A stretch of DNA of 64,000 nucleotides, from positions 64,501 to 128,500 of the forward strand of contig JAJDDB010000027.1 of assembly GCA_029260575.1 (NCBI GenBank). Direction: 5' to 3'. Shown one piece after another: positions 1 to 64,000 of this stretch. The notes under the pieces are model-generated. The model saw only the letters and a program-made list of their open reading frames with translations. It was not told the origin of the DNA and searched no databases. Position numbers and translations under genes: made by a program. Every line of letters starts with the position of its first letter. Within the stretch, counting starts at the first letter, position 1. The DNA comes from Phycisphaerales bacterium. Its GTDB lineage: Bacteria; Planctomycetota; Phycisphaerae; Phycisphaerales; SM1A02.

Positions 1-30
1 CCTTCAACTGCGATCAACGAAAGCGCCCTT

Positions 31-1431
31 GTGCCCTCCACTTCCCGTACCAGCGACATCGTTATTGTCTCCAACCGGCTGCCGGTACATCGCGTAAACA
101 CCAGCACAGGTGATGCGTGGGAGACCAGCCCGGGTGGACTTGTCTCTGCGCTCACGCCGATTCTTCAAAAACGACCCAGTTCATGGATCGGATGGGCCGG
201 CAATGCCGGGGATGCACCGACGCCATTCAAGCATGACCGCATTACGAATCTTCCCGTTGCTCTGTCGGCAGACGAAGTTGAAGATTTTTATGAAGGATTT
301 TCCAACCGGACGTTGTGGCCGCTGTACCACGATGCCGTACGGACGCCGGAGTACCGCCGGCGCTGGTGGAAACCGTATGTGCAGGTCAATCGACGCTTTG
401 CCCAAGCCGCCGCCAATGCAGCAGCCGAAGGTGGAATCGTGTGGGTGCATGATTACCATCTGCAACTTGTGCCTTCGATGTTGCGAGAACTGCGTCCGGA
501 TCTTCGCCTTGGTTTCTTCCTGCACATTCCGTTCCCACCGCGTGAATTGTTCATGCAGTTGCCGTGGCGTGAATCGATTCTCGAGGGCCTGCTCGGCGCT
601 GACGTCGTCGGATTTCAAACGAGCGAAGGCGCACAGAACTTCGTGCATCTGACGCGGCGGTATACGTCGCTCAGCGGTCGACGCGATGCGCTGCAATACC
701 GTGGCCGGCATGTCCGGATCGACGCATTTCCCGTTTCGATAGACACACAGAAGTACGAATCACTCGCCACAACCGCCGAAACACAGCGGCGCGCTGAGCG
801 ATATCGCAGCAGACTCGGTAAATCAAGACGGATCATTCTTGGCGTTGACCGTCTGGACTACACCAAAGGAATCGACATCCGTCTTCGCGCGTATCAGGAT
901 CTGCTGCGCAGCGGCCGCGCCAGCCCGAATGAAGTCGCTCTTGTACAGGTCTGCGTCCCCAGCCGCGAACGGGTGCAGGAATACAAAGAACTCAAGTCCC
1001 ACATTGAACGGTTGGTCGGCGAGATCAACGGCGAATTCGGTGAACTCGGCAAGACACCGATCCACTACCTCCACCGTTCCCTGCCGATTGACGAACTTGT
1101 CGCGCTTTATCGGGCAGCCGATGTCATGCTGGTGACCCCGCTGCGTGATGGCATGAATCTTGTCGCCAAGGAGTACGTCGCGACGCGATTCGACAACACC
1201 GGCGTGCTCGTGCTCAGTGAGTTTACCGGTTCAGCCAAGGAATTGAAGTCGGCGTTACTTGTCAATCCACATGACATTGATCGGCTGGCTGATACCATCA
1301 GAAGCGCGCTTGACCAGCCTGCTGACGAACAGAGCACCCGCATGGCATCACTGCGCAGGCATATTCGCCGATTCGATGTATACCACTGGGCCGAAGCGTT
1401 TCTCTTGACATTAAACGATGACCTGTACTGA
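31..1431 (+). CDS. otsA: Trehalose-6-phosphate synthase (GT20)
   Basis: Transfers glucose from a nucleotide sugar to glucose-6-phosphate, giving trehalose-6-phosphate in the cytoplasm. The 466-residue protein is the normal family length. It opens with [10 protein letters not shown], followed by the GT20 landmarks [20 protein letters not shown], the HIPFPP loop, [11 protein letters not shown] and [13 protein letters not shown]. The start is GTG, close to the window edge, so an upstream start cannot be excluded. The gene overlaps the next one (phosphatase-GH15 fusion) by 14 bp, so synthesis and dephosphorylation are very likely translationally coupled. Trehalose normally serves as a compatible solute, which fits a marine or osmotically variable habitat (inference). 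Confidence 0.95.
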
Positions 1432-4009
1432 ACGAACGCCTGAATTTGATTGCCGACTGGAAGAGATCGCGCGCGTGCCGGTGTTGCTTGTGGCAAGCGA
1501 TTACGATGGCACGATTTCGCCAATTGTGAACAATCCTGAAGCGGCTACGCCCTATCGCGAAGCTGTCGTGGCGCTACGGTCACTTGCTGCCCTTGGGCAG
1601 ACGCATGTGGCGGTCATCTCCGGCAGAGCGCTTCGAGACCTGGCCAGGCTGACCGGCCTTCCAGAAGATGTACACCTCGTCGGCAGTCACGGCAGCGAAT
1701 ACGACCTCGATTTTGCGACAAGCCTGCCGCCGGATGTCGCAGCATTGCGTGATCGCATTCGTGGTGAACTGGCGGATGTCGCTGCGGCTTCCGCCGGGTT
1801 GACAATTGAAGAAAAACCCGCAAGTGTCGCGCTGCATTACCGCATGGCAAGTGAAGACGACGCGCAGCGCGCACTCGACAATGTGCAGGCCGGGCCGGCA
1901 TCTGTCGAAGGTGTCGTGACCAAACATGGGAAGAAAGTTGTCGAACTCGGTGTCGTTTCGACGCATAAGGGCGATGCGCTGGAGAACGTTCGCAGGCGGG
2001 TCGGCGCGTCGGCAGTCATCTTCTTCGGCGATGACAAGACAGACGAAGACGCCTTTGCCACGCTCACCGGTCCAGACGTTGCTGTCAAGGTCGGCGATGG
2101 TGAAACTGCTGCGGCATTTCGCGTCGACGGCCCGGAAGATGTCGCGCGGTTGCTTGCTCGAATCTGTGAACTGCGCACGCAATGGCTTGAACACACCAGT
2201 GCCGAGCCGATTGAACAGCACTCCATGCTCTCGGATCAACGAACGATTGCACTGGTGACATCGCGCGGCCGCATCACATGGTTGTGTGTTCCGCGGATTG
2301 ATTCCGCTGCTCTTTTTGCGGAACTTCTTGGTGGCCCGGCTGCCGGACATTTCACAATCTGTTCCGCTGATGATGCTGAACCTGCACCAACGCAGGAATA
2401 TCTCGGAGACAGCCTGGTATTGCAGACATCGTGGAAGACGTTCACTGTCACAGATTTCCTGGATGTCGCAGGCGGCAAGCCCACCCAACGCGCCGGCCGC
2501 ACAGATCTGATCCGCTCGATTCAAGGTACAGGGCGCGTGCGCATCGAATTCGCACCGCGCCTGGACTTCGGCCGCTCGCCGACCCGTATGCAAATACGAG
2601 ACGGCGGCCTCGTCGTCGAGGACACGCTTGATCCAGTCGTGCTGCGTTCGCCGGGCGTGGTATGGAAACTCATCGAAGAAGGCGCGCATCAGACAGCTCG
2701 TGCTGAATTCGAATTGACCGATCATCCGGTCGTGCTCGAGATGCGGTCGGGAACCGGATCTCTGCGCGACGGTTCAGCGGCAATTCATGATCGAATTAAT
2801 CGCTCACAGAACGTCTGGTCCTCATGGGCGCAACAACTTGTGATCCCGGATGTCCAACAGGACCGGGTTCGACGCAGTGCTCTTGTTTTGAAGGGATTGT
2901 GCTACGGCCCCACCGGCGCTATCGCAGCAGCCGGCACGACAAGTCTGCCCGAACACATGGGCGGCGTTCGCAACTGGGATTACCGTTTCTGCTGGTTGCG
3001 CGATGCGGCTTTAAGCGCGCACGCGCTGGTCAGACTCGGCAGCATCGCTGAAGCAATGCAGTATCTTGACTGGGTGCTGAGCGTCCTTGATTCCTCTGAA
3101 TGCGAATCGCCGGATCGCCTGCAGCCGTTGTATGACATCACCGGAAGACAACTCGGCCCCGAAGCAGAAATCACCGAACTGTCCGGATACCGCGGCAGTC
3201 GTCCTGTGCGCATTGGAAATGCAGCGTCCCGGCAGGTACAGCTTGATGTGTTCGGTCCGATCGTTGACCTTGTTGCAGAGTTGTTTGAACACGACGCGCC
3301 GTTGTCGACTCAACACTGGCGCTTGATTGAAGCGATGGTGCTGGCGGTTGAGAAGCGCTGGCAGGAACCGGACCACGGCATCTGGGAGATTCGCAAACCC
3401 CGCAGGCATCATGTGCATTCCAAGGTCATGTGTTGGCTGACGGTTGACCGTGCGATTCGCATTGCACACCGCTTTCTTGATCAGGACCACCAGCAGTGGA
3501 AAACGCTGCGCGATACCATTGCCGAAGATGTCCTGACCAACGGCTACAAACCAAATGTTGGAGCATTCACCGCAGCGTATGATGATATTGATCTGGACGC
3601 TGCGGCTCTGCACGTCGGGCTGACCGGATTGCTGCCGGCTGATGACCCGCGCTTTCGCAGCACGGTCGAGGCAATCGAGCGTCAGTTACTGTTGGGCCCG
3701 ACCGTCTATCGCTATCGCACAGATGACGGATTGCCCGGGTTTGAAGGCGGGTTTCACATCTGTGCCTCGTGGCTGGTTGATGCGTACATTCTGCTCGGCA
3801 GACATGACAACGCTCGGAACTTGTTTGATCAGATCTGCGCGCTTGCAGGGCCGACCGGAATGCTCAGCGAACAGTACGGCCCGCAAAGCCAACGAGCGCT
3901 CGGCAATACGCCCCAAGCCTATTCACATCTCGGCATCATCGAGAATGCGGTGAAACTTGGCGCGCTGCACGCAGACGTGAGCAATCAGCAATCGGTAATT
4001 CAACCGTAA
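1418..4009 (+). CDS. Trehalose-6-phosphate phosphatase fused to GH15 glucoamylase/trehalase-like domain
   Basis: A two-domain protein of 863 residues. Residues about 20-255 are a HAD-type trehalose-6-phosphate phosphatase: the nucleophile motif DYDGT lies near residue 30, VISGR follows, and [12 protein letters not shown] carries the metal-binding aspartates. Residues about 265-850 are a GH15 (alpha/alpha)6 hydrolase, with [29 protein letters not shown], a WEIR motif (Glu657) and LSEQYGP (Glu818), the two places where GH15 enzymes keep their catalytic acids. Both sites look intact. GH15 members include glucoamylases and trehalases; which substrate applies here cannot be read from sequence. The start overlaps otsA by 14 bp and lacks a clear Shine-Dalgarno, suggesting coupling. 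The gene converges on glyA. Confidence 0.92.
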
Positions 4010-4042
4010 CGTCAGAATTCATCCTCAGACACTGATCTTGTG

Positions 4043-5368
4043 TTAATGCGGCAATGGATACGCGCGGCACAACTCAATGACTTCACCAGCAATGCTCTTG
4101 TGTATGGATTCGTCGCCACCGCTGCGCAAAACCTGATCGATCCAGCCGCCAATCTGTTTCATGTGCTTCTCGGTGAAGCCGCGTGTCGTTGCTGCGGGGG
4201 TTCCCAGCCGAATGCCGCTGGTCTTAAACGGCGAGCGCTGCTCCCGCGCCACCGTGTTCTTATTCACGATGATGCCGGCCTGCTCCAGCCACAGTGCTGC
4301 GTCCTTGCCGGTGAGCTCCGGGTCAAACTTCCGCAGGTCCATCAACATCAGGTGATTGTCCGTGCCGTTGGACATCAGATGATGCCCGCGATGCATCAAT
4401 TCATCAGCAAGTGTCTTTGCGTTTGTAACAATCTGTTTGGCATACGTCTTGAACGCCGGCTGCAGCGCTTCGCCGAACGCGACAGCCTTGGCTGAAATGA
4501 TGTGCATAAGCGGCCCGCCCTGCGTGCCGGGAAATACTGCCCGGTCGATCTGCTTGGCCAGTTCCTCATCATTGGTCATGATCAGCCCGCCGCGCGGGCC
4601 GCGCAGCGTTTTGTGCGTAGTGGTCGTGACGATGTGTGCGTGTGGGAAGGGCGAGGGATGCGCTCCGCCTGCACACAAGCCAGCAATATGTGCGATGTCT
4701 GCAACAAGTGTTGCGCCAACCGAATCAGCGATCGTGCGAAAGCGCTTGAAATCGATGATGCGCGGGTACGCGGAATACCCGCACATGATGATCTTCGGTT
4801 TGTGCTCTTTCGCCATTGACTCGACTGCGTCGTAATCGATGTAGCCGTAATCGTCGCGGCTCTCGTCGTACACCAACGGGTAATGCACGGGATTGAGCCA
4901 TTTGCCTGAAATGCTTACGGGCGAACCGTGCGTCAGGTGTCCACCATCTGACAACACGACACTGAGAATAGTGTCACCGGGATTCAGCAACGCGTAATAG
5001 ACTGCGAGATTGGCGTTAGCACCACTGTGCGCCTGCACGTTGGCGAATGTACAATTGAACAATTTGCATGCGCGATCGATCGCAAGTTGCTCAGCTCGAT
5101 CATGGTTGACGCAGCCGCTGTAGTATCGCTTGCCGGGATATCCCTCAGCGTACTTGTTGGTCATGCACGAACCCATCGTGTGCATCACTGCAGGGCTGAC
5201 GTGGTTCTCACTGGCGATCAATTCGATCGTCTGCGCCTGACGGGCCGCTTCATCAGCGAGCACGGATGCAATCTCCGGATCATGATCGCGCAGCAGGTTC
5301 AGAAGGCCGGTCGAAACGGAATCCATCGGCGGGGCGCCGGTCGGAGCATTGGTCGTCGTTGGTGTCAT
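4043..5368 (-). CDS. glyA: Serine hydroxymethyltransferase
   Basis: PLP enzyme interconverting serine and glycine while loading methylene-tetrahydrofolate, the main one-carbon source for purine, thymidylate and methionine synthesis. The 441-residue protein shows the family hallmarks: [13 protein letters not shown] near the N-terminus, [13 protein letters not shown], a [10 protein letters not shown] segment, and [11 protein letters not shown], which contains the PLP-binding lysine. The start is ATG after a short Thr/Pro-rich leader, slightly longer than in E. coli GlyA. It stands alone and converges with the trehalose genes 33 bp away. No riboswitch-like structure is obvious upstream. Confidence 0.97.
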
Positions 5369-5441
5369 GGCGACAGTTTAGCGGCCGATCTCGACACCGT
5401 TGCGCTCGCCTCGTTCAGACAGTTCAATTCCACCATTGCCG

Positions 5442-6656
5442 CTACAACGTTGCCAACGGACCGAAGAACGCCTGCATCCCCCAGAACAGAGCCGCCCATG
5501 CAATCAGAATCGCCACCACTGCAAACAGCGGCGCAATGATCCACCCCCGCGGGATTTTCATATACCGCCCGATCGCCACGGCCCACCACAGCACCACCAG
5601 CACGCCGGTCAGCAGCGCAACAATGCTGCCGAACCGCAGCACGTGATCCTGCACTGATGGAACGATCGCAATGCTCAACAGTGCAAGCAGACCGAGAACG
5701 ACAACGAGCGCGGGAATGATGACTGAATACGCCGCCACACGCCACACGTGCCGCCACTGCACTTTCGCCTTGCGCCGCGACATCGGCAGCAACACAAACT
5801 CAATCGGTATCAGCACGATCAGGATGATTCCCATTACTATTCCGGAACGCACAACATCCATCGTCGGCCCTGGGTTGACCGTCGAGCCGGTCAGCATCAT
5901 CGCATCCATCAGAAGTACTGAATGTAGATCAGCCGGCGCAGGATACTGCCGCACGCCGAACATCGGCCAGCGAATGCTCCCGAATGATCGACTTCGCCAT
6001 GGCGTGAATACTGCTTCCGCAATTGCCCGCCACACCGGTTGCTGCATTGTGGGTATCTGTCCCTGCGCTGCCTGCAACGCCGGCAAGCGCAGACGCACAT
6101 TCGCCAGTTCATCGTCACGTTGCTGCTCGGTGGTGATGAAATTGGCAATGTATGAATCTGTCTCTGCCGGTTCGCCGTTCTCAAACGTCATCGCTTCGAG
6201 ATCTGCGATGTATTGCGTAGTTTGCGCCAACTGCGATCGCAGGATGATTCCGTGATTGGCGGTTTCAGCTTCAATCAATGTTCGCACCCGAACCGCAACC
6301 GCAGCCTGTTCGATCACGAAACAGACGCTCAGCATCAGCAGCAGAAATGCCCAGAACAGAACAATGCGCCGCCAGCGCACTGCGTGGGCCATCGTGAGCC
6401 GTTTCCAGAAACCCCACGGCCACAGCGCCCGCATCAACGTCCCGAAACACGAACACAGCACCTTCCACCAACCGCGCGCGAACTCCACACACCACAGCGG
6501 CTCGAACTTCTCCGGCACGAGCAGTTCCGCCCAGCGGTAGTCCAGCCCGCATTCAGCGCACCGCCCTTCCAGTGCGCATGATTCTGTCCACTGCGCCATC
6601 ACACCCCGCTGGTCATACCCGCAGCGAGGACACGAAACCTTTGCATCGGACAGCAT
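5442..6656 (-). CDS. Zinc-ribbon membrane protein, tandem paralogue 1
   Basis: Function unknown. The N-terminus carries a four-cysteine zinc ribbon (CPRCGYDQRG then CAECGLDYRW), followed by a first transmembrane segment near residue 85 and a C-terminal half with about four hydrophobic helices. This architecture recurs in Phycisphaerae. The chosen ATG has GGGAG eight bases upstream; an in-frame ATG at 6683 would give a TGATG overlap with the stop of the upstream paralogue and is the alternative. The two genes are clearly one operon. The first ~55 residues are nearly identical to the neighbour, whereas the rest is only moderately similar (see findings). Confidence 0.8.
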   Translation of the reverse strand: MLSDAKVSCPRCGYDQRGVMAQWTESCALEGRCAECGLDYRWAELLVPEKFEPLWCVEFARGWWKVLCSCFGTLMRALWPWGFWKRLTMAHAVRWRRIVLFWAFLLLMLSVCFVIEQAAVAVRVRTLIEAETANHGIILRSQLAQTTQYIADLEAMTFENGEPAETDSYIANFITTEQQRDDELANVRLRLPALQAAQGQIPTMQQPVWRAIAEAVFTPWRSRSFGSIRWPMFGVRQYPAPADLHSVLLMDAMMLTGSTVNPGPTMDVVRSGIVMGIILIVLIPIEFVLLPMSRRKAKVQWRHVWRVAAYSVIIPALVVVLGLLALLSIAIVPSVQDHVLRFGSIVALLTGVLVVLWWAVAIGRYMKIPRGWIIAPLFAVVAILIAWAALFWGMQAFFGPLATL

Positions 6657-6682
6657 GATGTTGACTCCCGGATGCTGTTGCA

Positions 6683-7894
6683 TCAAACGCTCTGTAGCAA
6701 TGCTCCCAGCAAACCGGTAACTGCCCCGACGGCGAGAACGCTGAGCACCGAGAACAGCACGACGATCGCCCAGCCGTGCGGCATTCGCAGGTAACGCCTG
6801 ATCGCCACCGCCCACGACACTGTGATCGCAACGGTCGGCAAGAATCCCGCAACCAAAAGGTACGTCGTGATCCGATCGAGGCTGCCCGGAATCAGGAACA
6901 CTACCATCGCTGCAAGAAACAGAATGAAAACTAGCGACAAAGCCACACACGATGTGTACACCGCAACGCGCCAGATATGCCGCCAGCGAACCTTCGCGCG
7001 ACGTCGGGAGACCGGCAGCAGGATAAATGCAAGTGGAATACACACCGCAAGCGTCACTGCAAGACCGAGATACAGAGCGCTGGGTACGACGAACGGAATC
7101 GGATCAAATTTCCAGGTCGGCACGTTCTGCACATACTGAGCGACGAATTCGTGATAGATGCTCGGCGATGGATACGCGTCCGTCCCAAACACACCAACAT
7201 CGATCGACCCGGACGTGAGAGAACTCGTGGGCTTGCACGTCGCTTCGTAAATCATCAGATGCAGCGGGTAGTTGATTCTGGGCGCGATGTCCTCCGTGGT
7301 CTTTAGAGTCGCGAGAGTGCGTCGCGCGCGTGCAAGGCGCGCTTCACGCTGTTCCTTTGAGGAATACCACCCTTCGGAGTTGTCGAGTATTGATTCGAGG
7401 TTCGCGATCTGGGTTTCATGGAGGACTATGGCCTCCTCTTTGGTCGGATACTCATCCTCGATTTGCTGTGCAACAATCATTCGAACCCGCACTGCGACCG
7501 CCGTTTGTTCCAACACGTAGGCAAGTCCGAACAGCGCCACCATGAACAGCACCAGAACCGCAAGCCGCAGCCAGCGCACATCGTGGCTCATATTTAACTG
7601 TTTCCAGAATCTCCACGGCCACAACGCGCGCCACAACGTACCGAAACACGAACGCAGCACTTTGCAGCGGCCTCGCGCGAATTCCACGCACCACAGCGGC
7701 TCGAACTTCTCCGGCACGAGTAGTTCCGCCCAGCGGTAGTCCAGCCCGCATTCAGCGCACCGCCCTTCCAGTGCGCATGATTCCGTCCACTGCGCCATCA
7801 CCCCCCGCTGGTCATACCCGCAGCGCGGGCAGCGGGCAGCGTGGGTTTCGGCGCTCTGTAGATTGTCATCTGACCCCATCACAACGATGATCAT
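6683..7894 (-). CDS. Zinc-ribbon membrane protein, tandem paralogue 2
   Basis: A 403-residue paralogue of the next gene downstream, with the same order: zinc ribbon (CPRCGYDQRG / CAECGLDY) at residues ~20-50, a TM helix near residue 100, a soluble periplasmic-type loop, and several TM helices at the C-terminus ending in a GALLQSV tail. A conserved PVSRRRAKVRWRHIWR segment sits between the last helices in both copies. Start ATG at 7894; MGSDD at 7879 is possible. It precedes the second copy with overlapping stop and start. No enzymatic motif is visible; a membrane sensor or scaffold role would be a guess. Confidence 0.8.
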   Translation of the reverse strand: MIIVVMGSDDNLQSAETHAARCPRCGYDQRGVMAQWTESCALEGRCAECGLDYRWAELLVPEKFEPLWCVEFARGRCKVLRSCFGTLWRALWPWRFWKQLNMSHDVRWLRLAVLVLFMVALFGLAYVLEQTAVAVRVRMIVAQQIEDEYPTKEEAIVLHETQIANLESILDNSEGWYSSKEQREARLARARRTLATLKTTEDIAPRINYPLHLMIYEATCKPTSSLTSGSIDVGVFGTDAYPSPSIYHEFVAQYVQNVPTWKFDPIPFVVPSALYLGLAVTLAVCIPLAFILLPVSRRRAKVRWRHIWRVAVYTSCVALSLVFILFLAAMVVFLIPGSLDRITTYLLVAGFLPTVAITVSWAVAIRRYLRMPHGWAIVVLFSVLSVLAVGAVTGLLGALLQSV

Positions 7895-8008
7895 ACGAGA
7901 TCACCAACCCGCTACTTGAAATCACTGCGGAAACGCAACACCCTCCAACAATGAGTATTCCGTACCCACCTGCTTGCGTCTTTGCCTTGAACCGCGTCCA
8001 ATTCACGC

Positions 8009-9553
8009 ATGAAGCAATTGCTCACCCTGATTCTCTGCGCGATCACACTTTCACAATTCAGTTGCGGCAACACCACCACGCCGATCATTATCGATGGCAG
8101 CTTCAACGACTGGAATGCAGTCGCCGATACTGTTACGGACCCGATCGATGATGCTGCGCCGGATGCGTTTGCGGATTTTCGATCGGTACGCGCAACTGCT
8201 GATAACGAATTTGTTCACCTGCTGGTAGACTTCGGTCGGCCGGTCAACATTCAACGGCTCACCGGCACAGCGATCATCGCTCTTGATGTCGATGGTAATC
8301 CGAATACAGGCGACGAGATGCACGGCCTCGCCGGCGTGGATGTCACGGTAACACTTACTGCACCGAACGCCCGCCGCCAGAATCTGCGCGGCATGGGCAT
8401 CGGCGTCGCTTCCACAACATTCACCCCAACGCCCGAACAAGCACACGCACCATCGGGCATGATCAGTCCATACGACATCGGCTTCACATTCGGCCCGACC
8501 TATCAGTCTGATGTGGTTGAATTCCGCATGCGCCGGGGCAGTGAGATTCCGCACTCTCCGATACTGTTCGCAAATACTCGGTTCAGTGCCGTCGTCGCAG
8601 CATTTGACTCCGATCGCGCCGTACTGGACACGGCCGGCCCTATCACGGTCGATTTGCCGCCGCTTGTTTCACCACAACCTGCGACTGCGTTGATTGTCCC
8701 CCGCGCTCCTGATGCTTTACGTGTCGTTTCGTGGAATGTGGAGTTCAGCGCGCTCCTGCGCCAGCCGGACCACTTCGTGCCCGTGCTTCGCGCGCTGAAG
8801 CCGGATGTGCTGCTGCTTCAGGAGTTGGATCAGAAAACAACCAGCGCTCAACTGACCGCTTTCCTCAATGAACATCTCGGCGATGCTCGCACCACCTGGA
8901 CCGCTCTTGTCGGTGCAGGTGGAGGCAACCTTCGCAGCGGTGTTGCTTCTCGGCTTCCGATGACGCCTGCACCTAACCTGCACCGCCTTGAGTATCGCGA
9001 TCGGCCGGACCGAACAATTCGGCATGCTTCAGCACATATCACGTTCCACGATCGAACAATTCTCGTCACTTCGCTGCACCTGCGCTGCTGCGGCGATGCT
9101 GAAAGTTATGAAGAAGAAGTTCGGCTCATGGAAGTTGATGTGCTCGGCGAAGCGCTTCGTGCATCTATAGCGGACAGCTCGGCTGACGGACTCATTCTCG
9201 GCGGCGATTTCAATCTCGTCGGCGGCAGGGCTCCTCTTGACAATCTCGCCCAGCAGCTCGACATCGACGGGAGCGATCTGACAACGGCCCAGCCGATGAA
9301 GCTGGATGGACGCAGCAACGCCACATGGGCCGACACCGAACAGGCGTTCGTCCCCGGCCGGCTCGATTACATTCAGTATTCCGATGCTTCGCTACGCGCA
9401 GAGCGAGCATTCGTCTTTGACGCTGCGGATATTCACCCACACGCTGCGAGCGATTTGGGTTTTCACTTTGACAGCACCGCCAAGGCATCTGATCATCTTC
9501 CCGTAGTTGTGGATTTTTCATGGACCAAACACAGCACAGCACAGTCGAAATGA
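8009..9553 (+). CDS. Lipoprotein with CBM9/DOMON-like domain and endonuclease/exonuclease/phosphatase domain
   Basis: A 514-residue exported protein. Residues 1-20 are a signal peptide ending in a lipobox (QFSC), so it is probably lipid-anchored. Residues ~25-220 begin IIIDGSFNDWNAV and resemble the DOMON/CBM9-type beta-sandwich found beside sugar-active or surface proteins. Residues ~235-505 are an EEP (DNase I/sphingomyelinase-fold) domain: VVSWNVEF, LLLQELDQ with the metal-binding Glu, LGGDFNLVGG, and SDHLPVVVDF with the terminal Asp-His pair. The catalytic set appears complete. The substrate could be a phosphodiester lipid, nucleic acid or inositol phosphate. It is followed by a membrane gene overlapping it by 4 bp (ATGA). 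Confidence 0.85.
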   Translation: MKQLLTLILCAITLSQFSCGNTTTPIIIDGSFNDWNAVADTVTDPIDDAAPDAFADFRSVRATADNEFVHLLVDFGRPVNIQRLTGTAIIALDVDGNPNTGDEMHGLAGVDVTVTLTAPNARRQNLRGMGIGVASTTFTPTPEQAHAPSGMISPYDIGFTFGPTYQSDVVEFRMRRGSEIPHSPILFANTRFSAVVAAFDSDRAVLDTAGPITVDLPPLVSPQPATALIVPRAPDALRVVSWNVEFSALLRQPDHFVPVLRALKPDVLLLQELDQKTTSAQLTAFLNEHLGDARTTWTALVGAGGGNLRSGVASRLPMTPAPNLHRLEYRDRPDRTIRHASAHITFHDRTILVTSLHLRCCGDAESYEEEVRLMEVDVLGEALRASIADSSADGLILGGDFNLVGGRAPLDNLAQQLDIDGSDLTTAQPMKLDGRSNATWADTEQAFVPGRLDYIQYSDASLRAERAFVFDAADIHPHAASDLGFHFDSTAKASDHLPVVVDFSWTKHSTAQSK

Positions 9554-10164
9554 GTCGAACCTGCAGGCATGCCGGTCAGCATCTGCGCCGCGGCTCAATT
9601 ACGATATGGAATGTTGTCGCGCTGCTGGTCATTATCCTCGGCGGCCTCGCAACACTCGCAGCCGGTCAGTTGTATCTGCACGCGTGGGCGGACTCTGGAA
9701 TCCATGTCCCCGTTGGCGGTCGGTACAAAGTCGAACTGCCCTATGGCACATCACTGGTGTATTACGAATCAAGCCAGGAAGTGCCGCAGCGTATACCGCT
9801 CCTGAAAGTGCTTGATGCATACGGCGCATATGCAAAGGTCCAACCGATTCGCGATCTGGAATCAAACAATTTTCGCATGATGTTGACCGGCTGGTCCGGC
9901 AGGGCAACGCACACAATTGAAATCGATGAAGAAGGAACATTCACCGTCAGTTGTTCGCCTGCTGACTACTTCTCGAATGAAGATGTACCCGCTGACGATC
10001 GCGTGGCTTTGTTCAAAGAACCCAATGCACTGGAAGAAGCGCACGCAACGTACAAATTGATCCTCATCGTCGGCGCTACGATTACCGCGGTGCTCGCATT
10101 TGCGTGTTACGGCATGCACTTTACCGCAATACGAAGAAAGGCTGCCCATGATCACGACGCGTAA
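9550..10164 (+). CDS. Conserved hypothetical membrane protein
   Basis: About 204 residues from the ATG at 9550, whose ATGA overlaps the stop of the EEP gene; an in-frame ATG at 9520 is also possible. There is one TM helix near the N-terminus (IWNVVALLVIILGGLATLAAG), an extracytoplasmic beta-rich middle of about 120 residues, and a second TM helix near the C-terminus (LIVGATITAVLAFACYG) followed by a short basic tail. I do not recognise the family. Tight packing between the EEP lipoprotein and the alkyltransferase gene suggests a three-gene transcript. Confidence 0.75.
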   Translation: MSRTCRHAGQHLRRGSITIWNVVALLVIILGGLATLAAGQLYLHAWADSGIHVPVGGRYKVELPYGTSLVYYESSQEVPQRIPLLKVLDAYGAYAKVQPIRDLESNNFRMMLTGWSGRATHTIEIDEEGTFTVSCSPADYFSNEDVPADDRVALFKEPNALEEAHATYKLILIVGATITAVLAFACYGMHFTAIRRKAAHDHDA

Positions 10165-10681
10165 GCCAGTGACGATAACGGAAGTCTTCCAACGATACCG
10201 CGCGCTCGACAACGCGCTCGGCCGATTTATTGTTGCTGAGCAGACCGATGGTTCGCTTCGGTCATTTTGGATTGATGATGACGATGCGCATGACACTGCT
10301 GATGTGCGCGAAGACACGAAGTGGAACAACGCCTTGTTCGAACAGCTTGATCGCTACTTTGCAGGCGAAACGATACGGTTCAGCGCGCCGACGCCGCCCG
10401 GCCCGCCATTCTTTGAGCGCTGCTGGGAAGTGTGCAGGCGCATCAAGCGGGGCACGACGATCAGCTACGGCGAGCTTGCTGCGAGAGCCGGTTCGCCGAC
10501 AGCAAGTCGCGCCGCCGGCCAATCCATGCGCCGCAACCCCCTGCCGATCATCGTGCCGTGCCATCGAGTAGTGAGTTCCACAGGTTCGCTACACGGCTTC
10601 GCAGGCAAGACCGACCCCGACTGCGCCGCACTCCAGCGCAAGAAGATGTTGTTGGAGTTGGAGCGAGATGATATGCAATAA
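10148..10681 (+). CDS. Methylated-DNA-[protein]-cysteine S-methyltransferase
   Basis: Suicide DNA-repair protein that moves the alkyl group from O6-alkylguanine (and O4-alkylthymine) onto its own cysteine. The C-terminal domain is unmistakable: FERCWEVCRRIKRG, TISYGELAARAGSPTASRAAGQ (helix-turn-helix with the arginine finger region), and the acceptor PCHRV with Cys138, then GSLHGFAGK. The ~80-residue N-terminal domain is divergent. Start ATG at 10148 has AAAGG six bases upstream and lies inside the end of the preceding gene (17-bp overlap); this gives 177 residues, typical for Ogt-type proteins without an Ada regulatory domain. Confidence 0.93.
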   Translation: MITTRKPVTITEVFQRYRALDNALGRFIVAEQTDGSLRSFWIDDDDAHDTADVREDTKWNNALFEQLDRYFAGETIRFSAPTPPGPPFFERCWEVCRRIKRGTTISYGELAARAGSPTASRAAGQSMRRNPLPIIVPCHRVVSSTGSLHGFAGKTDPDCAALQRKKMLLELERDDMQ

Positions 10682-10687
10682 ACGTGG

Positions 10688-11782
10688 TCACTCCGCCATT
10701 GCAACTGAGTTTGAAGCACCAGTTAAATGGTTGACAACACTAATCGATCGCTCGATTGCATCGATGCTTACAACCTCCCAGTCGGCACCTGCGGAATGAA
10801 TGATGTCTCCAACCTGAACTGCTTCCTGCTTGCTCCAGCGATTCGCTGATCGCCCAATAAGCGCTGTTGCGCCATCGCGAGATTCAAGAATCGCCTTGAC
10901 CACAAAGTCGGGCGAAATTCCGACTTTCTGCGCAGCTACGTTATTTTGTTGAGCAGCGCGGTAAGCGTCGGCGATCGCAGAGTCAAGATCGTCCTTGATT
11001 TGAACTACTTTGTCTTGAGGAAGTCGTTCGGCATACATTTCTGCGAATGTCTCTCGAGCATTCGACCAATAACGCCAGTGCAACTCGCTACCGATCTCAT
11101 TCAAATATGAACTCATCAATGTAGTATCGATCCCTTTGCGCTTGGCGAAGTGTTGCCACATAGCCCATTCTGCTTCTTGAAACACTCGCCTTGCCTGATT
11201 CGTGACATAAGTTTGCTCGCTCGTTGTAGTCAGTATCCATGTCTCGCAATTGGAGTACCACGGTCGAGGGAGTCCCTGACTTCTCAACGAGTTAATTAGT
11301 TGATCGCGCGCACCACGCTTTAGTGGCGAACTGAAATCATAGTATTTGAGCGAAACGTCAAACTCGACTAGCTTGATGTGTTCGAGAAATTCTTTCTGAC
11401 TCATTTCAAGGCAGGCAAGCTCCTGACGTTGATATTCGCTTACACGGTACTCGATTCCTGATTCGATGCGTGATAGTCGAGCTCGCAATGTTTCGAGTTG
11501 CGACCACGATAAACGCCCAGTTGATTCCGCGTATTCTAGCTGTAACTCGACCGGCTCCCGCTTCTTGTTCCATGCAATTCGCCAATCGCGGCGTCGATCT
11601 TCGCCAAATGGCCAGTTCGAGATTGAGGTTGCCGCAAAGGACTCGGCCTGTTGTTCGAGTAGTTCGATCGCGCCCAAAGTTTCGTCAAAGATCGGATTAG
11701 ATTCTTCTATTGAACAGCTGCAAAACACAAGAGGCGCGATTAGCAAAGAAATGAGTACCAATTGCACTGATTTGTCACGCAT
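10688..11782 (-). CDS. Putative lipoprotein of unknown function
   Basis: A 364-residue protein starting at an ATG with GGAG eight bases upstream. The signal peptide LVLISLLIAPLVFCSC ends in a lipobox-like FC/SC, suggesting lipid anchoring. The mature part is helical and rich in Glu, Arg, Gln and Trp, with no recognisable domain until a short C-terminal region (residues ~320-360) that reads like a small beta-barrel (VGDIIHSAGADWEVVSID...). It converges on the alkyltransferase gene with only 6 bp between stops. Codon use is less G/C-rich than the neighbours. I cannot name a function. Confidence 0.75.
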   Translation of the reverse strand: MRDKSVQLVLISLLIAPLVFCSCSIEESNPIFDETLGAIELLEQQAESFAATSISNWPFGEDRRRDWRIAWNKKREPVELQLEYAESTGRLSWSQLETLRARLSRIESGIEYRVSEYQRQELACLEMSQKEFLEHIKLVEFDVSLKYYDFSSPLKRGARDQLINSLRSQGLPRPWYSNCETWILTTTSEQTYVTNQARRVFQEAEWAMWQHFAKRKGIDTTLMSSYLNEIGSELHWRYWSNARETFAEMYAERLPQDKVVQIKDDLDSAIADAYRAAQQNNVAAQKVGISPDFVVKAILESRDGATALIGRSANRWSKQEAVQVGDIIHSAGADWEVVSIDAIERSISVVNHLTGASNSVAMAE

Positions 11783-12115
11783 TGAATTATCTCCAAGCCC
11801 AACGCAGCTACGCTTTGGATTCAATTGGAACTATGACGACGACAACCGTCTGCGGTCCTGTAACTTGATTTCGTCAATCCATATGTTTCGCTTGAGGCTG
11901 AAATGGCTCTCGATTACGGAATAGGCACGGTTATTAAGGGGACCTATGCGTTGATCCTTGACGCAGGCCGCATTTTCTGCGCGTGACATCACGCCAATTT
12001 GCTAGCTAGAAACTTTACCTTGCAAGTTCAAACGTCCAACTTGTAACGCCAACGATCCAACTCCGAACATCGAATCCGCATCTACCGAATTGCGCATTGC
12101 ATTTTTGCGCATGAA
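11783..12115. other. Intergenic stretch without recognisable gene
   Basis: Upstream of the orphan lipoprotein gene. Short ORFs exist on both strands but none has a convincing Shine-Dalgarno or familiar composition. It must contain the promoter of the minus-strand lipoprotein gene. It leads into the 21-bp periodic repeat region. Confidence 0.5.
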
Positions 12116-12367
12116 CACTGCAACTTCGCGAAGGGAAGAATCTTCCGCACAGATGAAGCGTTCATCTCGCTCCCCGGGAAATCCGCCTCGCGACACGATG
12201 ACGCTGCTTCGCCAAACGACACATTCGCGGAGCCAAATGACGGCATCGGTTGGCGAACTGAAACATTCGTTTCGCCCGATGGCGGCTTCGGTAGGCTCAA
12301 TCACGCTTTCGCGTCGTCCAATGGCACATTGAGAACGCGAAATGGTGACATGCCTTGCGCCCGTGGA
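12116..12367. repeat. Degenerate 21-bp tandem repeat island
   Basis: About twelve units with 21-bp spacing, most easily seen from 12200 to 12346. Unit boundaries fall at 12221, 12242, 12263, 12284, 12305 and 12326. Units share an acattcg-type start and a ccaatggc/cccgatggc-type end, for example 12263-12283 and 12305-12325. Because 21 is a multiple of three, several frames stay open and read as heptapeptide repeats (SFGSANV, SGETNVS on the minus strand). A weaker continuation with the same period runs to about 12540. A similar island is present at 42191-42379. Confidence 0.65.
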
Positions 12368-12369
12368 CT

Positions 12370-12389
12370 GCTCACTGATGTCAGTGAGC
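12370..12389. repeat. Short perfect inverted repeat
   Basis: Nine-base arms (gctcactga / tcagtgagc) separated by two bases, located just after the best part of the 21-bp repeat island. It could be a protein-binding palindrome or a remnant; there is no T-run, so it does not look like a terminator. Confidence 0.5.
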
Positions 12390-12668
12390 AGATCACTGGC
12401 ATTGGTTCTCAGTTGACTGTGATGCGCGGCCGGAACACTGATTTGCGCCCAATGCCCACTATGGCGGGTGCATTGTGTACCGGCGGAAGTCCCCAGCTCA
12501 CTGTGGCGAGCCGGAAACCTGCTGGTCGCAGTGATTGATGTGCAGCATTCCGATAAAGATCGCGCCGGGATCGGCCGAGAAGTGAGCTTTGTGAAGCGCA
12601 CGCACAGCAAATCTTGCGCGTGAGTCGGAATGGTTCGTATGCGCTTCGCATGATCGAATGTCTTGCAC

Positions 12669-12766
12669 GAGCCGCGCCCGTCAGGAAGCGGTCTTGGATG
12701 TATTTCGTCACTTTTGCGCTGCAACTTGTCAAGCAGCGTGTTTCCGCTCCTTCACGGTCGCGGCTC
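12669..12766. repeat. Palindromic interspersed element, copy A
   Basis: A 98-bp element bounded by imperfect inverted 23-bp arms: left gagccgcgcccgtcaggaag (continuing cgg), right ccgctccttcacggtcgcgg (continuing ctc). Copy B at 39944-40015 has the same left arm base for base and a near-identical right arm, while the central spacers differ. Its minus-strand translation contains RPLPDGRGS, a peptide I associate with spurious ORFs produced by such repeats in environmental genomes (recollection, not searched). It lies 21 bp before the start of the following gene. Confidence 0.8.
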
Positions 12767-12787
12767 GTACAGAGGAAAGGTCTGCAG

Positions 12788-13585
12788 ATGCTCTTGCGTC
12801 CCAAAACTCGTCGTCCTGCCAGGGATCAACTGGTTCCCGATGCGGACAGTCTGTTCGCGCTGCGTGCGCGCAACTTCGCCACAACCATCGCGCGCGATCC
12901 GCAGCGATTCAATCTCACCGCGGAAGATGCAGCATGGATCACGCAGCGGGTAAAGGAATATCGCAACGCGCTGGCGAAGGCGACCCGCCCCTCCACCAGA
13001 ACGCGCCCAGCTGTGAAGGAAAAGAACACCGCCCGAGCGGAAGCGGAGCGTGTGGTGCGGGCATTTCGGAAAGTTATTGCAGCGGATGACCGCATCAGCG
13101 CAGGTGACAAGATTATTTTGCACATCAAGGAGCGCTCGACGAAGCCGAAGCGCAGGAAATGTCCGAAGAACCCGCCGGTTTTGATCTTCGAGGGATCGAC
13201 GACTTCAGGGTTGCACAAGCTGCGGTATTGCGAGGACCTTGGGACGGGATCGAAGCAGAAGCCGGTGGGTGCGGAGCGGGTGGAGATTGCGGTGGAATTT
13301 GTGCGTGTGGGTGAGAAGACGCCGAAGTTTCCTGAGAGTTTGACGGGTCGGCCGTGGATATTGCGATCGTTTTCGAGCAGTCCGTTCGAAGTGGACTGTC
13401 CTGACCCCGGAAGTGTGGGAATTACCGAAGCGGTGCAAGCGGTGTACTGGGGCCGCTGGGCGGATGCTGTGGGTGAAGTGAGTGCGTGGTCGCGAAGTTG
13501 CAAGGGTATGATGGTGGCGCCGCAGGTGGTGGCGCATTTTCACAAGACCGATGAAGGCGACGAGACATTGCGGAAAGCGGCGTGA
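12788..13585 (+). CDS. Unnamed repeat-associated family, member A (helical N-domain plus Fn3/Ig-like C-domain)
   Basis: 265 residues from an ATG with GGAAAGG seven bases upstream, immediately after the palindromic element. Residues ~15-110 are predicted helical (RNFATTIARDPQRFNLTAED...). A PPVL(I)xxG...LRY segment follows at ~130-150, then a beta-rich domain ending YWGRWADAVGEVSAWS, which resembles the last strands of a fibronectin type III or Ig-like module. It aligns end to end by eye with the product of 41310-41978, and its C-half with 40762-41148; member A has a longer, more basic linker and an extra tail. No signal peptide is seen. Function unknown. Confidence 0.75.
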   Translation: MLLRPKTRRPARDQLVPDADSLFALRARNFATTIARDPQRFNLTAEDAAWITQRVKEYRNALAKATRPSTRTRPAVKEKNTARAEAERVVRAFRKVIAADDRISAGDKIILHIKERSTKPKRRKCPKNPPVLIFEGSTTSGLHKLRYCEDLGTGSKQKPVGAERVEIAVEFVRVGEKTPKFPESLTGRPWILRSFSSSPFEVDCPDPGSVGITEAVQAVYWGRWADAVGEVSAWSRSCKGMMVAPQVVAHFHKTDEGDETLRKAA

Positions 13586-13737
13586 TTGACGTGAACTGAG
13601 CTTGGACGGACGAGTACCTCCGCGTGCGAATCGTGTTGCGTGAAGTTGCATGCTCAATCCGCTACGATTGGCCGATCAATGTGCTGATCTGACGCGTACG
13701 ATTCTCACACAAAAACCCCTTTCGGAACCACCTTCGC

Positions 13738-15102
13738 ATGAAACTCACAATGGTCGGCACCGGATATGTCGGACTGGTCACGGGCGCATGCCTGGCCAAC
13801 ACCGGCAATCACGTCACGTGTCTCGATATCGATGAGAAGAAGATCGCCTCGCTCAAGAAAGGCGAATCGCCGATTTTTGAACCCGGCCTGACCGAATTAC
13901 TTGATCGTAATATCGCAGCAGATCGACTTACATTCACGACTGATCGCGACAGCGCGTATCAGGATGCTGATGTCATTTTCATTTGCGTGGGAACGCCTTC
14001 CGATGAAGACGGTTCGGCTGATCTGCAGCATGTACTCGGCGTGGCCCGCGACATCGGCGACTTCCTCGATCGAACCCGGCCCGACGATCTGCCACTGATC
14101 GTCGTCAAGTCAACGGTGCCGGTCGGATCAACGCATCGGGTGCGGGACACAATTGCGAATCGAACAACAGTGCCGTTCTTGATTGCCAACAATCCGGAGT
14201 TTCTGAAGGAAGGCGCTGCAATCAACGACTTCATGAAACCCGATCGCGTGGTGTGCGGCGTTGAAGACGACCGAGCTGCAGAGCGATTGCGCGATCTGTA
14301 TGAGCCGTTTGTTCGCCAGGGCAATCCGATCTTCATGATCGACATTCGTTCCAGCGAGATGGTCAAATACGCATCCAATGCGATGCTGGCATGCAAGATC
14401 AGCTTCATCAACGAAATGGCAAACCTGTGCGAGTTCTACGGAGCTGATGTCTCCAATGTGCGCAAGGCAATGTCCGCAGACCATCGCATCGGCAACCAGT
14501 TCCTTTACCCCGGTCTGGGCTACGGCGGTTCGTGCTTTCCCAAGGACACGCTTGCAGTCGTCGGCATGGGCAAAGCTGCAGGATTCGAATGCCTGCTCAA
14601 CGCGGCAGTGCATGAAGTCAACCAGCGCCAGCGCGATCATTTCTGGTCACGTATCGAAGAGCATTTTCAATCAAAGCTGGCAGGGAAGTCCCTTGCCTTC
14701 TGGGGCATAGCATTTAAGCCGGAAACCGATGACATCCGCGAGGCACCTTCGCTTGCGCTGATGCGCCGCGCGCTTGCAGCCGGGGCGACAGTACGCGCAT
14801 TCGATCCTGCAGCCGGCGAGAACCTCAAGAGCGAACTCGATGGTGTCGAAGTGTGCGAGGATATGTACGACACGCTCGATGGTTGTGATGCGCTGATTCT
14901 GTGCACCGAATGGAGCGAGTTCCGCAATCCGGAGTACGACGAGATCGCAAAGCGTCTCAAAGCGAAAGTTGTCTTCGACGGCAGGAATATCTACCGCCGA
15001 AGCACAATGCAATCACATGGGTTTACATACTTCAGCGTCGGCCGCCCGCCGGTCGTGCCTGAACACGTCGCCAGTCAACCACGAGCTTCAGCTTCCTCGT
15101 AA
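13738..15102 (+). CDS. ugd: UDP-glucose 6-dehydrogenase
   Basis: Oxidises UDP-glucose to UDP-glucuronate with two NAD+, supplying uronic acid for exopolysaccharide or envelope glycans. The 454-residue protein begins MKLTMVGTGYVGLVTGACLA, the Rossmann nucleotide-binding motif. ICVGTPSDEDGSADL, KSTVPVGST, the NPEFLKEG segment, and GYGGSCFPKD with catalytic Cys266 follow, then the C-terminal domain (GIAFKPETDDIREAPS). All landmarks of the UDP-glucose/GDP-mannose dehydrogenase family are present. The gene is monocistronic as far as the sequence shows. Confidence 0.96.
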   Translation: MKLTMVGTGYVGLVTGACLANTGNHVTCLDIDEKKIASLKKGESPIFEPGLTELLDRNIAADRLTFTTDRDSAYQDADVIFICVGTPSDEDGSADLQHVLGVARDIGDFLDRTRPDDLPLIVVKSTVPVGSTHRVRDTIANRTTVPFLIANNPEFLKEGAAINDFMKPDRVVCGVEDDRAAERLRDLYEPFVRQGNPIFMIDIRSSEMVKYASNAMLACKISFINEMANLCEFYGADVSNVRKAMSADHRIGNQFLYPGLGYGGSCFPKDTLAVVGMGKAAGFECLLNAAVHEVNQRQRDHFWSRIEEHFQSKLAGKSLAFWGIAFKPETDDIREAPSLALMRRALAAGATVRAFDPAAGENLKSELDGVEVCEDMYDTLDGCDALILCTEWSEFRNPEYDEIAKRLKAKVVFDGRNIYRRSTMQSHGFTYFSVGRPPVVPEHVASQPRASASS

Positions 15103-15267
15103 CTCCAGCACTGCAAAGCAAATGAAGTGATGTACGCAGTTCGCGCTGTTGTCTTTGGACGACTGGCGTTGTAACAATCGAGCTTGACAGCACAGATTTT
15201 CATGAACGAATGCCGATACGTATCCGTATCGACAGCGTTACCCACTGCACGACATAAGGGGCGGTTC

Positions 15268-16086
15268 ATGAATCTGGTGCGCGAGCTTGATCGAATCCTG
15301 CGCGGCGAAGCCACTCGCATTGAAAATCTTCGTGATGGTGAGATTCGGATTCCCGTTGTTGGAATCTGCACAGCGATATTCATACTCGGGTTTGTCTACG
15401 GCTTCTGCATGAGCTTCTTCTCGATTGTCAACCGTGACGGATTCGAGTGGCCGATGCTTGTCGCGCCGGTGGTGAAAGTCCCGTTGTTGTTCATGCTCAC
15501 GCTGCTCGTGACGTTTCCTTCGCTGTATGTCTTCAACGCACTGGTGGGGTCGCGGTTGTCGCTGCTGTCGCTGTTTCGGCTGATCATCGCCTCGCTGGCG
15601 GTGATGCTCATGGTGCTGGCATCGTTCGGCCCGATCACATCGTTCTTTTCGTTCAGCACCGAGAGCTATTCGTTTATGATCCTCTTGAACGTAGTACTCT
15701 TTGCTATTGCAGGCATATTGGGACTTATGTTTCTGTTGCAGACACTGCATCGCCTCACCGTGGCGCCGATCGTGGAAGAATTGCGCCGCACGGCTCCGCC
15801 TCCTGCTACTGATACATCAGAAACACCGTCAGATGAAGGGATACCTATGGCTCCGCCGCAGCGCGAGCCGTCTTCGATTGATGCGCTACCGAGTCATCCA
15901 ATGTCATCGAAGGTCAAGGCTGTCGTGCGCATCTGGATTGTCATTTTCGGATTCGTAGGCGCACAGATGGCGTGGCTGATGCGGCCGTTTGTCGGCGCGC
16001 CGGGCATGGAATTCACATGGTTCCGCCCGCGTGGCGGCAACTTCTTCGAGGCAGTCTGGAACAACCTCGTTCACTTCCTGAATTGA
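15268..16086 (+). CDS. Hypothetical multi-pass membrane protein, paralogue 1
   Basis: 272 residues from an ATG preceded by AAGGGG at six-base spacing. About six hydrophobic segments: residues ~30-50, 65-90, 105-125, 135-160, and two near the C-terminus, with a hydrophilic Pro/Ser-rich linker at ~185-215. The C-terminal signature AWLMRPFVGAP is matched by GWVLRPFIGSP in the next gene, and the central KVPLLFxLTLLVTFPSLYVFN by KVPLLLLVTFALCLPSYFVLN, so the two are paralogues. The gap to it is only 7 bp. Unknown function. Confidence 0.8.
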   Translation: MNLVRELDRILRGEATRIENLRDGEIRIPVVGICTAIFILGFVYGFCMSFFSIVNRDGFEWPMLVAPVVKVPLLFMLTLLVTFPSLYVFNALVGSRLSLLSLFRLIIASLAVMLMVLASFGPITSFFSFSTESYSFMILLNVVLFAIAGILGLMFLLQTLHRLTVAPIVEELRRTAPPPATDTSETPSDEGIPMAPPQREPSSIDALPSHPMSSKVKAVVRIWIVIFGFVGAQMAWLMRPFVGAPGMEFTWFRPRGGNFFEAVWNNLVHFLN

Positions 16087-16093
16087 GACGGAC

Positions 16094-16750
16094 ATGGGCA
16101 CCGCCCCGCTCGATATCATCCGAGCCGAACATGGCCTGCCCACTCGGCGGGATATGACACGACTGCTCAGCACAATTGTGCTCGGCGGTTTGATCTACGG
16201 CGCTGTGATGGGCGCCTTCAGCGGAATCGGTCCGGACAATCTGCGCCAGATCCTGTTCTCCGCGGTCAAAGTGCCGTTGCTGCTTCTGGTGACGTTCGCA
16301 CTGTGCCTGCCAAGTTACTTTGTCCTCAATACGCTCTTCGGATTGCGCGATGACTTTGCACAGGCACTTCGCGCACTCATTACAGCGCAGGCGGGTATCA
16401 CGATTCTGCTGTGTGCGCTCGCGCCGTACACTGCATTCTGGTACATCAATTTCGAGCACTACAGACTGGCAATCCTGTTCAATGGGTTGATCTTTGCAAT
16501 TGCAAGTCTCTCTGCGCAGCTCATTCTCGTTCGTCTGTATCGCCCGCTGATTCGTAATCATCCACGACACCGAATGATGCTCGGCTTCTGGCTGGTGCAG
16601 TATGTCGCTGTGGGAATTCAGATGGGTTGGGTGCTGCGGCCGTTCATAGGCAGCCCCGAGATTCCGACCGAGTTCTTCCGTGAAGACAGTTGGACGAACG
16701 CGTACGTCGCAATTTCAGAAATGATCATGCGCACGCTTGCTGGCAACTGA
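16094..16750 (+). CDS. Hypothetical multi-pass membrane protein, paralogue 2
   Basis: 218 residues with six predicted TM helices and the family signatures KVPLLLLVTFALCLPSYFVLN (helix 2) and GWVLRPFIGSP (C-terminus), shared with the preceding gene but without its Pro-rich linker. It is co-directional and 7 bp downstream, so the pair is probably one operon and may form a heteromeric complex (inference). The gene is followed within 30 bp by tRNA-Val. I do not recognise a characterised homologue. Confidence 0.8.
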   Translation: MGTAPLDIIRAEHGLPTRRDMTRLLSTIVLGGLIYGAVMGAFSGIGPDNLRQILFSAVKVPLLLLVTFALCLPSYFVLNTLFGLRDDFAQALRALITAQAGITILLCALAPYTAFWYINFEHYRLAILFNGLIFAIASLSAQLILVRLYRPLIRNHPRHRMMLGFWLVQYVAVGIQMGWVLRPFIGSPEIPTEFFREDSWTNAYVAISEMIMRTLAGN

Positions 16751-16776
16751 TGACGCCGTACAATCGTGCTGTCCCC

Positions 16777-16850
16777 GGGCGCTTAGCTCAGTTGGCTAGA
16801 GCATCGCCTTTACACGGCGGGGGTCGCTGGTTCGAGTCCAGTAGCGCCCA
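16777..16850 (+). tRNA. tRNA-Val (anticodon TAC)
   Basis: A 74-nt cloverleaf. The seven-base acceptor stem GGGCGCT pairs with AGCGCCC, discriminator A. The D-arm is GCTC...GAGC, and the anticodon loop TTTACAC contains TAC (reads GUA and, with U34 wobble, other Val codons). The T-arm has TTCGAGT in the loop. CCA is not encoded; the next bases are TT. It sits between two protein genes and may be co-transcribed with the membrane pair upstream. Confidence 0.95.
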
Positions 16851-16916
16851 TTACATAACCAGAATTGCGCCCTCTCAGGCGATTTCCTCTTTTGCATGCC
16901 GAGAATCCGATTGAAC

Positions 16917-17648
16917 TCACTCGGGCATTGGCTTTGGCATGCGTTCATTCAGGAACGAATGCACAACCGACGACGGGATGACGAACGCAATGTTTTCAGC
17001 GGCGCGGCCCGAGAGCTTTGAGACAACGATCCCCAGAACGCGACCATCCTGATCAACCAGGGGACCACCGGAATTGCCTGGGGATATGGCTGCATCAGTC
17101 TGAATCATCGGTAACGCAGCAACCTCTCCGGCCAGCCGATAGCCGGAGATTATTCCTCTGCTGATGGACCAGCCGAGCCCAACCGGATGACCGATGACGT
17201 AGACATCTGCTCCGACGCGCGGTTCGAAATCATTTTGGAGTCGAACGGGTTGCCAAGGCTGATCGAGAGAATCGAGTGCCACAATCGCCAGATCCAATGT
17301 CGGATCAGCGAACGTCACGTGACCGGTCGTCTGCAACCCTGATCCGGTCTCAATGAGAAGTGCCGTATGACCGGAAACAACATGTGCATTGGTGATGACA
17401 AATCCGCGATCATCTACAATCACGCCTGCGCCGATTCCACGACCAGCTTGTATTCGAACAACTGACTGGCGGATGTTGTAATACAAGTCGCAAAGCGCGC
17501 ACTCGCCCTCCGGAAACGTAATTGCCAACTCGCCGCGAGGAGCGTCTCTTGGATCGTCAAATGGTCCCGTGTTCATGCCAGCTGTCGGCTGACATCCCAC
17601 TGCCAAAGCGCAGTTCACGATTATGATGATCAAACGTACAGCATTCAC
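16917..17648 (-). CDS. Trypsin-like (S1C/HtrA-type) serine protease, putative lipoprotein, no PDZ domain
   Basis: 243 residues from a GTG start. The N-terminus IIIIVNCALAVGC is a signal peptide with lipobox, so the protein is probably anchored in the periplasm. The protease domain has the full triad: TNAHVV (His), DPTLDLAIVAL (Asp) and SPGNSGGPL (Ser), with GIGAGVIV and IGHPVGLG typical of DegP/HtrA relatives. The chain stops soon after the protease fold, so the PDZ domain of true HtrA proteins is missing; a separate regulatory partner or constitutive activity is possible. It is divergent from the rRNA methylase gene across 122 bp. Confidence 0.9.
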   Translation of the reverse strand: MNAVRLIIIIVNCALAVGCQPTAGMNTGPFDDPRDAPRGELAITFPEGECALCDLYYNIRQSVVRIQAGRGIGAGVIVDDRGFVITNAHVVSGHTALLIETGSGLQTTGHVTFADPTLDLAIVALDSLDQPWQPVRLQNDFEPRVGADVYVIGHPVGLGWSISRGIISGYRLAGEVAALPMIQTDAAISPGNSGGPLVDQDGRVLGIVVSKLSGRAAENIAFVIPSSVVHSFLNERMPKPMPE

Positions 17649-17770
17649 GCGTCAATATCCTCCGCAGATTCACAGGCAGATGTTCGAATTCGATCATCGC
17701 CTATTGTACGCGAATCGATGCAACCCCTACGGCACTGATTGGCAGTCCACATGAAAGGGAATTCAAGAAG

Positions 17771-18949
17771 TTGACTGTGTCCGCAATTGACCCAACCAAG
17801 AAACGACTGACGCGCATTACCACCTCGCCGTTGATGACGGCGCAGTTGCGCGGTGAACTGGAAGCGCTCGGCCACGAGATTCAGGATGAAGACCACGTTG
17901 CGGTACACATCGGCGCGACGCTGCCGGATTGTCTGCGTTTGTGTCTGCAGTTGCGCACAGCGCTGCACGTGCTCTGGCTGATCAAACGCTTCCGCTGCCC
18001 CAGTCCCGAAGCGCTGTACACGCACACCGCATCATTTCCGTGGGAAGAAATCATTCCGAACGATTCGTACATCAGCATCACAACCAACGTGGACAATCCG
18101 AAAATCACCAACACGATGTATCCGAACCTCGTAGTGAAGGACGCCATTGTTGATCGGCTGACCAAGCGCACTGGTTCCCGGCCGGACAGCGGGCCGGATC
18201 GCAGCCGTATTGTCATCAACCTGTTCTGGAAGGCTGACCGCGCCTGGCTGTATCTGAACATAAACGGTCGGCGCCTGTCTGATCGCGGCTATCGGCGCAT
18301 GCCGCACAAAGCTCCGATGCAGGAAACGCTTGCTGCGGCAGTGCTTCTGGCCGCCGGGTATGACGGGACCGCACCGCTGGTGAACCCGATGTGCGGGGCC
18401 GGGACGCTGGCGATTGAGGCAGCGCTGATTGCGACCGGTCGTGCGCCGGGACTGCTGCGTGACAACTTCTCGGTCATGCACACTCTGCTGCATGATGATG
18501 AAACATGGAAGCGCATGCGACACGACATTCGCAAGTCAACCTCATCCACGCCGTCGAAGGCGATCATCGCTTCGGACAACGACGATCGCGCGATTGCTGC
18601 AGCGCGTCAGAACGCACAAACAGCCGGCGTTGAGCAACTCATTGATTTTCATCGGTGCGACTTTGCCGACACACCGCTGCCCGAAGAACCCGGCCTGATT
18701 ATCATGAACCCGGAATACGGCGAACGGCTCGGCGACGAAGAGGATTTGCGACCGACGTATGAACGTATCGGCGATTTCTTCAAGCAGCGCTGCCCAGGCT
18801 GGACCGGCTGCGTGTTCACCGGCAACCGCGCTCTCTCCAAGCGCATCGGCTTGCAGACCAAACGCAAAATCCCGTTCATGAACGCTCAGATCGAATGCCG
18901 CCTGCTGCAATACGAAATGTACGCCGGCTCGCGCGCGGAAAACATCTAA
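17771..18949 (+). CDS. RlmL-like THUMP-domain 23S rRNA (guanine-N2) methyltransferase
   Basis: 392 residues. The N-terminal ~165 residues correspond to the ferredoxin-like and THUMP RNA-binding part, and the C-terminal ~200 to the SAM-dependent RlmL/YpsC-type domain: RGYRRMPHKAPMQETLAAAVLL, NPMCGAGTLAIEAALIA (SAM motif I), and the motif IV region reading NPEYGERLG where relatives usually have NPPYGERL. The start is TTG at 17771 or GTG two codons later. Methylation of G2445-type positions in domain V is the family activity; the Pro-to-Glu change in motif IV is noted separately. Confidence 0.88.
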   Translation: MTVSAIDPTKKRLTRITTSPLMTAQLRGELEALGHEIQDEDHVAVHIGATLPDCLRLCLQLRTALHVLWLIKRFRCPSPEALYTHTASFPWEEIIPNDSYISITTNVDNPKITNTMYPNLVVKDAIVDRLTKRTGSRPDSGPDRSRIVINLFWKADRAWLYLNINGRRLSDRGYRRMPHKAPMQETLAAAVLLAAGYDGTAPLVNPMCGAGTLAIEAALIATGRAPGLLRDNFSVMHTLLHDDETWKRMRHDIRKSTSSTPSKAIIASDNDDRAIAAARQNAQTAGVEQLIDFHRCDFADTPLPEEPGLIIMNPEYGERLGDEEDLRPTYERIGDFFKQRCPGWTGCVFTGNRALSKRIGLQTKRKIPFMNAQIECRLLQYEMYAGSRAENI

Positions 18950-19073
18950 AACACCCTCCAACACGTCGGCAAATGATCAATCGTCGTCATGTTGTCGTCA
19001 TACTCCTGCTCGATTTGGTCGTAGGCTTGGTTTGTCAATCACAGCAGCGCAGTACTGCGCGATGGAGGCTGCA

Positions 19074-19904
19074 ATGAACCAACATAAGCTCAACGTTCCG
19101 ATCACGATTCTGGCAATTACGGCGATCACATTCATGGCCGGTGGAGGCGTCCCCGATCGTGATGAATTCACGACGGAATTCCGTATGAAGAAGCGCGGCA
19201 TGTTCGTGCCGACAAGCGATAATCCATACTTCACCCTCCGTCCGGGTAAATTCCTGCGGCTGGAAGGCGACGATGACGGTGAGTTCGTCCGCGTTGACAT
19301 TACGTTTACTGATGAACTGCGCCCGATTCTCTTTCACGATGGCAATCGACTGCTGTTTGCGATGACCCGTGTCGTCGAGGAACGCGAATGGATCGATGGC
19401 GAGCTCGTCGAAATTTCGCGCAATTACTTTGCTGCCTGTCAGAAGACCAGTGATGTGTTTTACTTCGGAGAGGAAGTGGACATCTACGAGAATGGGCAGA
19501 TAGTCAGCCACGACGGCGCGTGGCTTGCCGGCGAGAACGGTGCTGAGCCCGGTCTGATCATGCCGGGTACGCCACTGAATGGCGCGAAGTACTACCAGGA
19601 AATTGCCGTTGATGTCGCGCTGGATCGAGCTGAACACGTCGGCGATGATCTCACCGTCACGGTGCCGCTGAACACATACAAGAACTGCATCAAGGTCGTC
19701 GAGACCACGCCGCTGGAACCCGGCTCTGAGAGCATCAAGTTCTATGCACCCGAAATCGGGTTGATCCACGATGACGGCATCGAGCTCGTCGAGGCGCGAA
19801 AGACCGCTGTGCCATCGAGCTTGTTGGAACAACCCGACACGCCGCTGAATTCTGTGTATTCGCACATTATTTTCGTGCTTCGAATGCTGCTTCAGGGCGG
19901 CTGA
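19074..19904 (+). CDS. Hypothetical exported protein
   Basis: 276 residues; the chosen ATG has GGAGG five bases upstream. The N-terminus (NVPITILAITAITFMAGGG) looks like a signal peptide or anchor. The rest is acidic and beta-rich, with repeated short strands (FVRVDITFTDEL, RNYFAACQKTSDVFYFGEEVDIYENGQ) and a segment GLIMPGTPLNGAKYYQE that resembles secreted proteins of unknown function often annotated in Planctomycetota. It ends in a short hydrophobic tail (HIIFVLRMLLQGG). No catalytic motif is recognised. Confidence 0.72.
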   Translation: MNQHKLNVPITILAITAITFMAGGGVPDRDEFTTEFRMKKRGMFVPTSDNPYFTLRPGKFLRLEGDDDGEFVRVDITFTDELRPILFHDGNRLLFAMTRVVEEREWIDGELVEISRNYFAACQKTSDVFYFGEEVDIYENGQIVSHDGAWLAGENGAEPGLIMPGTPLNGAKYYQEIAVDVALDRAEHVGDDLTVTVPLNTYKNCIKVVETTPLEPGSESIKFYAPEIGLIHDDGIELVEARKTAVPSSLLEQPDTPLNSVYSHIIFVLRMLLQGG

Positions 19905-20101
19905 AGTCGTTGCAGCCGTAGGGCGCCATCCGGGCGAGAGACCTGAATTTCGAATCGAAACTGAAGCTCAATACCAGTGTCGCGGCCGTCTCCAAAGCGG
20001 ATCGCGACACTTCCTATTGAGTCGAACCCACCATGCTGCGTATCCTGTGTACAAGCCGGCCGGTGCCTGTTCGCCCCAAATCGGCCGTGGGAGTTCGATT
20101 C

Positions 20102-21961
20102 ATGACGATTCGAAGCTGGACCAAATCCGCTGTTACCGCCGTGTTTCTGGCCTGTGCTGCCGTTGTGCTGGCTGTGCATGCCGGCTGTGAGGGCATTGAG
20201 CGGGCCGAAGCGCGGCCCAAGCCGACCGCTGCTCCGGGCACGCTGGACCTTGATGTCCCGCCGATCATGCGTGGCACCGTGGCATCGGAATCCATTGTGC
20301 TGGGCTATCAACCGGTCGTGGCGCGTGGATACGGGCTCGTCGTCGGTCTTCAGGGAACCGGCTCCAGAGACATTCCGCCAGACCTGCGATCACACATGAT
20401 CGCTGAAATGGCCAAACGCGGCATCGGCTCAGAAAGCACCGGGTGGGGTGACCTCAAACCGGAGCAGATGCTCAACTCTGAAGACACTGCGATAGTTGTA
20501 GTTGAAGCCGTCGTCCCGCCGGCTGCTGTACAAGGGACGCCGTTTGATATTCGTGTATTTGCGGACTCTCGCACCGGCACCACGAGTCTCGAAGGTGGTC
20601 AACTCTATACGACCGAACTTCGCCCGGGGCCGCTTCGAGTTGGTCGAGCGCAGTCCAGAACGATCGCGCTAGCGCGCGGACCAATCTTTCTGAATCCGTT
20701 TGCTGAGCCCGGCTCTATGGGCCGCGACAGCATCGACCGCAGAACAGGGCGTGTCCTGCAAGGTGGCGTCGTGACGACTGACATCCCGATGAAGCTGCGG
20801 CTGGCAACACCCAGCCACACACGCGCATCGCTGCTGCAGAGTGCGATCAACGCCCACTTTCCCCAGGAACCTGGCCAAATGGGCGATACGGCCCACGGTG
20901 AATCTGACGAGGCGATCGAAATCAAAGTTCCGCCTTCCTATCGCGGCAAGACCCGTGAATTCGTGAAACTTCTGCAACACAGCACGATTCGCCTCGCAGG
21001 TGTCGAATCGGTTGCTGCGTCCATTCGACGGATCGTGATTTCCGACCCTACCTCTGTCGAAGCGGCCTCGTGGCGTTGGGAGGCACTTGGCTCACGTGCC
21101 CTGCCGATCATCAGGGACCTGTACGACTATCCCAGTGAGCCACAGCGACTTGCAGCGCTTCGGGCTGGCGCCAACCTGAACGATGCTCTTGTCGTTCGAC
21201 CATTGATTGACATGGCGAATTCCGCCTCGAAAGACAGTCGGAGAAAGGCTGTTGCGCTGTTGTCCGGTATGGGACCGAACCCCCGTATCGACTATGCGCT
21301 GCGCGATCTGCTCGATGATACTGATCTGGAAATACGCATCGCGTCATATGAAGCGCTCATAGAACGAGATGACCCGTTTCTCATTCGCATGAACATCGAC
21401 GGGAAATTCATGCTCGATCTCATTGAGAGTGACTACCCAATGATCTACATCTCCCAGCTTGGCAAACCGCGCATCGCTGTGTTTGGCACCGACCTGGCTG
21501 TTGAGATTCCCGTGTTCGCTTCGCTGTGGTCCAATCGCCTGATGCTCACCGCAGACCTCGATGACGAAGAGATCGAGGTTTATTACCGAGAACAGGATCA
21601 GATTCAGGGAGCGATCTCTCAGGTTGAGCCGCAACTTGCTGCTCTGGTACCATTTCTGGCGCACGACACGACGATCGAATCGCCGGATCCGGGGCTGGGA
21701 TTAAGCTATGCTCAGACGGTCGGGGCGATTTATCAAATATGGAGGCAAGGCGCGCTCAAAGCCGATTTCAAAGCCGAACAGGACCGCATTCTGGCAGCGA
21801 TTCTCGAACAGCGCCAGCAGGAGCGGCCGGAGGAACGGCCGGAGTTTTCCGATCCTGATTTTGACGTTATCAATCCCGACAGGACTTTCGAAGAGAACCC
21901 CCCGGTCGGCGATCAGAATTACAGCGATCTTGATCGTCTGCAACCGACGGTCCCACGATGA
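20102..21961 (+). CDS. FlgI-like P-ring protein with C-terminal HEAT-like extension, putative lipoprotein
   Basis: 619 residues from an ATG with GGGAG upstream. The signal peptide ends VHAGC, a lipobox. Residues ~60-320 match FlgI: VVARGYGLVVGLQGTGS, AIVVVEAVVPPAAVQGTPFDIRV, TSLEGGQLYTTELR, then the SINAHFP and REFVKLLQ segments. FlgI forms the P-ring of the flagellar basal body in the peptidoglycan layer and is usually about 370 residues and not lipidated. Here some 300 residues follow, beginning with helical repeats (LAALRAGANLNDALVVRPLIDMA...RKAVALLSGM...) that look HEAT-like. No other flagellar gene is in the window. Confidence 0.8.
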   Translation: MTIRSWTKSAVTAVFLACAAVVLAVHAGCEGIERAEARPKPTAAPGTLDLDVPPIMRGTVASESIVLGYQPVVARGYGLVVGLQGTGSRDIPPDLRSHMIAEMAKRGIGSESTGWGDLKPEQMLNSEDTAIVVVEAVVPPAAVQGTPFDIRVFADSRTGTTSLEGGQLYTTELRPGPLRVGRAQSRTIALARGPIFLNPFAEPGSMGRDSIDRRTGRVLQGGVVTTDIPMKLRLATPSHTRASLLQSAINAHFPQEPGQMGDTAHGESDEAIEIKVPPSYRGKTREFVKLLQHSTIRLAGVESVAASIRRIVISDPTSVEAASWRWEALGSRALPIIRDLYDYPSEPQRLAALRAGANLNDALVVRPLIDMANSASKDSRRKAVALLSGMGPNPRIDYALRDLLDDTDLEIRIASYEALIERDDPFLIRMNIDGKFMLDLIESDYPMIYISQLGKPRIAVFGTDLAVEIPVFASLWSNRLMLTADLDDEEIEVYYREQDQIQGAISQVEPQLAALVPFLAHDTTIESPDPGLGLSYAQTVGAIYQIWRQGALKADFKAEQDRILAAILEQRQQERPEERPEFSDPDFDVINPDRTFEENPPVGDQNYSDLDRLQPTVPR

Positions 21962-22190
21962 TGCTCGCCGGATAACAGCACCACAGGGAATCAGTCATGG
22001 ATGACTCGACTTCATAACGCCGACCGCGCGGGAGTCGGTGCCGATTGCATTGCCCATGAAAGAGTACGAATCAGCACATCCAGTTGACGGAGAGTCGATC
22101 ATCGGTCACGCTGCACCGGTGGCGACACATGGCGCACGGCGCGCCCGGCCGCAAACGATGCAGGATGCATTGGGAGGAGATTCACGCAGG

Positions 22191-25100
22191 ATGCGTTTAG
22201 CCAAGGTCACTATCGCCGGATTCAAATCATTCGCAGACCCCACCGAATTTCGGTTCGACGAACCGAAGACCGGCATCGTCGGCCCGAACGGGTGCGGCAA
22301 GAGCAACGTCGTTGACGCAATCAAATGGGTTCTTGGAGAGCGATCCGCCAAGAGCCTGCGCGGCGATGCCATGCTCGATGTCATCTTCGCCGGCTCTGCT
22401 GCGCGAAAACCACTCGGCGCAGCGTCTGTCTCACTGACCTTCGACAATCCGATTGTCGATCCGGATGCGGATGCGGATGCGCAATCGCGCCGCGATCTGC
22501 ACATCGACAGCGATCAGGTCAGTGTCTGCCGCCGGCTGTATCGAGACGGCCGCAGTGAATACCTGATCAACGATCACAAGGCCAGGCTCAAGGACATCAA
22601 GGAACTCTTTCTCGATACCGGTATCGGTGCGCACGCGTATTCCATCATCGAACAGGGCAAGGTGGATGCGATGCTGCTGGCCAATCCCGTCGAGCGCCGC
22701 AACATCCTTGAAGAGGCAGCCGGGGTCGCGCGATTCAAAGCTCGAAGACTCGAAGCCTCGCGCAAACTGGAACGCTCGGAAGTCAATCTCGTGCGCGTCC
22801 GTGAACAACTGTCCAACACGGAACGCCGGCTGCGCATCGTCAAAGGGCAAGCCGCAAAGGCTCGCCGATTCCAGACGCTGGATGCGCGTTATCGCCAGTT
22901 GCGCATGGACCTGTCGCTCGATCAATACCATGAACTGCGGCAGCGTCTTGAAGGACTCACAAGCCGCATCGCTGATCTTGACGACGAGCGGAAGCAGCTT
23001 GTCGACTCGCTCACAGATTTGGAAGAAGCGAAGCAATCAGCAGAGATTCAACGACACGATCTGCAGACGAAGCAGCGTGACCTGGAGCAACAACGGCTCA
23101 AGCGCGAATCCACTCGCAAACATGCCGAACAGCGTTGTGAAATGACGCAGCGCAACATCAATGAAGCCCGCGAACATATCGAAAGTGACCGCCAGCAGGT
23201 GACTGATCTTGATGCAAGGATTCAGCAGCATCGCGAGGATCTTTCGACAGTTGAACAGCAAATTGCTGCTGCAGCTGAGCGCGTTACAGATGTCGAGCAT
23301 CGTGTGAACGAACTCAGCGAAACGCGGGCCCGCAGACAGGAAGCTGCTGTTGCTGCGGATGAGCAGCTCGAAACCGCAACCGAAGCAACCAATCGATCAC
23401 TGCAGCAACAAACTGCGCTGCAATCTCGGCTCGAATCCGTGCATACTCGTGTTGACACTCTGGATGAACAACAGCAGCGACTTCAGAAGCGCTTGCTCCT
23501 GATCGAAGGTGAGACTGAGCTAACAACGACCGCTCGCGACAATGCCGACACACAACGACAACGATCAACGGCCGAGGCCGATCGGCTTGAGAAGGAACTG
23601 GGCGACCACGACCGCACATCTGCGGAGCTTGGCCAGCAACAGGCTGCGCTCGCAGAACAACTTGCCGATGCACGTCATCAGCGAGCCGGCGTGCAGTCGC
23701 GCCTGCATCTGTTAACGGAGATGCACCAGGCCCGCGAAGGGCTGGATGACGCAGTCAAGCATGTGCTGGACCACGTTGAAGACTACGCCGGAGTACACGG
23801 CGTCCTGGCGGACGCAATCGACACCGATCGCGCGTTTGCCCCCTTGGTAGAAGCTGCTTTGGGCGCGAATTTGAACCTACTCGTTGTTGACACACCTGAG
23901 GTTGCATGGCAGTTGCAGTCCAGCACGCGCGAATTGCCCGGCAGACTCGCTTTGATCAGCAATGTGCCGCTTCGAGAAACACCGCAATCCCCTCTGCCGG
24001 AGCCGCCCACAGCGGCCACGGAGCGCGGCGTGCGCACGATCTGGTCGCTGCTGCGTGTCAAGAGCACCGCTGATCAGGCTGTGCTGCGACTTCTCAGACA
24101 CACTGCCGGCGCGCCGAATCTCGAAACTGCACTTGAGCTTGCGGGCGGATCGATGGCAGGCTGGCGTTTCGTCACCGAAGCAGGCGAAGTCGTTGAAGCA
24201 GACGGCCGTCTGCGCATCGGCAAACAGCGCACTACCGAAGGCCAGTCGACGAACGGCTGGCTGACGCGACGAATCGAAATAGCAGAATTGCAGGCATCGC
24301 TGAATCGCCTCGAATCCAGCATCGAATCGTGGGCGCAGCAGTTTGATGAATTGAATAATGAATCCGATCAGGCCCGCCAGCGACGAATCGATATCGAGCA
24401 CCAGCTTGATCAGGCCCGCCATCGCAGCATCGAAGCGCAGTACCAGCATCAGCGTCTGTCCAACGATCTGCAGCGCCTGCAGCGTGAAGCCCACACCGTT
24501 GAAGCTGAGCGGCAGGAAATCGATCAACAGCTTGCGGAGCTGCGATCCGAGCGTCAGGACATTGCCGGCTCGCTCGAAGAGCTCGAGATCACAATTCAAC
24601 AACTCGAACAGCGAACTGTTGAACTTCGAAATACCACCGAAACAGCCCATAAAGAGGCTGAAGCGATCAGCGAGCAACTAACCACAGCTCGCGTTGAGCT
24701 TGGACAAATCAGCGAGCAATTGGAAAGTACTCGGCGTGAGCGGCGACATCTTGATCGCAATGTTGAGGAAGGTGCCCGTCAACGCGAATTGCTGACACAG
24801 CAGGTGAATCGTCGCCTGTCACAAGTCGATCAATACGAGGCATCTATCGCTGATGCCGCCGAAGAGATCGCCCAGTGCGGCGCAGCGCTCACCGATCTTG
24901 CAGCCTGTCACATTGACCTAGACCACCAGATCGAAGAGACCGCAGCCCAGGTGCAACATGCTGCAGATCGGCTCAATACCGCGCGCGACAAACGCACCCA
25001 CCTGGACCGCGATTACTATGCAGTCGAAATGAGCCGCCGGGAACTGGAGGTTAAGCGTGAGAACCTCGAAGAGCGCACACTCGAAGAGCTTGAAGTCGAT

Positions 25101-25934
25101 CTGGCCCAGGCATATGTTCCCTATCGCGGGGAGCGCGAAACGGAAAACAGCGAAGCCTTTGATCGTCGGGCTGCCGAATCAGAGGCAGAAACGCTGCGAG
25201 ATGAAATCCGAAAGCTCGGCAACGTGAACATCGATGCCATTGATGAAGAGCTATCGCTTGAGCAGCGCAATGAAGACTTGATTCAACAGGTGGCAGATAT
25301 TGACGAGGCGGTTGCGCAGCTCAATCAGTTGATCAGCGAATTGGACAAGGCCAGCCGAACACGATTTGAGGATACGTTCAACGCGATTCGTGAGAATTTT
25401 GCCGGTCCTAAAGGCATGTTCCGGCAGCTGTTCGGCGGCGGCAGCGCAGATCTTTTCTTCGTGCCTGATGAAAACGGCAACGTTGATGTGCTCGAATCCG
25501 GCATCGAAATCAAGGCCAAGCCGCCGGGCAAAGAACCTCGCGTCCTGAAGCAGCTCTCCGGCGGCGAGAAATCGATGACCGCAGTCGCATTGCTCATGGC
25601 GATCTTCAAGAGCAAGCCGTCGCCGTTCTGCATTCTTGACGAAGTTGATGCCGCGCTCGACGAGGCAAACGTGGATCGATTCTGCCACGTTCTGGACCCG
25701 TTCCTGGACCGCAGCCACTTCATTGTGATCACGCATCACAAGCGAACTATGCAGGCGTGTGATCAGCTCTATGGCGTTACTATGCAGGAACGCGGCGTGA
25801 GCAAACGCGTCGCTGTGGAAGTTGATGATGTGGCGGCAGACGGCCGGATTGCTGAAGCTGCGGTCAAGCGTGCTGAAACGGCCGAGCCGCCGATGATCGA
25901 GACGATGCGGCAGGGAGAGTTGGTTGAAAGTTGA
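22191..25934 (+). CDS. smc: Chromosome segregation protein SMC
   Basis: 1247 residues, the usual SMC size. It starts [20 protein letters not shown], the canonical N-terminus, with GGAGGAG upstream; an in-frame upstream extension to 22038 is unlikely to be translated. Walker A is GPNGCGKSN. Two long Gln/Glu/Arg-rich coiled-coil arms (~170-500 and ~670-1000) flank a hinge near 510-660 ([24 protein letters not shown]...). The C-terminal head has the ABC signature [14 protein letters not shown] and Walker [15 protein letters not shown]. It organises and segregates the chromosome with ScpA/ScpB, which are not in the window. Confidence 0.97.
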
Positions 25935-25982
25935 TTACCCGGCTGGTGCTATAGGCGAACTCGAAGACTGCATGAAACACAT

Positions 25983-26001
25983 ACCGGGCGATCTGCCCGG
26001 T
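25983..26001. terminator. Hairpin between convergent genes, probable terminator
   Basis: A perfect seven-base stem (accgggc / gcccggt) with the five-base loop gatct, 49 bp after the smc stop and 30 bp before the end of the converging DUF1444 gene. The T-tract is weak on either side, so efficiency is uncertain. Confidence 0.5.
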
Positions 26002-26030
26002 GCTTGTGTACGAATGAGTTGATTCTTTGA

Positions 26031-26852
26031 TCACGCTGCGGATTTCGTACCTGCAACGCCGTCCTGTGTCACAACGAAGAAATCAGATGTGATCGGGTAC
26101 GGCAGACGACGGAAGTCGTGTTGCACGCGTTTGTGCAATCGATCGACAAAATCGGTCGGATCGATTGTCAAGGCCAGCAGCATGTCACGGGCCGGCGTTG
26201 CGACATAAAAATCGCCACGCAACTCTGGCGCGAGCTTTTCGTGCAGCGATGTCAGCAGCAGCCGGGCAGCGTCATAACCATCCTGCCGTGTGACCAGCGC
26301 AGCGCGACCACCTTCTGATGAGTCGATGAGCTGGACCTGCAACTCCGGCGAATACCGCTCGAGATTCTGACGCGCAATGCCATCGAGATCATCCGCATCC
26401 AGCCCCCATCGCAGAAGCTGCTCGACTGTGATGCTGACGGTCATTTGCGGCATATCGATCACAAACACGATCACCGTGTCGTTGACATATGGAATATGCG
26501 CAACCTGCTCCTGATCGAGATGATCGAAGATACTTACAGGTTGAATGCGCGGCATGATTCGCGGTTTGGCCACGCTCAGCGGCAGCGGCACCGAGCCGAT
26601 GGCATCACCCTCGATCAGGCGCTCAAGATAATTCTCAACGATCTCCGTACCCCGGGCTGGTTCGACCATTACCATGCGATAAAGATTCTCAAGCCCAAGG
26701 TGCTTACCGTTGAGAATCAAATCCATCGGGCCGGCGAGATCAACATCGCGCTCGGGATACAGCCGCCCCAGGATCTTGGCGACCTGCTCTCCAAAGGCTT
26801 CAGGCTCTCGGGGCATACGGGCCATAGACGGCTCCAACTGATATCGGTCCAT
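26031..26852 (-). CDS. DUF1444-family protein
   Basis: 273 residues from an ATG preceded by AGGAAG (a GTG at 26870 is a weaker alternative). The layout matches the DUF1444 (Bacillus YtpQ-like) family: an N-terminal helical part, PRIMPRIQPVSIFDHL, then HIPYVNDTVIVFVIDMPQMTVSITVEQLLRWGLDADDL and a C-terminal GRAALVTRQDGYDAARLLL segment. The molecular role of the family is not established. It is transcribed away from kdsA. Confidence 0.82.
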   Translation of the reverse strand: MDRYQLEPSMARMPREPEAFGEQVAKILGRLYPERDVDLAGPMDLILNGKHLGLENLYRMVMVEPARGTEIVENYLERLIEGDAIGSVPLPLSVAKPRIMPRIQPVSIFDHLDQEQVAHIPYVNDTVIVFVIDMPQMTVSITVEQLLRWGLDADDLDGIARQNLERYSPELQVQLIDSSEGGRAALVTRQDGYDAARLLLTSLHEKLAPELRGDFYVATPARDMLLALTIDPTDFVDRLHKRVQHDFRRLPYPITSDFFVVTQDGVAGTKSAA

Positions 26853-27037
26853 TAACTTCCTTACGGACACAGAGTTACATCTTCGGCTTCCACGTCAAGC
26901 TGAAGAACGAAAAAAAGACCTGTTGCCGACAACCGGCACTTTGACGCACCTCCTGTATCGGCGATGCGGTTATCCGGAAGTGCGAAATTCATACTACGGC
27001 CTCCAGTATGTGGTTCGAGCCCCCTCAGGCGGATACT

Positions 27038-27898
27038 GTGACGACCGTGACACTTCGAACTTTCCAAATCGATTCCGTTGCATGTGGACATGGCAGCCCG
27101 CTGGTGGTCATCGCGGGCCCCTGCGTACTGGAGGCCCCACAGACTAACGATCTGATTGGCACAACCATTCGGGATATCTGCCGTGATCTTGGCCTGGGGT
27201 TCATCTTCAAAGCAAGTTTCGACAAGGCAAATCGATCGAGCATTACCTCGAAGCGTGGTCCGGGCATTGAACAGGGCCTTAAGGAACTCGCCCGCTTACG
27301 TAATGAGCTCAGTGTCCCTGTCACGACTGACATTCACACCGCTGAGCAGGCGGCTTTGGCAGCGAATGTTGCGGACATCCTGCAGATCCCTGCGTTCCTT
27401 TGCCGGCAAACCGATCTGCTCTTGGCGTGCGCCGAATCGGGCAAACCCGTCAACGTGAAGAAGGGACAGTTTCTTTCGCCCGCTGAGATGAAGCATGTCG
27501 TAGCAAAGCTGGAAGAAGGCGGCTGTGATCGCATCATGCTTACCGAGCGAGGAACATTCTTCGGATACAACCGTCTGGTCAATGACTTCATCGGAATTGG
27601 CGATCTTCTGGAGTTCGGGCTCCCTGTTTGTTTCGATATAACCCATTCCACGCAGCTTCCCGGGGCAGGCACAACACAAACGGCCGGCCGACCCGAACGT
27701 GCGGCATTGCTTGCTCGAGCAGCAGTCGCGGCCGGCGTGCATGCGGTCTTTATCGAATGTCATCCAAACCCCGCAGAGGCACATTCTGACTCCAGCACAA
27801 TGCAGCCGCTGAATGTAATGGATGATCTGCTCAGGAATCTTGCTGGGATATGGCAAGCTGCAGCATCTGCGCCGACTTTGGTTCAGCCTGGCGATTAG
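27038..27898 (+). CDS. kdsA: 2-dehydro-3-deoxyphosphooctonate aldolase (KDO-8-phosphate synthase)
   Basis: Condenses phosphoenolpyruvate with arabinose-5-phosphate to KDO-8-phosphate, the first committed step to the inner-core sugar of lipopolysaccharide. Motifs: VIAGPCVLEA, FKASFDKANRSS, GLKELARLR, VTTDIHTAEQA, DILQIPAFLCRQTDLL, KPVNVKKGQFLSP, TERGTFFGYNRLV, FDITHSTQLPG. The start is uncertain: GTG at 27038 is preceded by AGGCGG and gives 286 residues of typical length; ATG at 27008 would add ten residues. Presence of this gene supports a diderm cell with KDO-containing glycolipid. Confidence 0.95.
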   Translation: MTTVTLRTFQIDSVACGHGSPLVVIAGPCVLEAPQTNDLIGTTIRDICRDLGLGFIFKASFDKANRSSITSKRGPGIEQGLKELARLRNELSVPVTTDIHTAEQAALAANVADILQIPAFLCRQTDLLLACAESGKPVNVKKGQFLSPAEMKHVVAKLEEGGCDRIMLTERGTFFGYNRLVNDFIGIGDLLEFGLPVCFDITHSTQLPGAGTTQTAGRPERAALLARAAVAAGVHAVFIECHPNPAEAHSDSSTMQPLNVMDDLLRNLAGIWQAAASAPTLVQPGD

Positions 27899-27992
27899 TG
27901 GTGCGTGCGGGGCTGTCAGAGTAGTGCTGGCCGAGACCCGACGAACCGCGTACCATTGCAACAGGGTTAACAGAGGTGAGGACGGAGCAGCC

Positions 27993-28547
27993 GTGAAGAA
28001 GTGCGACTTGTGCAATCAACCAGCCGTCGTACATGAGACGACTGTCAAGAGCGGCATTACTCAGGAAATCCATCTCTGTGCGGACTGCGCGAATCAGGCC
28101 GGCGTTGTGATTCCCGGGCAACCGAAACCCGCAGAGATGCTGCAACATTTTGTGATCGGGCCGGGCGACGTGAAGAAACGCGCAGCGTCGCGCGGGCGTC
28201 GGCTTTCCTGCACTAGCTGCGGCATGACATTCGCCGAGTTCAGACGAAACGGCACGCTCGGTTGCGCTGCGTGTTATGAAGCATTCGGCAAACACCTCTC
28301 CGCGCTCATTGAACGTGCACAATGCGGCGCGACGCATCATTGCGGCAAGTCGCCACATAATGCTGGAACATCAATTGACCGCCAGGCGCGAATCAGCAAA
28401 CTGATGCGTGAACTCAACAGTGCCGTTGCTGCCGAACAATATGAACGCGCAGCAGAGTTGCGGGATCGTCTTCAGGATCTCGAGCAGGAACCACCGACTT
28501 TACACACGCGCAGCTCTCAGCCCAGCCAGGAGGAGCGGAGCGTCTGA
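27993..28547 (+). CDS. mcsA: McsA-like zinc-finger activator of protein arginine kinase (UvrB/UvrC motif)
   Basis: 184 residues from a GTG with GGAG at five-base spacing. Paired CxxC motifs occur at the N-terminus (CDLCNQ, CADCAN) and in the middle (CTSCGM, CAACYE), as in McsA, and a UvrB/UvrC-interaction motif (MRELNSAVAAEQYERAAELRDRLQ) lies near residues 135-160. In Bacillus McsA binds and activates the arginine kinase McsB; here the mcsB gene follows 16 bp downstream, so the partnership is supported by context. Neither ctsR nor clpC is in the window. Confidence 0.9.
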   Translation: MKKCDLCNQPAVVHETTVKSGITQEIHLCADCANQAGVVIPGQPKPAEMLQHFVIGPGDVKKRAASRGRRLSCTSCGMTFAEFRRNGTLGCAACYEAFGKHLSALIERAQCGATHHCGKSPHNAGTSIDRQARISKLMRELNSAVAAEQYERAAELRDRLQDLEQEPPTLHTRSSQPSQEERSV

Positions 28548-28563
28548 GCTCCGGGGGCGCACG

Positions 28564-29601
28564 ATGCAGTCCACTTCCGGCCAACCAAATCTGCGTGGAC
28601 GCGGCCCCGACTCTGATGTCGTCATGAGTTGCCGTGTCAGACTGGCTCGCAATGTCGCTGGCTTCCCATTCGTCAACACGGCGACGAGCCAGCAACAGGA
28701 TGAACTCATTCACCTCTTGAAGAACATCCTTCTCAACAACGATCTCGATGAGAAGCTGCACTGGGTTGACTTGACGCAATCCAGCTCGCGCGAGCGCCTG
28801 TTGCTTGTCGAACGACACCTCATCTCCAAACAACATGCGGAAAGCGAAGCGCATCGCGCTGTCGCGCTCTCTCGTGATGAAACGCTGAGCGTGATGATCA
28901 ATGAAGAAGATCATCTGCGCATGCAGGTGCTCGCGCCCGGCCTGCAACTTGAAGATGTGCTCACGCGCATCAACGAGTTTGATGATCTGATCGAAAATCG
29001 AGTCGATTACGCCTATGACGCGCGTTGGGGATATCTGACTGCCTGCCCGACCAACGTCGGGACCGGCGCGCGATTCTCCGTAATGCTGCACCTGCCTGCT
29101 CTCAAGATCACCAACGAAATCGAGCGGGTTCGCCGTGCTGCCAAGGAATTGCAATTGGCTGTGCGCGGTTACTACGGCGAGGGTTCTGAATCGGCGGGCG
29201 ACTTCTACCAGGTCAGCAATCAGATCACATTGGGCAAGACGGAACCGGAAATACTCGGCGAATTCTGCGAACGAATCGTCCCCAAAATCATTGACTACGA
29301 ACGGCACGCTCGGCGGCTGCTGCTTGAGCAGAACCTCTCACACCTCGACGATCGGGTACACAGGGCGCTCGGAACACTTCGTGCCGCACGACTGATTGGT
29401 GCCGAGGAAGCGATGCGAATGTTGAGCAGGCTGCGGCTGGGCGTCACGCTTGGCAGAATTGACGGCATCAGATTAGACACAATCAACCGCCTGTTTCTTG
29501 AGGTGCAACCCTCACATCTTCAGGTCCATGCCGGACCGGGATGCGCAGGCAACGAATTGCGCGAAGCCCGCGCTTCGCTCATTCGCAGTCGGTTGCCGTA
29601 G
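28564..29601 (+). CDS. mcsB: Protein arginine kinase (ATP:guanido phosphotransferase fold)
   Basis: 345 residues. Signatures of the guanido kinase domain: SCRVRLARNVAGFPF, LSVMINEEDHLRMQ (the conserved glutamate region), WGYLTACPTNVGTGARFS, and GFYG-like/QVSNQITLG. Bacterial McsB phosphorylates arginines on client proteins, marking them for ClpCP degradation. The order mcsA-mcsB copies the Firmicute operon, but without ctsR and clpC. The C-terminal ~100 residues correspond to the phospho-arginine-binding domain (RVHRALGTLRAARLIGAEEAM). The start was set by the ATG just after mcsA. Confidence 0.92.
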   Translation: MQSTSGQPNLRGRGPDSDVVMSCRVRLARNVAGFPFVNTATSQQQDELIHLLKNILLNNDLDEKLHWVDLTQSSSRERLLLVERHLISKQHAESEAHRAVALSRDETLSVMINEEDHLRMQVLAPGLQLEDVLTRINEFDDLIENRVDYAYDARWGYLTACPTNVGTGARFSVMLHLPALKITNEIERVRRAAKELQLAVRGYYGEGSESAGDFYQVSNQITLGKTEPEILGEFCERIVPKIIDYERHARRLLLEQNLSHLDDRVHRALGTLRAARLIGAEEAMRMLSRLRLGVTLGRIDGIRLDTINRLFLEVQPSHLQVHAGPGCAGNELREARASLIRSRLP

Positions 29602-29621
29602 ATTTCAACTGCGAGTATCCG

Positions 29622-29918
29622 TTACGCGCCGCTTTGTACGCCGACGATCAGATCAACCTCGCGTGCAAATCCGAAATCCTTCTCTGTGACACCGCCAGCA
29701 TCGTGTGTTGACAACGTCAATGTCACCTTCGAATACCGGATCATTATGTCCGGGTGGTGCTGCAGCCGCTCTGCGAGGCCCGCTACTTGGTTGACGAATT
29801 CCATGGCCCCGACAAAATCATCAAAGCTGAACGTCCGCTGAATCTTTTGCCCGGTCATCGACCAATCCGAGAAGTCGGCAAGTCGCTGCTCAATCTGTTC
29901 CGTTTCGAACTTCTGCAT
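29622..29918 (-). CDS. Pterin-4-alpha-carbinolamine dehydratase-like protein
   Basis: 98 residues from an ATG with GGAG six bases upstream. It contains the PCD fold landmarks: FSFDDFVGAMEFVNQVAGLAE, then QHHPDIMIRYSKVTLTLSTHDAGGVTEKDF, in which the paired histidines and the late His-Asp are the expected active-site residues. The family dehydrates 4a-hydroxytetrahydropterin produced by aromatic amino-acid hydroxylases; many bacterial members have untested roles, including molybdopterin-related ones. Convergent with mcsB (20 bp) and divergent from gluQ. Confidence 0.9.
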   Translation of the reverse strand: MQKFETEQIEQRLADFSDWSMTGQKIQRTFSFDDFVGAMEFVNQVAGLAERLQHHPDIMIRYSKVTLTLSTHDAGGVTEKDFGFAREVDLIVGVQSGA

Positions 29919-30000
29919 GGTGTGCTCCACCCGTCTGCTTTGTATGCACCGCCGCTCAGGACAGTCCGCACTCCACAAGCTATAACCCAGTGTATCTGCT

Positions 30001-30948
30001 GTGGAAAGACGCGTCTCCAGACTGGCTCCATCCCCTACCGGGGCGCTGCATCTCGGCAACGCCAGGACGTTTCTTATTAATTGGGCTGTTGCGCGTAACT
30101 CACTCTGGGAACTACTGTTGCGTGTTGAAAATCTTGATGGCCCGCGGAACAAGCCTTGGGCAACGCAGCAGGCAATAGATGATCTGACCTGGCTGGGGAT
30201 GGACTTTGACGGTCCCATCACCACGCAGGCAGCCGATCTTGATCCATACCGCGCCGCCATGCAGCATCTGGCCGAGGCAGGTCTGACGTATCCATGTGCG
30301 CTGACCCGAGCGCAAATCGAACAGGCCTCGACCGCGCCGCATGACAATGATCACGAGTTGCGCTTCCCCGAGCACTTGCGGCCGGTCGGACCAATCGCCG
30401 ATTCACCTTCTGCGTTTGTTGATGAACACACCAACTACCGGCTGCTTGTCGAAGATGCCGTTGTACCAGTCACTGATACGTTTGCCGGAACCAAACAATT
30501 CAATCCCTTTCGGGAAATCGGTGATTTCGTAATCTGGACCAAACGCGAACAGCCGGCCTACCAGCTTGCCGTCGTTGTTGATGATCACCGTCAGGGCGTC
30601 ACGGACGTTGTGCGCGGAATGGATCTGCTGCCGTCAGCAGCACGCCAGCAACTGCTCTACGGTGCGCTTGGCTGGCCCGTGCCGCACTGGTGGCACCTGC
30701 CACTGGTACTTGGCCCTGATGGACGGCGTCTGGCCAAGCGCCATGGTGATACGCGAATCAGCTACTATCGTGAGTGCGGCATCGCACCGCAGCGCGTCAT
30801 CGGATTGCTTGCGTGGTGGTCTGGTGTGACCGCCAGCCGAGTAGAATTGTCTGCTGAGGAATTTCGACAAGGATTCACCATCGAGCGTCTCGATGCACGT
30901 CCGATCACATTCTCCAAGGATGATGAACAATGGCTCTGCGGGTCATAG
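30001..30948 (+). CDS. gluQ: Glutamyl-Q tRNA(Asp) synthetase
   Basis: A truncated glutamyl-tRNA synthetase paralogue that attaches glutamate to the queuosine at position 34 of tRNA(Asp). 315 residues from GTG. It has the class I HIGH-type motif LAPSPTGALHLGNAR and an altered KMSKS region LAKRHGDTR, and it lacks the anticodon-binding domain, all typical. In E. coli YadB a zinc is held by a cluster including CxC; here the corresponding stretch reads YPCALTRAQI with a single cysteine, so zinc is probably not bound. The 3' end overlaps the DUF192 gene by 19 bp. Confidence 0.92.
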   Translation: MERRVSRLAPSPTGALHLGNARTFLINWAVARNSLWELLLRVENLDGPRNKPWATQQAIDDLTWLGMDFDGPITTQAADLDPYRAAMQHLAEAGLTYPCALTRAQIEQASTAPHDNDHELRFPEHLRPVGPIADSPSAFVDEHTNYRLLVEDAVVPVTDTFAGTKQFNPFREIGDFVIWTKREQPAYQLAVVVDDHRQGVTDVVRGMDLLPSAARQQLLYGALGWPVPHWWHLPLVLGPDGRRLAKRHGDTRISYYRECGIAPQRVIGLLAWWSGVTASRVELSAEEFRQGFTIERLDARPITFSKDDEQWLCGS

Positions 30949-31442
30949 CAATTGCGTTGACAGTTTGCGTGCTTCTGACTGGGTTCACCGGATGCTCCAG
31001 TAACACCGATGATACGAACAGTGATTTGATCACGGTGGAGATCAATGGAAACACCTTTCACCTCGAACCAGCCGCTGATGATGAATCCCGGATGCGCGGT
31101 CTGGGGGGGCGCAGCTCCATCCCTGACGATGGCGGCATGATCTTCATCTTTCCGGAACCCCAACCCCTGTCTTTTCTCATGCGCGACTGTCTCGTGGACA
31201 TTGACATAGTTTTTATCGACGCTCGGGGTCGCATCACTGCGGTCCATGAGATGGCTGCGGAGCCGCTGCAACGTCCGGAAGAATCTCTCGGGGAATATGA
31301 GCAACGGCTCCGCAAGTACATGAGCGGCGTTCGGGCTCAGTATGCCATCGAGCTTCGCGCCGGCTGGCTGAAAAAACTCGATCTCAACGTCGAAGACAAG
31401 ATTGAGCTCGAGACTGATCGCCTCAAGGCTATGGCCCAATAG
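30930..31442 (+). CDS. DUF192-family lipoprotein
   Basis: 170 residues. The signal peptide VIAIALTVCVLLTGFTGC ends in a clear lipobox. The mature part matches DUF192: RMRGLGGRSSIPDDGGMIFIF, PQPLSFLMRDCLVDIDIVFID and RGRITAVHEM. The family is a small beta-barrel of unknown biochemical role, common as exported proteins in bacteria. Its start lies inside the end of gluQ (19-bp overlap), implying co-translation, although no functional link to tRNA modification is evident. Confidence 0.88.
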   Translation: MALRVIAIALTVCVLLTGFTGCSSNTDDTNSDLITVEINGNTFHLEPAADDESRMRGLGGRSSIPDDGGMIFIFPEPQPLSFLMRDCLVDIDIVFIDARGRITAVHEMAAEPLQRPEESLGEYEQRLRKYMSGVRAQYAIELRAGWLKKLDLNVEDKIELETDRLKAMAQ

Positions 31443-31531
31443 ACCGACTTTGCCTGCGGAGACTGAGCAACGCAGCCGCTGCCGGCTGGTGTTGTGAAAC
31501 TGCGTATTTCTAGGGCACCACCGGCGGGCAC

Positions 31532-32845
31532 ATGGCCTCACTGAACATCATTCTGACCGGTTTGGCCGAATGCGAGCTTGAACTTGTTGCGCTGCGCGAT
31601 TCGTTGCAGTCGGCATGGTCCAACCCGCGCGAAGTGACATTCGATGTGTGCACGACCGGCGAACTGAACTTTCAGGTTCTGGAAACATGCGACGCAATCC
31701 TGCTGGATACGCATGATCTGCGCGGCCATGAATCAATGCGCTATGTGTTGTCTCTTCTCGAACAATCCGGCCGGCCGGTGGTCGCGCTTGCTGCTCAGAT
31801 CGACAATCCGCGCGATCCGTTTGCATTCGCAGGCCACATGCTCATAGAACGCACAGCAGATGCATCGAGTCTGTGCAGCAGCCTGACCGCATTGATTCAC
31901 CGCCAGACCGAAATATTGCGGCTGCGTCGTGAACTCACGATCTCTACCAAGCAGCATAGCGGATTGCGCCAGCAACTCTCGCATATTCACGAAGAGTTGC
32001 AACTGGCAGCAATGGTGCAGCGAGAATACCTGCCTCGTGAGATGCCGACGTTGTGTGGCGTTGATGCAGCGGTGCTGTGGCGGCCAGCCAGCTATGTATC
32101 CGGCGACATCTACGACGTGATGAAACTCGACGATGATCATCTGGGCGTCTTTGTCGCTGATGCTGTCGGTCACGGCGTCCCGGCTGCGCTGCTGACCATG
32201 ATCATCTGCAAGTCGCTGCGCACGACGCAAGCTACCGACAGCGGAGTGCGGATTCTTCAACCCAGTGAAGTGCTTCGGCATCTCAATGAAGAGATGATCC
32301 ACAGGCGCAGCCGCTCCACACGATTCGCCACTGCAATCTACGCAGTGGTGAACTGCAGACAGCGCACAATGCAGATCGCACGTGCCGGGCACCCCGCACC
32401 GCTCCTGTTTTCGCAGGGGCAGTCACAGTTTCTCGAACCGTCCGGCGGGCTGCTGGGCGTTTTCGCTGATGAGGAATATGAGCAAATTGAACTTGATTTG
32501 TGCGTCGGCGACCGACTGCTGATCTATTCCGATGGGTTCGAGCAGGCGTTTCCTGATCTTCACGATGACAGCTCCGGCAAGCCGCTTCCAAATCGGAAGT
32601 ACCTTGATGTCTTCGAAGAACTTCGAGCTGAAGACGGCGCCAGCCGACTCATCGATTCGCTTGCAGATCGATTGGACGTACACCAGGGCTCACTGCACCC
32701 GATTGACGATCTGACCATGCTGTGCGTACACGCAGGAAGTCTTGTGCAGGACAAGTCTGCACCCGATCTGACGGCTCTTCAGACACGCCCGTCAAAAGAC
32801 TCGCCCCGCAATTGTGCGAGAGTTGATGCGCGTTTACGAGTCTGA
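31532..32845 (+). CDS. SpoIIE/RsbU-type PP2C serine phosphatase with N-terminal receiver-like domain
   Basis: 437 residues. The first ~125 residues look like a degenerate response-regulator receiver fold (CDAILLDTHDLRG in place of the phospho-acceptor loop; GRPVVALAA). A short coiled-coil (~130-165) leads into the PP2C-like SpoIIE domain: AAMVQREYLPREMP, SYVSGDIYDVMKLDDDHLGVFVADAVGHGVPAALLTM with the metal-binding aspartates, FATAIYAVVN, GHPAPLLF, and LLIYSDGFEQAF. Such proteins dephosphorylate anti-anti-sigma factors in partner-switching pathways; no such partner gene is in the window. Its end overlaps riboflavin synthase (opposite strand) by 12 bp. Confidence 0.92.
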   Translation: MASLNIILTGLAECELELVALRDSLQSAWSNPREVTFDVCTTGELNFQVLETCDAILLDTHDLRGHESMRYVLSLLEQSGRPVVALAAQIDNPRDPFAFAGHMLIERTADASSLCSSLTALIHRQTEILRLRRELTISTKQHSGLRQQLSHIHEELQLAAMVQREYLPREMPTLCGVDAAVLWRPASYVSGDIYDVMKLDDDHLGVFVADAVGHGVPAALLTMIICKSLRTTQATDSGVRILQPSEVLRHLNEEMIHRRSRSTRFATAIYAVVNCRQRTMQIARAGHPAPLLFSQGQSQFLEPSGGLLGVFADEEYEQIELDLCVGDRLLIYSDGFEQAFPDLHDDSSGKPLPNRKYLDVFEELRAEDGASRLIDSLADRLDVHQGSLHPIDDLTMLCVHAGSLVQDKSAPDLTALQTRPSKDSPRNCARVDARLRV

Positions 32846-33460
32846 TCGTGCAAGCAAATCAATCTGCGTGCGCTGAATGGACTGCAGGACCAGTTTGGCA
32901 ATGTAGTCAACTTCAATATTGACTCTTGACGTTTCTCTGAGCGAATCAAGCGTTGTCAATTCAAGCGTTGTCGGAATAAGCGCCACATCAAAGCCGTCGT
33001 CGTGTAGTGCCGCAATTGTCAGTGATACGCCGTCGATTGCAATGGAACCCTTCATCGATGTGTACCGTCGCAGTTCTTCCGGCAAGCCGACTCGAATACG
33101 GTATTCTCCGCCGACCTGGTTAACGCTGAGTACCGTTGCGACTCCATCTACATGTCCTTGCACGATATGTCCGCCGAGCAATGTGTGCGGCGTTACGGCG
33201 TGTTCGAGATTCACTGCAGCACCGCCAGCGAGTGCGCCCAACGTCGTTCGATTGAGCGTTTCGTGAATGACATCAAAACTGAGCAATCCCGAGTCTTCGC
33301 AAACATCACGAACAGTGAGGCAACAGCCGTTGACTGCTATGGAGTCGCCTCGTGCTGACCTGTGCGACCACCCGGCAGTGCCAATGCGAACCACCGCACC
33401 CCCGCTGGTTGCTCGGGAATCGACCACAAAACCGCATTGCTGGATCAGCCCTGTGAACAT
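32834..33460 (-). CDS. ribE: Riboflavin synthase alpha chain
   Basis: Dismutates two molecules of 6,7-dimethyl-8-ribityllumazine into riboflavin and the pyrimidinedione precursor. 208 residues, the standard length, made of two lumazine-binding repeats. It begins MFTGLIQQCG, with SIAVNGCCLTV, NLEHAV and GGHIVQGHVDGVA in the first repeat and halves, and SIAIDGVSLTIA in the second. Both repeats appear complete. It is a single gene separated from other riboflavin genes, which are not in the window. Confidence 0.96.
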   Translation of the reverse strand: MFTGLIQQCGFVVDSRATSGGAVVRIGTAGWSHRSARGDSIAVNGCCLTVRDVCEDSGLLSFDVIHETLNRTTLGALAGGAAVNLEHAVTPHTLLGGHIVQGHVDGVATVLSVNQVGGEYRIRVGLPEELRRYTSMKGSIAIDGVSLTIAALHDDGFDVALIPTTLELTTLDSLRETSRVNIEVDYIAKLVLQSIQRTQIDLLARSDS

Positions 33461-33622
33461 TGCTGTAGAGTAGGCGAACCGCAGTCGTCACAGTTGCGAA
33501 TAGTACCGCAACACGGCCCCGGCTTGACGCTGCTGCAAGCCACGCCGATACTTGCCGTTTCCATTTTCCAAGGCCCCCTTCCGGCTGGAATGCCGCCTCG
33601 GCACAAAGCTGCAGGAGCACAG

Positions 33623-34852
33623 ATGAGTTTCCATGTGATCAGACCTCGGCATCGCCACGCGATTGCCACAATGCTTCAGACCGTCATTGTGATAGTGACT
33701 GCGCTTGTTCTGACGGCATGCACGACAAACACTTCACAACGGAAGCAGTCCAATTCCACCACGACGCGGACGCAGGACACCTCTACAGCACCGTCAGGTC
33801 AGCCGACGGCTCATTCGGATGGTGGTGCGCTTGCAATCGGTCCGCTGGCTGCGGACGAATTGGGATATCGAGTGGACTGGCGCACAGCCACGGGCGTCCG
33901 AAATGTCCGGCACTTCTCGATGCAGCACGATTCCGTGTACATCGTTGATGGCAGCAATTTCCTGAGCCGAATTCGAAGCGATGATGGCGTGCGGCTTTGG
34001 AGAACCCCGGTTGCTGATCCTGTCGAGGACATTCTTGACGTCGTTGATTTTCCGGACGATGGCTTAGTGCTGGTTGTCACACCGGGCATAATCATGGAAC
34101 TTGATCGAGCGTCAGGCGGGCAGACCGGTCGACAAAAGCTGGCCAAAATCGCGCGCACGAAACCAGTAGTCGCAGGACAATTTCTGATCTATGGTGCCCG
34201 CAACGGCCAGGTCATCTGGCATTCCTATCCCGTCAAATTCCAATGGCGCGCGACGCAACTTGCACGGACGATCAGCGTTCCGCCGGTGCTCGCTGATGGG
34301 ATCGTCGCAGTCGTCGGCAACAACGGCGAGATCATGGTACTGAGCGCGCAACATGCTCGATCTATATGGAGCGACCGATTGCTCGATGAAGTTGTCGCAG
34401 CCCCTGCGATTTCAAACGGCGTACTGTATGTCGCCGGGCTTGATCAGCACCTTCGGGCTTTGGATATTCGCAATGGTCGATCGCAATGGAAAGTTCTGAC
34501 CAAAGCACCACTTCGAGATTCGCCTGTGGTTTTGGACAATCGTCTGTATCAGCAGATACCTGGCACCGGCCTGGTGTGCTTCGATGCACTTCCGCTCGAT
34601 TCGCCCGGCGGCAAGATCATCTGGACCGCAGCCGAAGTGACTGGCAGTGTACTGACGCAGCGCGGATCTGATCTGATCTGCTGGGATGCCCAGAAGCGAG
34701 AGATTCAGATTCTGGATTCGACGTATGGAACGCTCAAGCAGACGATGAATCTGCACGCGGCGCGGAAAATTGTCTGTACCAGCACGAGTAACGGCACCAT
34801 CTATGTGGTGAGTGATAGCGGCACAATTACTCGATTGGTGATGAAGAATTGA
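33623..34852 (+). CDS. PQQ-type beta-propeller lipoprotein (BamB-like)
   Basis: 409 residues from an ATG with AGGAG at five-base spacing. A signal peptide with lipobox (VLTAC) is followed by a low-complexity Thr/Ser/Gln-rich linker (~25-60). The remainder consists of repeated blades with the pattern D..G...W: DGVRLWRTPV, HARSIWSDRL, NGRSQWKVL, GKIIWTA, as in PQQ-like propellers such as BamB. A scaffold role at the outer membrane is plausible but unproven. Its stop overlaps the purH start (TGATG), so the two are translationally coupled. Confidence 0.82.
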   Translation: MSFHVIRPRHRHAIATMLQTVIVIVTALVLTACTTNTSQRKQSNSTTTRTQDTSTAPSGQPTAHSDGGALAIGPLAADELGYRVDWRTATGVRNVRHFSMQHDSVYIVDGSNFLSRIRSDDGVRLWRTPVADPVEDILDVVDFPDDGLVLVVTPGIIMELDRASGGQTGRQKLAKIARTKPVVAGQFLIYGARNGQVIWHSYPVKFQWRATQLARTISVPPVLADGIVAVVGNNGEIMVLSAQHARSIWSDRLLDEVVAAPAISNGVLYVAGLDQHLRALDIRNGRSQWKVLTKAPLRDSPVVLDNRLYQQIPGTGLVCFDALPLDSPGGKIIWTAAEVTGSVLTQRGSDLICWDAQKREIQILDSTYGTLKQTMNLHAARKIVCTSTSNGTIYVVSDSGTITRLVMKN

Positions 34853-36438
34853 TGACGGGTATCGTGCCCATTCGCAGGGCGCTACTTTCCGTGAGCGACA
34901 AGACGGATCTCGTTCCGTTTGCGCGATCGTTGATCGATGTCGGCGTGGAAATCGTTTCCACCGGCGGCACGGCCCAGGCGCTTCAGCAGGCCGGCGTTGA
35001 CGTCATTCACATTGAAAGCGTCACCGGGTTTCCGGAGATGATGAACGGCCGCGTAAAAACGCTTCACCCAGCGATTCACGGCGCGCTTCTTGCAAAACGC
35101 GACAACGAGGAACATATCCAGGCGATGCAGCGGCACGACATCGTGCCGATCGATCTGGTGTGCGTGAATCTGTACCCGTTTGAACGCACAGTTGCCGATC
35201 CTGATGTTGCCTGGAATGACGCCATCGAACAGATCGACATAGGCGGTCCGTGCATTCTGCGGTCCGCTGCAAAGAATCACGACTTTGTCACAGTCGTAAC
35301 TTCGCCGATGCAGTATGACCAGCTCATCAATGAGATTCGTACGCATGACGGGACGACATTAGAACTGCGTCGAAAATTTGCGGCCGCTGCATACACACGC
35401 ACCGCTGCCTACGACACTGCGATTTCAATGTGGATGGGTAGCCAACGCGAAGCCGCATTCCCAACAACACTGAAGGTGTCCTACGCACATCATTCGGATC
35501 TGCGTTATGGCGAGAATCCACATCAGCATGCTGCGGTATACGCCACACCCGGCTGGACCGAACCAAATGTTGTAACCGCCCGGCAACTCGCTGGAAAAGA
35601 ACTGAGTTACAACAATCTGAATGATGCATCGGCGGCGCTGCAAGTCGTCGAAGATCTGCATCGCGCCTTTATTGGCGAAGCAGGTGCTGCGGTTATCAAG
35701 CATGCCAATCCATGCGGGACTGCAATTGCAAATTCTGCCACCGATGCGATGCAAAAAGCAATTGCCGGCGACCCACTTGCAGCATTCGGTGGAATCCTTG
35801 CGCTGAACGTGGATATCGATGCGGAAACTGCAGCCGCAATCGTGGAAACTGCGGGATTTCTGGAAGTCATCATTGCGCCTGTCTTCAGCAACGATGCTAC
35901 GAAAATCCTGAACAAGAAATGGACCAATGCGCGACTCTTGGCTGTCGGTCCGTGGAGACGCACATCTGAGCGAAGTTACGACACACACACAATTCCCGGC
36001 GGGCTGCTCATGCAGGAACATGACAACGCACTGCCGAAGACCAACGACTGGCAACACGTCGCCGGCCCGAAACCTGATGATGTATTGCTTCATGACGCTG
36101 CGCTGACCTGCATCGCTGCCAAACATCTCAAGAGCAACGCCATTGCGATCGGCGGTCGCGGCATGATTCTCGGCGTTGGTTGCGGGCAGGTTGATCGTGT
36201 CACAGCGTGTCGCCTCGCCGTTGAAAAGGCCGGCGAAAAGCTCACTCAATCCGATCGACCTATCGCAGCGTCGGATGCGTTCTTCCCGTTTGATGACGGC
36301 CCTGCTGTGCTCATCGATGCCGGCGTGAAGTGCATTGTGCATCCCGGCGGTTCCAAACGTGATCAGGACACCATCGACCTGTGCCACAAACATGACGTTA
36401 CGTGCCTATTAACTGGCATTCGACATTTTCGTCACTAG
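34852..36438 (+). CDS. purH: Bifunctional AICAR transformylase / IMP cyclohydrolase
   Basis: Catalyses the last two steps of IMP synthesis. 528 residues, normal length. The N-terminal MGS-like cyclohydrolase domain shows LLSVSDKTDLVPFAR, STGGTAQAL, VTGFPEMMNGRVKTLHP and NLYPFE. The C-terminal transformylase domain shows RYGENPHQ, KELSYNNLNDA, IKHANPCGTA, DPLAAFGGI and the SDAFFPFDDG segment. The start is the ATG in a TGATG overlap with the upstream lipoprotein gene; a TTG one codon earlier is less likely. Confidence 0.97.
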   Translation: MTGIVPIRRALLSVSDKTDLVPFARSLIDVGVEIVSTGGTAQALQQAGVDVIHIESVTGFPEMMNGRVKTLHPAIHGALLAKRDNEEHIQAMQRHDIVPIDLVCVNLYPFERTVADPDVAWNDAIEQIDIGGPCILRSAAKNHDFVTVVTSPMQYDQLINEIRTHDGTTLELRRKFAAAAYTRTAAYDTAISMWMGSQREAAFPTTLKVSYAHHSDLRYGENPHQHAAVYATPGWTEPNVVTARQLAGKELSYNNLNDASAALQVVEDLHRAFIGEAGAAVIKHANPCGTAIANSATDAMQKAIAGDPLAAFGGILALNVDIDAETAAAIVETAGFLEVIIAPVFSNDATKILNKKWTNARLLAVGPWRRTSERSYDTHTIPGGLLMQEHDNALPKTNDWQHVAGPKPDDVLLHDAALTCIAAKHLKSNAIAIGGRGMILGVGCGQVDRVTACRLAVEKAGEKLTQSDRPIAASDAFFPFDDGPAVLIDAGVKCIVHPGGSKRDQDTIDLCHKHDVTCLLTGIRHFRH

Positions 36439-36512
36439 TCAGCATGAACCGAATCATGCGGAGCCGAATGTCATTGCTGTTCATACTCTGGAAGAAATGT
36501 TGGTGACGGAAG

Positions 36513-37124
36513 ATGAGCTTAAGGCGACGTAAGCATCAATCGATTCATTCTACGACCCGCGCTCAACTGTCAATGCACGTAGTGCGAATCGTATGGGCAG
36601 CACTGCTCGCTTCGCTAGCCACATCACTCGCGCAATACACTTTTTTCATTTATATTGCGCTAGGCATTCCGTACCGCCCGCTCTTGTTGAGCCACGGCTA
36701 TCAATTCTTGTGCATGCTTCTGATGTGCATCCTCAGTGTAGGTGCGCTGCGAAATGCCCGTCGCCGAATGTCGAAACTCGTCTTCGCCGTGGTGGCTCTC
36801 GAACTGCTCTGTATCTGGATTCTTCCGTGGATGGCGTGGAGGCGCCTGTTAATCGCACCGACGCTGGATATTCAGCTCGGCGGAAACTTCTTTCCAACGC
36901 TCGGGTATGTGGTGTACGTGCCTGTGATTCTTCTGCTTGGCGTATTTGTCGCCATCGCGGCATTCATGCATTGGCGATATCTCCACCGCATACGAAAGTC
37001 GCGGCTGTGTCCCAACTGCCGCTACGACCTGCGCGGCGCAACTGAAATGCGCTGCCCCGAGTGCGGGCGGCCGTTCACGCTGGAAGAGTTGCACATCAGC
37101 GAAGATGAATTGCAAGCGTCGTAG
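36513..37124 (+). CDS. Membrane protein with C-terminal zinc ribbon
   Basis: 203 residues: four hydrophobic segments (residues ~25-45, 60-80, 90-110, 135-155) followed by a cytoplasmic zinc ribbon CPNCRYDLRG...CPECGRPFTLEEL. This ribbon is the same type as in the 5.4-7.9 kb pair but at the opposite end of the chain. Such small ribbon-tailed membrane proteins are frequent in Phycisphaerae genomes and are a taxonomic hint. Function unknown; it is 36 bp upstream of a methyltransferase gene in the same direction. Confidence 0.78.
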   Translation: MSLRRRKHQSIHSTTRAQLSMHVVRIVWAALLASLATSLAQYTFFIYIALGIPYRPLLLSHGYQFLCMLLMCILSVGALRNARRRMSKLVFAVVALELLCIWILPWMAWRRLLIAPTLDIQLGGNFFPTLGYVVYVPVILLLGVFVAIAAFMHWRYLHRIRKSRLCPNCRYDLRGATEMRCPECGRPFTLEELHISEDELQAS

Positions 37125-37160
37125 CGTCACCATCGACAGGCGCAAGGTACAATTCACTCT

Positions 37161-37946
37161 ATGTGTGACATTGACTTCGGCCGGTACAGCGATGACTACG
37201 TCCGCCATCGTCCGGGCTTTCCGGCATCGTTCTTCGATCGCATCGAGCGAATCGTCCCAATCCGGGGAGTTGAAGCGCTTGATCTCGGCACCGGGCCCGG
37301 GAAAGTGGCACTCGAATTGGCCGCGCGCGGAGCAACGGTTGTGGGACTGGACATCTCGCAGCACCAGATCACCAGCGCGAAACAGCAAGCTGTCGAGCGT
37401 AGCGTCGATGATCGATGCGATTTTCGCGTTGCACCTGCTGAGCAGACCGGGCTGCCTGATGCTTCTGTTGATCTCGTCACCGCGGGTCAGTGCTGGAAAT
37501 GGTTCGACCACGACAAAGCCATCGCAGAAGTCTGCCGCGTGCTGAAACCGCAAGGTATCTTTATCGTCGCACACTACGACTATCTCACCTTCTACAGCGA
37601 TGTCGTACACGCCACTGAGAAACTCATCCTCGATATGAACCCGCAGTGGACAATGTTCGGCCACACCGGCATCCGCGGCGAATCCATCGACGTCTTCGGC
37701 CGGTCGCCCGGCTTCAAATTCATCGAACAGTTCTGCTACGACGAAGATGAACCGTTCACACACGAGGGTTGGCGCGGCAGAATGCGCACCTGCAACGGCG
37801 TCGGCAGCGGCATCCTCACCGATGAACAAGTCATCGAATTCGACGAAAGACTCGCAGCACTACTCAAGAAGATGCATCCCGCCGAACCCATCATGATCCC
37901 CCACCGCGTCTGGAGCATTGTCCTGCGGCGCAACGCCAAATTCTAA
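37161..37946 (+). CDS. Class I SAM-dependent methyltransferase
   Basis: 261 residues starting MCDIDFGRYSDDYVRHRPGFP, a start typical of UbiE/Coq5-like small-molecule methylases. Motif I is VEALDLGTGPGKVALELAARG, the acidic post-I residue is in VVGLDIS, and the motif IV region is DLVTAGQCWKWFDHDKAIAEVCRVLKPQG. The C-terminal part (WRGRMRTCNGVGSG) resembles plant and bacterial members of the Methyltransf_11 group. The substrate cannot be inferred. Confidence 0.88.
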   Translation: MCDIDFGRYSDDYVRHRPGFPASFFDRIERIVPIRGVEALDLGTGPGKVALELAARGATVVGLDISQHQITSAKQQAVERSVDDRCDFRVAPAEQTGLPDASVDLVTAGQCWKWFDHDKAIAEVCRVLKPQGIFIVAHYDYLTFYSDVVHATEKLILDMNPQWTMFGHTGIRGESIDVFGRSPGFKFIEQFCYDEDEPFTHEGWRGRMRTCNGVGSGILTDEQVIEFDERLAALLKKMHPAEPIMIPHRVWSIVLRRNAKF

Positions 37947-37994
37947 ACATCACGCCACAGAGGACTGGCCCTGATGCACATTCATCAACGCGAA

Positions 37995-38675
37995 TCAATC
38001 CGATCCCTTGTATCGTATCGATCGCATTGACGTGCGAGCATAAGCGTATTGATCAGCGAACTCTTCGGTGGAACGCGTTGATGCATCGCTCCAATGTCGG
38101 CGATACCAATCTAAATTATGGCCAATTTCGTGGTACAGCACCACTTCGACATAAAATTCCTTGAGTGCAGGCAACGTCCATTCCAGGAAATAGCCGCGAT
38201 TTGTTGCGACAATGGATTGAGTGTATTTCGCATACAGCTTGATCTGTTGCGGCTTCGGTTGTGATTTACCAAGGTAAAGCAGCATGTCGCGCGGCCACGG
38301 ATACAACACGATCATCTGCACGCCGGACCCGCATATGAACTCCGCAAACGGAACTTCCTGTGCCTCATAGTCACGCTTGCGTACCCGGCGAAGCCAGATG
38401 TGCGTGATGCCCTTCCAATCGCGCTTCGGTAGATGTGCGAGTTCACGCTTGATGTCATCTACATTCAGTGGAAAGAAGAAGTCTCGCGATGGATTGTCAA
38501 CCATGTAGATTGGCAATGAATCATGCGCCCCGGGGCGCTGCACTGAGTGCAGACGGCGGAAGATATTATCCGTGATCTTCGGCCTCATTCGGCCGCCTTT
38601 CACATCGCCGAACTTCCTGCTTTTCTTCCATGCTGTTCGTTTACGGTCCACTTTGCACTCAATCCTTAGGTGCAT
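37995..38675 (-). CDS. Putative zinc metallopeptidase (HEIGH motif)
   Basis: About 226 residues. The N-terminal 40 residues are basic. Near residue 180 is LYHEIGHNLDWYRR, an HExxH zincin motif, followed by TRSTEEFADQYAYA, where a downstream glutamate could be the third zinc ligand as in gluzincin-like peptidases. The first two-thirds (PIYMVDNPSRDFFFPLNVDDIKRELAHLP...) have no recognised domain. The start is uncertain (ATG at 38675 or 38693); the latter would overlap the end of the frameshifted GNAT gene. No secretion signal, so it probably acts in the cytoplasm. Confidence 0.68.
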   Translation of the reverse strand: MHLRIECKVDRKRTAWKKSRKFGDVKGGRMRPKITDNIFRRLHSVQRPGAHDSLPIYMVDNPSRDFFFPLNVDDIKRELAHLPKRDWKGITHIWLRRVRKRDYEAQEVPFAEFICGSGVQMIVLYPWPRDMLLYLGKSQPKPQQIKLYAKYTQSIVATNRGYFLEWTLPALKEFYVEVVLYHEIGHNLDWYRRHWSDASTRSTEEFADQYAYARTSMRSIRYKGSD

Positions 38676-38682
38676 CGTACCA

Positions 38683-39911
38683 TCACGCCGCATCCAACAC
38701 ACGAAACTCACCGTCAATCACATCATCATCATCGCTCTGCGCACGATCAAGCTGCGGCATCGCGCGCTTTGCTGAGTCCGCTTCAAGCATACGACTCACG
38801 TCATACTTCCCCACATCGCCCGGCAACAACCTTCCCTCATTCACCTGCTCCAGATATCGATCACGTAACTCCCGCGCCGCTGCAACAAACTTTGGATCAT
38901 GCTTCTGCCTCTTCTTCCGCGGCTTCTTCACCTTCGCCGGCTCCAGCAACTGCTCCGGCGCATCCAACTCCGATACGTAATCCTCGCGATCGACATACCT
39001 GATCCGCCCACTGCGAATCACCGCCTTCTTCCCCAGCGGCACACCACCTAGGTGCTGCGACTGACTGCGCATCAACATCGCCTTGTCCCTGCGCGATAAC
39101 TTCGGCTGCTCCGGCCGCGTCTTCACCGGCTGACCACCCGGCAACTCCTTCGGCACATCAAGCTCCGGCGCAGCAAGCCCCGGCAACACCACCGGCTTCA
39201 CATCACGCCAATGCGTGTCCGGCGGGATCGGCAACACCAGACGATCCTCCGCTACCGCACCATTCTGCGTCTGACTCGGATACCAATACGGCGTGCCCCC
39301 GGAAGCAGGACCATCATCGTTATCCCGCACCCGCCGCTGCCAGAAAATATGTATGCGCTGTTTCGCTCGCGAACCCGTTCGAAACGCTAATGGTACAAAT
39401 CCGATACTTTCCCAGAACCAGTTTGCCTGTATGTCCTGCGCGCACCAGCACGAAAACAGCTTGCACCCGTACGCTGCCCGCTGAAACACTTCCTGAATCA
39501 GCGTCGCCCCGACCAGATGCCGATGCCGCAGCGGCATGACGTTGAGCTGATACACAATCCCCACATCATCACGCTTCATGTACTGATCCCTGGCAATGCA
39601 ATACCCCATCTGCACCGCACCGCTGCCAACCTGCGCGACCTCCTCCGCAATCAACACATCCCCACCCTCAATGTATTTCGTAAGCTGCCCCTTCGGCATG
39701 AACCCCACCATATGACTGTGCATCTTCTGCAACGCATCAACAAACGGCAGGTCGCTTCCGTCGCTTCGCGCACCTGCACATTACATCGAGCAGTCGGCGT
39801 CACCGCAGGAACATCACTATGCGCCTGCGACATTGCACGGTCATTACTTCCGGGGGCACACTGCGCCATAAACGCTGCAACGATCTCATTCGTTTCTGAT
39901 TTACGACTCAT
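38683..39911 (-). pseudogene. GNAT-family acetyltransferase gene broken by a single frameshift
   Basis: The 5' part (39911 to about 39758) encodes MSRKSETNEIVAAFMAQ...VQVREATEA; the GNAT core continues in another frame as DLPFVDALQKMHSHMVGFMPKGQL...YIEGGDVLIAEE...VYQLNVMPLRHRHLVGATLIQEV. Joining the frames near 39753-39758 (one base missing on the coding strand) restores a continuous N-terminus of the kind GNAT proteins have. The 3' part adds a ~200-residue basic, Pro-rich tail ending in DPKFVAAARELRDRYLEQVN. Without correction, the long frame could only start at a TTG at 39732. Either a true pseudogene or a sequencing error. Confidence 0.7.
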
Positions 39912-39943
39912 GACATGTCTTTCGTAGAGGACAAATTCCGAAC

Positions 39944-40015
39944 GAGCCGCGCCCGTCAGGAAGCGGGTTGCGTGTGTTTGCGGACATCATTCCCGCTCCC
40001 TCACAGTCGCGGCTC
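39944..40015. repeat. Palindromic interspersed element, copy B
   Basis: A 72-bp element with imperfect inverted 23-bp arms: left gagccgcgcccgtcaggaag (continuing cgg, identical to copy A), right ccgctccctcacagtcgcgg (continuing ctc, two or so mismatches from copy A). It lies between the broken GNAT gene and the Ig-like ORFs. The shorter spacer shows that the arms, not the middle, are conserved. Confidence 0.8.
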
Positions 40016-40016
40016 G

Positions 40017-40370
40017 TTACGACACACCCAACACAAACGCATCCGCTGCCAAACCATCCGGGGGCGCGCCCACCACATCCGCAGGCGATGCGCCATACGC
40101 AATACTCAGCGCCGCATTCTGCTTGCTGAACGTCAGCAGCACACCGCTCGGCACCTGCACCGACGCAGCGCTCGGCACTTCCACACCGAAATCCGCCAGC
40201 GTCAACAACCAGTTCGCTGCACTCAGCGGCTGATCCAGCAGCGCCTTATCAAACGACACCAGCATCTGCTTCGTCGCTCCAACCCAACTCGCACTCACCG
40301 CAACAGGCGGCGTTTCCGGGGGCGGCGACTCATGTAACGGGAAACGTACTATCCGCGACGTACCCTCCAT
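40017..40370 (-). CDS. Ig-like domain ORF, second half of a possibly split gene
   Basis: 117 residues. After a short Pro-rich linker (ESPPPETPP) it reads VAVSASWVGATKQMLVSFDKALLDQPLSAANW...VLLTF, which matches the pattern of the upstream ORF (VRITSASVNTTVLTLTFDQPV). Both look like single bacterial Ig-like beta-sandwiches. The ORF overlaps the upstream one by 41 bp and is in the +1 frame relative to it. Its ATG has no good Shine-Dalgarno. It may therefore be expressed by frameshifting, or the two ORFs may be one gene damaged by an indel. It ends 2 bp before palindromic copy B. Confidence 0.6.
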   Translation of the reverse strand: MEGTSRIVRFPLHESPPPETPPVAVSASWVGATKQMLVSFDKALLDQPLSAANWLLTLADFGVEVPSAASVQVPSGVLLTFSKQNAALSIAYGASPADVVGAPPDGLAADAFVLGVS

Positions 40371-40659
40371 CCTTGCTGCGCACGCCTGGCTCGACCGGGC
40401 TGGGTATGGTCACCATCGTCGCTGCTGCGATATCCGCATCAAACGTAATCTCGACCGTACCAATCGCAGAACTCGCCGCGCTCACTGCAACTGCGCCTGC
40501 TACATCGGTCGTATACGCAGGCGTGCCGCGCAACACCACCGGCTGATCGAACGTCAACGTCAGCACCGTCGTGTTCACCGATGCGCTGGTGATGCGCACC
40601 GCGGTCTGCTGCTTGGGCTTCACGCGGCCATGATTACGTTTCTCAACTCTACCTAACAT
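40330..40659 (-). CDS. Ig-like domain ORF, first half
   Basis: 109 residues from an ATG with a perfect AAGGAG seven bases upstream. A basic N-terminus (MLGRVEKRNHGRVKPKQQ) precedes an Ig-like fold: VRITSASVNTTVLTLTFDQPVV...GTVEITFDADIAAATMVTI. It ends ADSTFPVT just where the next ORF begins its linker in another frame. No signal peptide is visible. It follows, in the same direction, the family members at 40762-41148 and 41310-41978, which also carry Ig/Fn3-like modules. Confidence 0.65.
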   Translation of the reverse strand: MLGRVEKRNHGRVKPKQQTAVRITSASVNTTVLTLTFDQPVVLRGTPAYTTDVAGAVAVSAASSAIGTVEITFDADIAAATMVTIPSPVEPGVRSKDGGYVADSTFPVT

Positions 40660-40761
40660 GATCGTGCTCCTTATCCGCGCGCACTGGCGCGATTGGTTGT
40701 TCGTTCATTCGCAACGCAGAGGGGACACCCCTCTGCAACTCCCCGAAGGCAGCCGTGCTCA

Positions 40762-41148
40762 CTACACCGCCACCCGCATCGACGTCGGCTCGCTCCACGG
40801 ACCCGTCTCGCCACCCCGCGAAACCCACCGGCCGTAATACGTCGCCACCTTCCCATCGTCCCAATGCTCGTACTGCAACTCGATCAGGTTCTTCGTGAAC
40901 GTGCGATGGAACCGCGCTTCACTGACAGGCAAACGCTCAGCACCCAAGGCAATGAACAACTCCAGGCCGGTCGCGCCCGCCGCTTTCCTGCGGGCATCCG
41001 GCGACTGCGAATCGGCATACCGCAGGCATTGCACGCCGTTCGGCGTATTGCCCAGAATGGTCAACAGCGGCGGCGTCTGCGGGCACTCAACCCGCCTGCG
41101 ACGCGGCTTGCGCTTCTTCAACTTCGCATGATCGATGACACATTCCAT
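40762..41148 (-). CDS. Unnamed repeat-associated family, member C (C-domain only)
   Basis: 128 residues from an ATG with AAAGGA eight bases upstream; a longer reading frame to 41262 runs into an inverted repeat and is not coding. After a basic stretch (KLKKRKPRRRRV) it reads PPLLTILGNTPNGVQCLRYAD...ATGLELFIALG...VATYYGRWVSRGGETGPWSEPTS, matching the C-terminal half of members A and B, including the Fn3-like final strands. The helical N-domain is absent, so this is a natural single-domain version or a truncated copy. Confidence 0.75.
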   Translation of the reverse strand: MECVIDHAKLKKRKPRRRRVECPQTPPLLTILGNTPNGVQCLRYADSQSPDARRKAAGATGLELFIALGAERLPVSEARFHRTFTKNLIELQYEHWDDGKVATYYGRWVSRGGETGPWSEPTSMRVAV

Positions 41149-41170
41149 TGCACACATCCTTTCACTGCCC

Positions 41171-41253
41171 GTCATTCCTGCGCAGGCAGGAATCCAGTGA
41201 TTGCACAAACACTGTCCGCCCGTCCACTGGACTCCCGCCTCCGCGGGAGTGAC
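41171..41253. repeat. dRS3-like inverted-repeat element
   Basis: 27-bp imperfect inverted arms (41171-41197, gtcattcctgcgcaggcagg...; 41227-41253, ...ccgcgggagtgac) differing at about five positions, with a 29-bp spacer. Its translations read SRLRGSD/TPAEAGVQ and IPACAGMT, peptides widely produced by a common dispersed repeat in bacterial genomes. It occupies the gap between family members B and C. Confidence 0.8.
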
Positions 41254-41309
41254 ACGAAACACAATGTCTGGCTGTCTGGCTTTCGGCGCTTCGGCGCTTC
41301 GGCGTTTGC

Positions 41310-41978
41310 TTACGCCGCGATCCGGAAACTGATCGGTACCGACAGCGGCCCCACTTCGCCCCTCGGGCTGGCCCAGCGCGCGTAATACGTCGCAATCTTG
41401 CCATCCTGATCTTCAGTAAAGTCCACTTCAATCGGATTGCGCGTGAACTTGCCGTAGAACTGCGCTTCGGAAAAGGACGGGTCCTCAGTATCCGTGACCG
41501 CCAGGAACAATTGCAGTTCACTCGCGCCGAACGGCCGCGCTCCGCTGTCCGGCGTCGTCGTGTCGGCATACCGCAGTGTCTGCGTGCCCGGCAGATTGCC
41601 CAGCACATTGATCAGCGGTGATGTGGTCGGCACATCAATCGGCTCACGATCCGGATTGATCGGCCGCACGCCGATGTCAATCTTGTCCTCGTCCGTAATG
41701 CCTTCGTTATTTTTGATGTCGATCGCATACTGCCTGCACAACGACTCGCAGATCGACCGCGCATTGACCTTGGCCGCGACGGTGCCCTTGGTGCGCGTCT
41801 CCGGCGTGGTCGCCACCAGCAGCGCATTGACGAAGTTCGTCACCGTGCCGGCGATGGACGAAGCCTGCGCCGCAGTGAGCATGAACTTTGCAGGATCAGC
41901 GGAAATTCCGTTGCTGAATGCCTGGGCCCATAAACTGAAATTCGCATCTTCGCGCGGAATGTAATCGGTGCCGGCCAT
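41310..41978 (-). CDS. Unnamed repeat-associated family, member B (helical N-domain plus Fn3/Ig-like C-domain)
   Basis: 222 residues from an ATG with CAGGAG seven bases upstream. Residues ~10-95 are helical (DANFSLWAQAFSNGISADPAKFMLTAAQAS...). PLINVLGNLPGTQTLRYAD follows near 130-148, then a beta-domain GASELQLFLAV...KIATYYARWASPRGEVGPLSVPISF. The N-domain aligns with member A (FATTIARDPQRFNLTAED) and the C-domain with A and C. It is the first gene of a minus-strand run (B, C, two Ig-like ORFs, GNAT, metallopeptidase). Not recognised; no signal peptide. Confidence 0.78.
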   Translation of the reverse strand: MAGTDYIPREDANFSLWAQAFSNGISADPAKFMLTAAQASSIAGTVTNFVNALLVATTPETRTKGTVAAKVNARSICESLCRQYAIDIKNNEGITDEDKIDIGVRPINPDREPIDVPTTSPLINVLGNLPGTQTLRYADTTTPDSGARPFGASELQLFLAVTDTEDPSFSEAQFYGKFTRNPIEVDFTEDQDGKIATYYARWASPRGEVGPLSVPISFRIAA

Positions 41979-42190
41979 GTCAAGTCTCCTGAATACGTTT
42001 GAGGTGCAGGAGTTTTCGGGCGGCGCGGAGCGCAAATGAATACGAAGATACTCTTTTTGATATGTTTTCTGACTGTGATAGGTACAGTTACTGATTGCAA
42101 CAAGCATATCTACGTATAGTTACGGGTGGCGCACGCTTTATTCGGCGTCAAACAGCATCGCCTATAGCGCGAATCCGTGAACGAAACCCA
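41979..42190. other. Intergenic region upstream of member B
   Basis: An A/T-richer stretch that must hold the promoter of the minus-strand gene run. It contains the nine-base near-palindrome cagttactg. No gene is supported here. Confidence 0.4.
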
Positions 42191-42379
42191 ACGGAATTTT
42201 CGTTCCCTCAAACAAACATTCCGTTCCCGGTCACGCACGTTTCGCTTGCGGGAACGAAAGCTGCGTTCCCGGTCGCGGATGTTCCGTGTGCAGGAACGGA
42301 TGTCGCGTTTGGCCCAACGACGTTTCCGTTTCAGGTCACGCAATCCTCGTTGGCGGGAACGGAGTTCGCGTAGGGGTCA
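42191..42379. repeat. Degenerate 21-bp tandem repeat island
   Basis: Nine 21-bp units starting at 42191, 42212, 42233, 42254, 42275, 42296, 42317, 42338 and 42359. Most begin acg/aca, have cgttc or ttcgc in the middle and alternate between ends ccggtc and gcggga. No stop codons fall in several frames; one frame gives heptapeptides (TNIPFPV, THVSLAG, TKAAFPV, TQSSLAG). Alternating units (2, 4, 7 versus 3, 5, 8) resemble each other more than neighbours do, suggesting a 42-bp higher-order unit. Confidence 0.8.
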
Positions 42380-42621
42380 ATACAAGAGCTGTAGAGGACA
42401 CCGGAGATTGGGTTGGAGGAATCAACACACAATTCACGTGTGTTGACGCGCTCATACGGCACTTTGATCTCGAAACCCACCTTACTTACTCGACGTTAGG
42501 TGAGGTTTTGGCATTCGCGTAACCACCTAATTTAACACAAGTTGCGCCATTCATCACCGGGATGAAAGTAGGTTCAGATGGGAGCTGAGATTCTATAATT
42601 TGGAGCTTGACTCACAAAAAC

Positions 42622-42686
42622 GTTGATATACAGTCAACAAACTTGACATCTGAAAGTCAACAGAATATGGTCATCTTGAAGTCAAC
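42622..42686. promoter_or_regulatory. Operator cluster of TTGAC/GTCAA inverted repeats
   Basis: Three related inverted repeats: 42622-42638 (gttga-N6-gtcaac), 42643-42660 (ttgac-N8-gtcaa) and 42676-42686 (ttga-ag-tcaac). The half-site gtcaaca recurs at 42633, 42656 and 42681, spaced 23 and 25 bases. They lie 57-121 bp before the xre-type gene and surround its predicted promoter, which suggests autoregulation by the encoded helix-turn-helix protein (inference). Confidence 0.6.
42643..42671 (+). promoter_or_regulatory. Sigma70-like promoter of the XRE gene
   Basis: TTGACA (42643-42648) and TATGGT (42666-42671) separated by 17 bp. The -35 box is part of one operator repeat, so a repressor bound there would block RNA polymerase. 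Confidence 0.5.
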
Positions 42687-42742
42687 AGTGCGAACGATTC
42701 GCGCTGGCTTCAACGGACTTGAAAATTACAGGAGTATCGAAA

Positions 42743-43351
42743 ATGAGTCTTAATGAAAGACAGGAACAGCAAGGTGTGCCATGCGCGCTTGGCAAGGACG
42801 CCAATGATCAAACCAGTGGTGTCTTCGGAGCAGGCAATGATGCTTGTGCTGAACTAACGACCACGCTTAGGCAGGCAGCGATTGAATCAATGAGGGACGT
42901 GTCGGATGGAATAAAGACAGAGATTAGAATTGCATTCACTGAGAAGTTTGACGTATTTGAAGATCTAATGACACGATTCTCGGAAGAACTCGAACGGATG
43001 GCGGCAACAAGACGGCAGATGGAAGAAAGTTTCGAGCACAAAAAAACATGTGTTGATAACTCACCGTTGATAGAGACCAGAATTCCAACGACGACTTTCG
43101 GCGGATTTATGAGATCGCTTCGCCATGCTGGAAATGAATCACTAAGAGATTTTGCACTGCGAATTGGCGTCGATCCTGCGGCGGTTTCGCGCCATGAACG
43201 CGGAAACGTGATTCCAACGAAGCAGACTTTTAAAATGTATGCCGACGCTTTGAATTTGAAGAGTGGAAGCGAGAATTTTCAGAAATTTTTTGAACTAGCG
43301 AAGCGTGCTCAATTAGCCAACATTTCGCGAAATTTTGATTCGAAAGAGTAA
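42743..43351 (+). CDS. XRE-family transcriptional regulator with N-terminal helical domain
   Basis: 202 residues from an ATG with AGGAG eight bases upstream. Residues ~35-105 are predicted helical/coiled-coil (MRDVSDGIKTEIRIAFTEKFDVFEDLMTRFSEELERM), probably for oligomerisation. Residues ~125-185 form a Cro/C1-type helix-turn-helix: FMRSLRHAGNESLRDFALRIGVDPAAVSRHERGNVIPTKQTFKMYADAL. The base composition is visibly A/T-richer than the surroundings. It is followed 12 bp later by a gene of unknown function, and preceded by an operator cluster, an arrangement seen in phage-type and toxin-antitoxin-type regulatory pairs. Confidence 0.85.
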   Translation: MSLNERQEQQGVPCALGKDANDQTSGVFGAGNDACAELTTTLRQAAIESMRDVSDGIKTEIRIAFTEKFDVFEDLMTRFSEELERMAATRRQMEESFEHKKTCVDNSPLIETRIPTTTFGGFMRSLRHAGNESLRDFALRIGVDPAAVSRHERGNVIPTKQTFKMYADALNLKSGSENFQKFFELAKRAQLANISRNFDSKE

Positions 43352-43363
43352 AGGAAGAGTACT

Positions 43364-44068
43364 ATGAATGATAAAGAGAGAATACTCCTGTTGTCGCTCG
43401 TAAACGTGTTGTTCGCCAATCACGAATCCCACAGGCCTCAGAGGCGTTTCAATTGCCCAACCTTCCGGGATAATGCCAGAAAATTAATTGAAGAGACGAA
43501 TCTCCCCGCTAGACGCCCACTGTCAGTGTCTTCCCTTTATCAAACTTTTGAAGCTGGGGATTATGATCCTATAGATCAAAACGATGTTTCCAGTCTCAGC
43601 ATACCGTTAAATCAGATAATCGCATTATGCCCCGAAAGCCGTGAAATCTCAGTCGCAACAGAATTTTTCAATCTGCCCGATGGGCATCCAGACCAAGCGC
43701 CGTTAGTTATTGCTTTAGAACAAGCAGCTGGCTGTTTGATAGAGATGCGGGCGTTCAAGAAAACTCATCAGCCTGAAGATTCTTTTCGAATGCTCGCGAC
43801 TGCATTTGAAACGTTAACTCTTTCAGGCGAATATCTGGGAGGGATCGTCCATTATCCAGATGACTTAGTTTACCAAGCGATCATGTATGTTGCAGAAGAA
43901 CATCGTGACGTAGAGGTCAGCGGATATCTTGATGCGCTTATTGTTCAGGATCTGAGTTTACTTTTTGCTGCCCCACTTCGGTGGACAAATCGAAGATTGA
44001 TCAGCCTCGGTTACATACCGGGATTCAATCCGCGATTAATCGATGATCGAGATTTTCCGCAACGATGA
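43364..44068 (+). CDS. Unknown protein paired with the XRE regulator
   Basis: 234 residues from an ATG with GGAAGAG upstream, 12 bp after the xre gene. No domain recognised. The N-terminus is helical (RILLLSLVNVLFANHESH). A stretch NARKLIEETNLPARRPLSVSSLYQTFEAGDYDP might form a wing-helix or XRE-like DNA-recognition unit, and the middle (PLVIALEQAAGCLIEMRAFKKTH...FRMLATAFETLTLSGEYLGG) is helical and could be TPR-like. Composition matches the xre gene, so the two probably arrived together. Its 3' end overlaps the opposing HTH gene by 33 bp. Confidence 0.72.
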   Translation: MNDKERILLLSLVNVLFANHESHRPQRRFNCPTFRDNARKLIEETNLPARRPLSVSSLYQTFEAGDYDPIDQNDVSSLSIPLNQIIALCPESREISVATEFFNLPDGHPDQAPLVIALEQAAGCLIEMRAFKKTHQPEDSFRMLATAFETLTLSGEYLGGIVHYPDDLVYQAIMYVAEEHRDVEVSGYLDALIVQDLSLLFAAPLRWTNRRLISLGYIPGFNPRLIDDRDFPQR

Positions 44069-44305
44069 GTGGACGTTGAGCTTCTTGCGCATGCGGTCGA
44101 GCTGTTCGGTGATGCACGATGGCTTCACGTGCAGCGATCGGGCCAGACGCGGTGCGGTACGGTCCTGATCCACAATCAATTGCAGGATTTGCACCTGTTG
44201 GGCGGACAAGCCCATGTGCCGGCCGAGGGTGAGCCAGTTGATGGCGCACGATGGCTGCGATGTGGAGTTCGGCGGCGACAGATTCGAAGCTGCAGTGCAA
44301 GCCAT
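44036..44305 (-). CDS. Short LuxR-type helix-turn-helix protein
   Basis: 89 residues. The second half is a GerE/LuxR-like HTH: LSAQQVQILQLIVDQDRTAPRLARSLHVKPSCITEQLDRMRKKLNVHS, lacking any receiver or ligand-binding domain. Stand-alone LuxR domains are frequent in Planctomycetota. The ATG has GAGG eight bases upstream, but eleven in-frame codons without a start (IEFRITDEACA) precede it after a stop, so the true N-terminus may be a little longer via a non-canonical codon. It lies downstream of the YkgJ-type gene on the same strand. Confidence 0.6.
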   Translation of the reverse strand: MACTAASNLSPPNSTSQPSCAINWLTLGRHMGLSAQQVQILQLIVDQDRTAPRLARSLHVKPSCITEQLDRMRKKLNVHSSLRKISIID

Positions 44306-44390
44306 GGCACAAGCCTCATCCGTGATGCGGAATTCAATTCATCGGATCAGTGCTGCGCATTCCTGCATCGCCATTGTGGCGACAACACCG

Positions 44391-44759
44391 TCACAGTGCG
44401 GTCGGAATGGGAGCAAGTGGTACGCCGTGTACGGAGAGGAGCGTTGCGACGCGCGGGTGTGTTCTGCGGAAGCCGGGTTCGCGGGAGCAGTCGAAGTCGC
44501 GGCAGCCCTGGGGGCGGGTTTCGTAGATGCCGCAGCGGTGGGCATCGTCGAGATGTGGACAGCGGCCGTTGATGAATAACAAGACAGAGCCGTCATCAAG
44601 AGCAACGCCTCGATGGCCGGTGCAGCACGTTCCTTCACATTCAACGCAGGGAAGCGCTACCACGAACGCCGCACGAACTCGGCGGCGGTCGCTGCTTTGC
44701 GGTGTTCGATCGAAGTTCCAGTGCGTGTGATGAAGTGGTTGATGACGGAGTATAGGCAC
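44391..44759 (-). CDS. YkgJ-family cysteine-cluster protein
   Basis: About 122 residues (start uncertain: GTG at 44759, or ATG at 44801, which would abut the divergent gene). The cysteine pattern LPCVECEGTCC...GRCPHLDDAHRCGIYETRPQGCRDFDC is the signature of the YkgJ/UPF0153 family of putative zinc- or iron-sulfur-binding proteins. The chemistry is not established in general. It reads away from the tag gene and towards the short LuxR-type gene. Confidence 0.82.
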   Translation of the reverse strand: MPILRHQPLHHTHWNFDRTPQSSDRRRVRAAFVVALPCVECEGTCCTGHRGVALDDGSVLLFINGRCPHLDDAHRCGIYETRPQGCRDFDCSREPGFRRTHPRVATLLSVHGVPLAPIPTAL

Positions 44760-44835
44760 AAGAGCACGGCGCAGCGGAACGCTGCAGTATGATCTGCACA
44801 TGGAAGATGATGGACTGATGCGCTGCGGCGATGGT

Positions 44836-45447
44836 GTGATGCGCTGCTGGTGGTGTGTGGGTGATGCGTTGTATGAACACTATCACGACACGGAGTGGGG
44901 TCGGCCGAGTGGTGATGATCGTTACCTGTTCGAGAAGGTCTGCCTCGAAGGGTTCCAGGCGGGGCTAAGCTGGATTACGATCCTGCGCAAGCGCGAGAAC
45001 TTTCGCAAGGCGTTTCGCAACTTTGATATTGAACAAGTCGCGCGATTCAACACGCGGTCCGTCGAGCGCTTGCTGAAAGACGCCGGCATCGTGCGGCATC
45101 GTGGCAAGGTCGAGTCGGCGATCAACAATGCGCAGCGGGCGATCGAGATGATCGAAGCCTTCGGCAGTCTGGCAGCGTTCTTCTGGCAGTTCGAACCGTC
45201 AAAGAAGGAGCGGCCGAAGCAGTTCACGAAGGACGTCGTCATGAAGCTTGTGCAGACGCCGGAGTCGGTGGCATTGAGCAAGGAATTGAAGCGTCGAGGG
45301 TGGTCGTTTGTGGGGCCGACGACGATGTATGCCCTGATGCAGTCTGTCGGGCTGGTGAACGATCACCTCGATGGTTGTGGTGTGCGGAAGGCAGCAATGC
45401 GTGAACGAAGGGAATTTCGGGCACCTGGCGAGCGTCCGAGAAAGTGA
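44836..45447 (+). CDS. tag: DNA-3-methyladenine glycosylase I
   Basis: Excises 3-methyladenine from alkylated DNA, constitutively in most bacteria. The protein aligns with E. coli Tag from its first residues: MRCWWCVGDALYEHYHDTEWGRP, with the zinc ligands Cys3 and the His of YHD, and a second pair at NDHLDGC near the C-terminus. Between them are FEKVCLEGFQAGLSWITILRKRENFRKAFRNFD and GIVRHRGKVESAINNA, the expected HhH-fold segments. In-frame ATGs at 44818 and 44800 give longer N-termini without family support. 203 residues. Confidence 0.94.
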   Translation: MMRCWWCVGDALYEHYHDTEWGRPSGDDRYLFEKVCLEGFQAGLSWITILRKRENFRKAFRNFDIEQVARFNTRSVERLLKDAGIVRHRGKVESAINNAQRAIEMIEAFGSLAAFFWQFEPSKKERPKQFTKDVVMKLVQTPESVALSKELKRRGWSFVGPTTMYALMQSVGLVNDHLDGCGVRKAAMRERREFRAPGERPRK

Positions 45448-45646
45448 ACCTTTACGGCAAACAAGCGCAATCCTTGCCTTTGGCCGTCTATGGTGTTTAC
45501 TATCAGCGGACGAACACGGCCGGCGCATAGCTCGGCAATAGGCAAGATGGACGAGCCGGTGTGTCCCCGCACGGATTGACGTCCGCAGATCGATCGTGCC
45601 GAGGGCGGCACGGTTCGCCGGCCGGGCGTTCGACATGGAGGTTTGA

Positions 45647-46282
45647 ATGCTGGCAGGCTCGATCAGTGTCCTCGATGAAAAGGTTCTCGTGCTCAATCGC
45701 TTCTATGCAGCGATTCGGGTGATCTCTGCGCGCCGGGCGTTCATCATGCTGTGCAAGCAGGCAGCGGAAGTCATTGCTGTCGAGAATGGTCACTACAACA
45801 ACTATGACTTCGCATCGTGGGCGGAAGTGGCGGAGCTGCAGCATCAGGTGGAGCGCGAGAAACACTCGTGGGTGCAGACGCCGCGGATGGTGATCGCGGT
45901 GCCGAAGATTATTCGGTTGCTTGGGTATGACCGACTGCCGCGTCAGGAAGTGAAGCTCAATCGGCGGAACATTTATGCCCGAGATAACAATCGATGTCAG
46001 TACTGCGGCAAGCGGTTCTCGACACGCGAACTGACGCTTGATCATGTAAGCCCGCGCGTGCAGGGCGGCGCGAACACCTGGCTGAATCTGGTGTGCGCGT
46101 GCGTGCCGTGCAATGCGCGCAAGGGTGGTCGCACGCCGACGCAGGCGAATATGAAGTTGATTCGGAAGCCGCTGAAGCCGAAGCGGCATCCTGTTCTTGC
46201 GGTGCGTCTTGGCAGCGGGAAGTACGAATCGTGGAAAGCGTTTATTGATGAGGCGTACTGGACGGTTGAGCTGCGGGATTGA
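45647..46282 (+). CDS. HNH endonuclease domain protein
   Basis: 211 residues, with GGAG six bases before the ATG. The N-terminal half (SISVLDEKVLVLNRFYAAIRVISARRAF...) is the conserved partner region seen in a widespread bacterial HNH subgroup. The C-terminal HNH is CQYCGKRFSTRELTLDHVSPRVQGGANTWLNLVCACVPCNARKGGRTP, with the structural CxxC/CxxC zinc pair and the catalytic DH. Physiological substrate unknown. It is followed by a strong intrinsic terminator. Confidence 0.9.
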   Translation: MLAGSISVLDEKVLVLNRFYAAIRVISARRAFIMLCKQAAEVIAVENGHYNNYDFASWAEVAELQHQVEREKHSWVQTPRMVIAVPKIIRLLGYDRLPRQEVKLNRRNIYARDNNRCQYCGKRFSTRELTLDHVSPRVQGGANTWLNLVCACVPCNARKGGRTPTQANMKLIRKPLKPKRHPVLAVRLGSGKYESWKAFIDEAYWTVELRD

Positions 46283-46310
46283 GTTACGCGACATTGCAAT
46301 TGAATATAAC

Positions 46311-46334
46311 AGCACCGGATGCAAATCCGGTGCT
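46311..46334 (+). terminator. Intrinsic terminator of the HNH gene
   Basis: A perfect ten-base stem (agcaccggat / atccggtgct) capped by a GCAA tetraloop, followed by TTCTCT, 28 bp after the stop codon. Confidence 0.85.
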
Positions 46335-46398
46335 TTCTCTATGCGAGAACAATACACGTATCTTCGAAGACTCAGGTGCGGCTTCCTGGTGGGAAGAA

Positions 46399-46415
46399 CG
46401 CGACCGGCGGTCGCG
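46399..46415 (-). terminator. Probable terminator of the citrate synthase gene
   Basis: A seven-base stem (cgcgacc / ggtcgcg) with a three-base loop, 14 bp past the gltA stop. On the minus strand it is followed by TTCTTCC. Confidence 0.6.
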
Positions 46416-46429
46416 GCTTTGTGGTTGTT

Positions 46430-47578
46430 TTAGCCGCGTTCGTTGATAGGGATGTACGGCTGCTCGTGGGGGCCGATGTATGCAAGCCTTGGGCGAATCA
46501 GGCGGTTGTCCGTTAGTTGCTCAATGCAGTGACCGGCCCAGCCGGACACGCGGCTCATCGCGAACATCGGCGTGAACAGATCGATATCCAGGCCGAGTGA
46601 GTAATACGTTGTGGCTGAATAGAAGTCGACGTTGGGGTAGATCCCCTTGTCAGCGACGGCTTCTTCCATAATCAGTTCGATCTTGTGGCTCATCTCGTAC
46701 AGCTTCAGGTTGCCGGTGTCTTCGGCAAGCTGCTTGGAGAACGTCTTGAGGTACGTGGCGCGCGGGTCGTAGGCTTTGTACACGCGGTGGCCGAAGCCCA
46801 TGACCTTTTCCTTGCGCTCGAGCCTGCCCTTAATGACCGGCTCGACGTTGTTGATGTCGCCGATGTCATTGAGCAAATGCATGACCGCTTCATTGGCGCC
46901 GCCGTGCAGCGGACCCTTCAGAGTGCCTATCGCAGTGGTCATTGCGGAGTACATATCGCTGAGTGTGGCGATCGTGACGCGTCCGGCAAACGTCGATGCA
47001 TTCAGTCCGTGATCAGCATGCAGGATCAGGCAGACATCCAGCGCTTTGGCCATGGTGTCAGTCGGGGCTTCACCGGTCAGCATCTTGATGAAGTTCGCTG
47101 CGAGCGAAAGGCTGAAGTCGGGCTTGACGAATTCCTTACCCTTGCGGTGACGATCGAATGCAGCAATAAGCGTGGGCGTCTTGGCAACGAGCAGCAGCGC
47201 TTTTTCCGTCGCGCCTTCGATGGATGCATCGTCCGCGGTTTCGTCGTACAGCGCCAATGCAGAGACAAGCGTTCGCAGCGCGTGCATCGGCTTGGCGTTT
47301 TTCGGCATCTGCCGCACCATGTCCCACATGCCCTGCGGCAGGTCGTACTCCTTGCGCAGCGATGTATTGAATTGATCCAGTTGACTGCGCGTCGGCAGGG
47401 CACGATGCCACAGCAGATAAACCACTTCCTCGAACGACGACTTACGGGCCAATGTGTCGATCTCGATCCCGACGTATTCGAGAATGCCGTTCTGGCCGTC
47501 GATGAATGACATCTCTGACTCAGCGGCGATCGTATTTGCCAGACCCTTGTCGAAGATTGGTGCGGACGCGGTCGTCAT
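46430..47578 (-). CDS. gltA: Citrate synthase
   Basis: Condenses oxaloacetate and acetyl-CoA into citrate. 382 residues, the short (Gram-positive/2-methylcitrate synthase-like) size class rather than the longer E. coli type. Catalytic motifs: ILHADHGLNAST, GPLHGGANEAVM (first histidine), GFGHRVYKAYDPRA (second histidine) and NVDFYSATTYYSLG (aspartate). The substrate could include propionyl-CoA in this subgroup, but no methylcitrate genes are nearby. Start ATG has AGAGGA seven bases upstream. Confidence 0.95.
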   Translation of the reverse strand: MTTASAPIFDKGLANTIAAESEMSFIDGQNGILEYVGIEIDTLARKSSFEEVVYLLWHRALPTRSQLDQFNTSLRKEYDLPQGMWDMVRQMPKNAKPMHALRTLVSALALYDETADDASIEGATEKALLLVAKTPTLIAAFDRHRKGKEFVKPDFSLSLAANFIKMLTGEAPTDTMAKALDVCLILHADHGLNASTFAGRVTIATLSDMYSAMTTAIGTLKGPLHGGANEAVMHLLNDIGDINNVEPVIKGRLERKEKVMGFGHRVYKAYDPRATYLKTFSKQLAEDTGNLKLYEMSHKIELIMEEAVADKGIYPNVDFYSATTYYSLGLDIDLFTPMFAMSRVSGWAGHCIEQLTDNRLIRPRLAYIGPHEQPYIPINERG

Positions 47579-47800
47579 GGAAAAGTCCTCTTGGCTCGTA
47601 AGTGAGCAGGATTGGGTCACCCGGATTAGGCCGCCATAGCTGACGGTGGAGACGCCCCGGCATGGCCGTCGCATCATGGGCGACAGCAACCCGTAGGCGG
47701 TGCGGTCCTTTGTTGCTGCAGATGCGCGATGATACGTCGGGTCACCGGTCCGAGCAATTCAGGCGGTGCAGAATCGGCCCTTACGAGCATTCTTCTACGA

Positions 47801-48085
47801 TCAACGGGATGTTGGCGCTGACCGTGGCCTACGAACAATTACCAGCGCGACGATGGCGAAGTCGAGTACGGCTGTCAGCATCATGCCGAGGATGGATTGC
47901 AATTCCCCATACTTGGCGGTGTAGATGTAGAGCCCGATGTTGGCGAGGCCGAAGAGTGTCCATGTCGTAATGCTGACGCCGGCAACTGATCTGGCGACGA
48001 TCAGCCGCAGAAGCTGGATTGCTGTAGCGGTTGGAAAGACTACTGCGGGAATCCAGCCGAAGTACGCGGATATGTTTTCAGGCAT
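47801..48085 (-). CDS. SemiSWEET/PQ-loop-like small membrane protein
   Basis: 94 residues with three TM helices. The repeat unit resembles SemiSWEET: ATAIQLLRLIVARSVAGVSITTW in helix 1-loop, TLFGLANIGLYIYTAKYGELQSI in helix 2 and a final hydrophobic helix. The usual PQ dipeptide is IQ here. SemiSWEETs dimerise to form small sugar transporters; transport by this protein is only inferred. AGGAG lies nine bases before the ATG. Confidence 0.75.
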   Translation of the reverse strand: MPENISAYFGWIPAVVFPTATAIQLLRLIVARSVAGVSITTWTLFGLANIGLYIYTAKYGELQSILGMMLTAVLDFAIVALVIVRRPRSAPTSR

Positions 48086-48186
48086 TGGTCAGCACTCCTG
48101 TTTAGATCGCAATCTTTGTGAGCCGTTGGGGCCTGCCAGCCGGATGAGCATCGCGGCTGCGGCGATCACTCTACACTCACCTGCCG

Positions 48187-49380
48187 ATGTTTATCCCGCT
48201 GCGCACAGACCGCCAGACCCGGCGACGCCCCATCGTCACAGAAATCTTGCTGGTTCTGAATCTCGCGGTCTACCTTGCAGGCCTGGCTGGGGAGTATTTC
48301 GGGGTCCTTGCCGATCGCGGTGAACTCGCCCATCAGTTGTGGCTGAACCCGCTTCATTTTGAAGCGTGGCAGTTGATCACCTACCAGTTCCTGCACGACC
48401 CGCACGGGTTCGCGCACATCGTCTTCAACATGCTGTTCTTGTGGGTATTTGGAGCTGCAGTCGAAGATCGTCTCGGACGATTGTGGTTTGTTGCGTTCTA
48501 TCTGGCGGGCGGCGCTGTGGCAGGGCTTGCCCACATGTGGACGAGTGATGCGCCGGTCATCGGCGCGAGCGGTTCTGTCGCAGCAGTCAGCGGCGCATTC
48601 CTCGCGCTGTTTCCGCGCATGCGCATTCAGGTGCTGGTGTTTTTCTTCTTGATTGGTGTCTATGCACTGCCTGCGACACTCTTCATCGGATTGTATTTCG
48701 CAATAGATATGCTGCGCGCAACCGGCGCGATCTTCGGCGGACAAAGCGATGTTGCCTTCATGGCGCACATCGGGGGGTATATCTACGGCTTCACAGTGGC
48801 ATTCACATTGCTCGGCACCGGCGTACTCAAACGCACAGAGTTTGATGCGTTTTACTTATTTCGCCAGGCTCGGCGACGTGCGGAATTCCGTCGCGCACAG
48901 AAGCAATCCGAAGGCGCAGTCTGGGATGCCTCAGCGTCCAACACCAGAACCGACAAGCCGGCCCGGCTGCAGGCTGAACGTAAGATGAAACCAGCGGATG
49001 AACAACTCCTCCGCAAACGATCTGCGATTCACTCAATGCTCGATGAGCATCGGACTGATGAAGCAGTTTCGGTTTATGTAGAATTTCAACAGGAGTTTCC
49101 CAACGGAGTGCTCAGCCAGCGACATCAGACCGACATTGCCAACGCGCTGTATGCGTCTGGCAACTACGGCGAAGCGGCTCAGGCATACGAACGTCTCTTG
49201 GCCCACCATAAGCGAGCGGACACCTCCGGCGAGATACGACTGCTTCTGGCAATGATCCTTGCTCGCCAACTGGGGCAGCTTGATCGGGCTAAGGAGCTGC
49301 TCAAAGAAGCTCAACCGCGCCTTTCCAGTGACAGCCAACGCGATTTGGCCGATCAGCTACTGACGGAACTGAATACATGA
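48187..49380 (+). CDS. Rhomboid-family intramembrane serine protease with C-terminal TPR-like tail
   Basis: 397 residues. Residues ~15-215 carry the six-helix rhomboid core: WQLITYQFLHDPHGFAHIVFNMLFLWVFG, then IGASGSVAAVSGAFL with the catalytic serine, and MAHIGGYIYGF with the catalytic histidine. The cytoplasmic tail (~250-397) contains helical repeats (DIANALYASGNYGEAAQAYERLLAHHK, LARQLGQLDRAKELLKEAQ) of TPR type, probably for substrate or partner binding. The gene overlaps trpF by 4 bp (ATGA). Confidence 0.92.
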   Translation: MFIPLRTDRQTRRRPIVTEILLVLNLAVYLAGLAGEYFGVLADRGELAHQLWLNPLHFEAWQLITYQFLHDPHGFAHIVFNMLFLWVFGAAVEDRLGRLWFVAFYLAGGAVAGLAHMWTSDAPVIGASGSVAAVSGAFLALFPRMRIQVLVFFFLIGVYALPATLFIGLYFAIDMLRATGAIFGGQSDVAFMAHIGGYIYGFTVAFTLLGTGVLKRTEFDAFYLFRQARRRAEFRRAQKQSEGAVWDASASNTRTDKPARLQAERKMKPADEQLLRKRSAIHSMLDEHRTDEAVSVYVEFQQEFPNGVLSQRHQTDIANALYASGNYGEAAQAYERLLAHHKRADTSGEIRLLLAMILARQLGQLDRAKELLKEAQPRLSSDSQRDLADQLLTELNT

Positions 49381-50039
49381 TTGATCCATTTGACCTGAAC
49401 GAACCCCGAACACGCATCAAGATCTGCGGCATTACCACTGCGGAGATGGCATTCGTTGCTGTTGATGCTGGCGCTGATGCAATCGGACTGATGCTGGCTG
49501 AGCAATCGCCGCGGTGCATTTCATGGGAGCAGGCAGAAGCGATCGCCGAACTTCTGGATGATGACTGCCCGCCGGTTGCGGTCTTCTGTGATCATCCGAT
49601 TGAGCGAGTCGAGCGCTGGCCCGGTCCTGTTGTGCAACTGCACGGCGATGAGGATCCCGAATATGTCATTGAACTGCATCGTCGTCGGCCGGAGTTGTTG
49701 ATCACCAAAGGATTCATGTTCAGCATAGAAGCGGTGCAGAAATGGGATAGATGCGAAGCGCTGCACGCGATGTTGGTTGACGGATCAGCCGGTGGACACG
49801 GTGAAGCATTCAACCACAACGAGCTTGGGGTACTGATGCCGCAGCTTGAAACGCCAGTGATTCTGGCAGGCGGTTTGAATTCCGAGAATGTTGCCGAAGC
49901 TATTGCTCGGGTTCGACCGTTTGCAGTTGATGTCAGCAGCGGTGTGGAATCGGAGCGCGGCGTGAAGGATGCTGACAAGATTCGCAGCTTCTGTCAGGCT
50001 GTCGAGGATACAGACGACGTCTTGCGCGAAGAAGCGTAG
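49377..50039 (+). CDS. trpF: Phosphoribosylanthranilate isomerase
   Basis: Amadori rearrangement in tryptophan biosynthesis. 220 residues, single TIM barrel. Catalytic cysteine in RIKICGITTAEMA and the aspartate in FAVDVSSGVESERGVKD; VQLHGDEDPEYV and VILAGGLNSENV complete the family pattern. It is coupled to the rhomboid gene by an ATGA overlap rather than to other trp genes, a dispersed arrangement common in Planctomycetota. Confidence 0.96.
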   Translation: MIDPFDLNEPRTRIKICGITTAEMAFVAVDAGADAIGLMLAEQSPRCISWEQAEAIAELLDDDCPPVAVFCDHPIERVERWPGPVVQLHGDEDPEYVIELHRRRPELLITKGFMFSIEAVQKWDRCEALHAMLVDGSAGGHGEAFNHNELGVLMPQLETPVILAGGLNSENVAEAIARVRPFAVDVSSGVESERGVKDADKIRSFCQAVEDTDDVLREEA

Positions 50040-50052
50040 CGCGTGCGGCAAT

Positions 50053-50514
50053 TTACTGCACTGGCGTCTTCGTCTTACGCACAACGCGCACACCATCAAT
50101 CCGCAAATCTTTATCGACTGCTTTGGTCATATCCCATAGCGTTAATGCAGCGCTGCTGACTGCTTGCAGAGCTTCCATCTCGACGCCAGTCTTCGACGTT
50201 GTGCGCGCGACTACTTCGATGCGCATTCTGCCAGCTGATACCCGTTCGAAGTTCACTGTGACGGATTCCAGCGGGAGCGTATGACACAATGGGATAAGTT
50301 CATCGCAGCGCTTGGCGGCTGCGATTCCCGCAATTCGCGCGACTGCAAGTGCCTCCCCTTTCGGCAACTGACCTTGCTCCAACAGATCAAGCGTTGCTGA
50401 TGTCGCGCAGAAAAACCCTTCCGCAACGGCTTCGCGGTGCATCGGCGTCTTGTGGCCGACATCAACCATCTGCGCTCGGCCGTGATCATCAGTATGTGTG
50501 AGTTTGTCAGACAT
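50053..50514 (-). CDS. moaC: Cyclic pyranopterin monophosphate synthase accessory protein
   Basis: Converts the MoaA product into cyclic pyranopterin monophosphate in molybdenum-cofactor synthesis. 153 residues with the full set of motifs: MVDVGHKTPMHREA, AKRCDELIPLCHTLPLES, KTGVEMEALQAVS and DMTKAVDKDL. The upstream amidohydrolase stops 3 bp before its start, so the genes share a transcript. Other moa genes are not in the window. Confidence 0.96.
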   Translation of the reverse strand: MSDKLTHTDDHGRAQMVDVGHKTPMHREAVAEGFFCATSATLDLLEQGQLPKGEALAVARIAGIAAAKRCDELIPLCHTLPLESVTVNFERVSAGRMRIEVVARTTSKTGVEMEALQAVSSAALTLWDMTKAVDKDLRIDGVRVVRKTKTPVQ

Positions 50515-50517
50515 TGT

Positions 50518-52065
50518 TTACATCGCATCGTACACGACGCGGCCTCCGACGATCGTCATCACTACACGTGGCATTGCGTTGGACCAGTCTGTGGTCATCG
50601 GATCAGAATCGAGCACGATAAGATCGCCGAGCCCGCCGACTCGAATTGTGCCGGAGTCAGGCATCTGCAGGATCTGGGCGGCACCGGCTGTATACGCATG
50701 CAGCGCCTCAGGAACCGAAATGGTTTCGCCAATCAAGAACTGTTCACCTTCACTGGTCAGGCCGTTGACAGCAGCGCGGATGCCTGCAAGCGGGTCGGCT
50801 GAGACAATCGGCCAATCCGAGCCGAATGCAAGCAGCGCACCAGCATTGCGAAGTGATCGAAACGCAAAGCTTCCCGCCAGGCGTCGTTGGCCCAACCGGC
50901 GGGCAGCATACCGCCCATCATCGCACAGATGCAGCGGTTGCATGCTTGCGATGACATTGCGAAAGCGAGCAATGTCAGATGGATCAAGTTGCTGAGCGTG
51001 TTCAATGCGCGCAGCTTCGGGCTTACCATCCGCACGCAGGTCAAGCTCGTCAACGACATCAAGAGCCAACCGCGCTGCAGCGTCGCCAATTGCATGCATG
51101 GATGGCGAAAACCCGTGCGCCGCAACATATCGCGCCCATTCTTTCAAATGACCATCTCTGGCATGTTCGAGCATCAATCCACGATTGCCTGCGTCATCCG
51201 AATAGTCCTCAAGCAACCATGCCGATCGTGATCCAAGCGTGCCATCAAGAAATGACTTGTATCCAATGATTGCTAGTACATCGTCATTGCGATTGCGCAG
51301 CGCTTCACCATCTGCCAGGTCAAGCGGCCAGTCACGATCCAACAATGTAATTCGGCAGCGCATCGACAACTGATCTCGAAGAGGTTCGAATACCTGATGC
51401 ACGTTTGCGGTGTATTCCATCGAGCCAACTGCAGTCAGGCCAAGCGCGTGGCAGTGGGCTTGTGCCGCCAGGAGCGCTTGCTGCTTCTCGTGCGCGGACG
51501 GTTGTGGAATGATCGGATTGACGAGTTTCCACGCTGCCGCTTCGACGAGCAAACCGGTCGGCGCCCCGCAATCATCTCGAAGAATCCGCCCGCCGGGCAC
51601 TTCGGCTGCGAGGTCCAGTTGCTTGAGTACAGCACTATTTACCAGCACCGCGTGATGATCCATCCGGTGACAGACGATCGGGCGATTACGCATTTCGCCG
51701 AACCATGTGAGATTCGGATCGTCACCGCCCCAATTCTCGCTGGACCAGCCGTGCGCAACGAGCCACGCATCACCTGGCAATGCGCGATGCCACCTGGTGA
51801 TTGCCTGCTCGAATTGAGTTCGGCTGGTGATGTTGGAGAGATCGAGTTGTTGTAAGGACAACCCGCCGTTGAGCATGTGCATGTGCGCATCGATCAAGCC
51901 GGGCACGACGCATCGACCGTCGACATCAATCACACTGGCATCGCGCGTTGGTGGTTTATCAATTGAAACGATTCGGCCGTGGCTCACCATCACCGAATGC
52001 GCTGTCGGACGACCCGGCTGTTGAATGAATATGCGGGCGTTTGTGAGGGCGAGAGTGCCATCCAT
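50518..52065 (-). CDS. YtcJ-like metal-dependent amidohydrolase
   Basis: 515 residues with ATG at 52065 (GTG at 52083 possible). Amidohydrolase-superfamily features: VVPGLIDAHMHMLNGG with the HxH metal ligands, HRMDHHAVLVNSAVL, IGYKSFLDGTLGSRSA, SMHAIGDAA, ARIEHAQQLDPSDIARF and ALLAFGSDWPIVSADPLAGI, all typical of the YtcJ/AepA-type group. Substrates in this group are mostly unknown. It is operonic with moaC and divergent, across 58 bp, from the lipoprotein gene that follows. Confidence 0.9.
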   Translation of the reverse strand: MDGTLALTNARIFIQQPGRPTAHSVMVSHGRIVSIDKPPTRDASVIDVDGRCVVPGLIDAHMHMLNGGLSLQQLDLSNITSRTQFEQAITRWHRALPGDAWLVAHGWSSENWGGDDPNLTWFGEMRNRPIVCHRMDHHAVLVNSAVLKQLDLAAEVPGGRILRDDCGAPTGLLVEAAAWKLVNPIIPQPSAHEKQQALLAAQAHCHALGLTAVGSMEYTANVHQVFEPLRDQLSMRCRITLLDRDWPLDLADGEALRNRNDDVLAIIGYKSFLDGTLGSRSAWLLEDYSDDAGNRGLMLEHARDGHLKEWARYVAAHGFSPSMHAIGDAAARLALDVVDELDLRADGKPEAARIEHAQQLDPSDIARFRNVIASMQPLHLCDDGRYAARRLGQRRLAGSFAFRSLRNAGALLAFGSDWPIVSADPLAGIRAAVNGLTSEGEQFLIGETISVPEALHAYTAGAAQILQMPDSGTIRVGGLGDLIVLDSDPMTTDWSNAMPRVVMTIVGGRVVYDAM

Positions 52066-52123
52066 TGTGTGCAGTATATCCACAGCATGTATTGCCGAGA
52101 TGCATCGAACCGATACACTTGTA

Positions 52124-52807
52124 ATGATGACGTTGCGAACACTTCAAGGTCCGTTCATTCTGATGGCAGCTGTTCTGTTTCTCTGTGGCTGTGATGATGC
52201 AGCGCCGCGCGCGTCAAACACCAACGGTGATCAAGCGCCAAACGTCTACCGTCAGCACTCATCAGATCAACAGCAGCGCCATAGCAACTGGCAGCCGGCG
52301 GAAGACCCTACCGTTTTGCACGTAGCCGGACTGGAATTCACGAAACCTGCGACTTGGATCGAATCGCAGCCATTGACGAATCTGCGCCATTCCAATTTTT
52401 CGGTTCCCGGACAAAGCGGCGAGGGCGCAGCTGAGCTTGCAGTTTTCATAATGCCCGATGCTGAGTCCGTGGATTTTGAACTGCATGTCCAGCGATGGCA
52501 GATACGCTTTGAACCGGACGCGAGTGGTTCCAGACCCAAACCGACTCGAATGCAGCTTCGAGCTGGAGGCGTTGATATTCCAGCGGTGCGATTGGACGGT
52601 GCATATCAGAAACCGGGGGCAGCCTGGTTCACCCCCGGCCAGTCATTGGTCGCTGCAGTACTTCTCGGAGATGGGGGGCAGGTCGTCCTGCGACTTTCCG
52701 GACCACGTTCCACGGTTACCATTCAAGAACCTCGATTCATTTCGATGATCGAGAGTCTGCGGGAAATCGACAGTACAAAGCAATCTGCACAGCAATCCAG
52801 CCGTTAA
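52124..52807 (+). CDS. Putative lipoprotein of unknown function
   Basis: About 227 residues with a signal peptide and lipobox (LMAAVLFLCGC). A polar Asn/Gln-rich linker (~30-65) leads to a beta-rich domain starting VLHVAGLEFTKPATWIESQP, with strands ELAVFIM, MQLRAGGVDIPAVRLDGAY and AAVLLGDGGQVVLRLSGP. The pattern resembles small secreted proteins with a PsbP/DUF1795-like fold, though I cannot confirm it. It precedes the thioredoxin-like protein by 32 bp. Confidence 0.75.
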   Translation: MMTLRTLQGPFILMAAVLFLCGCDDAAPRASNTNGDQAPNVYRQHSSDQQQRHSNWQPAEDPTVLHVAGLEFTKPATWIESQPLTNLRHSNFSVPGQSGEGAAELAVFIMPDAESVDFELHVQRWQIRFEPDASGSRPKPTRMQLRAGGVDIPAVRLDGAYQKPGAAWFTPGQSLVAAVLLGDGGQVVLRLSGPRSTVTIQEPRFISMIESLREIDSTKQSAQQSSR

Positions 52808-52839
52808 ACCCCTGTAAACCATCTCTATGGAGTGGAAGA

Positions 52840-54063
52840 ATGCGATTGAATAAATCGGTAAATCTCTTTCTGGTGGTCGTTGCGACAGTCACGACGATCA
52901 TTTCATTCGGTGCCGGGCAATCGACACAGCCCGATGTCGATGTAAAGCCAGAAAGCAATCCCTCCAAGGCTGCCGGCACAAATGAGTTTCCGGATTCGTG
53001 GTACATGAAGGATCCGATCACCAAGAAACGATACGCCGGGTGGCAGGAAATCGAGGGATTCGCAACGCCGCGCCTCAAGATTCACGGTTGGGCTGCGAAC
53101 GGGATCGATCTCGAAGAACTCAAAGGCAAAGTCGTGGTGGTGAACTTCTGGTCGCTCGAATGCGGACCGTGCCTCCTGCAATTCCCCAAGAATGTCGAAC
53201 TCGCAAACCGCTTGGCCAGCGACGACTTCATCTGGCTGAGCATTCACGACGACAGCATTTCTAAAGAACGTCTCCCGGCAACGGTCCGCCAGTTTCAACC
53301 CGGACACCCAATCGGCGTCGATCAGTTTGACATTAGTTCGCGTGCTTGGAACGTCCCGGCGCACCCGTTCTATTACATCCTTGATCGCGCTGGCACTGTA
53401 CGCGCAATGGGACTCAAGCGGCGCCGTGTTGCACAGGTGGTCAAACAACTTCTGGAAGAGCCGTATAAGGCTCCACAGCAAGAAGTTCCGCGCCCGGAAC
53501 AGCCGCAGCCGAGCGCGCAGAACGCCAAATCCGCTGTTATTCCGAAGGCCTGGCTGGAAGGAACTGATCAAGAGCGACGACTTCTGGCCAATCAGATGAA
53601 TTTTGCGAAACCGCTGTTGCCGGAGTCAGAGAAGTGGTTGAACACCGAAGCACTGACAGAAGCAGACCTTAATGACAAGGTCGTCATGCTCGACTTCTGG
53701 GCAACCTGGTGTATGCCCTGTCGAAACGCAGTTCCCAAGACGAACGAATTGTATGAGAAATACAAGGAGAAAGGTCTGGAGATCATCGGAGTGTGCCATC
53801 CGAGAGGTGCTGAGAAGATGGCGACAATTGTCGAACAATGGGGAATTAAGTTCCCCGTCTGTGCTGACACAAAGGGACTGATCACCGAAGCCTACCGCGT
53901 CAACGGGTGGCCCGACTATTACTTCATCGATCGCAGCGGAACCCTTCGCGTTATTGATGGTAAGAACGCACACGTCGAAGAAATAGTCAAAGCGCTTCTC
54001 AACGAGCCGCGGCCGAAACCAAGGACTGCCCCAGACAAGAACAACGCCGTCCTGACCGAATGA
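52840..54063 (+). CDS. Exported protein with two TlpA-type thioredoxin domains
   Basis: 407 residues with an N-terminal signal or anchor (LFLVVVATVTTIISFGAG). Domain 1 (~90-205) has GKVVVVNFWSLECGPCLLQFP, with a CGPC active site; domain 2 (~265-385) has DKVVMLDFWATWCMPCRNAVPK, with CMPC. Each is followed by the cis-proline segment (NVPAHPFYYI; GWPDYYFI). A Pro/Gln-rich linker separates them. Likely a periplasmic thiol-disulfide oxidoreductase; the target, such as cytochrome c or secreted proteins, is unknown. The double domain is unusual compared with single-domain TlpA/ResA. Confidence 0.88.
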   Translation: MRLNKSVNLFLVVVATVTTIISFGAGQSTQPDVDVKPESNPSKAAGTNEFPDSWYMKDPITKKRYAGWQEIEGFATPRLKIHGWAANGIDLEELKGKVVVVNFWSLECGPCLLQFPKNVELANRLASDDFIWLSIHDDSISKERLPATVRQFQPGHPIGVDQFDISSRAWNVPAHPFYYILDRAGTVRAMGLKRRRVAQVVKQLLEEPYKAPQQEVPRPEQPQPSAQNAKSAVIPKAWLEGTDQERRLLANQMNFAKPLLPESEKWLNTEALTEADLNDKVVMLDFWATWCMPCRNAVPKTNELYEKYKEKGLEIIGVCHPRGAEKMATIVEQWGIKFPVCADTKGLITEAYRVNGWPDYYFIDRSGTLRVIDGKNAHVEEIVKALLNEPRPKPRTAPDKNNAVLTE

Positions 54064-54085
54064 TGTGACGCTACATCAACGGTTT

Positions 54086-54607
54086 TCAGTGTTCATCAAG
54101 TGGCAGGAAACGTGCGCCGCTCTCAATATAGAAATTCACGAGGTTGCCCGGCTGAATGACTGCAAAGTCCTGCTGCGGAGGGGCTGTAATCCACATCGGA
54201 ATTGCAACATCCACCAAGATGCGCCCTGAATCCGGATCGGCGAACAGCACCGTACCAGCGACAATGCGCGGATGTCCCCAGACCGGCTCAATAAACCGGC
54301 CGCCGCCCTCAGCAGGGTGGATGCGCAATGCGTTGGCTTCGATTCTGCCTTTGATTCGCTTGCCGATCGCCGCGCCGAATTGCGCTGCAGGAACATCAGG
54401 TACGAGATGAATCTGGTAGCTCGTGCCTGAAATCGCAAGTACGAGATTCTCATCCGTCAGTTCAATGAGCTTGCCACTGACAATGTCTTTGAATTCGGTG
54501 TCGATCGTCAACGCAGGAGTTCCTTCTACCGATAATTGATTTGCGTCGGCGGATAATAGCACCTGCCTGAGGTTCTGCTTATTCCTCCGGTTGGGTCGTC
54601 GGCTCAT
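54086..54607 (-). CDS. Hypothetical protein downstream of the esterase
   Basis: About 173 residues; the start is uncertain and is set at the ATG at 54607, which overlaps the esterase gene by 29 bp. The core from ~35 onward is beta-rich (ALTIDTEFKDIVSGKLIELTDENLVLAISGTSYQIHLVP, AGTVLFADPDSGRILVDVAI) and resembles two OB- or barrel-like repeats, without signal peptide. Not recognised. Same strand and coupled with the esterase gene. Confidence 0.65.
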   Translation of the reverse strand: MSRRPNRRNKQNLRQVLLSADANQLSVEGTPALTIDTEFKDIVSGKLIELTDENLVLAISGTSYQIHLVPDVPAAQFGAAIGKRIKGRIEANALRIHPAEGGGRFIEPVWGHPRIVAGTVLFADPDSGRILVDVAIPMWITAPPQQDFAVIQPGNLVNFYIESGARFLPLDEH

Positions 54608-55766
54608 TCGGCCCCTCAGGATCTTCGGGATCCTCGGGATCATCATTGGAACCTGACTTACTTGCGGCACCCTTCCCCGGCGCCAAGAGCGGCTCAGGCG
54701 GAATCGGTCGACGAGAGCCGCCCTGACTGGCGCGCCCCTCAGGCATAAACGTCTGCATCGATTCACCTGCGCTGCCGCCGAGGTGCTTGTCGAAGAATGC
54801 TGCCACAGCCGCTGCCGTCTCCGGCCGGGCAACACTATGACCCACTTCCGGCAGTGAAAGAAACTCGAATTCGACGCCATGCTTCGCCAGCGAATCACGC
54901 AAACGCTCAGAATGTTCAATGCTCACAACTCGATCCGCCTCGCCATGCACGATCAACACTGGCGGGTCATCACCATCAACATGCGTGAGCACTGTCGCCT
55001 GCTTGATGCGCTCATCAAACGTCGCATCGGGACCTGCAAACCATTCGTCAAAGATTCTGCGGATCCCCGGCTGATCGCGCTGAAACAACGTAAAGTCCGT
55101 AAGTCCGGAGAGATCCACAGCGCACGTTACCGCACTACTGAAACCTGCTTCGCCGACATTCCCCTCCAGATCAGGATCATCACCAGTCGTTGCTACCAGC
55201 GCCGCAAGATGTCCGCCTGCTGAATGCCCCAGCACACCGATACGTGTCGGGTCGATGCCGAGATCACCTGCGTTGGCGCGAAGAAACCGAATAGCAGACT
55301 TGCAATCATGGACCGCTGCTGGATACGGCGCAGCGCCGGACAGCCGGTATTGAATCGTCACGGCAAAATATCCGCCTTGCGCCAACGGCTGCAGAAGAGT
55401 ATTGAACATCTCCTTCGAACCGCTGCCGTATCCGCCGCCGTGAATAAGCACCACAGCAGGCATCAACTGGTTGCTGTGATCCTTCAGGAACGCTGTGTTC
55501 ATCGTCAATTCAATTGGTGGTGCGTTGTCCTGCTCAATCGTCGCATACACGACCTCGCGAACGAACTGTACATCAGACGCAACAATCGGACGGCGCTGTC
55601 CGCCGGGTTCTGCCACGACGCGCGGAGATCGGCGCGATTGCTCAGCAACCAGGCGCCTTCCATCAGATTCGCTGGCAACCTGACCGAAGGTCGTGGTCGG
55701 CTGGAGCAACACAAGAAAGAAAGTTACTCCAACACATTGAACGAATGATCTATGTGAAAGACGCAT
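54579..55766 (-). CDS. Secreted alpha/beta-hydrolase (esterase/lipase-like)
   Basis: 395 residues from an ATG with GGAG eight bases upstream; a signal peptide precedes FGQVASE. Hydrolase features: VVLIHGGGYGSGS (oxyanion HGGG), IGVLGHSAGGHLAALVATTG (nucleophile GHSAG), VLIVHGEADRVVSIEHS (Asp) and LPEVGHSV (His). This is the BD-FAE/hormone-sensitive-lipase-like pattern found in esterases and carbohydrate deacetylases. A Pro/Glu/Asp-rich tail (DPEDPEDPEGPNE) follows the fold, possibly flexible or surface-attached. Confidence 0.9.
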   Translation of the reverse strand: MRLSHRSFVQCVGVTFFLVLLQPTTTFGQVASESDGRRLVAEQSRRSPRVVAEPGGQRRPIVASDVQFVREVVYATIEQDNAPPIELTMNTAFLKDHSNQLMPAVVLIHGGGYGSGSKEMFNTLLQPLAQGGYFAVTIQYRLSGAAPYPAAVHDCKSAIRFLRANAGDLGIDPTRIGVLGHSAGGHLAALVATTGDDPDLEGNVGEAGFSSAVTCAVDLSGLTDFTLFQRDQPGIRRIFDEWFAGPDATFDERIKQATVLTHVDGDDPPVLIVHGEADRVVSIEHSERLRDSLAKHGVEFEFLSLPEVGHSVARPETAAAVAAFFDKHLGGSAGESMQTFMPEGRASQGGSRRPIPPEPLLAPGKGAASKSGSNDDPEDPEDPEGPNEPTTQPEE

Positions 55767-56074
55767 GGCATGAGCTCCGGCTGGAATGAAGATTCGCCGT
55801 ATAGTGTATGGCCGACAACTGTGAATCACGAGAAATCAATGTAGACGCAGTCGCTTCTCTCGTGACCGTTTGATTGCCTCTCGGGCTTGCGGACGCAGTT
55901 GCGATTGATCAACCTCAGAATTGCCCTCAGCGCCGCCGGGCAATCGGCGTTGCACAATGCATAAATTGACATGGCCCGGCATAGCGTTTGTGCATCAATC
56001 AACAGCAATGCACTGTGTTTGATCAGCATTGAAGCATACATTCGCTCGAAACCCGACAAACGTACTCGGAACAC
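55767..56074. other. Intergenic region without supported gene
   Basis: Lies between the esterase start and the trpG/pabA stop. An 82-codon open frame fills most of it directly after the trpG stop, but it starts with GTG, lacks a ribosome-binding site and has no familiar composition. The esterase promoter must be here. Confidence 0.45.
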
Positions 56075-56689
56075 TTACGACGACGCAGGCACTTGTCTCG
56101 TCGCAGACGGCAAATCCAGGAAATTCGCCAGTAGGGCCGGCCCTTCCGTCGTCAGAAAACTCTCCGGGTGAAACTGTACGCCGTCGAGCGGAGCTGAGCC
56201 TTCCGGCGCCTTCCAACGCAATCCCATAATCTCGTCCTCATCGGTCCACGCGCTGACTTCAAAATCATCCGGAATGCCATCGCGGTAAACGATTAGCGAG
56301 TGATAGCGAGTCGCCGTAAACGGTGAAGGCACCGCGACGAAGAGGCCCTTGCCATCGTGATGCACTTGCGACGTCTTGCCATGCATCAGCTTGGAATGCC
56401 TGCCCCACTGCATGCCCCTGCAATGTGCTATCAGTTGGTGCCCGAGACACACACCCAAAATGGGTATCTGCCCGGCAAAATGATCAATGAGTTCGCCGCA
56501 AATCCCTGTCTCCAGCGGCGTACACGGGCCTGGTGAAATCAGCAGATGTGTCGGGCGCAGCGCCATCGCCTGCCCAACAGATATGGCGTCGTTACGCACG
56601 ACTTCCAACCGCAGGGTTGGATCAAGTTCTCCGATCCGCTGCACCAGATTCCATGTGAACGAATCGTAATTGTCGATCAGCAGCAGCAT
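56075..56689 (-). CDS. Anthranilate/aminodeoxychorismate synthase glutamine amidotransferase subunit
   Basis: 204 residues, start ATG with GGAG seven bases upstream. Class I glutamine amidotransferase: MLLLIDNYDSFTWNL, LISPGPCTP, the nucleophile in ILGVCLGHQLIA, TRYHSLIV, and GVQFHPESFLT with the catalytic histidine. TrpG and PabA cannot be separated by sequence, and a single protein often serves both tryptophan and folate pathways. The synthase large subunit is not in the window. Confidence 0.94.
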   Translation of the reverse strand: MLLLIDNYDSFTWNLVQRIGELDPTLRLEVVRNDAISVGQAMALRPTHLLISPGPCTPLETGICGELIDHFAGQIPILGVCLGHQLIAHCRGMQWGRHSKLMHGKTSQVHHDGKGLFVAVPSPFTATRYHSLIVYRDGIPDDFEVSAWTDEDEIMGLRWKAPEGSAPLDGVQFHPESFLTTEGPALLANFLDLPSATRQVPASS

Positions 56690-56863
56690 AACGTCGCTCC
56701 AGAGCCTCAAAAGAGCGCTGATTGTAGGCCATCACTGGCGAAAATGGACTATGCCTGAGACGTCGACGTGGTACCATCGATACCCAGTTGCAGCCGCGGA
56801 GACATCGTATCGGCGGTGCGCCATGTCGATCTCGAGAACAAACAAATCACAGGAGTGAAGCAA

Positions 56864-57538
56864 ATGAAAATCAATCGATTCGCAGTGTCACTCGGCGTCG
56901 TCGCTGTCGCAGCGTTCCTTGCTGGTCGTGCCGACTTTTCGTTCAACTCAAATGCGATAGCACAGGATCATAAGCATGATCACGATAACGGTCATGCCCA
57001 TGATCAAGGTGCAGGAATGTCCGATCAAATGACGGAGATGTTTGCCAAAATGGAAGAAGCGGGCCAGCCGGGCAAACATCACAAAGTGCTCGACAGACTC
57101 GTGGGTACATGGGAAGGCACCTATACCGTCACAATGATGCCCGGTATGCCGCCGATGGAAATGGAAGGCAGGGCCGAACGTGAATGGATCCTCGGCGGTC
57201 GATATCTCAAGGAAACAGTCACGTCCTCATTCCAAGGCGAGGAATTTCATGGTCTGGGCTTTCTCGGGTACAACAACACTACTGGTGAATATGAAATGAT
57301 CTGGATGGATTCCCATTCGACCGGCATTTACAAGGAATCCGGCTCGTATGATCCGACCACGCAGACGCTCATGACATTCTCACACATGGCCAATCCGATG
57401 ACTGGAAAGATGTCGCATTCCTCATCGCGCGTTGACCTGTCCAATTCGAATCGTCAGAGAATTACCGGAATGGGCACCGGCCCCAATGGCGAGTGGTACA
57501 CAATGTTCGGCGGCGATTTCCGCCGCGTAAGCGAATAA
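56864..57538 (+). CDS. Exported DUF1579-family protein
   Basis: 224 residues from an ATG with AGGAG eight bases upstream. After a signal peptide comes a His/Asp-rich segment (DHKHDHDNGHAHDQ) that may bind metal. The DUF1579 core follows: KVLDRLVGTWEGTYTV, RAEREWILGGRYLKE, FLGYNNTTGEYEMIWMDSHSTGIY and MTGKMSHSSSRV. The fold is lipocalin-like; the function is not established. It ends with a strong hairpin terminator. Confidence 0.87.
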   Translation: MKINRFAVSLGVVAVAAFLAGRADFSFNSNAIAQDHKHDHDNGHAHDQGAGMSDQMTEMFAKMEEAGQPGKHHKVLDRLVGTWEGTYTVTMMPGMPPMEMEGRAEREWILGGRYLKETVTSSFQGEEFHGLGFLGYNNTTGEYEMIWMDSHSTGIYKESGSYDPTTQTLMTFSHMANPMTGKMSHSSSRVDLSNSNRQRITGMGTGPNGEWYTMFGGDFRRVSE

Positions 57539-57564
57539 GTCTTTACTCGACGATGCTCCATGGA

Positions 57565-57614
57565 CGGTGCGGAGTGCTGCAGCGGTTCGCTGTTGCACTC
57601 CGCACCGCTTTTCG
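57565..57614 (+). terminator. Strong hairpin terminator
   Basis: A perfect 13-base stem (cggtgcggagtgc / gcactccgcaccg) with an internal small hairpin in the loop, followed by cttttcgtctt, 26 bp after the DUF1579 stop. Confidence 0.85.
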
Positions 57615-57817
57615 TCTTAGAGATCGCGACAACACCCACGGCTGCCGTTTGCTGTGCATCATTCGTGTACAAGATGCCTCGCACCACTGCGACCAGCCCG
57701 TCGTCATCATTGCATGCAGAATCCTTTCGTATCCTCTGGCGCAACAGTTTCCAGGCTGCCGATAGGCAGGTGCTGTTTTGATTTGAACGCTTGTCAACGA
57801 GGGCGAAAGAACCTGCG

Positions 57818-59200
57818 ATGGATGCATTTCGAGTTCACGGCGGAACGAGGCTTTCAGGACGGATTGCCATCGACGGATCGAAGAACGCAGCGCTGCCGTT
57901 GATGGCGGCGTCGATCCTCACCGATGAGCCGGTAACGCTCCGCGGGATTCCGGATCTCTCAGACATCACCAACATGAAGCGCCTTCTTGTAGAGGTTGGC
58001 GTGGCAGTCAATGATCAACGTGGCCCGCTGACATTTCAAACTGCGGACGCCACCCAGAATCACGCCCGATACGACATCGTTCGAACGATGCGCGCCAGTA
58101 TCTGTGTGCTCGGTCCGATGCTGGCCAAGCGGCGGCGTGTGAAGGTCGCAATGCCTGGCGGGTGCGCGTTCGGACATCGCCCGGTCGACCTGCACTTGCG
58201 CGGTATGGAAGCTCTGGGCGCGAAGATTGAACTTGATGGCGGCAACATAATCGCGACTGCTGACCGCCTGGAAGGTGCAACGATATTCCTCGGCGGCCCG
58301 TTCGGCTCGACGGTCCTCGGTACAGCCAACGTGATGTCGGCTGCGACGCTCGCCAGGGGCACAACGATCATTGAGTCTGCCGCATGCGAGCCGGAGATAG
58401 CCGACATCGCCAAGCTTCTGAACGCAATGGGTGCCCGCATCACCGGCGCGGGGACTCCACGCATACGCATCGAAGGCGTTGATCAACTCGGAGGGGCTGA
58501 TCACACCGTCATGCCGGATCGCATTGTCGCAGGAACCTACACCATCGCAGCGGGCATGACCAACGGCGATGTCGTGTTGGAAGATTTCCCCTACGACAAT
58601 CTGCTTGCGGTCATTGACATCCTGGAACGCGTCGGGGTACATCTTGAACGAGTCGATCCGAACGCAGACGCGGGCCGCTGTACGGTTCGATGCACGAGTG
58701 AGCGCCGTTTGCGCCCGGTCATGTTGACAACGCAGCCATACCCCGGATTCCCCACCGATTTGCAGGCACAGATGCTGAGCCTGCTGTGCCTTGCCGATGG
58801 CAACAGCATCATTACCGAGAAGATCTACCCTGAGCGATTCATGCATGTGGCGGAGTTGACGCGCATGGGTGCCCAACTCTTCCGACAGGGACCAACAGTC
58901 GTTGTGCAGGGCGTGCCCGAGTTGTTTGGTGCGCCGGTTATGGCCAGCGATCTGCGCGCATCGGCCTGCCTCGTGCAAGCTGGGCTCATTGCCGGCGGTG
59001 AGACAATCGTCAGCCGGGTGTATCACCTGGACCGTGGTTACGTCGAAATGGAACGCACGCTCAATGCACTCGGAGCGCGCATTGAGCGGATAAATGTTCC
59101 GCTCAACGCAGACATTGAAGTGGAACGAAAACCGGCGTCCGCCGAATCGCCGCTCATTACGACGATCGGACAGACGCCGATTGTTTCCTCCAACACCTGA
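57818..59200 (+). CDS. murA: UDP-N-acetylglucosamine 1-carboxyvinyltransferase
   Basis: First committed step of peptidoglycan synthesis: transfers enolpyruvate from PEP to UDP-GlcNAc, the target of fosfomycin. 460 residues, slightly longer than E. coli MurA. It begins MDAFRVHGGTRLSGRIAIDGSKNAALPLMAASIL; the catalytic cysteine lies in AMPGGCAFGHRPVDLHLRG; further motifs are DILERVG and YPGFPTDLQAQM. With the cysteine retained, fosfomycin sensitivity would be expected. It converges on the histone-like gene. Confidence 0.96.
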   Translation: MDAFRVHGGTRLSGRIAIDGSKNAALPLMAASILTDEPVTLRGIPDLSDITNMKRLLVEVGVAVNDQRGPLTFQTADATQNHARYDIVRTMRASICVLGPMLAKRRRVKVAMPGGCAFGHRPVDLHLRGMEALGAKIELDGGNIIATADRLEGATIFLGGPFGSTVLGTANVMSAATLARGTTIIESAACEPEIADIAKLLNAMGARITGAGTPRIRIEGVDQLGGADHTVMPDRIVAGTYTIAAGMTNGDVVLEDFPYDNLLAVIDILERVGVHLERVDPNADAGRCTVRCTSERRLRPVMLTTQPYPGFPTDLQAQMLSLLCLADGNSIITEKIYPERFMHVAELTRMGAQLFRQGPTVVVQGVPELFGAPVMASDLRASACLVQAGLIAGGETIVSRVYHLDRGYVEMERTLNALGARIERINVPLNADIEVERKPASAESPLITTIGQTPIVSSNT

Positions 59201-59230
59201 TTACGCCCATTGAAGAGCGGACACGTACGC

Positions 59231-59716
59231 TCAGCTGCCCTTCTTGTAGGTGGTTGCTCGACGACCCTTGCCGCGCTTGATGACTTTCAGTTCACCAAGA
59301 TCTTCCAGCCGCTTCATGGTTGTGCTGAACACAGCCGGCTTCGTGCCTTTGACCATTTTGTTGGGCATGTTGGTCTTCACATCAGCAACGGTAAATTGCC
59401 CACGCTGCTTGGAGATGGCGCTGCGCATAGCGGAAATCACAGTGCCGCCGGGACGTCCGCCGCGTCCCCTGCGCGTCGCAGTCTTCTTTGTGGATCGACG
59501 CGTGGTCTTCTTGCGTTGACCGGTTGTGCGCCGTGAGCGTGTTGCCTTCTTGCGAGGTCTACCGGGGCCACGTTTTGTCTCACCGTCCCCCGCGACGTCC
59601 CAGAGCCGATCCAGCGCATCCAGCGCTTCGTCGAATTCAGCCTCAGCGGCGGCAATTGCATCGTCCCGAGCTGATTCAAGAGTCTTATGGAGCGATTGAT
59701 ACTCTTTACGATTCAT
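59231..59716 (-). CDS. Lysine/arginine-rich DNA-binding protein with C-terminal winged-helix-like domain
   Basis: 161 residues. Residues 1-45 are an acidic helix (EYQSLHKTLESARDDAIAAAEAEFDEALDALDRLW). Residues ~50-90 are a basic linker with an AT-hook-like GRPRKK and histone H1-like RRTTGQRKKTTRRSTKK. Residues ~95-155 (ISAMRSAISKQRGQFTVADVKTNM...AVFSTTMKRLEDLGELKVIKRG) look like a winged helix. A nucleoid-associated role is plausible; the architecture is typical of histone-like proteins in Planctomycetota. Confidence 0.75.
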   Translation of the reverse strand: MNRKEYQSLHKTLESARDDAIAAAEAEFDEALDALDRLWDVAGDGETKRGPGRPRKKATRSRRTTGQRKKTTRRSTKKTATRRGRGGRPGGTVISAMRSAISKQRGQFTVADVKTNMPNKMVKGTKPAVFSTTMKRLEDLGELKVIKRGKGRRATTYKKGS

Positions 59717-59985
59717 TTAAGTGTGTCCTCGATGGGAGCAAGCGCAACTGTGTGTTTAACCATGGTGCACGGAGAACACGACACACAATCTCTGTACATA
59801 GTTGCAGCGCCTTGCTCGATTCTTATGAATTCCGTGACGCGGAAACTACAAGTGATAATTGGGCGGGTGCGTACTGTCAACTCAATATCATATTTGTGTT
59901 TGCCGGCTCAGATCTCAACCTACCGTACGATATTCCTCTGATAGCTACTGCGGACTAGTCATGACAAACTTGTCGCGCCGGGCGA

Positions 59986-60813
59986 TCAATGGTTCGGTCG
60001 CTGTAGTTCGTACAAACAAACCGCGGCGGCCATGACGACATTCACGGACGGCACCATTCCGTGCATCGGTATTTCGCCCAGGAAATCGCACTGTTGTAAC
60101 GTCTCCGCACGCAGTCCATGCGCTTCAGATCCAACGAGTATCGCAGACCGCTCTGGGTGTGGCATCTTCCAGATTGGCTCCGAATGATCACACGTTTCCG
60201 CTCCGAGAATCGAAACGCCCCATTGATCTTTCAGACTTCGCAATGCATCCTGCCAGTTCGTGCAGATTGCGTACGGAACTGACAGTACATGGCCCATGGA
60301 GACGCGAACAGATTTTCGATACAACGGATCGCAACACGCCTGATCAAGCACAACTGCATCTACGCCGAAACCTGCTGCGGTTCGAAACAAACTCCCCATG
60401 TTGTCGACGTTTGTTATCCCCTCAGCCAGCAACAGCGTCAACGGCTCAACCGCATTGAAGCGATGCATGACAAAACTCAACGACAACTCTTCGGTTGGAG
60501 GGCGCGTTCCGATCGCCAGAACTCCACGATGCACATGAAACCCTGCAATCTCGCACATCGTCTCCAACTCTGCGACAAAGATCGGAATGTCATCGGGAAG
60601 AGCGTCGAGTAGTTGTTTCATCGCTTCATACCGCGTAGGCGACAGAAGCAATGAGCGCAAACGATGGGGTGTTGCCAGAAGGCGCTTGACCACCATTTCA
60701 GTCTCAGCAAGAAAAACGCCGCCGCGACCATACAGATCGCGATCGCGGACGTTGCGATACAAGTCGATCCGTGGATCATTCAGCGACGAAATCGGAATCG
60801 GCTGCTGTGACAT
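59986..60813 (-). CDS. TrmH/SpoU-family RNA 2'-O-methyltransferase
   Basis: 275 residues. An N-terminal substrate-binding domain (SLNDPRIDLYRNVRDRDLY...VFLAETEMVVKRLL) is followed by the knotted SPOUT domain: LLLAEGITNVDNMGSLFRTAAGFGVDAVVLD, ILVGSEAHGL and the knot motif IPMHGMVPSVNVVMAAAV. SpoU enzymes methylate ribose in tRNA or rRNA; the exact site is unknown. It lies 49 bp downstream of the MCE gene on the same strand. Confidence 0.9.
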   Translation of the reverse strand: MSQQPIPISSLNDPRIDLYRNVRDRDLYGRGGVFLAETEMVVKRLLATPHRLRSLLLSPTRYEAMKQLLDALPDDIPIFVAELETMCEIAGFHVHRGVLAIGTRPPTEELSLSFVMHRFNAVEPLTLLLAEGITNVDNMGSLFRTAAGFGVDAVVLDQACCDPLYRKSVRVSMGHVLSVPYAICTNWQDALRSLKDQWGVSILGAETCDHSEPIWKMPHPERSAILVGSEAHGLRAETLQQCDFLGEIPMHGMVPSVNVVMAAAVCLYELQRPNH

Positions 60814-60862
60814 ACGCTCTTGTGAGGTTCAAGAATCGAGAATCAAATCCGAGCGCATTCGA

Positions 60863-62167
60863 TTACGGCTCAAGCTTCAGGATGTCAAACATCCGGGCCT
60901 GCGCGCGTTCGTATTGCTCAAGCGGATCGATCAGGTTTTCCGTCACTCTGCGAAGCAATTCCGGGTCGTCGCGAAGCTGATCACCATGATTCTCCAAGAT
61001 GCGCTGTGCCGTCGTTGATGCAGCTTTCAGATCGGTTGCCGCCAGTGCGAAAGAGCGAGCTGCCTCGTACAGGAGTTCATGCTCGAGTTCATCAGCACTT
61101 GGCCTGTACAGCAGTTTCCACGGACTGCGTCGAACTTCCATCCCCGCAAACTTCAGTTGCTGACTCGTCAACGAGGCGTTCGTAAGCGTATCATCTATCT
61201 TCGGCGACCAGCCGTCATAGTCGATGCGAACAGCGTCAAGCACCGCCACGGCCTTATCCAGTCCATCCTGCCCAGTGGCGAGAAACTTGTAGACCTGATC
61301 CAAGGTCTCTTCTCGAACGCGTTGCGCAACAAGCTGGGCGTCCGCAGTCGTCGATTCGATATTCACCATCGACTGACGCACGAAATCCCTGTTCTCCGCG
61401 ACCACATCGCGCCCATCTTGAATCAGACCATCTGCATTTGCTACCGCCGAGTCAACGTTCTCCGTCAACTTGTTGACGCGCGACATAATTTGACTGACCT
61501 GATCGGCCCAGGCTGGCCACTTGTTCGTATTCAGATCAGTCATGAATTCCCGAGCGTTTCCTGAAAGGTCTTTCGCGTCAACCAGAAACGGCTGCACATC
61601 TGACGCGTAAACCTTATCAAGGCCAGCAAAGAACGCTGTTCCGCTTTCGACATTCGCGATGATGTTGTCCACCCGTTTGGCATTCGGACCAAGAAGCGAA
61701 TCGAGCATTGTTCCACCGGATGCGCCAGCCAGCGTGTCTCCCTGTTCAAGCAGCTCCGCAGCGACATCGCGATCCTTGCCGCCCAGGCTGGAAATATCCA
61801 ACCACGCTTCCGAACCGATCAACGGTGCCGTCACCGCAATTTCTGCGTTGCTGTACAGCCGAACATCAACTGCGAGAGTAAAGAGCACTTCGATCATTCG
61901 GGCCGGCTCAACATCATTGGCTGGCGTCAACAGTTCGACGCTCGTGACGCGACCCATGCTGATTCCGCCGACGCGAACATCTGAACCGCCACTGAGGTTC
62001 TTCACGCCTGACTCAACTGGAAACGTCACGCCGTATTGAATCGGCCCTGTAAAGTACTGCTTGACATCACCAAGTACAAAAATCACCGCCAGCGCCAGCA
62101 ACAGCGTGATCAACACGAACAGACCGGCTCTGACGTTATTGCGCATGCGATCGGATGCACTGGGCAT
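60863..62167 (-). CDS. MCE-domain substrate-binding protein (MlaD-like)
   Basis: 434 residues: cytoplasmic N-terminus, a TM helix at ~13-33 (AGLFVLITLLLALAVIFVLG), the MCE domain at ~40-130 (YGVTFPVESGVKNLSGGSDVRVGGISMGRVTSVEL), then ~300 residues of helical, partly coiled-coil sequence that in long MCE proteins forms a tube or needle across the periplasm. E. coli MlaD has only ~183 residues, so this is the long, PqiB/Mce-like class. With the ATPase upstream, it should transport phospholipids or other lipids between the two membranes. Confidence 0.9.
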   Translation of the reverse strand: MPSASDRMRNNVRAGLFVLITLLLALAVIFVLGDVKQYFTGPIQYGVTFPVESGVKNLSGGSDVRVGGISMGRVTSVELLTPANDVEPARMIEVLFTLAVDVRLYSNAEIAVTAPLIGSEAWLDISSLGGKDRDVAAELLEQGDTLAGASGGTMLDSLLGPNAKRVDNIIANVESGTAFFAGLDKVYASDVQPFLVDAKDLSGNAREFMTDLNTNKWPAWADQVSQIMSRVNKLTENVDSAVANADGLIQDGRDVVAENRDFVRQSMVNIESTTADAQLVAQRVREETLDQVYKFLATGQDGLDKAVAVLDAVRIDYDGWSPKIDDTLTNASLTSQQLKFAGMEVRRSPWKLLYRPSADELEHELLYEAARSFALAATDLKAASTTAQRILENHGDQLRDDPELLRRVTENLIDPLEQYERAQARMFDILKLEP

Positions 62168-62260
62168 GCTCTGACTCCGAAGAAAGATTCAACACTTGTA
62201 ATACTACCACCAAGGCGACTTCTCCACCGACTTGCGAGCCATCGTCGACGCTCGCCACAA

Positions 62261-63163
62261 TCACGCTGATCGCGTCGGCTCAATTGACGGACCGGACCCA
62301 AAGCTCGTCGGCGTTTCACCCAGCAAATCCTCAGCATAATTCGTCATCGCCCGCCGCTCTGTAATCGGTCCCACCGCATCCCCGCGCAGGAATTGGCGAA
62401 TCAATTGCTTGGACTCATCCAACTCATCGATGCGCTCTATCGGATGATCGCGCAGCTTCTCGTATTCAGCCCGAGTGCCGATCATCAACATCTGCCCTTT
62501 GTCAAGCATTGCCATGCGGTCGGCAATCGTGAACGCTGAATCCATTTCATGCGTCACCACCACGCTGGTTACACCGAGTTTCTTGGTGAGGTCAACGATT
62601 AAGCGATCAATCTCCGCGCTCGTGACCGGATCAAGCCCCGCTGACGGTTCGTCGTAGAAAAGAATCTTCGGGTCCAGTGCCAATGCTCGAGCCAGACCGG
62701 CACGTTTCTTCATTCCGCCGGAAATCTGCGCCGGGTACTTGTCTGCATGTTCGCGCAGCCCGACAAGTTCGAGTTTGATCTTGACCATGATGTCAATCGT
62801 GCTCTGATCCAGATCCGTGTGCTCTTGCAACGGTAGCGCCACGTTCTCCGCAATAGTCATCGAATTAAAAAGCGCACCGGATTGAAACAGAATCCCGAAC
62901 TTTTTGCGGACTTCATTCAGATCAGCTTCGCGCAGATCATTGATGCTCTGCCCAAACAATCGCACTTCGCCCGAGTTCGGCCGGATTGATCCGATCATGT
63001 GCCGCAGCAACGTACTCTTGCCGGAACCGGACCCGCCCATTATGACCATGGTTTCGCCGACATGTACATCAAGCGTTAATCCACTGAGTACAGTCTGATC
63101 GCCGAAGCGCTTGACAAGTTCACGCACCTGCACGATCGGCGGATTGTCCGTTTCAGATGCCAT
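62261..63163 (-). CDS. MlaF-like ABC transporter ATPase
   Basis: 300 residues. Walker A GGSGSGKST, Q-loop LFQSGALF, signature ISGGMKKRAGLARAL, Walker B ILFYDEPSAGLDPV and the H-loop VVTHEM are all present; the glycine-rich MKKRAGLARA variant is characteristic of the MCE-linked Ttg2A/MlaF group. A C-terminal extension of ~45 residues follows the canonical fold. It energises lipid movement by the MCE protein 93 bp downstream. Confidence 0.93.
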   Translation of the reverse strand: MASETDNPPIVQVRELVKRFGDQTVLSGLTLDVHVGETMVIMGGSGSGKSTLLRHMIGSIRPNSGEVRLFGQSINDLREADLNEVRKKFGILFQSGALFNSMTIAENVALPLQEHTDLDQSTIDIMVKIKLELVGLREHADKYPAQISGGMKKRAGLARALALDPKILFYDEPSAGLDPVTSAEIDRLIVDLTKKLGVTSVVVTHEMDSAFTIADRMAMLDKGQMLMIGTRAEYEKLRDHPIERIDELDESKQLIRQFLRGDAVGPITERRAMTNYAEDLLGETPTSFGSGPSIEPTRSA

Positions 63164-63168
63164 GTTTG

Positions 63169-63894
63169 TTACGAACTCTCGGGCTGCTCAGGATCACCTG
63201 CGGAAACCTCGGAGGATTCGCCGTCCGTTTCGTCCAGCAATCGCTGGCGAGGATACGCCATGTCACCAAGATTGTCGTCAATGATCTGCAACCGACTGAA
63301 ATTCAAGGCGATCGTCCGTCCGTTGCCGTCCACTACGACGAAATCTGCGACTGCTTGAACTGCCCCGTTGTCAAAGTCCAGCACATACGGCACCCGCTTT
63401 CGAAAGCCGGCACCATCTGGTTGTGCAATTGCCGCATCCTCCGACATCTCGCCGAGGCGAATGCCCTGGTACTTCCCGTAGCGTCGCGAAAGTTCCGCAA
63501 GAAAGACGATCGCCTGCTCATCGGTAGCACTTTCTGCTTCGCAGCAGAAACCGGCTCGGAACCCGTCCAGATCGCCGGCAAATCCTGCAGTAAGCGCATC
63601 GATCGGCCCGGCAAGTATCGGCGTTCGTACATTGATATGCCACCACACCGCCGCGCCGATCCAGAATGCTGTCGCAATGCTCCCGATGACGATCCCAGCG
63701 CGAGCCATTCGCTTGCCGCTGATTCGCGGATCAGTCCGCATCTCCGCAAGCGCTTTCAGTCCAAACAGAGGACCCAGCACGCACGACAGCGGACAAAACA
63801 GAAATGACGATGACAAGATCGACAGTATCGCCCACGGACTCAGCTGCCGGCCGGCCGAGCTCGGTCGCGTCGGAGACGAAGGCTGCGAACTCAA
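63169..63894 (-). CDS. DUF4190-type membrane protein upstream of the lipid ABC ATPase
   Basis: 241 residues from a TTG start (63894) that overlaps the preceding gene's stop (TTGA). Two TM helices at ~20-45 and ~65-90 with the DUF4190-like pattern SPWAILSILSSSFLFCPLSC...FGLKALAEMR...GKRMARAGIVIGS, then a ~150-residue extracytoplasmic alpha/beta domain. The function is unknown; the gene sits 5 bp upstream of the ABC ATPase gene, so it may belong to the transport complex. Confidence 0.78.
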   Translation of the reverse strand: MSSQPSSPTRPSSAGRQLSPWAILSILSSSFLFCPLSCVLGPLFGLKALAEMRTDPRISGKRMARAGIVIGSIATAFWIGAAVWWHINVRTPILAGPIDALTAGFAGDLDGFRAGFCCEAESATDEQAIVFLAELSRRYGKYQGIRLGEMSEDAAIAQPDGAGFRKRVPYVLDFDNGAVQAVADFVVVDGNGRTIALNFSRLQIIDDNLGDMAYPRQRLLDETDGESSEVSAGDPEQPESS

Positions 63895-64000
63895 CCGCCT
63901 TCCGCTCCGTCGTCAGTCTCGGATTCGTCAGTCACTGAATCGCCTGCCGCTGCGTCATCGTCTGCCACATCCGCGTCACTGCTGCCACCTGAGGTTGCGC
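63891..64000 (-). CDS. 3' end of an upstream gene with acidic tail (partial)
   Basis: Only the last 36 codons are in the window: a Gly/Ser/Asp/Glu-rich tail (SSDADVADDDAAAGDSV...DDGAEGG, stop). The stop overlaps the TTG start of the next gene. The position, first in an MCE-ABC run, would suit the MlaE permease, but the visible tail gives no support for that; identity unknown. Confidence 0.55.
   Translation of the reverse strand, partial: ATSGGSSDADVADDDAAAGDSVTDESETDDGAEGG

Follow-up and report, generated by a model that had tools for sequence, protein, structure and literature searches.

The window analysed here, a stretch of 64,000 nucleotides from a Phycisphaerales bacterium, carries two loci at which members of one protein family are preceded by a degenerate tandem repeat. 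Gene A (12788-13585, forward strand) encodes 265 residues predicted to form a helical bundle and an Fn3-like domain, an architecture taken from the model of a homologue. Gene B (41310-41978, reverse strand) is a full-length member whose reading frame is open to 42107, and gene C (about 40762-41157, reverse strand) is a partial member that comprises mainly the Fn3 part. The initial annotation had matched gene A to genes B and C some 28 kb away, and protein matches linking A to both confirm this. It had also described a 21-bp island before gene A at 12116-12367, which we recover at 12122..12351 on the forward strand as ten called 21-bp units with one further unit skipped (z=8.0 at period 21, the best window beginning at 12153). 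The array before gene B (42194..42424, reverse strand; z=8.9) is likewise made up of ten called 21-bp units, with one unit skipped, and contains CGTTCCC / GGGAACG dyads. Across the window, z rises above 4 at period 21 in only two places, 12153 and 42190, which correspond to the gene A and gene B islands. With its minimum score set to 40, Tandem Repeats Finder missed the gene A island, and at 42222-42309 it called a 42-bp unit in 2.1 copies. Next to the gene A island there is also a period-7/14 signal, which was set aside as probably an alias of 21, the mean lag-7 and lag-14 excess being zero over 54 arrays.

Two inverted repeats also lie upstream of gene A. The shorter (12369-12392; 11-bp perfect arms, 2-bp spacer) is the perfect small palindrome of the initial annotation and is real, but it does not recur regularly at arrays: inverted repeats with arms of at least 9 occur beside 3/60 arrays on the 3' side, 3/60 on the 5' side and 3/300 random stretches, so that they are no regular companion of arrays. 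We therefore reject this element as a part of the module and consider it probably incidental. The larger palindrome was also present where annotated, but it measures 108 bp rather than 98 and ends 16 rather than 21 bp before gene A. Its 28-nt arms (12664-12691 and 12744-12771) are 82% complementary and 52 nt apart. The whole element (12664-12771, half-site CGAGCCGCGCCCGTCAGGAAGCGG) has a second copy at 39941-40018, and is a dispersed REP-like repeat, separate from the arrays; we found 17 half-sites, read as 12 elements, 8 of which, by our tally, have a family gene or relic no more than about 3.4 kb away. By eye, the same palindrome appears in frame within the GNAT reading frames of L018, L165 and L168, as a peptide EPRPSGSG... 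before PLGYC, and the GNAT frames of L128 and L170 have other insert sequences in about the same loop. Peptides of this in-frame kind are probably common in planctomycetes.

On the reverse strand, 38683-41978 reads as a cassette of family gene, partial second copy, two small proteins and GNAT, parts of which recur elsewhere. The first small protein (40330..40659, reverse strand), between family gene and GNAT, is SWM-repeat-like (Pfam SWM_repeat E=0.016, below cutoff); the second lies at 40017..40370 on the same strand. The GNAT-like acetyltransferase (38683..39732, reverse strand; Acetyltransf_7 E=0.006, below cutoff) by eye resembles the GNAT cluster found 3' of family genes. Among downstream neighbours, GNAT-like proteins cluster at 19/90 loci and the two small proteins at 7/90 and 5/90, the gene B/C locus included in both, counts that are minima, since no more than 1.5 kb of flank is available at many loci. 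Pfam scans covered 89/130 upstream and 97/167 downstream ORFs; Acetyltransf_7 matched 12/97 downstream, and upstream the neighbours are diverse, with no family in more than 3 of the 89. The next gene has ten-residue repeats at five loci in G040, G086 and G217. At L147, L148, L155 and L156 the gene 3' of the family gene encodes such repeats (GAVTTEKIAN-like, resembling fibre repeats) and gives a period-30 DNA signal.

The family is multicopy in the 4.1-Mb genome to which the window belongs. The gene A protein as query returned 22 match rows there, and profile A1, built from 18 members, gave 24 matches, counting partial copies, two copies at contig ends and two decayed relics. Near-identical family genes at two contig ends (L014 and L016; G000 C28:1-595 and C29:5808-6402) are cut where the array would be expected, and the assembly may break at arrays. 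Genes A, B and C reached the cutoff of no Pfam or NCBIfam model (best for gene A at chance level, E 0.022 and 0.06), the 18 members had no match in PHROGs (best E 0.024), and among solved structures the best match to the A1 profile had E 0.12. The annotated combination of helical and Fn3-like domains is nonetheless upheld by an AlphaFold2 model of the homologue L165, rather than of gene A itself, made from 12 sequences (pLDDT 87.7): a helical bundle at the N-terminus is followed by an Fn3 sandwich at the C-terminus, the latter half matching Fn3 domains with Z 12.0 to 3n1g_D (rmsd 2.2, 96 residues aligned). A gene B model built from a single sequence was of low quality (pLDDT 35). There is nothing unusual about the fold of the Fn3 half. 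For the helical domain no relative appeared among the matches listed by the fold search, which barely probed that domain. No DNA-binding domain was recognised in the family proteins, and the predicted charge of their cores is mixed, with pI>8 in 45/74 and pI<6 in 17/74.

Profile A1 found matches in 13/392 Planctomycetota genomes (12/265 genera), usually more than once per genome: of the eight genomes searched in full, seven have 4 to 9 copies and G329 has one, whilst six candidates were scored per genome in this survey and seven in that with profile A9 (below), which makes copy counts in most other genomes lower bounds. Family members sit on chromosome-size contigs, for example the 8.9-Mb contig of G291. 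The labels of 11 contigs with relatives comprise four Phycisphaerales, four other Planctomycetota, two Vicinamibacteraceae (one a MAG) and one Methylococcaceae. The Vicinamibacteraceae label seems to be wrong, given that the MAG carries the same contig as G029, which is placed in the order of the window's own genome; in the phylum of G410, the genome labelled Methylococcaceae, 2/200 genomes match, one being G410 itself and the other marginal at E 6e-5. Gene A and L148 had no match in phages, L008, the one protein searched against plasmids, had none there, and three IMG/VR scans of viral contigs with profiles A2, A3 and A7 confirmed no relative. PADLOC models at E 0.01 matched 0/6 proteins, five of them from the family and one a GNAT.

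The initial annotation had anticipated that repeat islands would occur near homologues more often than in the genomic background, and this proved to be so. For each member we took the 210-bp window with the highest score at either period, 20 or 21, within 900 bp 5' and 930 bp 3', with z scaled on the window's own 64 kb and a threshold of 5; 94 hits were merged to 90 members, 84 of which were scored 5' after six with less than 700 bp upstream had been dropped. An array was present 5' of 55/84 relatives and 3' of 2/83 (51/76 against 2/75 when only members at E<1e-10 are considered), compared with 4/414 random 930-bp tiles of the own genome, and periods of 16, 17, 19, 22, 23, 25 and 26 gave 0/84 on the 5' side. 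In six further, held-out genomes with the threshold unchanged, the counts were 8/22 and 0/20, based on 22 of 29 loci (four already seen, three with short upstream sequence) from 38 match rows. Relatives without an array at threshold numbered 29/84, and 14/22 in the held-out set; the rate is clearly lower in G411, since 0/5 new members there carry one. Arrays as a general property of multicopy families were rejected using a control family of membrane proteins from the own genome (motif AVNVAVAWGC), which had an array at one place among 18 loci, these being 18 of 21, some overlapping, with three short pieces omitted. Seen at L031:949-1656 and L162 in that genome, this multicopy membrane protein family has the motif FLLLGAAVNVAVAWGC, 21 match rows and no Pfam hit. 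We regard the association of the array with the gene family as secure, with very little room for doubt.

A scan for arrays blind to the genes approached this relationship from the other side. It covered 100 stretches of 20 kb (40 from the own genome, 20 from G318, 20 from G086, 10 from G024 and five each from G015 and G026), placed at random in the own genome, G318 and G086 and evenly in the other three. Fifteen non-coding period-21 arrays were found at z>5.5, among which we count that of L029 by our own judgement, even though a reading frame without stops runs across it; we set aside two period-21 calls that fell within coding ORFs (L040, L285), together with six at period 20 with z 5.6-6.5 (L240, L241, L277 twice, L280, L303). 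Nine of the fifteen lie directly 5' of a family gene (L025, L041, L233, L245, L278, L280, L281, L291, L296) and six are orphans without one (L029, L031, L037, L232, L274, L295). Three of the orphans (L274:6189-6671, L232:6357-6727 and L295:17711-18088) are strong and stand 5' of ordinary genes, by eye ExbB/MotA-like, phosphodiesterase-like and FG-GAP-like. The 400 kb scanned in G318 held no arrays and no family genes, and neither gene C nor the L240 gene, both in the own genome, has an array to itself. G024 had given no match to A1, and two of its three blind arrays lie directly 5' of divergent family members that had been missed. These define a second branch (profile A9) homologous to A1 over 209 columns (probability 98.6, E 9.9e-16), whose match to 3mpc_A at E=1.6e-6 agrees with an Fn3 assignment. 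Arrays accompany 5/8 examined members of this branch (z 6.2-17.1; L073, L114, L121, L291, L296) and none was seen at L071, L079 and L085; L291 and L296 are not independent evidence because they were found through their arrays. A9 matched 58/392 genomes, most hits covering only the Fn3 part of large proteins, and by our reading about ten genomes have full-length matches.

In all, 60 arrays were called, 54 with period 21 and six with period 20, of 7-19 units (median 10) with few off-period steps. They end a median of 167 bp, and at least 20 bp, before the start of the profile match. A coding repeat is rejected because 6/60 arrays have a period that is not a multiple of three. Whole-unit dyad symmetry (z>1.65) was detected in 37/54 period-21 arrays and 1/6 period-20 arrays, and 28/60 arrays pass a stem test at p<0.05. 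The letters of the unit differ between nearly all copies of the array: the unit core of L020 had five hits in its genome, all within its own array, and that of L022 a single hit, also within its own, these being the two cores searched. Unit similarity between same-period pairs below 25% protein identity was at null level (9/823 above the 99% null) and became common only above 60% identity (6/12 pairs), although L010 and L011, at 29%, have part of a unit in common, and L022 in the own genome has a 20-bp unit in common with L168 from another family of the order. Across 39 gene pairs with at least 50% protein identity, gene DNA could be aligned in 39/39 and array DNA in 7/39, one of these over only 18 bp, and the period differs in 4/39. 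Thus the period and place of the array are kept while its letters change faster than the gene. As non-coding DNA drifts faster than genes, such turnover alone is no proof that arrays are replaced. Homology limits examined in 11 pairs make replacement likely in two: the L147 and L148 proteins are 86% identical and their genes and 3' genes are common, but the arrays could not be aligned and by eye have only an 11-bp dyad core in common, and L107 and L153 have the upstream flank and gene in common but not the array between them. The initial annotation's other suggestion, a protein that binds the repeat as its DNA target, may apply, but such rapid turnover of arrays speaks against a single fixed recognition sequence.

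The initial annotation had raised a mobile or modular cassette, and the modular half of this proposal is supported. In L128 and L139, two copies in one genome, DNA homology is that of array plus gene (-401 to +652) with one 38-bp match beyond, and the upstream neighbours are diverse, as described above. Mobility is only suggested, by the patchy and multicopy distribution and by two gene relics, L212 and L213, that keep their arrays. Were array and gene to move or disperse together, the array could be an end or a recombination substrate rather than a regulator, and orphan arrays would also fit. An unsystematic look noticed no transposase, target-site duplication or end signature, the array stands at the 5' side only, and a recombinase would hardly be expected to recognise arrays of unrelated sequence; we consider this account unlikely, if still one to be taken seriously. 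A further suggestion, which we rate as rather doubtful, is that the cell actively re-writes its arrays, a new two-turn founder unit being repeatedly amplified in place to give each gene copy a private, renewable address; spacing and symmetry would then be inherited and the letters would not.

The internal structure of the arrays bears on whether they serve as contingency loci, in which repeats between promoter and gene would tune expression by varying in number through slippage or unequal exchange, the two-turn units holding helical phase. The 20/21-bp spacing would suit such a role, as would higher-order repeats in L122, L146 and L168, the slightly greater likeness of near than of distant units, and unit numbers of 9, 13 and 10 called in the related arrays of L022, L168 and L165. 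However, with a median identity among units of 0.58 the degenerate units are poor slippage substrates, and the dyads are left unexplained, which makes this improbable. An array of RNA hairpins, in a leader or a separate transcript, has less to commend it still. In some arrays no more than 60 bp separate the end from the profile start, and folding is better than in column-permuted arrays for 52/60 sense and 48/60 antisense strands. When the stem is chosen from the inter-unit pairing, pairing within units exceeds that between units by a small margin (+0.018, up in 34 arrays and down in 22; Wilcoxon p=0.007), but the permutation covariation test gives a Fisher p=0.36, G.T pairs show no excess (297 vs 299 expected; A.C 254 vs 266), sense and antisense fold alike (32/60, p=0.23), and Rfam at gathering cutoffs found no match in the arrays of 20 loci, only a tRNA in L152. 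With little covariation and no strand asymmetry, symmetric double-stranded DNA sites are favoured over RNA hairpins, which we set aside as the main reading and to which we assign a small probability. Neutral satellite DNA hitchhiking with the gene family could account for fast turnover, orphan arrays and a centre-to-edge decay (46/59 arrays, partly forced by how the caller ends an array), but it would leave unexplained the period, the dyads, the 5' placement in two divergent branches and the occurrence in other classes of the same phylum, and we likewise give it little chance.

The reading that we favour, though tentatively and as somewhat less than probable, is that the array is a cis-acting row of dyadic double-stranded DNA sites on one face of the helix, controlling or insulating its gene. 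The module would then consist of a satellite-like array of 7-19 mostly two-fold symmetric units of 20 or 21 bp, or two helical turns, and, just 3' of it, the gene for a helical-bundle plus Fn3 protein. An oligomeric protein may bind the sites cooperatively, either the protein that the gene encodes or a host factor responding to shape and phase more than to letters. By this means the array could set or insulate the expression of the adjoining gene copy, and private units might keep the many copies from cross-talk. Consistent with this are the 5'-only placement, the 20/21 period, the dyads, the private units, their turnover and the reverse prediction in G024; against it stand the lack of a recognised DNA-binding domain, the mixed pI, the unalignable arrays of L147 and L148, the relatives without arrays, the orphans, the weakly dyadic 20-bp arrays and the Wilcoxon p=0.007.

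We recognised no paper on these arrays in the literature covered, which included PMC5854607 and lay outside subscription journals and preprints. These findings connect a multicopy family of uncharacterised genes with a satellite-like class of bacterial DNA and point to an unrecognised gene-plus-repeat unit in some planctomycete bacteria. It is unusual for period and symmetry to be conserved where the sequence is not, and a search rule has been gained in that blind array scanning finds divergent family members missed by the first profile.

Several known systems resemble parts of this arrangement. As in plasmid iteron-Rep modules, a gene is preceded here by tandem repeats, about 20 bp long and spaced by two helical turns, but the arrays stand on chromosome-size contigs, with up to 24 matches per genome and differing units; Pfam and NCBIfam scans found no Rep family, although the helical domain was barely probed by the fold search. 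Multi-site operator arrays of oligomeric regulators line up dyadic sites before a gene, on a single face of the helix, whereas here there are 7-19 sites, no known regulator domain and a unit sequence that is not kept between close relatives. Like promoter-proximal minisatellites and contingency loci, the arrays lie 5' of a gene and show signs that tandem units are gained and lost, but they differ in their narrow 20/21-bp period, their dyads and their tie to one gene family. The 12664-12771 palindrome is akin to REP and other palindromic extragenic repeats, as a short dispersed inverted repeat, whereas the 21-bp arrays do not represent a single sequence copied to many places. CRISPR, too, sets a tandem array next to a gene; the arrays here differ in having a 21-bp period and degenerate units with no repeat-spacer structure. 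No known family tested fits all of the features of the module of array plus gene.
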